Shown one piece after another: positions 1-34,336 of a stretch of 34,336 bases of DNA. The stretch spans positions 1 through 34,336 of the forward strand of contig CALHUA010000200.1 of NCBI GenBank assembly GCA_938039915.1. The letters run 5' to 3'. The number at the start of each line of letters is the position of its first letter. Within the stretch, counting starts at the first letter, position 1. The notes beneath the pieces are model-generated. The model ran no database searches. It had not been told where the DNA came from and saw only the letters and a list, made by a program, of their open reading frames with translations. The translations under genes and the position numbers were made by a program. Source of the stretch: an uncultured Anderseniella sp. (GTDB taxonomy: Bacteria > Pseudomonadota > Alphaproteobacteria > Rhizobiales > Aestuariivirgaceae).

Positions 1-1
1 C

Positions 2-712
2 GGCCTGTCGCCCGGCAAGATCTGGATGGAGATGTCGACCACCGACGAGGCGGAAGTCAAACGCCTGGGCGCGAAGGTCAAGGCCAAGGGTGCGGAACCG
101 GTGGACTGCCCTGTATCGGGTGGCTGCCATCGCGCTGATACAGGCAACATTTCGATATTCGCGGGCTGCGAGCGCGACACTTTCGAAAAGATCCTGCCGC
201 TCACCACCGTTCTGGGCCGCCGGGTGCTGCATACCGGTCCGTTGGGGTCGGCTTCCACGCTGAAGGTGATGACCAACTACCTGGCGACGGCAAACCTGCT
301 CACCTGCTGCGAAGCGCTGGTCACCATGAAGGCGGCCGGCATGGACCTGGCAACCACTTATGAAGCGATGAAGATTTCATCGGGCACCTCGTTCGTGCAC
401 GAGACCGAAAGCCAGTTGATTCTGAACGGATCTCGCGATGTGAATTTCACCATCGACCTGGTGTTGAAGGATATCGGCCTGTTCCAGACCATTGCGGAGC
501 GCAACAACGTGCCGCTGGAAATCTCTCCGATGATCATCGACATCATGAAGGACGGTCAGAAGCGCTATGGCGAGCGCGCCAATTCAGACGATATCATCAG
601 GCGTCTGGAAGAGGCGACCGGCCTGTCCGTCCTGGCCGATGGTTTCCCGGATGATCTCATCGACGAAGAGCCTGAGGAAAAGGGCTATGAGGTGGTGCCG
701 CCGGGAAGATAG
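2..712 (+). CDS. NAD(P)-dependent oxidoreductase, 3-hydroxyisobutyrate dehydrogenase-like (5' partial)
   Basis: Reading frame is open to the window edge (GLSPGKIWMEMSTTDEAEV...). PVSGG motif and LKVMTNYL (catalytic Lys region) are typical of the beta-hydroxyacid dehydrogenase family. Confidence 0.85.
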   Translation, partial: GLSPGKIWMEMSTTDEAEVKRLGAKVKAKGAEPVDCPVSGGCHRADTGNISIFAGCERDTFEKILPLTTVLGRRVLHTGPLGSASTLKVMTNYLATANLLTCCEALVTMKAAGMDLATTYEAMKISSGTSFVHETESQLILNGSRDVNFTIDLVLKDIGLFQTIAERNNVPLEISPMIIDIMKDGQKRYGERANSDDIIRRLEEATGLSVLADGFPDDLIDEEPEEKGYEVVPPGR

Positions 713-721
713 AAAGCTCAT

Positions 722-1804
722 ATGGTTAAGCGTTCTTATGTTCCGTTTGACGTATTTGCCATGCGGGTCGACGTGCCGGTTTCAACGGCAGTGCGCGATG
801 GCGACCTGGGCTGGACCTGCGGCCAGTGCCCGCTAACTGACACAGGTGCCGTTTACGCACCCGGAGACCTGCTGGCCCAGGCAGAATTCGTGTGCGCCAT
901 GATCGAAACCGTCATGGCGCGGGCCGGTTTCACGTCATCATCTGTCGGCAAGCTGCATGTCTATTTTGCCGCTAAGACCGAGCGTGAGGCCGCCGGTGCA
1001 CTGGCCTTGATCTCAGCGCGGTTTGACCATGGCCCGCTCATCGTGCTGATCCCGGTGCCGCATTTCTACTATGACGGCATGCTGATCGAGGTCGATGTTT
1101 TCGCTGCCGGTAACCTGCAGGTGCGTGCGCCATGTAGGGCAGATGGCGTCCGGCTGGACCTGGTTGATGCCGGCGATCAGGTCTGGGCCTATGCCAGTGC
1201 CTCGCTGGCCGGTCGCTCGGCATCAGACGCGGCTGGTCTCATTGCCGCAGAACTGAACCGGCAGGGATTGGAGCAGGAGGATTTGCTTGCCGATGTCTGG
1301 ATGGTCGGCGGAGCCGATACCACGCATGTTGCGCGCGCCCTGCAACAGCAGCGGTTCGTGACCAACCCCGATGCGCTGGTCCGGCTGGCAGAACCGGCAA
1401 TGCCGGTCGTCGCAGCCAGTCTGTCATTCAGCAAGCAACCCGTCACTGTCCATTCTGACGTAAACACCGATAACGGCGTGCGTCTGACCCTGAAGACATC
1501 AGGATCGATGATCTGGGGCATGGGCACATGCGCAGACCCGCACCTCGACCTGGTCGGTCAGACATCGGATATCATGCAGGGCCTGGATACCGGTCTGCGG
1601 GCTGCAGGAGCGAGCTTTGCCGACGTGGTCAAGCTGACGGCCCATTACACCGGCGGCGCATCGGAAGAAGAACTGCACGGCAACATGAAAGTGCGCCACG
1701 GCTTCCACGCAAACCCGGGCCCGGCCTCCACCGGCTTGCCGGTCGCGGGCCTGGGTAACGAAAATTGCCGGATTGCAATTGATGTAGTTGCAATTTCGGA
1801 CTAG
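722..1804 (+). CDS. Tandem RidA/YjgF-like domain protein
   Basis: 360 aa ORF, 9 nt after the previous stop. Two RidA-like halves (GWTCGQCPLT...YYDGMLIEVDVFA and DLVGQTSDIMQGLDTGLRAAGASFADVVKLTAHYT...CRIAIDVVAI). Confidence 0.75.
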   Translation: MVKRSYVPFDVFAMRVDVPVSTAVRDGDLGWTCGQCPLTDTGAVYAPGDLLAQAEFVCAMIETVMARAGFTSSSVGKLHVYFAAKTEREAAGALALISARFDHGPLIVLIPVPHFYYDGMLIEVDVFAAGNLQVRAPCRADGVRLDLVDAGDQVWAYASASLAGRSASDAAGLIAAELNRQGLEQEDLLADVWMVGGADTTHVARALQQQRFVTNPDALVRLAEPAMPVVAASLSFSKQPVTVHSDVNTDNGVRLTLKTSGSMIWGMGTCADPHLDLVGQTSDIMQGLDTGLRAAGASFADVVKLTAHYTGGASEEELHGNMKVRHGFHANPGPASTGLPVAGLGNENCRIAIDVVAISD

Positions 1805-1811
1805 CAGCCGC

Positions 1812-2360
1812 TCAGTCCTCGAATATCCCCGTCGGCTTGCCATCGATAGTTTTTGTGTTCTTGCGCTGCCAGTAGTCCTTTACACCGTCACTGCCCATGT
1901 CGTCGTAGTACGGCTCAAGTTCCACTTCACCGCGCGACCTGCGAAATTCCATGACGGGCACGCCGGTGCCGCATGAGGTCTGCACCAGGTCTATATTCAG
2001 GTCGAAAATCTGGCGGCTGCCTCCCAGCTTGGGGAAATCGCCGAGCAACCCGCCCCATTCCGCATCACGCGGATGGTATGTCGTGGCCTGACCATAGACA
2101 CGCAGGATCAGGGGATTGCCCTCGAAAGCGCAGAACATCAGCGTCATGCGGCCTGTGGCGCGCACGTGTGCTGCGGTTTCGTTGCCGCTGCCGCTGAGAT
2201 TGAGCCAGACAATGCGGTTGTCGCCCTCGATCCGCAGCGTATCCATGCCTTTGGGCGATACATTCACCCGCCCGGTCACATCCGCGGTGGCCACGAAGAA
2301 GACGGATTGCTTCTCGATGAAAGCCTTCAGGGTTCCGTTCAGTTTCTTTGCAGTCGGCAT
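1812..2360 (-). CDS. Pyridoxamine 5'-phosphate oxidase family protein
   Basis: 182 aa; FFVATADVTGRVNVSPKGMDTLRIEGDNRIVWLNLSGSGNETAAHVRATGRMTLMFCAF is a typical PNPOx-like FMN-binding split barrel. Confidence 0.85.
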   Translation of the reverse strand: MPTAKKLNGTLKAFIEKQSVFFVATADVTGRVNVSPKGMDTLRIEGDNRIVWLNLSGSGNETAAHVRATGRMTLMFCAFEGNPLILRVYGQATTYHPRDAEWGGLLGDFPKLGGSRQIFDLNIDLVQTSCGTGVPVMEFRRSRGEVELEPYYDDMGSDGVKDYWQRKNTKTIDGKPTGIFED

Positions 2361-2583
2361 GTCTTGATCCTCTTGTTCCTGATATGTGAAAGATCGGCAA
2401 AGTGTTGGTCAAGGGCGTGCAAGGACCCTGCAATAACCGGGTTCCGGTTTTTCGCGAATATCGTATGCTTGGCGAATGAAGATCATCCGGCGAACTCCCT
2501 TGTTTGGTGCGTGTGCGAGTTGACGCATTCAAACTGCCACGCATCACATTCTTGCCGGCAGTGTAGAAAGTGAACCAGCCTCG

Positions 2584-2598
2584 GTACACAAACTGTAC
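2584..2598. promoter_or_regulatory. Candidate HxlR operator
   Basis: GTACA-CAAAC-TGTAC inverted repeat in the divergent PNPOx/HxlR intergenic region. Confidence 0.4.
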
Positions 2599-2660
2599 TG
2601 GCCAGAAATCGGCCATCGGCATAGGCTCTCGGCAGGCTCAATTTCGTGTGGAGCATTGCC

Positions 2661-3380
2661 ATGACGACGAAACCATTTGGTCTTTACTGCCCGACCTCCA
2701 AGGCGTGTGAAGTGCTGCTGCCGCGCTGGACCATCCAGATCCTGGGCGAGCTTTGGGGGGGCTCCACGCGCTTCAACGAAATCAAGAGGGGACTTCCCGG
2801 CATCTCACCTACACTCCTGGCCAGACGCCTGAAGGAAATGCAGGAAAACGGACTGCTGCAACGGATCGAAGATGCGGCCACCGGCAATATCGACTATATC
2901 CGCACCGAAAAGGCTGCGGAACTCGATGACATTCTCAAGGGCCTTGCGTCTTGGGCGCAACGCCACATTACCGCGGAGATCGCCCTGGAGGACCGCGATG
3001 CCGATTTGCTCATGTGGAACATCAGGCGCCAGATTGACGTCGATGCACTGCCGCCCCGGCGAACGGTCATGCGCTTCAACTTTTCTGATGCGACATCGCC
3101 TGCCTCGACCTACTGGGTCATCACCAGGCCGGGTGAAACGGTCGAGTTGTGTGCAAGCGATCCCGGGTTTGACGTCGATCTGTACGTTGAAACACAAGTC
3201 AGGGTATTTACAGGGGCTTATCTCGGCCGCCGGTCATTTGAACGCGATGTCGAAGACGGTCACATCTTCCTGAGCGGTGATCGAAGACTGGTCCAGACAT
3301 TCCGCCGCTGGCTGACATTCTCGATGCATTCCGGCGTCGATGACATTGCGCGCGTGGACCATGACGCCGTCAGCGCCTGA
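2661..3380 (+). CDS. HxlR-family winged-helix transcriptional regulator with C-terminal SCP2-like region
   Basis: MTTKPFGLYCPTSKACEVLLPRWTIQILGELWGGSTRFNEIKRGLPGISPTLLARRLKEMQENGLLQR is a canonical HxlR wHTH. The ORF track starts at 2646; the internal ATG at 2661 is preferred. Confidence 0.85.
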   Translation: MTTKPFGLYCPTSKACEVLLPRWTIQILGELWGGSTRFNEIKRGLPGISPTLLARRLKEMQENGLLQRIEDAATGNIDYIRTEKAAELDDILKGLASWAQRHITAEIALEDRDADLLMWNIRRQIDVDALPPRRTVMRFNFSDATSPASTYWVITRPGETVELCASDPGFDVDLYVETQVRVFTGAYLGRRSFERDVEDGHIFLSGDRRLVQTFRRWLTFSMHSGVDDIARVDHDAVSA

Positions 3381-3416
3381 TCCGCTGCTCCTCACGGCCA
3401 GGTAAATGCATCCACA

Positions 3417-3453
3417 CAAACAAAAACCCCGGCATTCAGAAATGAACACCGGG
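3417..3453 (-). terminator. Minus-strand terminator-like hairpin
   Basis: CCCGG-ca-TTCA-gaaa-TGAA-ca-CCGGG (3428-3453). On the minus strand the stem is followed by TTTTTGTTTG; there is no U-tract on the plus strand. Confidence 0.5.
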
Positions 3454-3599
3454 TCCGGCCCAGTTGCCTTAAATTACCCAGCCTATATTCAGTAAAACTG
3501 GAATGTAATTAAGGTTTGTCGGTATCTTTCAGTATTCAAATAAGGTCTTGGTAGTATCTATGTGTTATCCACAATCTCAAATCCCGGAGGTTGTGACCC

Positions 3600-5234
3600 G
3601 TGACTGATACCAATCACCTGCGCGCAATGGTTGATGAGCTGAGTAGTTCATTCGATCAGACGTCATCAGATCAGACAAGTGAAGATGCTCAGGTTGACAG
3701 TCTGATGTCTGACCGGTCGGCGCTTAAACGGTTGCTGTCGGAATATCACATTCTTCTTGAGGCCCTGGATAAAAGTCCGATGGCCTACTGCGTTTACGAT
3801 GAACAAGACCGGCTCATTGCCGCAAACCCGGCCTACGAACGCCTGCACCCCGGCCTGGCTGAACTGCGTCTTCACGCCAAAGACAAGAGAATTGACCTGT
3901 TTTACGCGGATCTGGTGCGCAGAGAGCTTGCCGGCAAGGTATCTGCCGGGGAACTCGAGGCGGCGGTCTCGGAGCGGGTCAAGGCGCAAAAATATGCTGA
4001 CGGAGCAGCCGTGGAGCGTAGTTATCAGGGCAACGGGAACTTCCGGGTGATGAAGTACCGCCTGTCATCTGGCGGCAGCGCCGGCATTGCGCTGGATATC
4101 ACCGAGCTCAAGCAGCGTGAAACCGAGCTGGACAGGGCCAGGAATGTTGCTGAAGAAGCGACAGAACGGGCAGAAGCATCGCTTGAGGCTGAACGGTCGC
4201 GCAAACTGCAGGCCCGGCAATTGTCTGAACTGGGCGAATGGCTGCAAAGCTGCAAGACCGTGCAGGAATTGTTTGTCGTCGTTGACCGGCTGATGCCGCA
4301 AATGTTCCCCTCAAGCGAAGGTGAACTGTATATCTATTCGAATTCCCGGGATGTCCTCGACGGTGCCTGCCAGTGGAACCGTGACGACCTGCTTCACAAG
4401 CATATCCAGCCGGATGACTGCTGGGCGCTGCGGCGCGGACGCATGATGCGTTATGGTGAGGGCCTGTCCAACATCCCATGCAGCCATGCAGCCAAGGCCG
4501 GACCAGATGGCGAGCAGGTGCCGCCTTATGTCTGCATTCCGATCCTGGCCCATGGCGATACGGTTGGTCTGCTGCATATCAGGTTTCCGGCGGTGAACAG
4601 TTCGGAAGAAAACTGCCTGGATGAAACCGTGCTGGCATTCGCGCTGCAATGCGCTGAGCAGATCAGCCTGGCTGTTGCCAATGCAAAACTGCGTGACGAA
4701 CTGGAACAGCAATCGATCCGCGATCCGCTGACCGGGTTGTACAATCGTCGCCATTTCATGAATCAGATGCATCACACCATGAAAAAATCCGGCTCGGACA
4801 AGAAGTCTGTCGGATTGATCGCGCTGGACGCCGACAACTTCAAGACATTCAATGATGTGCACGGCCACAATGCGGGCGATGTAGTGTTGTGCGCCATTTC
4901 GGAAGCGCTGTTGGAGGCCGTCAGGCCGACAGACACGGTGGCGCGCTTTGGCGGTGAGGAATTTGCCGTCCTGCTGTCTGACACCGGAACCGATGCCGCA
5001 GAAGACCGGGCCGAGGCAATCCGGGCCGCCATTGCAGGCCTTTCTATCCGTTATGGAGAAGGTGTGCTGCCCCGCGTAACAGTGTCATGCGGTGTCGCGG
5101 GAACGTCCGAATTCGGATATGTCCCGCAGGAGCTGCTGCGGGCAGCTGATGTTGCCCTTTACCGGGCCAAGGATACGGGCCGCAACCGTGTGTGCCGCGC
5201 TGAACCCTCCGACATAGCTGAGCGATCGGCCTGA
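3600..5234 (+). CDS. Diguanylate cyclase: PAS-like, GAF-like and GGDEF domains
   Basis: GTG start after GGAGG. C-terminal DPLTGLYNRRHF...ARFGGEEFAVLLSD with intact GGEEF. RPTD five residues upstream fits the RxxD inhibitory I-site. Confidence 0.9.
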   Translation: MTDTNHLRAMVDELSSSFDQTSSDQTSEDAQVDSLMSDRSALKRLLSEYHILLEALDKSPMAYCVYDEQDRLIAANPAYERLHPGLAELRLHAKDKRIDLFYADLVRRELAGKVSAGELEAAVSERVKAQKYADGAAVERSYQGNGNFRVMKYRLSSGGSAGIALDITELKQRETELDRARNVAEEATERAEASLEAERSRKLQARQLSELGEWLQSCKTVQELFVVVDRLMPQMFPSSEGELYIYSNSRDVLDGACQWNRDDLLHKHIQPDDCWALRRGRMMRYGEGLSNIPCSHAAKAGPDGEQVPPYVCIPILAHGDTVGLLHIRFPAVNSSEENCLDETVLAFALQCAEQISLAVANAKLRDELEQQSIRDPLTGLYNRRHFMNQMHHTMKKSGSDKKSVGLIALDADNFKTFNDVHGHNAGDVVLCAISEALLEAVRPTDTVARFGGEEFAVLLSDTGTDAAEDRAEAIRAAIAGLSIRYGEGVLPRVTVSCGVAGTSEFGYVPQELLRAADVALYRAKDTGRNRVCRAEPSDIAERSA

Positions 5235-5313
5235 TCTGGTCTGGCAGATTACTTGACGCCGACACGGCAACATCAATTGTGCAGCATGAAATCCAACATC
5301 GGGCCTGCCGCTT

Positions 5314-6270
5314 TTAGCAGACGTCCTTGTTGAGTTGTTCGGCGGAGGTGGCCAGCGGTGTTGTGATCACACAATTGGACCGTCCAAGGCTCTGGACCTG
5401 AGCCTGAGCCTGTTGGTTCAGACCGATTTCAGGTGCCAGCAACGGGCCGACGACGATAAGGGCGCCGAGAGCTACTGCCATCCCCATGCACAACCATGCA
5501 AGTGGCCGGTTACGGCTCGACTTGAGAGTGGTGCGTTGTTGCCCTGGATAAAACCGGTGAGCCGCACCGCGCTGAACGCGGGTGCGTCGGGATGATCTGT
5601 TGGCGGCTTTTACCGGTGCCGCTGACGATTGCAGGTATCGCGATTCGTAGCGCCACAGTATTTCGGACCTGCTGCGTTTCGATACAAGCCGCCTGCCCTT
5701 TATTTCCGCCTGCAGCATCCGAACGGCATGCCGTCTGTGATTGGCAGCCAGTCGTTTGGCCAGTGTCTGCAGATTCCGGTGGTAGGAGAAGTGCCTTCTG
5801 TAGAACTGCCGTTCCAGCTTCGCTCCAACGCGCTTGAAGCGAGCAGGATTCGGCGCCCCCAGGATGATCAGCTTGTATTGCCTTCCAAGCTTGTGGGACA
5901 GAAAGCAGAATTTCGCATAGCGCTGGCTGAGCTCCGGATGCTGACGAACCAGATGATCCCATCTGTCGTCCAGCTTCAGGTATACTCTCGGGCGTATATG
6001 GGGTTCTGCCTGCGTTGCCTGTTGTTGCTGCTGCATCTGGGCCTGCGCACGCAGGTCCATATATTGCTTGAGCTTGTCCTCGTCGCGAAGGACTTCATAG
6101 GCTTCTTGTATTTCCTGAAATCTCTTCTCGGCTTCGGTGTCTTCGCCTGTGTGGAGGTCAGGGTGAAACTTTTTCGCCAGCGCCCGATGGGCCGCCTTGA
6201 CCACCTCCGGATGTGCCTCGGAAGACAATCCCAGTATCGCGAAGTAGTCCTTGTTCGGATCACACTGCAT
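5314..6270 (-). CDS. J-domain (DnaJ-like) protein with C-terminal transmembrane segment
   Basis: DYFAILGLSSEAHPEVVKAAHRALAKKFHPDLHTG...RFQEIQEAYEVLRDEDKLKQYM has an intact HPD. Hydrophobic LAWLCMGMAVALGALIVVGPLL near the C-terminus. The start could be 6303 (ORF track) or the Met at 6270. Confidence 0.85.
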   Translation of the reverse strand: MQCDPNKDYFAILGLSSEAHPEVVKAAHRALAKKFHPDLHTGEDTEAEKRFQEIQEAYEVLRDEDKLKQYMDLRAQAQMQQQQQATQAEPHIRPRVYLKLDDRWDHLVRQHPELSQRYAKFCFLSHKLGRQYKLIILGAPNPARFKRVGAKLERQFYRRHFSYHRNLQTLAKRLAANHRRHAVRMLQAEIKGRRLVSKRSRSEILWRYESRYLQSSAAPVKAANRSSRRTRVQRGAAHRFYPGQQRTTLKSSRNRPLAWLCMGMAVALGALIVVGPLLAPEIGLNQQAQAQVQSLGRSNCVITTPLATSAEQLNKDVC

Positions 6271-6696
6271 CTTTACACAACCCACAACCACCTCACTCGT
6301 CACTCGTGTACTTTACACGTGCGCGAGAAAGAACCTTCAGGAGCCATCCCTTGATAGTGGAAGCCGCATCACGCCTCCCCCCTTAGCTTCAGTCAAGATG
6401 AATATATTGACCACAATGTGGCTTTGTCCACTGCGCTGGCAATCTTGTCTTGACATCCGACCAACTGCCGGTTGCAGGAACAGGGGCTTCCGATCCATCC
6501 ATGACATGTCTCGAGTAGCAGGCCGACAACAATCGCACCTTAAATCACGGGTCTCGTCAGTCGAACTGCATCGGTTGGGGTTGCCGGGTCGTCCATCGGC
6601 CTGCAGCTGTTGAGCAGCTGCGAAATGCCGGTTGCGGGCATTCAATCGAATACGCTCAATGGCCGTTCATTGCCCAATCAGCATGTTGTGCGCTGG

Positions 6697-7221
6697 TTAC
6701 CGGTTGATATCTGTCCGGGCTCTCTCGGGAACGTCACCCAGGTTGACAATATCGTACGCTCGAGCCAATTCCTCCATCTTGAGCGGGTCATTGAGCTGTT
6801 GTTCGTCCAATTTGCCAAGTTCCGCAAGGTACAGATCAAAGCCTGCCGGCTGGAAGATCATCAGCATTCGCGCACAAACACTCGCCTTGTTCACCACACA
6901 CGCGTGCGGCACCCCGGGCGGGATATGAAGGCAACTGCCGGGCGCAGCGGTTATCCAGTCTCCGTCTACATGGAAGTCCAGATTACCCTCCAAAATGTAA
7001 AACGTCTCCGCATGATGGTCATGGCGGTGAAGACCAAGCGCAAACGTGGATTTCAGATTGTCTTCCATCAAGGTGAAGTGACCGTCAGTGTCGTGGGCGG
7101 AAACTTTCACATATGTGTGATCGGCTGACCATTCGTAGTCGGTTCCGCCCAGCGGTTTCACAAAGGAGTAGCGTTTTGACATTTTGAGATGTCCTCGGTC
7201 TGGAGAATGGCGGCCGGGCAC
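6697..7221 (-). CDS. Cupin-domain protein
   Basis: LHRHDHHAETFYILEGNLDFHVDGDWITAAPGSCLHIPPGVPHA is cupin motif 1/2. The true start may be the internal Met in MSKRYSFVKP. Confidence 0.85.
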   Translation of the reverse strand: MPGRHSPDRGHLKMSKRYSFVKPLGGTDYEWSADHTYVKVSAHDTDGHFTLMEDNLKSTFALGLHRHDHHAETFYILEGNLDFHVDGDWITAAPGSCLHIPPGVPHACVVNKASVCARMLMIFQPAGFDLYLAELGKLDEQQLNDPLKMEELARAYDIVNLGDVPERARTDINR

Positions 7222-7247
7222 AGCGTTGCCCGGCCGGCACGTGAGGT

Positions 7248-7727
7248 TTACTTGGCGCTCAACTGGCGCAATGCACCGGCCCAGTCCTCGACATGATATG
7301 TTTTAACGATCTTACCGTCTTCGATTGTGTGGATATCAATCGTCAGGATGTCGAAGCTCTTGCCTTTGCCATCCACGCCGAACAATGGACCGGCTGGAGT
7401 TCCCGTGGCCCGGCTGCGCACCACGACGCGATCGCCTGCCTGGATCATTTCCTCCACGGCCCAGGTCAGGTCGGGTATCAGTTTGCCGAACCCGCCGACC
7501 TGGCCAATGAAAGCATCGCGCGTTTTGATTTTTCCTGAATAATCACCAATGCTGCCCCAGCCTGCCGTCGTTGCTGATCTGAAGGCGTCAGCGTGTGCAT
7601 CGGATGCAGGATTGCTCAGATAGTCATAAAACGTCTGAACGAGTGGTTTGTCGTCTGCCATTACAGCGTTTGTCATGGGGCTGAGCAGCAGTGCAAGGGC
7701 AGCAATTATTACTCTGAATTTAGTCAT
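7248..7727 (-). CDS. Secreted SnoaL/NTF2-like (ester cyclase family) protein
   Basis: N-terminal signal-like sequence (MTKFRVIIAALALLLSPMTNAVMA), then FYDYLSNPASDAHADAFRS...GDRVVVRSRATGTPAGPLFGVDGKGKSFDILTIDIHTIEDGKIVKTYHVEDW. Confidence 0.8.
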   Translation of the reverse strand: MTKFRVIIAALALLLSPMTNAVMADDKPLVQTFYDYLSNPASDAHADAFRSATTAGWGSIGDYSGKIKTRDAFIGQVGGFGKLIPDLTWAVEEMIQAGDRVVVRSRATGTPAGPLFGVDGKGKSFDILTIDIHTIEDGKIVKTYHVEDWAGALRQLSAK

Positions 7728-7805
7728 TGTGTTCTCCTGGTTTCCCGGAACTACCGGTCAATTTTTTTGACGCGGCTTCCTTCCTCCAGAGCATGGACGA
7801 ATGTG

Positions 7806-7827
7806 TATTCAATGATAATATAGAATA
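7806..7827. promoter_or_regulatory. Candidate LysR operator between LysR and the cupin/SnoaL pair
   Basis: TATTC-N12-GAATA in the AT-rich divergent intergenic region. Confidence 0.35.
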
Positions 7828-7855
7828 ATAAAATTACACTGTTCGGAATTTTGAC

Positions 7856-8731
7856 ATGATAAACCAACTTCGCCAGATGGCGATTTTCGTCAGGACAATC
7901 GATCACGGCTCGTTCCGGGCCGCCGCAAGAGCCATGAATCTGTCGCCGTCCGTGGTCAGCCATCAGGTATCGGAATTGGAGAAGGGCCTTGGTACAGCCC
8001 TGATCTACCGATCAACGCGCACCTTGTCTTTGACCCGCGACGGCGAACGTTTGCTGTTATCTGCACGTGCCATGATTGACGCGGCAGAAACCGGCCTTCG
8101 GTCTGTGTCTGATCAAACCCGCGAACCGTCCGGAGAACTGCGCATTACAATGCCCGCGGTCCTGGCGCATTCACGGCTGGTTGAGCAAATCGCCGGTTTC
8201 TTGCTGGCCAACAGAAAAGTTCAGATAGCAATCGATTTTTCAGATACCCGCAAGAGTTTGATCGGGGATGGCTTTGACCTGGCGATACGAATGGGCTGGC
8301 TTGAGGACAGTGCACTGGTTGCCCGCAAACTGGGCAGCGTAGATCGTCGCCTTGTTGCCGCCAAATCCTATCTGATCTCGCGGCCACACCCAACGTCACC
8401 GGAAGATTTGGCTGAGTGGGACTGGCTCGAGCTTTCTCCGGTCAGAGCCACCAGGACGAAGTTTGAAAAAGCCGGGCACACCGCCATTACCCTGAAGCCG
8501 GCTTCCCGCATCGCCGTGAACGATGCGCATGCCCTTTATCAGTTTGCCCGCGCAGGAACCGGACTGGCGTTTGTCCCGGATTTTCTTGCCGAGCGCGACA
8601 TCAGGGACGGGCTGATGGAGTATGTCCTGCCTGACTGGCATGTAGAAGATATCGGTATTTATGCCGTCTGGCCCCAGAACGCGCCGAGACTGGGTCTGAC
8701 CAGGTACCTTGTTGATCATCTTGCAGGTTGA
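7856..8731 (+). CDS. LysR-family transcriptional regulator
   Basis: N-terminal HTH QLRQMAIFVRTIDHGSFRAAARAMNLSPSVVSHQVSELEKGLGTALIYRSTRTLSLTRDG plus substrate-binding domain. Divergent from the cupin/SnoaL pair. Confidence 0.92.
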   Translation: MINQLRQMAIFVRTIDHGSFRAAARAMNLSPSVVSHQVSELEKGLGTALIYRSTRTLSLTRDGERLLLSARAMIDAAETGLRSVSDQTREPSGELRITMPAVLAHSRLVEQIAGFLLANRKVQIAIDFSDTRKSLIGDGFDLAIRMGWLEDSALVARKLGSVDRRLVAAKSYLISRPHPTSPEDLAEWDWLELSPVRATRTKFEKAGHTAITLKPASRIAVNDAHALYQFARAGTGLAFVPDFLAERDIRDGLMEYVLPDWHVEDIGIYAVWPQNAPRLGLTRYLVDHLAG

Positions 8732-8906
8732 GACGACAAGGACCGCCACGTTTCATCCTGCCCGGATAGCCGGGTCCACATGATCGCGCAGGGCAATCCG
8801 GCCTTGATCCCCGGTTATCTGCCGGCTGCCTCGAATTGGTCATCTCCAGTTCCACGCAAGCTTCATGAAGTCCTGTTTGCTGGTTGCTTGAGGAGCATCC
8901 CAGCTG

Positions 8907-9485
8907 ATGACAAAACCAGACACGAAGCCTATGAAATCTGTTCAGGTTTCTCCGCCTGAGACTCAGTCCTTTGTCAATTCCGAACCTGACAGCCTGCTTG
9001 CTCGCATGCGGGCGCTGACGGATCGTATCAACCCGCGCAGTCCGCCAGCCCTGGTGCCGTCAGAGCCGCAGGATGATACAGCAACCGCAGTTCCGCAGCA
9101 GCCGCATCCGGTGCCGCCGGCCAGCGCTGACACTGGACAGGTCAACCAGCCCGAAGACCAATCGGGTCCGGCTATTGGTCTCGCGTTCGATCAAAAAAGA
9201 GAAACCTTGCGAAACCGGTGTCTGCGGAGTGCCAAGGTTGTCTTCCATAACCGCCGGTATCAGGTGAATTGCCAGATTCGCGATGAGTCGAACTCGGGAA
9301 TGAAACTGAGACTATTGGGTGATGTCGCAGTGCCTGACAGATTTGAACTGCTGATCGAATCCAAAGAGGAATTGCTGCCTGTGGTGGTTCGCTGGCGTTC
9401 CGACCTTGAGATTGGAGTGCAGGTCGCAGGCGAACCAACTCCTCTGCCGCCGCGATTGATAATGGACACCAGCCGCCGGATCTGA
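8907..9485 (+). CDS. PilZ-domain protein
   Basis: RETLRNRCLRSAKVVFHNRRYQVNCQIRDESNSGMKLRL fits PilZ RxxxR and DxSxxG motifs. Long Pro-rich N-terminus. Confidence 0.75.
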   Translation: MTKPDTKPMKSVQVSPPETQSFVNSEPDSLLARMRALTDRINPRSPPALVPSEPQDDTATAVPQQPHPVPPASADTGQVNQPEDQSGPAIGLAFDQKRETLRNRCLRSAKVVFHNRRYQVNCQIRDESNSGMKLRLLGDVAVPDRFELLIESKEELLPVVVRWRSDLEIGVQVAGEPTPLPPRLIMDTSRRI

Positions 9486-9498
9486 GCCTGGATCAGGG

Positions 9499-9520
9499 CA
9501 TGGGTTCATTTGAACCCATG
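9499..9520. repeat. Palindromic repeat copy 1
   Basis: CATGGGTTCA-TT-TGAACCCATG, 14 nt after the PilZ stop, between convergent genes; followed by TTGCTCT. Confidence 0.75.
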
Positions 9521-9574
9521 TTGCTCTGCAGCCTTTCCCCTTTAACTAGAACCGTCTGATGGCACTAAATCAGT

Positions 9575-10450
9575 TCATTCGGCTGCCACGGCAGGTGTGA
9601 GCTGGCACATGGCGTCGGCGATGTGGCAGGCGAGGCTGTCGATGGCCGCATTGGTCTTGGATGACCGGATCAGGCCGATGTCGAACATGCCCGGCGGCGG
9701 AAAGCCTTCTGTTTCGGTCAGTATGCGCATGCCGGGCCGCAAGCAGATCTCAGGAATGGCGGCAATGGCCAGTCCGGCAAGCACGGCAGAGCTGACCGCC
9801 ACCGAGTTGGAACTGGAATAGGCAAGCCGATAGGGACGCCCGATTACCTCAAGCCCGTCCAGCGCCATCTGCCGCCAGGCACACCCGTATTGCGACAGGG
9901 CCACTGGCAATATCTCGCCGCGATGCACCGAATGGCGTGCCGAGGTCACCCACAAAAGCCGTTCTGAACGGATCACCTGGGCATTGGCGATGTCGCATTC
10001 ACAGGTGATCATGGCCAGATCGAGGTCACCGGATTTCACCATGTCCACCATGGTGCGGCTCGCCTGGCAGTCAACATCCACCTGTACTTTCGGATTGGTG
10101 CGGGCAAAACGCGCCATCACGTCGGGCAGGATGCGGTCCGCATAGTCATCCGGTGTGCCAAAGCGCACATGACCGGTAATTTCCGGCTTGGTGAAGACCG
10201 TCATCGCCTCGTCGTTCAACTGGATCATCCGGCGGGCATAATCCAGCATCATCTGGCCGTCCGAAGTCAGTGAATTGCTCCGCCCGACCCGGGCAATCAG
10301 CGGTTTACCAACCAGTTCCTCCAGGCGTTTGACCTGCATGGAAACAGCCGACTGGGTGCGGCCAACTTCTTCCGCAGTACGGGTGAAATTGCCGGTTTCC
10401 GCCAATACGGCGAAGGTCTTGAGCAGGTCTACATCCAGATTGGGCAGCAT
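9575..10450 (-). CDS. LysR-family transcriptional regulator
   Basis: LDVDLLKTFAVLAETGNFTRTAEEVGRTQSAVSMQVKRLEELVGKPLIARVGRSNSLTSDGQ; full LysR length. Confidence 0.92.
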   Translation of the reverse strand: MLPNLDVDLLKTFAVLAETGNFTRTAEEVGRTQSAVSMQVKRLEELVGKPLIARVGRSNSLTSDGQMMLDYARRMIQLNDEAMTVFTKPEITGHVRFGTPDDYADRILPDVMARFARTNPKVQVDVDCQASRTMVDMVKSGDLDLAMITCECDIANAQVIRSERLLWVTSARHSVHRGEILPVALSQYGCAWRQMALDGLEVIGRPYRLAYSSSNSVAVSSAVLAGLAIAAIPEICLRPGMRILTETEGFPPPGMFDIGLIRSSKTNAAIDSLACHIADAMCQLTPAVAAE

Positions 10451-10461
10451 GTTGGTTATCT

Positions 10462-10476
10462 ATCAATATCGTTGAT
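10462..10476. promoter_or_regulatory. Candidate LysR operator between LysR and DUF1127
   Basis: ATCAA-TATCG-TTGAT inverted repeat, 12 nt upstream of the LysR start codon. Confidence 0.35.
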
Positions 10477-10577
10477 GATAGCCATGAATACTATTCGTTA
10501 GATTGATGGTCAGTCAAGCGGCATATTGTGAGGCAGTCAAATCGACTTCCACCCCCGCCGTGTCCCGGCGGCTTACT

Positions 10578-10606
10578 GCGGAAAACCGGAAAACCCGGTT
10601 TTCCGC
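10578..10606 (+). promoter_or_regulatory. 5' leader hairpin ahead of the DUF1127 gene
   Basis: Perfect 12-bp arms GCGGAAAACCGG (10578-10589) / CCGGTTTTCCGC (10595-10606), loop AAAAC, ending just before the RBS. Confidence 0.7.
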
Positions 10607-10624
10607 CAACAGGAGACTAGTGCC

Positions 10625-10873
10625 ATGACTGATTGCACCATCCAGCAGGTTCGCCCCTCTACATCCGGTTTCTCGTTGCCAAACCTGTTTCGTAACTGGC
10701 GCGCGCGCTCGAAGGTGCGTGCGTTGCATGATCTTGACGACAGAATGCTCGCAGACATCGGTGTCAGGCGCGACGAGGTGATCTGGGCTTCGTACCTGCC
10801 CCTGACCGCGAACGCAGCGCTTGAACTGGAAGAAGCCGCATTTCGTCGTCGCAAGAAGCGCCGCTTCGACTAG
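10625..10873 (+). CDS. DUF1127 small basic protein
   Basis: 82 aa ending NWRARSKVRALHDLDDRMLADIGVRRDEVIWA, the DUF1127 signature. RBS AGGAG at 10611-10615. Divergent from the LysR gene. Confidence 0.88.
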   Translation: MTDCTIQQVRPSTSGFSLPNLFRNWRARSKVRALHDLDDRMLADIGVRRDEVIWASYLPLTANAALELEEAAFRRRKKRRFD

Positions 10874-10884
10874 ATCAGGAGGTC

Positions 10885-10920
10885 AGAACAATATGGGTTG
10901 ACTTGAACCCATATTGTTCT
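10885..10920. terminator. Hairpin between convergent DUF1127 and DUF937 genes; possible bidirectional terminator and member of the palindromic repeat family
   Basis: Perfect 15-bp arms AGAACAATATGGGTT / AACCCATATTGTTCT, 6-nt loop, ~10 nt from both stop codons. Confidence 0.6.
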
Positions 10921-10929
10921 AGCCGGTTG

Positions 10930-11772
10930 TCAGTATCCCAGCCTGCGATTGACTGAGTCCAGCAAGTCATCGGCGGCGTTGCCGGAACCGGTTCGGGTAT
11001 CGCCGCCGATAATGTCGTCCAGGGTGTTTCGGCCCCGGCCGATGGCGTCGTCATTGTAGGAGGACGGGCGCTGGCGTCTGCTGCCGCCACCCATACCGCC
11101 GCCAAGAATATCGCGCAGCAGATCATCAAGGCCACCGCCTGGTGCGGGCGTTCGCTGCTGTGGTTGTGGCGCAGGAGCGCGCTGCCGGCCAGATCCGCCG
11201 CCAAGGATGTCTCCCAGAATATCCTCAAGGCCACCACCTTGACCACTGCGCGGCTGTGGCTTCCGGCCGCCGCCGAGAATGTCACCGATGATATCACCCA
11301 GGCCGCCGCCCTGGCTTCCACCTGTTCCGCCGCGAGGACTGGGTGCAGGCGCGCCACCGGTCATGCGTTTGAAAATGGCTCCCATCACCATGGAGGCTAT
11401 TACCGGCAGCATCTTTTTCAGGATCGCGCTGCCGATGCCGGTGGTGCCGGCTGCATGCATGGCAACTTCACGGCTGACTTCCTTGCGGCCGAACAGGTGG
11501 CCGAGAATGGCATTGCCGTCATTCTTCACTCTGTCGTATTGAACCGCCTTGTCGTCATCCAGATAGCGTTCATGTCCGCCGCCGGACAGCGCCTCGAGCA
11601 ATGAGACCATGCCATCGGGTTCGCGACTGTTGCGGCGCACCCCGGACGTTACCATCGGGGCGAGTTCGGCAACTGCAGCCAGCGTCTGCTCGCGTGACAG
11701 TCCGAACTGGCGACCCAGTACATCCAGCCCCTGGCCGTTATGGGACCGGGCAATCATCTCAACGATATTCAT
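10930..11772 (-). CDS. DUF937-like protein with Gly-rich LxDhhxDhLGGG repeats
   Basis: Helical N-terminus (NIVEMIARSHNGQGLDVLGRQFGLSREQTLAAVAELAPMV), then GGGLGDIIGDILGGG, GGGLEDILGDILGGG, GGGLDDLLRDILGGG. Confidence 0.7.
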   Translation of the reverse strand: MNIVEMIARSHNGQGLDVLGRQFGLSREQTLAAVAELAPMVTSGVRRNSREPDGMVSLLEALSGGGHERYLDDDKAVQYDRVKNDGNAILGHLFGRKEVSREVAMHAAGTTGIGSAILKKMLPVIASMVMGAIFKRMTGGAPAPSPRGGTGGSQGGGLGDIIGDILGGGRKPQPRSGQGGGLEDILGDILGGGSGRQRAPAPQPQQRTPAPGGGLDDLLRDILGGGMGGGSRRQRPSSYNDDAIGRGRNTLDDIIGGDTRTGSGNAADDLLDSVNRRLGY

Positions 11773-11819
11773 GGCACTTACTTTCTTTACAAAGCTCCCT
11801 CAACTGGGAGCCAGTTTAG

Positions 11820-12482
11820 TCATATTGCGCGTTTCAGCAATTCCCCGAATACATCGCCCAGATCAGGCGTCTTCTTGCGGCGCGAGCGGCTGCGCTGCCT
11901 GCGGCGCTTGCGCGAGGTCTTGTAGGACTTCGCATAGGTGGCCCGGTTGCGCCGCCGTCTGCGCTTGGCGGGCACATGGGTAATGCCCTTGATGATGGCC
12001 TTGACGAGTTCGGAAATGAAAGTTGAAGTCACGCCGCCTGTATCTGCTGCCAGATAGGTCTGTTGGCCGCGTTTTACAAGGGCTGCCACACACAAGGTGG
12101 CAGCCAGCGTCATCATCCGTTCCATCTTTTCTTCGGTTATGCCGTGCGGTTTGCGCAGGGTTCGCGCGACAGTGCGCGCCCGCTCCAGCGAGCCGTAAAC
12201 GTGGGTGAGGATCTCCTCGCCTTCCTCAACCGCCTCGCGTGACAGCAGTGCATCCGGATTGGTCAGATAGTCGTCATGTTCGCCGGCCTCGATCACGTCC
12301 AGCAGCAATTCCAGTTCTTCCGGGTCACGCGCCTTGACGGCCATTTTCGAACCGATCTCGCGGACGTGGGTTTTCAGTGCTTTTTCTGCTGCATCAATGC
12401 TGTAATCGCCGGCAAGCGCCAGCGCGCCTGCTGTCTTGCCTTCATTGGCGGCCAAAATTATGTCGATCAATTGATCGCTCAT
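11820..12482 (-). CDS. DUF937-like protein with strongly basic C-terminus
   Basis: MSDQLIDIILAANEGKTAGALALAGDYSIDAAEKALKTHVREIG... start ATG at 12482 overlaps the MATE stop (ATGA). Basic KRRRRRNRATYAKSYKTSRKRRRQRSRSRRKK near the C-terminus. The family is inferred from similarity to its neighbour. Confidence 0.65.
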   Translation of the reverse strand: MSDQLIDIILAANEGKTAGALALAGDYSIDAAEKALKTHVREIGSKMAVKARDPEELELLLDVIEAGEHDDYLTNPDALLSREAVEEGEEILTHVYGSLERARTVARTLRKPHGITEEKMERMMTLAATLCVAALVKRGQQTYLAADTGGVTSTFISELVKAIIKGITHVPAKRRRRRNRATYAKSYKTSRKRRRQRSRSRRKKTPDLGDVFGELLKRAI

Positions 12483-13852
12483 GTGGTGCCTCCTGTAACA
12501 CGGGCCTGCGTGGCCATTGTCCTTACCAGCGCAAATGCAGTTATGGCGGCGGCCAGTCCGAACACGATGTTGACGGCGCCCATTCCGACAAGCACGCCCG
12601 TTGCGCCACCCCATGCTGCACCGAGATGCAACAGCGGAATGGTGCCTATGGTCGCCTTACCCCAGTTGAACCACATTGACCATTGTGGCCTGTCGAGATT
12701 GTTGAATGCGGCCTGCGCTACAAACTGTGCTCCGGCAAATGCCCAGGTTATGGCAATGAATGTGTAGTAGAACGTGATCAGTTCCGCAGCTGCCGGCGTT
12801 GCGCTGAACCAGCCCGGCATGTACCCGGCGACCGCGAGCAGCACGATGCTGACTCCAATTGTGTAAAGGGTCGAAAACACCATGGCATCCTTCAACGTCT
12901 GACTGACCCGATCAAGTTTTCCCGCACCGTAATTCTGCCCGATAATCGGGCCGACGGCACCTGACAGCGAAAAGATGACACCGAACGCTACAGGCACCAA
13001 CCGGTTGACCACCGCAACCGCGGCTACCGCGTCGTTGCCAAAGGTCGCCGTGATGCGGGTCATGTAGGCAATTGCAAATGGGGTGGCCAGTTGGGTGGCA
13101 ATCGCGGGCAGGGCAATTCGCATGATCGGACGCAGGTTTGCCCTTATGGACGAAACCCGAGGCCGCACCAGGAAGCGGTGGTGACGGTGCAAAGCATGCA
13201 ACCCGACTGCAAATGAGAAAAGGTTGGCAAACACCGTGGCGAGCGCGGCGCCTGCGATCCCCATGTCCATCCAGAAAATGAAGATCGGATCCAGCACGGC
13301 ATTGGTGATGGCCGTGACCAGGGTGACATACATGGCGCGCCGGGGGTCGCCGATGGCGCGCAGCACGAAGCTGACAGTAATCGCACCTGCCAACAGCAGG
13401 AAACCGGGAGCAATCACAACCAGGTAATAGCGGGCAAGTTCAAGTGCTTCACCGGATGCGCCTAATAAGGACAGCAGGGGTCGGGCAAAGGCCACAATTG
13501 CCAGGGCAACGACAAGGCCGGTTATAAGGCTGAGGCACAGCGCCGCCGACGCGGTTTCGCGTGCCTGGCTTTCTTCGCCCCGGCCCATGGCTTGCGCGAC
13601 CAGCGCGCCCGCTGCGATTGCCAGACCAAGTCCGACCGACAGGTTCGAGAACACTATGGTGCCGGCAAATCCGATGGCGGCGGTGATTTCGATCTGGTTC
13701 AGCAATGTCAGGAACCACAGATCGGCAAGATCAACCAGGAACATGGCCATCAGGCCGACAGCGCTGGTCGCCGTCATGACCACCACATGGCGCATTGTGG
13801 AGCCGGTGATGAAGCGTGCGCCGATGGGAGGGTCGTTGGAGACTACGCTCAT
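12479..13852 (-). CDS. MATE-family multidrug/toxin efflux transporter
   Basis: 457 aa polytopic protein; repeated MATE-type motifs (GDPRRAMYVTLVTAITNAVLDPIFIFWMDMGIAGAALATVFAN; GPIIGQNYGAGKLDR). Confidence 0.92.
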   Translation of the reverse strand: MSVVSNDPPIGARFITGSTMRHVVVMTATSAVGLMAMFLVDLADLWFLTLLNQIEITAAIGFAGTIVFSNLSVGLGLAIAAGALVAQAMGRGEESQARETASAALCLSLITGLVVALAIVAFARPLLSLLGASGEALELARYYLVVIAPGFLLLAGAITVSFVLRAIGDPRRAMYVTLVTAITNAVLDPIFIFWMDMGIAGAALATVFANLFSFAVGLHALHRHHRFLVRPRVSSIRANLRPIMRIALPAIATQLATPFAIAYMTRITATFGNDAVAAVAVVNRLVPVAFGVIFSLSGAVGPIIGQNYGAGKLDRVSQTLKDAMVFSTLYTIGVSIVLLAVAGYMPGWFSATPAAAELITFYYTFIAITWAFAGAQFVAQAAFNNLDRPQWSMWFNWGKATIGTIPLLHLGAAWGGATGVLVGMGAVNIVFGLAAAITAFALVRTMATQARVTGGTT

Positions 13853-14472
13853 GCACAGCCCAGCTTGATACCAAGGTGTGTCAACCGGTCCTTCAGATCG
13901 TCAACGCTGGTGAACTGAATGCCTGTCATGCCGGTTTTACCCGCGCCGTCGCAGTGGCGCTGTTGATCATCAATGAAGATGCACTGGGCCGGATCACTGC
14001 CGAGCAGCCTTGCAACCTGCTCAAAGATTTTCACATCCGGCTTCTTGGTGCCGAAGTCGCATGAAAAAAACGCCCTGTCATCGAAAAGTTTTGCGGTCTC
14101 GGGTGCAAGCCGGCCAAATACGGCTTTGGCAAGCGGGCCATTATTGGTCAACATCGCCAGCTTGTAGTGTTTGGACAACGCGGTGGCCAGGTCATGCATA
14201 TCGGGCCGGTGCTGCATGGCCGCCGCACGGTTGGCAATCCACTCGTCGCGGCTGAGTTGATATCCAATATGGTCATTGAACGCGCTCAGGTAAGAGGCAT
14301 CGTCCGGATACGTGCCGCTGTCGGCAGCATCCTCAAAGCCGGAACCCCATACCCGATCCAGTATCGTGTCGTCGTCAAGACCGGTGATACGCGATATGCC
14401 GGCCAGTCTGACCGACCGGTCATAAGCCGACAGCACGCCATCAAAATCGAATATGATGGTTGTGAATCTCAC
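13849..14472 (-). CDS. HAD-family hydrolase
   Basis: FDFDGVLSAYD (DxD motif I), LAMLTNNG, KKPDVKIFEQVARLLGSDPAQCIFIDDQQRHCDGAGKTGMTGIQF; 4-nt overlap with the MATE gene. Confidence 0.9.
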   Translation of the reverse strand: MRFTTIIFDFDGVLSAYDRSVRLAGISRITGLDDDTILDRVWGSGFEDAADSGTYPDDASYLSAFNDHIGYQLSRDEWIANRAAAMQHRPDMHDLATALSKHYKLAMLTNNGPLAKAVFGRLAPETAKLFDDRAFFSCDFGTKKPDVKIFEQVARLLGSDPAQCIFIDDQQRHCDGAGKTGMTGIQFTSVDDLKDRLTHLGIKLGCA

Positions 14473-14478
14473 CCTGGT

Positions 14479-15909
14479 CTAGGCCGCCGTACCGCCGACG
14501 GTAATGCGGTCCAGGCGAATGGTTGGCTGGCCGACCCCGACGGGAACGCCCTGGCCATCCTTGCCGCATGTACCAATGCCCGGATCAAGCTGCATGTCAT
14601 TGCCGATCATGGAAATGCGGGTCAGGGCGTCCGGGCCGTTGCCGATCAGGGTTGCTCCCTTGACCGGCGCGCCAATCCGGCCATTTTCGATGCGGTAGGC
14701 CTCGGTGCACGAAAACACGAACTTGCCGCTGGTAATGTCTACCTGACCGCCGCCGAAGGATACTGCGTACAAGCCGGACTTGACCGATGACAGGACGTCT
14801 TCAGGGTTGGCGTCGCCGTTGACCATGACAGTGTTGGTCATGCGGGGCATGGGATGATGGGCATAGGATTGCCGCCGGCCATTGCCGGTCGAGCCTGCGC
14901 CCATCAGCCTGCCGTTCATGCGATCCTGCATGTAGCCGACAAGAATACCGTCCTCTATGAGCGTGGTTTTCTGGGCCGGTGTGCCTTCATCGTCCACCGA
15001 TAATGATCCGCGCCGGTCATGCAGGGTGCCATCATCAACGATGGTGACGCCGGGACTGGCGACGCGCTCGCCCATCAGGCCGGCAAAAGCGGAGGTTTTC
15101 TTGCGGTTGAAATCTCCTTCAAGCCCGTGCCCAATGGCTTCGTGCAGCAGGATGCCGGGCCAGCCGGGACCCATGACAACATCCATTTCTCCGGCCGGGG
15201 CATCTTCTGCATCCAGCGCCACGAGGCTTTGCCGCAGGGCTTCGCGTGCTGCAGTCTGCCAGTCGCCGGTGGCAATGAAGCTGGCGTAGTTGGTGCGCCC
15301 GCCCGCGCCGTAATCGCCGCTGCCGCGCTTGTCTCCCTGACCGGTCACGACCGACACGTTGAAGCGCACCAGCGGCCTGCGGTCGCTGACGGTGTGGCCA
15401 CCGGGACGGATAATGTCCACGGCCTGCCATTCACCTGACAGGGATACCGTGACCTGTCGCACCCGGTCATCCAGGTTGCGGGCAAACGCATCCACTTCCT
15501 GCAGCAGGCGCACCTTGTCTTCAAATGCCATGACCTGCACCGGGTTGTCGTCACTGTACAGGCTCAAATTGGTACGCGGCGGCGCTGCGGACACATCGCC
15601 TGCACCGGACTGGATGCTGCGTACCGTGTCGGCTGCGCGTGCCAGGGCTGCCTGGGATAATTCAGCCGAATGCGCATAAGCGGATGTCTCGCCGCAGACA
15701 GCGCGCAGCCCGAAGCCCTGGTTCACATCAAAGCTGGCGGTTCTGAGCTGTCCGTCATCGAACACCAGGTTTTCGGACTGGCAGTACTCCAGGAACAGTT
15801 CTCCGTCATCGCTGTTGATCAGCGCGTCTTCGGTCAGCCGCAGGGCCGCCTCACGGTCCAGCCCGGTTTCAGCGAAAAAAAGCTCGTCACTGGGAATGCT
15901 GTCAGTCAT
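14479..15909 (-). CDS. tldD: Metalloprotease TldD
   Basis: 476 aa; HEAIGHGLEGDFNRKKTSAFAG (HExxxH) and GMIGNDMQLDPGIGTCGKDGQGVPVGVGQPT-type C-terminus. Confidence 0.92.
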   Translation of the reverse strand: MTDSIPSDELFFAETGLDREAALRLTEDALINSDDGELFLEYCQSENLVFDDGQLRTASFDVNQGFGLRAVCGETSAYAHSAELSQAALARAADTVRSIQSGAGDVSAAPPRTNLSLYSDDNPVQVMAFEDKVRLLQEVDAFARNLDDRVRQVTVSLSGEWQAVDIIRPGGHTVSDRRPLVRFNVSVVTGQGDKRGSGDYGAGGRTNYASFIATGDWQTAAREALRQSLVALDAEDAPAGEMDVVMGPGWPGILLHEAIGHGLEGDFNRKKTSAFAGLMGERVASPGVTIVDDGTLHDRRGSLSVDDEGTPAQKTTLIEDGILVGYMQDRMNGRLMGAGSTGNGRRQSYAHHPMPRMTNTVMVNGDANPEDVLSSVKSGLYAVSFGGGQVDITSGKFVFSCTEAYRIENGRIGAPVKGATLIGNGPDALTRISMIGNDMQLDPGIGTCGKDGQGVPVGVGQPTIRLDRITVGGTAA

Positions 15910-16006
15910 AGCGGGCCGGCCTCCGGATAGGTGTACGAAGTTTCATCGTTAGCGATATCAACCGATGGCGCAACTGCAATGACAGTTGACCCCTGCCGGA
16001 TCAGGT

Positions 16007-16693
16007 TCAGCTGTTGTCGAGCAGGGCCTGGTAGGATGCCGTAAAGCCGTCCAGCGAGATCGGCATCTTGATGGCCGCACCGGGGGCTTCATAGATGATG
16101 AAGTTTGCCGCCTGGCCCGCCTTCATTTTGGCCAGCGTGGCTTTCTGCGCTTCCGCGGTTGCGGTGCACAATCCCGGTGCCCTCCTGGTTTGCGGCAGGC
16201 AGCGGACAAATGGCACCCGGCCAACTGCGGCGCCGTCGATTTCCAGTGCGATACCGGTCGGTAGGAACACCCCGATCGGCGCCATGATCTGCATCATGGT
16301 GGCTGACCTGTCGCCCTGTTTTTGCTGCCGCATGATCAGAGAAAGGGCAATGTTCGGCCGTTTGGTGTCACGGCTGATCTGCACCATGGCGCAGACTTTC
16401 TGTGCCGGGATATCCTTGCCCTGGGCATCCTTGCGGGCCGGACGGCTTTCGCACTGCACTTTCCATTTGCCGTTTTCAGCGATCAGTTCCGGTGCTGGCC
16501 GGTTTGGATTTGCGCCTGCTGGTGCGTTGACCCGTGGTCCAAACTGTTTCGGAGACGGCGGTGGAGTTTGCTGCTGGGCCATGGCCGATGTTGCCATGAC
16601 CGAGACAATACCTGCTGCTGCCAGAGCCGACATGATACCGGCTGTCGCCAGAACTGAAGCCGTGTTGCGAATCACATTGAATTTTTTGGCCAC
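16007..16693 (-). CDS. Invasion-associated locus B (IalB) family protein
   Basis: GTG start at 16693 after AGGGAG; signal peptide ASVLATAGIMSALAAAGIVSVMATSAMAQQ; CAMVQISRDTKRPNIALSLIMRQQK...GIALEIDGAAVGRVPFVRCLP. The longer 416 aa ORF upstream is probably not real. Confidence 0.82.
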   Translation of the reverse strand: MAKKFNVIRNTASVLATAGIMSALAAAGIVSVMATSAMAQQQTPPPSPKQFGPRVNAPAGANPNRPAPELIAENGKWKVQCESRPARKDAQGKDIPAQKVCAMVQISRDTKRPNIALSLIMRQQKQGDRSATMMQIMAPIGVFLPTGIALEIDGAAVGRVPFVRCLPQTRRAPGLCTATAEAQKATLAKMKAGQAANFIIYEAPGAAIKMPISLDGFTASYQALLDNS

Positions 16694-17336
16694 TGGATAT
16701 CTGCTCCCTACACATTGACTGAATTTGAACTGCCGCTCACTCCGATGAATTTCCGTGTATGCCAGAGGCGAAGCCGATTTAGCAAGCCGACTGTGCAAAT
16801 TCATCTTCGAAACACGCTGATTGACTGCTTTTGATGTTTGTTCTGCACTCTTCGTGTGCAATTGAGGCTTTATTGCGATCATTGTTGAGCCACAGCCTGT
16901 TCCAGCCGCCTGGAACCGTTTGACAGGTTTTCCACACTTGCCGGCTTGATTGGGCTCCCGTTCTGGGCCGGTTGACCACAAGGACCGTGTAGCGCAGTCC
17001 TGCAGGCGCAGAAAACCGGTGTTTATCGGGCCGGAGCAGCCCTTAAGCAGTGCTGTAAAACCTGCCCGATGCGTCACATTGCAACCTGCTTCTGGCCCGG
17101 CCGGGTGAGCTGGTTTGGTGCCACTAAAGCCTTCTATTTGGGTGGAAAGGGCTCTAATGATGCGACAACTCCAAACCGTGCAATTTTGACGCGCCACATG
17201 ACAGTTGCAGCCATTGTTCGATTGTGGTTCAACAGACACATGGCAGAAGTGCGGCAATCGTGTCTACGGCCAGGCCTGCACATCTGAATGCAATGCATGG
17301 CGGTTTTCTCCCGTCGGCGAACTTTAAGAGGGCAAT

Positions 17337-18206
17337 ATGCGCAATTTGTTTGCGAGCATGACTGTGCTTGGAGCCAGCCTGTCGGCGGCGCCTGCAGTAG
17401 TCGCGGCAGGTCTTGGCCAGCCGGTAGAATGGCAGATGAACCTGCAGGAATCGGCTTCACCGGTCATGACGTTCATCACCGACTTCCACAATGGATTGAT
17501 CGTTCTGACCACCATAATATGTCTGTTTGTTCTGGGCCTGCTGATTTGGGTTTGCGTCAAGTTCAACGCAAACGCCAATCCGGTCCCGTCACGCACGACC
17601 CACAACACGCTTGTTGAAGTGGTGTGGACAGTGGTTCCGATCCTCATTCTGATCGGCATCGCCATTCCGTCATTCCGGCTTTTGTATTTCCAGCGCGACT
17701 TCCCAGCCGCTGAAATGACCGTCAAGGCGATCGGCAACCAGTGGTTCTGGTCTTACGAATATCCAGAGCATGACGTGTCTTTCGATCAGTATCTGAAAGC
17801 CAAGGATGAGCTCAAGGACGGAGAGCCCTATCTGCTCGCCACAGACACCGAAGTGGTTGTTCCGGTAAACAAGGTTGTGCGTGTCATCGTCACGGCAAAT
17901 GATGTGCTGCATGCTTGGACCATTCCGTCCTTCGGATCAAAGATCGATGCGGTACCGGGCCGCTTGAACGAGACCTGGTTCAAGGCGGAAAAAGAAGGCG
18001 TCTTCTACGGCCAGTGCTCTGAACTGTGCGGAAAAGACCATGCCTACATGCCGATTACGGTGCGTGTGGTGTCTGATGATGAGTATGCCGCCTGGCTTGA
18101 AAAGGCCAAGACCGCCGGCGTCGAACAGGCGCAGGAGCACCTGGCCGGCATTCTGAAGACCAAGGGCAAGCTGGCGCTGGGAGCTTCCGGCGGGTCGGCC
18201 AACTGA
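17337..18206 (+). CDS. coxB: Cytochrome c oxidase subunit II
   Basis: CuA motif YGQCSELCGKDHAYMPITV; GNQWFWSYEYPEHDVSFDQYL; signal peptide. Confidence 0.96.
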   Translation: MRNLFASMTVLGASLSAAPAVVAAGLGQPVEWQMNLQESASPVMTFITDFHNGLIVLTTIICLFVLGLLIWVCVKFNANANPVPSRTTHNTLVEVVWTVVPILILIGIAIPSFRLLYFQRDFPAAEMTVKAIGNQWFWSYEYPEHDVSFDQYLKAKDELKDGEPYLLATDTEVVVPVNKVVRVIVTANDVLHAWTIPSFGSKIDAVPGRLNETWFKAEKEGVFYGQCSELCGKDHAYMPITVRVVSDDEYAAWLEKAKTAGVEQAQEHLAGILKTKGKLALGASGGSAN

Positions 18207-18211
18207 TTTGA

Positions 18212-19897
<1,686 letters not shown>

Positions 19898-19983
19898 GCA
19901 GGAACAACACGTCCGGTCCGCCGCTTTTTTGCTGCGGGCCGGGTTTGCAATCGGCGCAAGCAGCCGGAAATTTTGGGATACAG

Positions 19984-20934
19984 ATGACAGACATCCGCAC
20001 AGATTTGATGCAGCAAGGCAGTGAAGCTCCCTCGTTTGAGCTTGGCGGCAAGGGCTCTGTTGAGGATTTCTGGGCGCTGCTCAAACCGCGGGTCATGTCG
20101 CTTGTTGTCTTTACTGCCATTTGCGGGTTGGTGCTCGCACCCGGTGATATTCACCCATGGACAGCATTCATTGCCATCTTGTGCATAGCCGTCGGGGCAG
20201 GGGCCTCCGGGGCATTGAACATGGCATATGATGCCGATATCGATGTCCAGATGGGCCGCACCGCAAAGCGCCCGATTCCGCGTGGCGCCATCGAACCCGG
20301 CGAGGCCTATATTTTTGGAACGACACTTTCGGTTGGCTCCGTTGTCGTGCTGGGCCTGGCTGTCAATTGGGTGGCCGCAGCCTTTCTGGCGTTTACGATT
20401 TTCTTCTATGCCGTCATCTACACGGCGTTCCTGAAGCGTTCGACGCCTCAGAACATCGTCATCGGCGGTGCAGCAGGCGCTTTCCCACCGATGATTGCCT
20501 GGTCTGCGGTGACCGGGTCGGTGGACATGGCTAGCGTGTCCCTGTTCCTGATCATTTTCATGTGGACGCCGCCGCATTTCTGGGCGCTGGCCCTGTTCCG
20601 GTTCGGTGACTACGAAACCGCCGGCGTTCCCATGTTGCCAAATGTGGCAGGTGTTGACGCCACCCGCAAACAGATCTGGTGGTACTCGCTGGCCATGGCG
20701 CCGGTTGCGGCTCTGCCTGTGCTCGCCGGTATTGCCGGCTGGGTTTACGCGATCGCTGCTTTTGCGCTGACCGCCAAGTTCGTCTGGCATGCCTGGGCGG
20801 TGTACTCACTGCGTGAAGGTGAAAAAGCCGAGCGTGCGCCAAAAAAGCTGTTTGGCTATTCGATTCTTTATCTGTTTGCCATTTTCGGCTCCCTGCTTGT
20901 TGACAGGGCGGTCAGCCTGGCGGGGTGGATCTAG
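19984..20934 (+). CDS. ctaB: Protoheme IX farnesyltransferase (heme O synthase)
   Basis: [23 protein letters not shown]...[23 protein letters not shown] is a UbiA/CtaB motif. Start ATG at 19984 preferred over 19837, which overlaps ctaD. Confidence 0.95.
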
Positions 20935-20937
20935 ACG

Positions 20938-21102
20938 ATGGCTGAAGAGATGCAGACATATACGCCTACCAGCGAAGAGCGGGCCCGTCAGCGCAAGCGT
21001 TCGGTGGTGATTGCCTGGTCGCTGGTCGTGCTGGTCATCCTGTTTTTCGTCACCACCATGGTTCGCCTGAGTTCAAATGTTGCCATGCAGGCGGGAGGTT
21101 GA
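20938..21102 (+). CDS. Small single-TM CoxF-like cytochrome oxidase assembly-region protein (54 aa)
   Basis: Not in the ORF track because it is under 60 aa. Read directly: MAEEMQTYTPTSEERARQRKRSVVIAWSLVVLVILFFVTTMVRLSSNVAMQAGG*, tightly placed between ctaB and ctaG; basic segment followed by one TM helix. Confidence 0.85.
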   Translation: MAEEMQTYTPTSEERARQRKRSVVIAWSLVVLVILFFVTTMVRLSSNVAMQAGG

Positions 21103-21103
21103 C

Positions 21104-21700
21104 ATGAGTGCCGGACAACCTCGCGAGAAATCGAACCTGAAGGTGGCCATAGTGGCCGGCGGTGTCGCCATGGGCATGGTTGGCGTGGCATATGCCGCGG
21201 TGCCGCTGTACCAGATTTTCTGTCAGATCACCGGCTTCGGCGGGACCACGCAGCGTGCTGACGCCTCACCGCAACAAGCGCTTGATCAAAAGATCACCGT
21301 GGCCTTCGATGCCAATGTGAATGCATCACTCAGTTGGGAGTTTGTGCCGAGCCAGCACAGCCAGACCATTCGCATCGGTGAACAGGCACTGGCCTTCTAC
21401 AAGGCAGTGAACACCAGCCGCCGCCCGGTTACCGGCACGGCCACTTTCAATGTGACACCGGTCGGGGCGGGTGTGTACTTTTCGAAAATCGAATGTTTCT
21501 GCTTTACCGAACAGACTTTGCAACCGGGCCAGTCCATTGACATGCCGGTGAGTTATTTCGTGGACCCGGATATCGTCAAGGATCCGGACATGAAGTCGGT
21601 CAAGACCATTACGCTTTCATATACATTTTATGCAGTGGACGAGGAGCCGGTGAAAACCTCATCGACTACAAGTTCTCAACATGACAACACGGTGAATTAA
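21104..21700 (+). CDS. ctaG: Cytochrome c oxidase assembly protein CtaG/Cox11
   Basis: VPLYQIFCQITGFGGTTQRAD; copper motif IECFCFTEQTLQPGQSIDMPVSYFVDP. Start ATG 21104 follows GGGAGG. Confidence 0.95.
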   Translation: MSAGQPREKSNLKVAIVAGGVAMGMVGVAYAAVPLYQIFCQITGFGGTTQRADASPQQALDQKITVAFDANVNASLSWEFVPSQHSQTIRIGEQALAFYKAVNTSRRPVTGTATFNVTPVGAGVYFSKIECFCFTEQTLQPGQSIDMPVSYFVDPDIVKDPDMKSVKTITLSYTFYAVDEEPVKTSSTTSSQHDNTVN

Positions 21701-21761
21701 TTGACTTTGTCCGATGCCGGTAAGCAAATTGGCCGGACAACTTGAGCGGGAGAAAAGGGCA

Positions 21762-22622
21762 ATGGCAGACAGCCACGCTAAAAATCACGACTATCATCTG
21801 GTAGACCCCAGCCCATGGCCTGTTGTGGGCTCCATTGGCGCACTGATCCTCGCGATCGGATCCATCTACTGGATGCACAGCGGCCAGACGTGGAATGTCT
21901 CGTGGGCTGCGTTGCTGGGCTTCGCCATAGTTTTCTACACCATGTTCATGTGGTGGCGTGACATTGTGGCCGAAAGCCACAAGGGTGACCATACACCGGT
22001 CGTGCAGCTTCACCTGCGCTATGGCATGTTGATGTTCATCGCCTCGGAAATCATGTTCTTTGTGGCCTGGTTCTGGGCGTTCTTCGAGGCGTCGCTTTAT
22101 ACCGATTCCGCCATTCAGGCGACCCGTGTCGAACTGACACAAGGCGTGTGGCCGCCGGCCGGCACGGAAGTGTTTGATCCCTGGCACCTGCCATTGCTCA
22201 ACACCCTCATTCTGCTGTTGTCAGGCACCACCGTGACCTGGGCACACCATGCGCTGATCAACAATGATCGCGACGGTCTCAAATGGGGCCTGATTTGCAC
22301 GGTTGCTCTGGGCGCGTTGTTTACCTGTGTTCAGGCTTATGAATATGGCCATGCAGCATTTGCCTTCCAGGCCGAAAATGGCGGTAACATCTATTCGTCG
22401 ACCTTCTTCATGGCAACCGGTTTCCACGGCTTTCACGTGCTGGTCGGGACCATCTTCCTGATCGTCTGCCTGTTCCGTGCCCTGGCCGGGCACTTCACGC
22501 CGGAGAAACATTTCGGCTTTGAAGCCGCTGCCTGGTACTGGCACTTTGTGGACGTGGTCTGGTTGTTCCTGTTCGCCTGCATTTACGTGTGGGGCAGCGT
22601 GGGTGCCACGATAGCGCATTGA
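21762..22622 (+). CDS. ctaE: Cytochrome c oxidase subunit III
   Basis: FFVAWFWAFFEASLYTD, GTTVTWAHHALI, ATGFHGFHVLVGTIFLIVC, WYWHFVDVVWLFLFACIYVWG. ATG at 21762 with GAGCGGGAG upstream. Confidence 0.96.
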   Translation: MADSHAKNHDYHLVDPSPWPVVGSIGALILAIGSIYWMHSGQTWNVSWAALLGFAIVFYTMFMWWRDIVAESHKGDHTPVVQLHLRYGMLMFIASEIMFFVAWFWAFFEASLYTDSAIQATRVELTQGVWPPAGTEVFDPWHLPLLNTLILLLSGTTVTWAHHALINNDRDGLKWGLICTVALGALFTCVQAYEYGHAAFAFQAENGGNIYSSTFFMATGFHGFHVLVGTIFLIVCLFRALAGHFTPEKHFGFEAAAWYWHFVDVVWLFLFACIYVWGSVGATIAH

Positions 22623-22654
22623 TCAGGGCGTTTTGCCTGATCATCTGATCAATG

Positions 22655-22702
22655 GACCGCATGAGAGGCGCAGCAAGTCCTCACATGCGGTCTTTTTGTT
22701 TA
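22655..22702 (+). terminator. Rho-independent terminator after ctaE
   Basis: GACCGCATG (22655-22663) / CATGCGGTC (22684-22692), inner GAGG/CCTC, then TTTTTGTTT. Confidence 0.85.
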
Positions 22703-22727
22703 ATACAGAATAAGGGCCGCCTCGCGG

Positions 22728-23108
22728 ATGAACCAGCAACCCTACTATCCGCCGCAATCGCCGGTCTCCAACGGCATCAGGGGGCTTTGCCCGCGCTGCG
22801 GCCAGGGGCGGTTGTTCAACGGTTATCTGGCGATTCCCGACAGATGCGATCACTGCGATCTTGATTTTTCCTTTTCCGACAGCGGCGATGGTGCGGCCTG
22901 GTTCATCATGCTGGTATGCGGCACGCTTGCCATGGGCGGTGTGCTGTTCGTCGAGTTGAACTGGCAGCCTGTGTGGTGGGTGCATGCGCTGGTCGCCCTG
23001 CCGCTGGCAGTGGGGTTGCCGCTGCTGGCATTGCGTCCGGTAAAGGGCATATTTCTGAATCAGCAATACCTCACCAGTGCCCGCGAAGGCAGGCTGGAAG
23101 ACAAGTGA
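22728..23108 (+). CDS. DUF983 family protein
   Basis: LCPRCGQGRLFNGYLAIPDRCDHCDLDF plus two TM helices; usual neighbour of SURF1 in alphaproteobacterial cox clusters. Confidence 0.9.
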   Translation: MNQQPYYPPQSPVSNGIRGLCPRCGQGRLFNGYLAIPDRCDHCDLDFSFSDSGDGAAWFIMLVCGTLAMGGVLFVELNWQPVWWVHALVALPLAVGLPLLALRPVKGIFLNQQYLTSAREGRLEDK

Positions 23109-23890
23109 CGATCGACCCCTCAAATCCTGCGCCCCGCAGTTGGCCGGTAATTGTTGCAGCTGCGATCGGCATTTTGCTGCTTGTCGGACTGGGCTCGTGG
23201 CAAGTGCTGCGCCTGCAGTGGAAACTGGATCTGATTGAAAAGCGCGAGAGTTCGCTGACCGGCAATCCGGTGACCATATACGATATCGAAGCCGGTATGG
23301 AGCATGGCTATGATGTGGACTTCCTGCGGGTTCGTCTGAACGGCCGGTACCGTCACGAGGCCACGCGATATGTCTATCGAGCCCGCGGCAAGAGGCCGGG
23401 TTTCCAGGTGATCACCCCGTTTATCGACAAGTCGGGGTTCATTGTCTTTGTGGATCGCGGTTTCATCGATCAGCGCATGCTGAAAGTGCCGATTGCCGGC
23501 GATACCCGCAAACCTGAAGGCGAACTCACCCTTACCGGTGTCACCCGCAACAGGGCGTCTGATCGAAACATGTTCTCGCCTGCCGCGGATACTGAAAAGA
23601 ACATCTGGTACTGGTATGATCTGGTTGAAATCTCCGCATCGATGCCGGAAAATCTGCTGGACGGATATCAGGGACCTGAACCGATTACCTCGGCCATGTT
23701 TGTCCAGCTGGAACCCGGCGGCGAGCCTGGGGCAGGTACCTGGCCCGACCCGGAAGATTTGAAGGTTGAATTACCCAACAATCACCTGCAATACGCTTTC
23801 ACATGGTATGCATTGGCTCTCGTGCTGGCAGTCATGAGCTGGCTGTTCATCCGCCGGCGCCGTAGTGAGAATGGCTCTGACAAGGCGTAA
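23105..23890 (+). CDS. SURF1 family cytochrome oxidase biogenesis protein
   Basis: GTG start overlapping the DUF983 stop (GTGA). GLGSWQVLRLQWKLDLIEKRE, RGFIDQRML, HLQYAFTWYALALVLAVMSWLF. Confidence 0.92.
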   Translation: MTIDPSNPAPRSWPVIVAAAIGILLLVGLGSWQVLRLQWKLDLIEKRESSLTGNPVTIYDIEAGMEHGYDVDFLRVRLNGRYRHEATRYVYRARGKRPGFQVITPFIDKSGFIVFVDRGFIDQRMLKVPIAGDTRKPEGELTLTGVTRNRASDRNMFSPAADTEKNIWYWYDLVEISASMPENLLDGYQGPEPITSAMFVQLEPGGEPGAGTWPDPEDLKVELPNNHLQYAFTWYALALVLAVMSWLFIRRRRSENGSDKA

Positions 23891-23899
23891 CGCAAACAA

Positions 23900-25312
23900 G
23901 TGACCGAAACGATGAAATACATTTCAACACGCGGCCAGGCGCCTGCCCTGGGCTTCACTGATGTACTGCTGGCCGGCCTGGCATCCGACGGCGGGCTGTA
24001 TGTGCCGGAAAGCTGGCCGCAGCTGACCCATGCCGAATTGACGGCGCTGCGCGGCGCGAGCTATGCGGACATCGCCTTTGCCGTCATAAAACCGTTTACC
24101 GGCGGCGAGGTTGAAGATGCCCACCTGCGCCGGATGATCGATGAGGCGTATGCGACCTTTGCTCACAAGGCAGTGGTGCCGCTGAAACAGCTGGATGCGA
24201 ACCACTGGTTGATGGAACTGTTCCACGGGCCCACACTGGCGTTCAAGGATGTCGCCATGCAGCTGCTGGCGCGGTTGATGGATCACGCGCTGGAACGTGC
24301 CGGCAGGCGCGCCACAATCGTCGGTGCGACATCCGGTGATACCGGCGGAGCCGCCATAGACGCGTTCGCGGCGTCGGCCCGCACCGACATATTCATCCTG
24401 CATCCCCATGGTCTCGTCAGTGACGTGCAGCGCCGCCAGATGACCACGGTGGACAGGCCGAACATTCACAACATCGCCCTAGAAGGCAATTTCGACGATT
24501 GCCAGGCACACGTCAAAGCCATGTTCGCCGATGAGGGATTTCGCGACAGCGTCTTGTTATCAGGGGTCAATTCGATCAACTGGGCGCGCATCATGGCGCA
24601 GACGGTGTACTACTTCACCACTGCGCTGGCGCTGGGCGCACCTGACCGCAAGGTGGATTTCTGCGTGCCGACCGGCAATTTCGGGGACGTTTTCGCAGGC
24701 CACGTCGCGCGACATATGGGATTGCCCGTAGGTGATCTGGTGATTGCGACCAACATCAACGACATTCTGCACCGCACGATGGAAACCGGCCGGTATGAAG
24801 TTCTCGGCGTTGAAGCGACCCTCAGCCCGTCCATGGACATTCAGGTCTCCAGCAATTTCGAACGCCTGTTGTTCGAAGCCTGCGGCAAGGATGCGAACCA
24901 TCTTTCAACTCTGATGGCCGGGTTGAAACAGTCCGGCAGTTTCACCCTGAGCAGCGACATGCACGATTACATCACCACCGGCTTTGCGTCGGGTCGAACC
25001 AGTGAGGCAGAAACCGCCGACCTCATTCGCACGACGTTGGCAGAAACCGGTGAATTGCTCGACCCGCACACCGCAGTGGGGTATGGCGTGGCCCGCGCCC
25101 GAGCCAGACAGGATGTGCCGATGGTTACACTGGCGACGGCACATCCGGCAAAGTTCCCGGATGCTGTCGAGGCAGCCAGTGCTACCCGGCCATCCCTGCC
25201 GGAACGGCTGGATGATCTGATGCAGCGTCCGGAACGCTTCGACGTGCTGGCCAACGACTTGTCGGCGGTGAAGCAGTTCGTTCTCGACCGCACACAAGTA
25301 GGTAAAGTCTGA
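23900..25312 (+). CDS. thrC: Threonine synthase
   Basis: MKYISTRGQAPALGFTDVLLAGLASDGGLYVPE; FHGPTLAFKDVAMQLLARLMDHAL (PLP-Lys); GATSGDTGGAAIDAF. Confidence 0.96.
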   Translation: MTETMKYISTRGQAPALGFTDVLLAGLASDGGLYVPESWPQLTHAELTALRGASYADIAFAVIKPFTGGEVEDAHLRRMIDEAYATFAHKAVVPLKQLDANHWLMELFHGPTLAFKDVAMQLLARLMDHALERAGRRATIVGATSGDTGGAAIDAFAASARTDIFILHPHGLVSDVQRRQMTTVDRPNIHNIALEGNFDDCQAHVKAMFADEGFRDSVLLSGVNSINWARIMAQTVYYFTTALALGAPDRKVDFCVPTGNFGDVFAGHVARHMGLPVGDLVIATNINDILHRTMETGRYEVLGVEATLSPSMDIQVSSNFERLLFEACGKDANHLSTLMAGLKQSGSFTLSSDMHDYITTGFASGRTSEAETADLIRTTLAETGELLDPHTAVGYGVARARARQDVPMVTLATAHPAKFPDAVEAASATRPSLPERLDDLMQRPERFDVLANDLSAVKQFVLDRTQVGKV

Positions 25313-26571
25313 TGAGCGCACGCACCACCACATTGGACAACGGACTGACCGTTGTGTCTCACAACATGGCGCACGTGGAAACCGTTTCGCTCGGCATGTG
25401 GACCAGGGCAGGTGCGCGTGACGAGGAAGACAACGAGAACGGATTGGCTCACCTGCTGGAGCACATGGCCTTCAAGGGCACCAAAAACCGGTCTGCATTC
25501 GAGATCGCGGCCGAAATAGAAGCCGCGGGAGGTGACATGAACGCGTCGACGTCCATGGAGACCACTGCCTATTATGCCCGCGTGCTGCGCAATGACTGGC
25601 AGCTTGCGCTGGACGTGATTTCGGACATCGTCATGAACCCGGTATTTGCGGCCGATGACCTGACATTGGAAAAAGGTGTCATTCTGCAGGAGATAGCCGC
25701 TGCACAGGACACCCCCGATGATCTGGTGTTCGACCTGGTCCAGAACCTGGCGTGGCCGGACCATTCGCTTGGGCGGGACATTCTTGGCACACGGGAAACG
25801 GTCAGCAAATTCAGTGCGGACAATCTCGCTGCCTATCGCGCCAAACACTATACCGGGTCGCGCATGGTGCTGTCGGCTGCAGGCCGCATCGATCATGATG
25901 CACTGGTGGATGCCGCCCGCGAGCGGTTTGCAGCCATTGAACACGGCGAACCCGCCAGCCGCACCACGCCGGACTATTCCGGTGGCGATGCAGCCCGCAA
26001 ACGGCCGCTCGATCAGGTACATCAGGTCATGGCGTTTTCAACACCGGGTTATTATGACGATGATGTCTACGGTATTCATCTCCTGGCCAGCATTCTTGGC
26101 GGCGGCATGTCATCGCGGCTGTTTCAGGAAGTTCGCGAGCGCCGTGGTCTTTGCTATTCCACCTTTGCCCATGTGTCGGCTTTTGCCGATACCGGTCTCA
26201 TGCAGGTATATGCGGGCACGGCACCTGATAAGGCCGCGGAATTTTGTAAGGTGGCGACGGATGTGCTGCTGGCCAGCACGCAGGACATAGAGCAGGCCGA
26301 ACTTGACCGTGCCCGGGCACAACTCAAGGCCTCGCTTGTCATGAGCCTGGAAAGTCCCTCCTCGCGTGCCGACCAGATTGCCCGCCAGTTTCTCGCTTAC
26401 GGCAAGGTTCCTGACGTTGCCGATATTCTTGCCAAGGTAGATGCAGTGACCACCGGTGATGTGAAACGCCTGGCAGCAGCGACATTCAGCGGGGCAAGCC
26501 TGTCACGCGCGGCAGTTGGTGATACATCACTGCTTGCACAAGGCAATGAACTTGCGGCAAGATTTGCTTGA
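25312..26571 (+). CDS. M16 family zinc peptidase (mitochondrial processing peptidase-like)
   Basis: GLAHLLEHMAFKGTKNR (HxxEH) and downstream M16 architecture; start overlaps the thrC stop region. Confidence 0.94.
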   Translation: MSARTTTLDNGLTVVSHNMAHVETVSLGMWTRAGARDEEDNENGLAHLLEHMAFKGTKNRSAFEIAAEIEAAGGDMNASTSMETTAYYARVLRNDWQLALDVISDIVMNPVFAADDLTLEKGVILQEIAAAQDTPDDLVFDLVQNLAWPDHSLGRDILGTRETVSKFSADNLAAYRAKHYTGSRMVLSAAGRIDHDALVDAARERFAAIEHGEPASRTTPDYSGGDAARKRPLDQVHQVMAFSTPGYYDDDVYGIHLLASILGGGMSSRLFQEVRERRGLCYSTFAHVSAFADTGLMQVYAGTAPDKAAEFCKVATDVLLASTQDIEQAELDRARAQLKASLVMSLESPSSRADQIARQFLAYGKVPDVADILAKVDAVTTGDVKRLAAATFSGASLSRAAVGDTSLLAQGNELAARFA

Positions 26572-26611
26572 ATAGTCGACGTGTGGCCGGCTATCAATCA
26601 AGACAGTCAAA

Positions 26612-27199
26612 ATGTCATTCTTGAGAACCTATGCATACCTGGACACTGACCCGGTCATACAGACCGGGAAGGTCATATTACGTCCTGCCATAGGGGCTGA
26701 TTATGCCCAATGGGCGCAATTGAGGTCGTCCAGCAGGGCGTTTCTGGAACCGTGGGAACCGACCTGGCCTCGTGATGATCTGACCAAATCGTCTTATCGA
26801 CACCGCATTCGCCGTTACAACAAGGATATGCGTGACGACTATGCCTATGCGTTTTTTGTGTTTTGCCGGCAGTCCGGCAATCTGGTTGGCGGGCTGACCA
26901 TTTCCAATGTGCGCCGTGGCGTCGCGCAAACCTGTTCCCTGGGCTATTGGGTCGGCCAGCCCTATGCCAACCAGGGTTATATGTCTGCGGCGGTAAACGC
27001 GGCCGTGTCATTCTGTTTCGACAGTTTGCGGCTGCACCGCATTGAAGCTGCCTGCCTGCCGGTCAATGAGGCTTCGAGAAAACTGCTGTTGCGGTGTGGA
27101 TTCTCGCAGGAAGGCTATGCCCGCAAATACCTGAAGATCAACGGCAGATGGCAGGATCACCTGCTGTTTGCTTTGCTGGACGCAGATCCGCCCGGGTGA
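26612..27199 (+). CDS. GNAT family N-acetyltransferase, RimJ-like
   Basis: GKVILRPAIGADYAQWAQLRSSSRAFLEPWEPTW; LGYWVGQPYANQGYMSAAVNAAVSFCFDSLRLHRIEAACLPVNEASRKLLLRCGFSQEGYARKYLKINGRWQDHLLFAL. Confidence 0.93.
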   Translation: MSFLRTYAYLDTDPVIQTGKVILRPAIGADYAQWAQLRSSSRAFLEPWEPTWPRDDLTKSSYRHRIRRYNKDMRDDYAYAFFVFCRQSGNLVGGLTISNVRRGVAQTCSLGYWVGQPYANQGYMSAAVNAAVSFCFDSLRLHRIEAACLPVNEASRKLLLRCGFSQEGYARKYLKINGRWQDHLLFALLDADPPG

Positions 27200-27317
27200 T
27201 TGAGGTGGATCGCATATGCCTTTGAGTCGGCAGCCATTTCAGTGGATAGTGGGCGCGATTGTCGTCAGCGGGCTTTGGTCTTCGACGATAGTCAGGCTAA
27301 GATGTATTTACCGTGTA

Positions 27318-27581
27318 ATACCAAAGGAAGTAATTATGGACCCATTTGATGGAGTCAAATCCGGCCACTCTGGCAGGCGCGGTGCGCAGCGCGATGCGGT
27401 GCATCGGGCAAGCGCCGCAACGCACCAGATGGACGAATTTGGCCCACCAAAGGCCGGTTTTTCGCGCCTGCTGGACGTCGTTATGCTCCACTTGAGGTCA
27501 GCCAGACCAAGGCGTGAAGCATGCCTAGCCAGCAAACGCGAAAAACCGGTCAAATGGGTCCATAATTACTTCCTTTGGTAT
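27318..27581. mobile_element. MITE-like foldback element, ~264 bp with perfect 32-bp terminal inverted repeats
   Basis: ATACCAAAGGAAGTAATTATGGACCCATTTGA (27318-27349) is the exact reverse complement of 27550-27581. Possible TAA direct repeats at 27316-27318 and 27581-27583. Internal imperfect inverted repeat 27454-27474/27529-27549. Confidence 0.75.
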
Positions 27582-27601
27582 AAGTTACAGAGAGAGTTGC
27601 G

Positions 27602-30600
27602 ATGCCATTCTGGCGGTTAACGGTTGCAGCATTGGTCGGCATTTGCATGACCCTGATCGTGAGCACGGCCGGTGTCCAGGCACAGGATGCCGGCAAAGTC
27701 GTGCGTGCCGATTTCTCGGCCAGCCACATCGATGTTGTACCGTTTCTGGGTGCTGTTCAAAGCGACAACAGACAGGTCGTGGTCCAACTGCCCGCAACCG
27801 CTGCCGGCCAGACCGAAAGCATGAACCTGCAGGCAACGGGCGCCGGACCGCAATACCGATGGGCCATATTCACGACCGCCAACCCGTCGGCGATTGAACG
27901 GGAACTGGTCATAGACGCGGCAAGACAGTCGTTCCCCGGGTCGGGAATCGTGTCGCCGTCATATTCCAGCAGCCGTATTTCGGCGGCCTCGTCTTCGCGA
28001 AGTGTGACCCTGCGCCGGTTGAATATACCCGACCGTGACGCGTTCGCATTTACCGTGCCGCCGAACACCAGTCTTACTGTCGCCCTGGAACTGTCCGAGG
28101 TCGGCGTTTCAGGCGTCAGGCTCTGGCAGCGCTCGGCATTTGACCACAATGCCTATCGCCAGGCCCTGTATCGCGGCATCGTTCTGGGCATGGCGATGTT
28201 GGCGGTGGTGGTTATTACCTGTCTGGTGCTGCTGTCGCCACAGATCGTGTTCCCCTTGTCGATGATTTTTGCCGTGCCTGCCGTTGGCTTTATAACCCTG
28301 GAGACCGGCCAGCTTGAAGCTGCATTGAACTCCGTTCTGCCGGTGCTGGTTCCCCGGCATGAAGTGCTCAGTGCCATCATCGAGGCGTTGATGACGGCCG
28401 GGGTGATGTTCATGGGCGTCACAATCATGCGGACCCGGCGGCAATTGCCGACCCTGAGCGGGCTGTTGATTTTTGCCGGCGGGGCAGGTGTCGCCCTTGC
28501 CGCCTATGCATTCTTCGAGCCGGTACTGGTAAAACAGATTGTGCGGATCGGTTTTGCGCTGGGTGTGGTCACTGTGCTTGTGGCGTCTGCAATTCTGGCG
28601 CATCGCGGTGGCGTGCGGGCTAAGTCATCCAGCATGATCTGGATACTTCTCGGCCTGTGGACGGCGGCGGCAAGCTTCATTGCGATCGCGCGGCCTCCCA
28701 GCGAACTCGCCTCGCCGGTTCTGGTCGGCGGCCTGGCGCTGGTGCTGGTGGCGCTGGCGTTCGTGCTGGCCTATTTCGCCTTTTCCAGTGCGCTGAACCC
28801 GGAACAGGACACGCTGGAAGCTGAACGCAATGCGCTTGCCCTGGCCAGTGCGTCCCAGGTCGTCTGGGATTACGAGCCGGGTGATAATTCGTTTTTCGTC
28901 GGCACCGAGCTGGAAAAGGTGCTGGGATATGAAGAAGACAGTCTCGACAACACCGATCCGAAGTCCTGGCTGACACTGATCCATCCCAATGATCACAACG
29001 CTTATTTTGCCGCTCTGGAAGTAGCGAAATTGCGCGGAAACCAGCATTTTGAACAGCAGTTGCGTGTGCGCCATGCCGACGGCCGCTATCGCTGGTACAC
29101 GCTCAAGGGCAGTTCCCTGCCCAACGGTTCCGAGACGGGGTTGCGCCTGACTGGCGTGCTGAGTGATGCATCGCAACAGCGCAATTCGCAAAATCGCCTG
29201 TTGTCCGATGCCATTTTCGATGTGGTCACGGGACTGCCCAACTATGCGCTTTATCTTGACCGGCTGTCCCAGGCCACCAAGCGCGCGGTCGCCAATGATG
29301 ACCTGCAGCTCAATATCGTGATTGTCGATATTGATCGCTTCAACGTGGTCAATGACCGGCTCGGACAGGAGATTGGTGACAGCCTGTTGAAGACCATTTC
29401 GCGACGCATTGAAAAACTTTTGCCGGAGACCAGCAGTCTTGCCCGGATGCCCGGCGATCAGTTTGCCATTATTCATGAGACGTCATCTGATCAGGACGCA
29501 ATGGAGACGGCGATTATTTTCGTGGATCAGGTCCGCCATGCCGTCTCCCAGCCGGTAAGAGTGCCGCCGAACGAGATTTACCTGACCTGCTGCGTCGGTG
29601 TCGCCCACTGGAACCCGGAAATGGAAGGCGCAGACGTGCTGCACAGATGTGCCGATACCGCATTGTTTGACGCGAAGATGCGCGGCAAGGACAAGGTTGC
29701 CTTCTACAAGCCCGGCATGTTGCAGGAAACAACATCTTCCGCCTTGAGCACCGAGGATCTGCAGGAGGCGTTGCAGGAGCGCCGCCTGGAGCTTTTGTAT
29801 CAGCCGATCATGCGGTTGTCTGACCGCCAGCTGGCCGGGTTCGAGGCGCTGGTTCGGCTGCGTAAAGCCGACGGTGAAGTTCTGGAACCGTCGAGCTTTC
29901 TTCCACTGGCGGAACGCTCCGGTCTGATCGGAGATGTCGGCGCCTTCGTATTGTCCGAAGCAGCTCGTCAGCTTGGTGTATGGCAGCGGATGTTTACCCC
30001 GGCGCAACCGGTTTTTGTTTCGGTCAACGTGTCCTCGTCCCAGTTGACCGGTCCGCGCCTTTTGCATCTTGCGCGCACGGTATTGTCCCGCGAAGAACTT
30101 GCGCCCGGCACCTTGAAGCTGGAAGTCACCGAGACAATGGTGATGGAAAACCCGGAGCTGTCGCTGCAGATGCTCGACCGGCTTAAAGCGCTGGGCATCG
30201 GGCTTTCATGCGATGATTTCGGAACCGGTTATTCATCCTTGTCCTATTTGAGGCGCCTGCCGTTCGACACCATCAAGGTAGACCGCTCTTTCCTGCAGGC
30301 CGGGCTTGAAACGGATCGCGGATCGGTGATTCTGGATGCCATTATTCTTCTGGCTCACGACCTTGGCCTTCAGGTGGTGGCAGAAGGTGTCGAGACGCGT
30401 GAACAGCTCAATCATCTGGTAACGCTGGAATGTGACCTGGCTCAGGGTTTCCTGATTGGTGAACCGATCGATGCCCAGCAGGTGCTTGAAGCACTTGGCG
30501 CGCCGTCGCGTGGTGCGTCATCGAGCCAGTCCGGCATTGCATCCCTGTGGAGCCGCCTGACGCGCCGGCAGCCGGTTGTACCGGCGGCATCCATTGCAAC

Positions 30601-31420
30601 GGAGGCAGAGCCTGAGCCTGAAGTGGAAAGCCTGGCGCCATGGTCGCCATATGACTTCCACCCAGCGCCATGGGCGCCGCGAGTTGCAAATCCTGCTTAT
30701 GAGCAACCGGCAATCGAGGGGCCGCAAGACTCTGAGAATGTTGAGGCAGACGAGGCCGCAGACGAACAACTGGCGCCGGTTGATTATCCGGTACATGGCC
30801 GGCAAACGACTGAAGCTGACCTGGAAACAGTGTCACGACAGGTCAAGGATGCGCTGGCGGGGATCGCTGAAACTCCCGCAGCGAGACCGGCAGCATCAAG
30901 GCCAATCCCGCCTTTGGCCCCGGTCACGGCAAGAAGGCCTGCGGCAGAAATCAGACCGGTGCCCAAGGTCGATCCTGTGCCGGTGGTACCGCCTGCGCCA
31001 CCTGCGGCAGAGCCGAAGCCATCACCAAAAGCGGAACCCGCACCGGCGTCGAAACCGGCTGCAGAACCAGCATCTGCGCCGGCAAAAGAGCCTGCCAAAG
31101 TATCGAAACCGCCAGTTGTTGACCCGGTTCCGGCGAAATCGAAACCGGCCGCTGACAAACAGCCGGAAACCCAAAAAGCGCGTCAGAAGGAACCTGAAAA
31201 ACCGGACGGCAGGGCCGCTGAAAAACCGGTAGCACGTAAAGTCACCAATGGAGCTGCCGCGGCCAAGGATGACACGGCGGAAACCGCCGCGCCGTGCAAA
31301 CCCCGGGCGCAGGACAAGCCCAAGAAAACCAGGGCAGCAAGAAAGCAACCTGCGAAAAAAGCCGCGGCCAGGAAAAAACGCAGCGTGGCGAAAAAGGCCA
31401 AGGGAACCAATGCGGCCTAA
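27602..31420 (+). CDS. Membrane PAS-GGDEF-EAL protein, likely c-di-GMP phosphodiesterase, with Pro/Ala/Lys-rich C-terminal tail
   Basis: Signal peptide, periplasmic region and several TM helices (7TMR-DISM-like), PAS_3, degenerate GGDEF (PGDQF), EAL domain with intact EAL, NVSSSQ, VTE, DDFGTGYSSL, KVD, AEGVET; low-complexity tail. Confidence 0.9.
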   Translation: MPFWRLTVAALVGICMTLIVSTAGVQAQDAGKVVRADFSASHIDVVPFLGAVQSDNRQVVVQLPATAAGQTESMNLQATGAGPQYRWAIFTTANPSAIERELVIDAARQSFPGSGIVSPSYSSSRISAASSSRSVTLRRLNIPDRDAFAFTVPPNTSLTVALELSEVGVSGVRLWQRSAFDHNAYRQALYRGIVLGMAMLAVVVITCLVLLSPQIVFPLSMIFAVPAVGFITLETGQLEAALNSVLPVLVPRHEVLSAIIEALMTAGVMFMGVTIMRTRRQLPTLSGLLIFAGGAGVALAAYAFFEPVLVKQIVRIGFALGVVTVLVASAILAHRGGVRAKSSSMIWILLGLWTAAASFIAIARPPSELASPVLVGGLALVLVALAFVLAYFAFSSALNPEQDTLEAERNALALASASQVVWDYEPGDNSFFVGTELEKVLGYEEDSLDNTDPKSWLTLIHPNDHNAYFAALEVAKLRGNQHFEQQLRVRHADGRYRWYTLKGSSLPNGSETGLRLTGVLSDASQQRNSQNRLLSDAIFDVVTGLPNYALYLDRLSQATKRAVANDDLQLNIVIVDIDRFNVVNDRLGQEIGDSLLKTISRRIEKLLPETSSLARMPGDQFAIIHETSSDQDAMETAIIFVDQVRHAVSQPVRVPPNEIYLTCCVGVAHWNPEMEGADVLHRCADTALFDAKMRGKDKVAFYKPGMLQETTSSALSTEDLQEALQERRLELLYQPIMRLSDRQLAGFEALVRLRKADGEVLEPSSFLPLAERSGLIGDVGAFVLSEAARQLGVWQRMFTPAQPVFVSVNVSSSQLTGPRLLHLARTVLSREELAPGTLKLEVTETMVMENPELSLQMLDRLKALGIGLSCDDFGTGYSSLSYLRRLPFDTIKVDRSFLQAGLETDRGSVILDAIILLAHDLGLQVVAEGVETREQLNHLVTLECDLAQGFLIGEPIDAQQVLEALGAPSRGASSSQSGIASLWSRLTRRQPVVPAASIATEAEPEPEVESLAPWSPYDFHPAPWAPRVANPAYEQPAIEGPQDSENVEADEAADEQLAPVDYPVHGRQTTEADLETVSRQVKDALAGIAETPAARPAASRPIPPLAPVTARRPAAEIRPVPKVDPVPVVPPAPPAAEPKPSPKAEPAPASKPAAEPASAPAKEPAKVSKPPVVDPVPAKSKPAADKQPETQKARQKEPEKPDGRAAEKPVARKVTNGAAAAKDDTAETAAPCKPRAQDKPKKTRAARKQPAKKAAARKKRSVAKKAKGTNAA

Positions 31421-31484
31421 AACTGAGCGCCTTGAAGGCGATCAGGTCAAGACTTTCGTTTCCTTGTGTTAGTGAACAAATATG

Positions 31485-32072
31485 TCAGGCGTTGCCGAAG
31501 TGACCGCCCGACAGCATGGCTTCGTCGACACCGATACGGGCAAGTGCTGACTGGTATTTCGCATCCAGGTCACTGTCGAACAGTAATCTTTCATCAGCTT
31601 CGCAGTGCAGCCATCCGTTTTGACGAATTTCGCTCTCCAACTGTCCCGGGCCCCAACCTGTATAACCCAGTGCCAGAAGCGATTTGCGCGGCCCCTCGCC
31701 ACGCGCGATTGCCCGCAATACATCGAGTGTCGCCGTCAGCCCGATATTGCTGTCCACGCCTAACGTGCTTTCTGCACTGAAATAATCCCTTGAATGCAGG
31801 ACGAAACCACGGCTGGTCTCAACAGGACCGCCCTGCAGCACGCGCGTCGCGGCAATGCTTTCCGGCAGACGAATTGAATTGTCGTTGTCGACCAGGTCAA
31901 GGCGCTCCAGAAGCCCGCCGAACGACAGGCTGTCGACCTCATGATTGACCACCAGCCCCATTGCCCCATCCCTGGAATGGGCACACACGAATATGACAGC
32001 CCGTTCAAATCGGTCATCTCCGATGCCGGGCATTGCAATCAACATCTTGCCGTCGAGATATTGCTCAGTCAT
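31485..32072 (-). CDS. YqgE/AlgH family protein
   Basis: YLDGKMLIAMPGIGDDRFERAVIFVCAHSRDGAMGLVVNHEVDSLSFGGLLERL; GGPVETSRGFVLHS; ALGYTGWGPGQLESEIRQNGWL. Confidence 0.95.
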   Translation of the reverse strand: MTEQYLDGKMLIAMPGIGDDRFERAVIFVCAHSRDGAMGLVVNHEVDSLSFGGLLERLDLVDNDNSIRLPESIAATRVLQGGPVETSRGFVLHSRDYFSAESTLGVDSNIGLTATLDVLRAIARGEGPRKSLLALGYTGWGPGQLESEIRQNGWLHCEADERLLFDSDLDAKYQSALARIGVDEAMLSGGHFGNA

Positions 32073-32108
32073 CCGGGTCTTGACCCCAAGTTTGTGTGCG
32101 GGAGCAAC

Positions 32109-32128
32109 ATGGGTTCACCTGAACCCAT
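32109..32128. repeat. Palindromic repeat copy 3
   Basis: ATGGGTTCA-CC-TGAACCCAT, upstream of yqgE. On the minus strand it is followed by GTTGCTCC, as in copy 1. Confidence 0.75.
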
Positions 32129-32143
32129 AAAGTTGCACCAGCG

Positions 32144-32211
32144 CTTTGCAAGCGATCAGTTTAATGACTTTTGATTGATTCAATCAAAAGTCATACTGAT
32201 CTACTGCAAAG
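32144..32211. repeat. Nested ~68-bp imperfect palindrome upstream of yqgE
   Basis: CTTTGCA-agc-GATCAGT-tta-ATGACTTTTGATTGA-t-TCAATCAAAAGTCAT-ACTGATC-tac-TGCAAAG; three matched stems of 7, 7 and 15 bp. Confidence 0.75.
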
Positions 32212-32318
32212 AATAGCACCTGTAAGGAGCTTCGGGCAAATGTCCATGTGTCGGTTCTCGCATTAATTTGATAGCGCTTTAATGGCGGTGATACCGAGTT
32301 TGCTGTTAGAACGATGCC

Positions 32319-33155
32319 ATGAAATCAGTTCGCAACATTACTGTGATGACCCTGCTCGGCGCGATCCTTTTGTCAGTATCCACGCTGGCGAATGCCGGCG
32401 ATGAGCCGACACGGGAGTTTTCCTCGCCTTATACTTCCTTGCGGCTGATGAATGCGGGCGAGCAGGCAGGCGTCTGGCGCAGTGGTGTCTATATCACCAT
32501 GCAAAAAGGGTGGAAGACTTATTGGCGGGTGCCGGGTGATGGCGGCGTGCCGCCCAGTTTCGACTGGTCGGGATCTGAGAACGTTGCAAAAACAAGTGTG
32601 ATGATGCCCCTGCCGCATCGCTTCACGGATGAAAACGGTGAAGGTATCGGCTACAAGACGGAAGTGGTTTTCCCGGTCGATGTCAAACCGCAGGACCCTT
32701 CCAAACCCGCCATGCTGGACCTGAAAATATTCTATGCCGTGTGCAATGATATCTGCGTACCGGTGCAGGCGCAGGTGAAGGTCGGCATTGATGCGAGCAC
32801 GGTGTCGGCTGCCGACAAGTTCCGCCTGAGGGTTGCGCGGGCAGCCGTACCGGTCGAAACCGATGCGGACAGGCTTGCCGTTACTTCACTCAGACAGGTT
32901 GAGGTGGGGGACAAATTTGCGCTTGAGGTGTCCCTGAAGGGTATAAGATCGCCTGCAGATGCGGATATTTTTGTCGAGGCAGCCGGCAGTTCCTATTTTC
33001 GCAAACCTGAAATGGTCAGCCGGTCAGGCGACATCAGCACGTGGCGGATTGCAGTAGACAATTACGGCGATGCTGTTTCACTGGCCGGGAAAACCGTCCG
33101 GCTGACCATCGCAGACGGCGATACGGGTCTTGTCCACGAAGGAGTGCTGCAGTAG
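32319..33155 (+). CDS. Secreted protein with DsbD N-terminal-like domain (protein-disulfide reductase DsbD domain-containing)
   Basis: Signal peptide; YITMQKGWKTYWRVPGDGGVPPSFDWSGSENV...VVFPVDVKPQDPSKPAMLDLKIFYAVCNDICVPVQAQ. Confidence 0.85.
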   Translation: MKSVRNITVMTLLGAILLSVSTLANAGDEPTREFSSPYTSLRLMNAGEQAGVWRSGVYITMQKGWKTYWRVPGDGGVPPSFDWSGSENVAKTSVMMPLPHRFTDENGEGIGYKTEVVFPVDVKPQDPSKPAMLDLKIFYAVCNDICVPVQAQVKVGIDASTVSAADKFRLRVARAAVPVETDADRLAVTSLRQVEVGDKFALEVSLKGIRSPADADIFVEAAGSSYFRKPEMVSRSGDISTWRIAVDNYGDAVSLAGKTVRLTIADGDTGLVHEGVLQ

Positions 33156-33219
33156 ACCTTAGGGTTCATATCCACATACTGCATGTTTTTCCAATCCCCT
33201 TTAATCAAGTGAGTAATCC

Positions 33220-33705
33220 ATGAGCATTTCTGTTGGCGATAAACTGCCTGAAGCAACCTTCACGACAATGACCGCTGAAGGACCGACCCAGATGACCACG
33301 GCGGATGTGTTTGACGGCCGCAAGGTTGTCCTGTTTGCCGTGCCGGGCGCGTTCACGCCTACTTGCCACATGAAGCACTTGCCGGGCTTCGTCACCCATG
33401 CCGCCGATCTCAAGGCCAAGGGTGTCGATACCATTGCCTGCGTGTCGGTAAACGATGTGTTTGTTCTCAATGCCTGGGCCGACCAGTCGGGCGCTAAGGA
33501 TGCAGTGACGTTCCTGGCGGACGGCAGTGCCAATTTCACCAAGGCGATTGGCATGGAACTGGATGCATCCGGTCTGGGCCTGGGCATTCGCTCGCAACGC
33601 TATGCCATGCTGGTGGATGATGGTGTGGTCAGTGTGCTCAATCTTGAAGAGGTGCCGAGTTCGGCAGAGGCATCCAGCGCCGAGAAGATTCTCGCTGCGC
33701 TGTAA
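33220..33705 (+). CDS. Peroxiredoxin (Prx5/hybrid-Prx-like)
   Basis: KVVLFAVPGAFTPTCHMKHLPGFVTHAADLKAKGVDTIACVSVNDVFVLNAWADQSGAKD; TPTC peroxidatic motif. Confidence 0.93.
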   Translation: MSISVGDKLPEATFTTMTAEGPTQMTTADVFDGRKVVLFAVPGAFTPTCHMKHLPGFVTHAADLKAKGVDTIACVSVNDVFVLNAWADQSGAKDAVTFLADGSANFTKAIGMELDASGLGLGIRSQRYAMLVDDGVVSVLNLEEVPSSAEASSAEKILAAL

Positions 33706-33731
33706 TGGATACTCTTTTACGATAACAAGCC

Positions 33732-33764
33732 AAAAACCCGCATCGACTGCGGGTTTTTATTTAT
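33732..33764. terminator. Rho-independent bidirectional terminator between peroxiredoxin and rnhA
   Basis: AAAAACCCGCA (33732-33742) / TGCGGGTTTTT (33748-33758), loop TCGAC; A- and T-tracts on both sides of a GC stem between convergent genes. Confidence 0.9.
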
Positions 33765-34195
33765 TTGTAAGGTGCCATTCCGGCGCGTGCCAGTTCGTCG
33801 GCGCGTTCATTTTCCGGATGGCCCGCGTGGCCCTTGACCCAGTGCCAGTCGATGTCGTGCGGCTGCAGGGCGGCCTGCAGGGCCTGCCAGAGCTCCGCGT
33901 TCTTGACCGGTTTCTTGGCTGCCGTGCGCCAGCCATTGCGCTGCCAGCCCTGGATCCACTTGGTGATGCCGTCGCGGACATAAACCGAGTCTGTATACAA
34001 CGCCACCTTGCACGGCCGTTTCAACGCGTTCAGCGCTTCGATGGCCGCCTGCAACTCCATGCGGTTGTTTGTGGTTTCACTTTCCCCGCCGGACAGTTCC
34101 TTACGGGTCTCGCCATGCATGAGAATGGCACCCCAGCCGCCCGGGCCCGGGTTGCCCGAACAGGCGCCGTCCGTATAAATGGTAACGTCAGTCAA
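33761..34195 (-). CDS. rnhA: Ribonuclease HI
   Basis: [88 protein letters not shown]...[20 protein letters not shown]. No ATG/GTG near the expected N-terminus; TTG at 34195 is the likely start. Confidence 0.92.
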
Positions 34196-34197
34196 GA

Positions 34198-34219
34198 GAA
34201 CCCATGTCGCTCTGGGTTC
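34198..34219. repeat. Palindromic repeat copy 4 (variant)
   Basis: GAACCCA-TGTCGCTC-TGGGTTC between the C-terminal CDS fragment and rnhA. The core GAACCCATGTCGCTCT matches GAACCCATGTTGCTCT of copy 1. Confidence 0.55.
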
Positions 34220-34336
34220 AAGATGCTGCGCGCACAGGCGCGCCCGGCTCACCTTCGCGGCGCAGTTGGCGAGGCAGTTTGAACTCGACGTTCTCATCCC
34301 TGGTCTTGACGGTTTCAACGATCACGTTGAACCGTT
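34218..34336 (-). CDS. C-terminal fragment of an unidentified CDS
   Basis: Reverse strand reads [38 protein letters not shown] with no stops to the window edge. Family not recognised. Confidence 0.45.

Follow-up and report, generated by a model that had tools for sequence, protein, structure and literature searches.

A 262-bp element in the window (the whole 34,336-nt stretch of DNA analysed here) is a miniature transposon (MITE): it is multi-copy, is bounded by terminal inverted repeats (TIRs) and a 3-bp TNA target duplication, has empty sites in relatives, and has no coding capacity. We think it likely that this non-autonomous DNA transposon is assembled from two kinds of module, namely TIRs that are exchangeable and a pair of facing hairpins that is inherited. 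The parts of the element and the related features of the window are listed in Table 1.

Table 1. Coordinates of the element, its parts, and associated features of the window
Feature	Position	Strand	Evidence
Left TAA target-site duplication	27316..27318	.	Nested insertion L229; TNA statistics
Left terminal inverted repeat, class A, tip TACCAAAGG	27319..27349	+	Exact arm match; class A copies; arm covariation
Hairpin unit 1 (P2)	27349..27448	folded on +	R1 111 bits (window copy belongs to the training set), E 1e-26; compensatory pairs; + more stable in 55/58
Inter-unit linker CCACCAAAGGCC, family consensus CCACCGAAGGCC	27444..27455	+	~90% mean pairwise identity, most conserved region
Hairpin unit 2 (P3), inverted homologue of unit 1	27449..27551	folded on -	R2 114 bits (window copy belongs to the training set); R1 homology in relatives; - more stable in 55/58
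Right terminal inverted repeat	27550..27580	-	Exact arm match
Right TAA target-site duplication	27581..27583	.	Nested insertion L229; TNA statistics
PAS-GGDEF-EAL gene, element in its leader	27602..31420	+	Domain content; start region shared with four congeners that lack the element
Second, decayed family copy, class B ends	~16891..17156	- (reverse orientation)	R2 and R1 matches; class B right arm TTCTATTTGGGTGGAAAGGGCTCTA; limits approximate

The arms at 27318-27349 and 27550-27581 are exact reverse complements of 32 nt with 200 nt between them, just as the preliminary description had reported, and at up to three mismatches the arm is matched nowhere else in the window (none expected by chance). 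That description drew the element as 264 bp, from 27318 to 27581, with a possible TAA duplication at 27316-27318 and 27581-27583. The element is real and the duplication does fall there, but the mobile unit is 262 bp (27319-27580), and the outermost base pair of the 32-bp arms is part of the duplication. We draw these limits because two lines of evidence place the duplication at TAA. First, a nested insertion in a relative (L229) reads GTGGAGCA-TAA-TACC...GGTA-TAA-CGACGTC where the host sequence elsewhere reads GTGGAGCATAACGACGTC, an exact TAA duplication. Second, the flanking triplets conform to TNA, and those on the left and right agree in 19 of the 33 copies that carry the window's tip (7.7 expected; 0 of 5000 permutations). 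No transposase ORF lies within the 262 bp, as had been noted at the outset. The element strand is predicted to fold at -153 kcal/mol (z = -13.5), and the window copy carries a private paired change in its arms, TTATGGACCC/GGGTCCATAA versus TTATTGACCC/GGGTCAATAA in its siblings.

The element's own genome, an assembly of 3.37 Mb in 258 contigs that is 78% complete, holds eight full-length copies at 91-100% identity, together with truncated copies and copies of a sister type, to which only the inside is common. The gene pair also occurs, with no insert, in four congeners. The nearest of them, 91% identical over the gene, reads CCGTGGGTAAGTTACAGAG versus CCGTG-TAA-element-TAA-GTTACAGAG in the window and has two extra bases at the empty site, so this comparison does not fix the exact pre-insertion sequence. 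Two of the checks proposed in the preliminary description, a BLASTN search of the element's own genome and a look for an empty site in close relatives, thus gave eight copies and four empty sites, which with the TNA duplication support its reading of the element as MITE-like. The same data bear on the opposite view, in which the leader of the EAL gene holds a cis-acting regulatory RNA and no insertion. The very strong fold, the covariation described below, and the position before the start codon would all suit such an RNA, but the element is missing from the same leader in the four congeners, is present at many unrelated loci, and has no Rfam match (no family above the gathering threshold, only sub-threshold chance matches). 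We regard this view as very improbable, and as the origin of the element a cis-acting RNA is refuted by the empty leaders and the dispersed copies. Of the combination that had been named as telling against insertion, covariation is indeed present, while a single copy with the same flanks in relatives is not what we found.

Some copies retain only the outer parts of the element. Several of these TIR-only remnants (L223, L224, L225, L228, and L233; 62-71 bp or shorter) are joined at direct repeats of 5-6 bp, which is what slippage across hairpins would give. We rejected the 62-71 bp mini forms L223-L225 as a transposing mini-family, since they are probably different deletions joined at such repeats. 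Given that the core-deleted L223, L225, and L233 keep intact-looking target duplications, the core may be dispensable for movement; their joints look like later deletions.

Inside the TIRs, the two ~100-nt hairpins are built alike: next to a basal stem of ~20 bp come an internal loop (AGGC opposite AACG), a stem of 7-9 bp, and an apical hairpin with CAAG after it. The two are inverted homologues of each other, a homology that rests on profile and covariance models; aligned directly as a pair, the two consensus sequences show no significant similarity. A profile of hairpin 1 matches only the reverse complement of hairpin 2 (best E = 0.0017). In distant members, the covariance model R1 scores the inverted hairpin 2 at 31-48 bits, against 20-36 bits for a control (the antisense of hairpin 1). 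Its E values on the inverted second unit go down to 6e-10, and in three relatives (L107, L057, and L035) R1 gives 64-88 bits to each of an element's two hairpins, in inverted orientation. R1 leaves hairpin 2 of the window copy undetected at E <= 1; R2 detects its hairpin 1 (25 bits, E = 0.0016). Other arrangements of the units also occur. Variants of 367 bp (L217-L221, from G004 and G005) have the same core plus ~100 bp extra between the hairpins, which holds two palindromes, one of them GTAGAGC...GCTCTAC, and one genome (G001) has several copies of the first hairpin unit without the second (matches covering only query 2-107).

To describe selection on the fold, we used an alignment of 58 elements, in which mean pairwise identity is ~49% in the middle of the arms and 75-80% in the hairpins. 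The arms nevertheless remain complementary: both sides have changed in 28 of 29 arm pairs and in 67 of all 83 pairs, and the covariation score is 0.462 versus 0.149 for shuffled and at most 0.089 for slid pairings. With pairs picked without allowing G-U, hairpin 1 has 33 G-T versus 8 A-C cells, hairpin 2 on the same strand has the opposite excess (16-36 A-C versus 10-12 G-T), and the TIRs have 30 G-T versus 32 A-C. When elements were folded singly, hairpin 1 was more stable on the + strand in 55 of 58 (mean -7.4 kcal/mol) and hairpin 2 on the - strand in 55 of 58 (mean -6.6 kcal/mol), with the proviso that the sequences are kin to each other and that neither these nor the covariation counts are independent events. 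The TIRs showed no strand preference in single-sequence folding. Because the G-T/A-C bias and the folding preference are opposite in the two hairpins, we conclude that selection acts on each hairpin as a single strand, read from the adjacent end of the element towards the centre. G-T tolerance alone does not separate RNA from single-stranded DNA.

The family extends well beyond the genus. A 23-nt core pattern occurs in at least 114 DNA stretches, alphaproteobacterial or unspecified proteobacterial, from sources that include Anderseniella, Roseibium, Hoeflea, Pararhizobium, Pelagibius, and Kiloniellaceae, and it is present in 20 of 100 relatives. At E <= 1e-6, R1 detects the unit in 30 of the 289 Alphaproteobacteria genomes, spread over many families; in a sample of the phylum it does so in 18 of 299 genomes, 11 of them outside Alphaproteobacteria. 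Although R1 contains no arms, inverted-repeat arms with a spacing of 264-287 bp are present at 12 of 14 places fetched from outside the class, and at several the inverted hairpin pair is directly visible. One outside-class member matches Azotobacter chroococcum, Pseudomonas aeruginosa, and Halomonas plasmids at full or nearly full length, and R1 scores 41-52 bits in the two plasmids examined. No match to the element was found in phages, nor to an outside-class family member in E. coli genomes. An unannotated family member lies at L394 3001-3267, on a conjugative IncP plasmid of P. aeruginosa, between two acyl-CoA metabolism genes. A conjugative IncP plasmid is a possible route of spread for the family. 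The core is retained in both alpha- and gammaproteobacteria.

This conservation matters for a rival account, in which the element is an ordinary MITE and its inside passive cargo. It would be what internal deletion has left of an insertion sequence (IS), its core alike only through youth and its stems kept by template-switch correction. We judge this account unlikely. The TIRs, the duplication, and the multi-copy state fit any MITE, and arm covariation alone is explicable by TIR recognition and palindrome correction, with which TIRs free of strand bias agree. Template switching, however, would give perfect pairs and no strand preference, whereas the hairpins show a strong and opposite one (outside Alphaproteobacteria it is seen weakly, in 19 of 23 units, mean -4.4 kcal/mol), and the core is recognisable across alpha- and gammaproteobacteria with unrelated ends.

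The 68 full-core copies fall mostly into two end classes, A (TNA followed by TACCAA) and B (TA followed by GAGC, in a CTAG context), to which a third, class C (TAGCCCGSATTTCTCA), is added. Class C ends are those of an IS1380-family IS. An intact-looking 1.65-kb IS (G144:C46, L350 154-1801) has perfect 22-bp TIRs and encodes a 457-aa IS1380-family transposase (NF033539, E = 2.7e-121), and the left end of L305 (another genus, same family) is identical to it over 22 bp. The hairpin units are absent from this IS. The window's own ends are TACCAAAGG with TNA and not IS1380-type; among the relatives only class C carry IS1380 ends. In a tree of 74 cores, built by a quick method on only 202 columns and with long branches, four class B copies (L152, L169, L086, and L137) sit inside a class A clade with support 98, end class needs six changes, at least three of them forced by well-supported branches, and a single class A clade is rejected (p = 0.032). 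The core carries at least three unrelated end types, and the comparison of cores with ends shows an inner module that is inherited while the outer module changes. Hence, it looks as if the ends were borrowed and the hairpin pair passed down by descent.

A different reading takes each end as compound: beside the TIR, the transposase itself would need a folded site in subterminal position. This would account for the inverted arrangement, with one unit per end, and for a strand-specific fold symmetrical about the centre. Yet the same core is found with at least three end types and at least two kinds of target site, and the IS1380-family IS shares class C ends without the hairpins; we therefore hold compound ends to be quite improbable. 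A comparison of ends at DUF4096, DDE_Tnp_1, DDE_Tnp_1_2, and DDE_Tnp_1_4 genes of the genus and its relatives yielded no autonomous partner for class A or B. An IS5-type IS in G098 (L207) was rejected as a partner because it shares only the tip GAGCCC. L274 was rejected as an autonomous copy: its gene encodes an IS701-family transposase, and the IS has its own ends (CACTACTTTGG). There (L274 665-2522, G006), the IS701-family IS is apparently inserted at CTAG inside a rearranged family element, the halves of which are inverted copies of each other, which suggests a product of recombination. In G005 and G004, widely separated pairs of class A tips enclose, by inspection, no transposase.

The outer module, ~30-bp TIRs with a TNA target duplication, is of the kind that a DDE transposase acting in trans leaves. 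The TIRs, the duplication, and the empty and nested sites give good support to movement by such an enzyme in trans, as does, in class C, the IS1380 partner. The inner module is the facing pair of homologous ~100-nt hairpins, with each DNA strand or transcript direction predicted to carry one well-formed hairpin. This pair outlasts changes of ends between the TNA-type TACCAA, the TA/CTAG-type GAGC, and the IS1380 type, and because it persists through these changes of transposase it is probably not tied to the service of any single enzyme. Most likely it works whichever way round it lies, alone or via a host factor. Being an inverted duplication, the element is alike in both orientations, in keeping with its gene contexts, which by rough ORF-based gene calls are 18 tandem (9 in the same and 9 in the opposite orientation), 13 convergent, and 9 divergent; these counts show no orientation bias relative to genes. 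The chances are about even that the hairpin acts in transcripts running into the element, and it is conceivable, if somewhat doubtful, that a single-stranded DNA hairpin helps movement or persistence. Only tentatively do we propose that the pair is a long-lived, proteobacteria-wide structured element, not dependent on any single transposase, that survives because it has repeatedly acquired the ends of active DDE IS, its fold working, as RNA or single-stranded DNA, via a host factor that is conserved.

At the locus itself, a GNAT acetyltransferase gene (26612-27199) is the other neighbour of the element. The right arm ends 20 bp before the ATG of the EAL gene, as first described, and we find this gene to be PAS-GGDEF-EAL. 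The element leaves those last 20 bp intact and probably lies in the 5' leader. A block just upstream of the insertion (GGCTTTGGTCTTC...GTCAGGCTAAGATG, ~27271-27304) is kept in four congeners and could be the promoter of the gene; a consensus scan found no promoters, this block included. One weak terminator-like site lies at the hairpin junction, and its T-run is not conserved. A further c-di-GMP gene (GGDEF) lies at 3600-5234 of the window. The second, decayed copy is not among the BLASTN matches listed and was detected by R2 at 16922-17024 (+; 37.2 bits, E 1.9e-6) and by R1 at 17025-17124 (-; 24.6 bits, E 0.001). It sits upstream of an IalB-family gene on the minus strand, and the TTG-started ORF that runs through it (16007-17257, -) is probably a spurious extension.

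Several known repeats resemble the element in part. The RIME elements of rhizobia are likewise intergenic and have two palindromes, at about half the size, a likeness drawn by description only; in rhizobial plasmids of PLSDB, the core found only a partial match, in Agrobacterium sp. MA01. Class C relatives carry the same 22-bp ends as the IS1380-family IS (L350), but that IS is without hairpin units, and the ends of the window element are different and come with a TNA duplication. The reviewed bacterial MITEs ERIC, Correia/NEMIS, and RUP (PMC10969869, PMC2229807) are, like this one, short, non-coding, intergenic, and multi-copy, with TIRs, a target duplication, and stable folded transcripts predicted. 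Unlike them, it has a conserved inverted pair of homologous ~100-nt hairpins, strand-resolved covariation, and TIRs exchanged between transposase types. Caulobacter CIR elements are also alphaproteobacterial intergenic repeats with two long hairpins and a linker, but by their description they are ~110 bp with no 5'-3' end pairing and GANTC at the terminal loop (PMC2229807, after Chen and Shapiro 2003), as against 262 bp and long TIRs. Here, GANTC occurs only at alignment columns 2, 22, 35, 255, and 275 (arms or basal stem), in fewer than half of the elements, and not at a hairpin loop. REP/BIME elements share inverted hairpin pairs in an orientation-independent arrangement; REPs, however, are palindromes of 20-40 bp tagged GTAG/CGTC (PMC3733652), a size that the ~100-nt units, set inside TIRs with target duplications, do not have. 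TIMEs are similarly non-autonomous and mobilised in trans, but they are Tn3-derived miniature elements with Tn3-type ends, and the abstract on them describes no such hairpin core (PMC4133298). Searches of the open-access literature turned up MITEs, CIRs, RIMEs, REPs, and TIMEs but no element arranged in this way, and text searches for element sequences returned only an unrelated paper. We provisionally consider the family undescribed.

The usual view of MITEs is that they are remnants of deletion and that their ends define them. In this family it is the interior that is conserved, while ends are exchanged; this reverses that logic and makes the role of a MITE interior a directly testable question. 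The strand-resolved covariation sharpens it: does the fold act as RNA, as single-stranded DNA, or as neither? At this locus, the element's recent arrival in the leader of a gene for a c-di-GMP enzyme, which congeners do not share, amounts to a natural experiment on expression. Finally, with the covariance model the family can be found in any genome, and many intergenic repeats of Proteobacteria that lack annotation would be explained.
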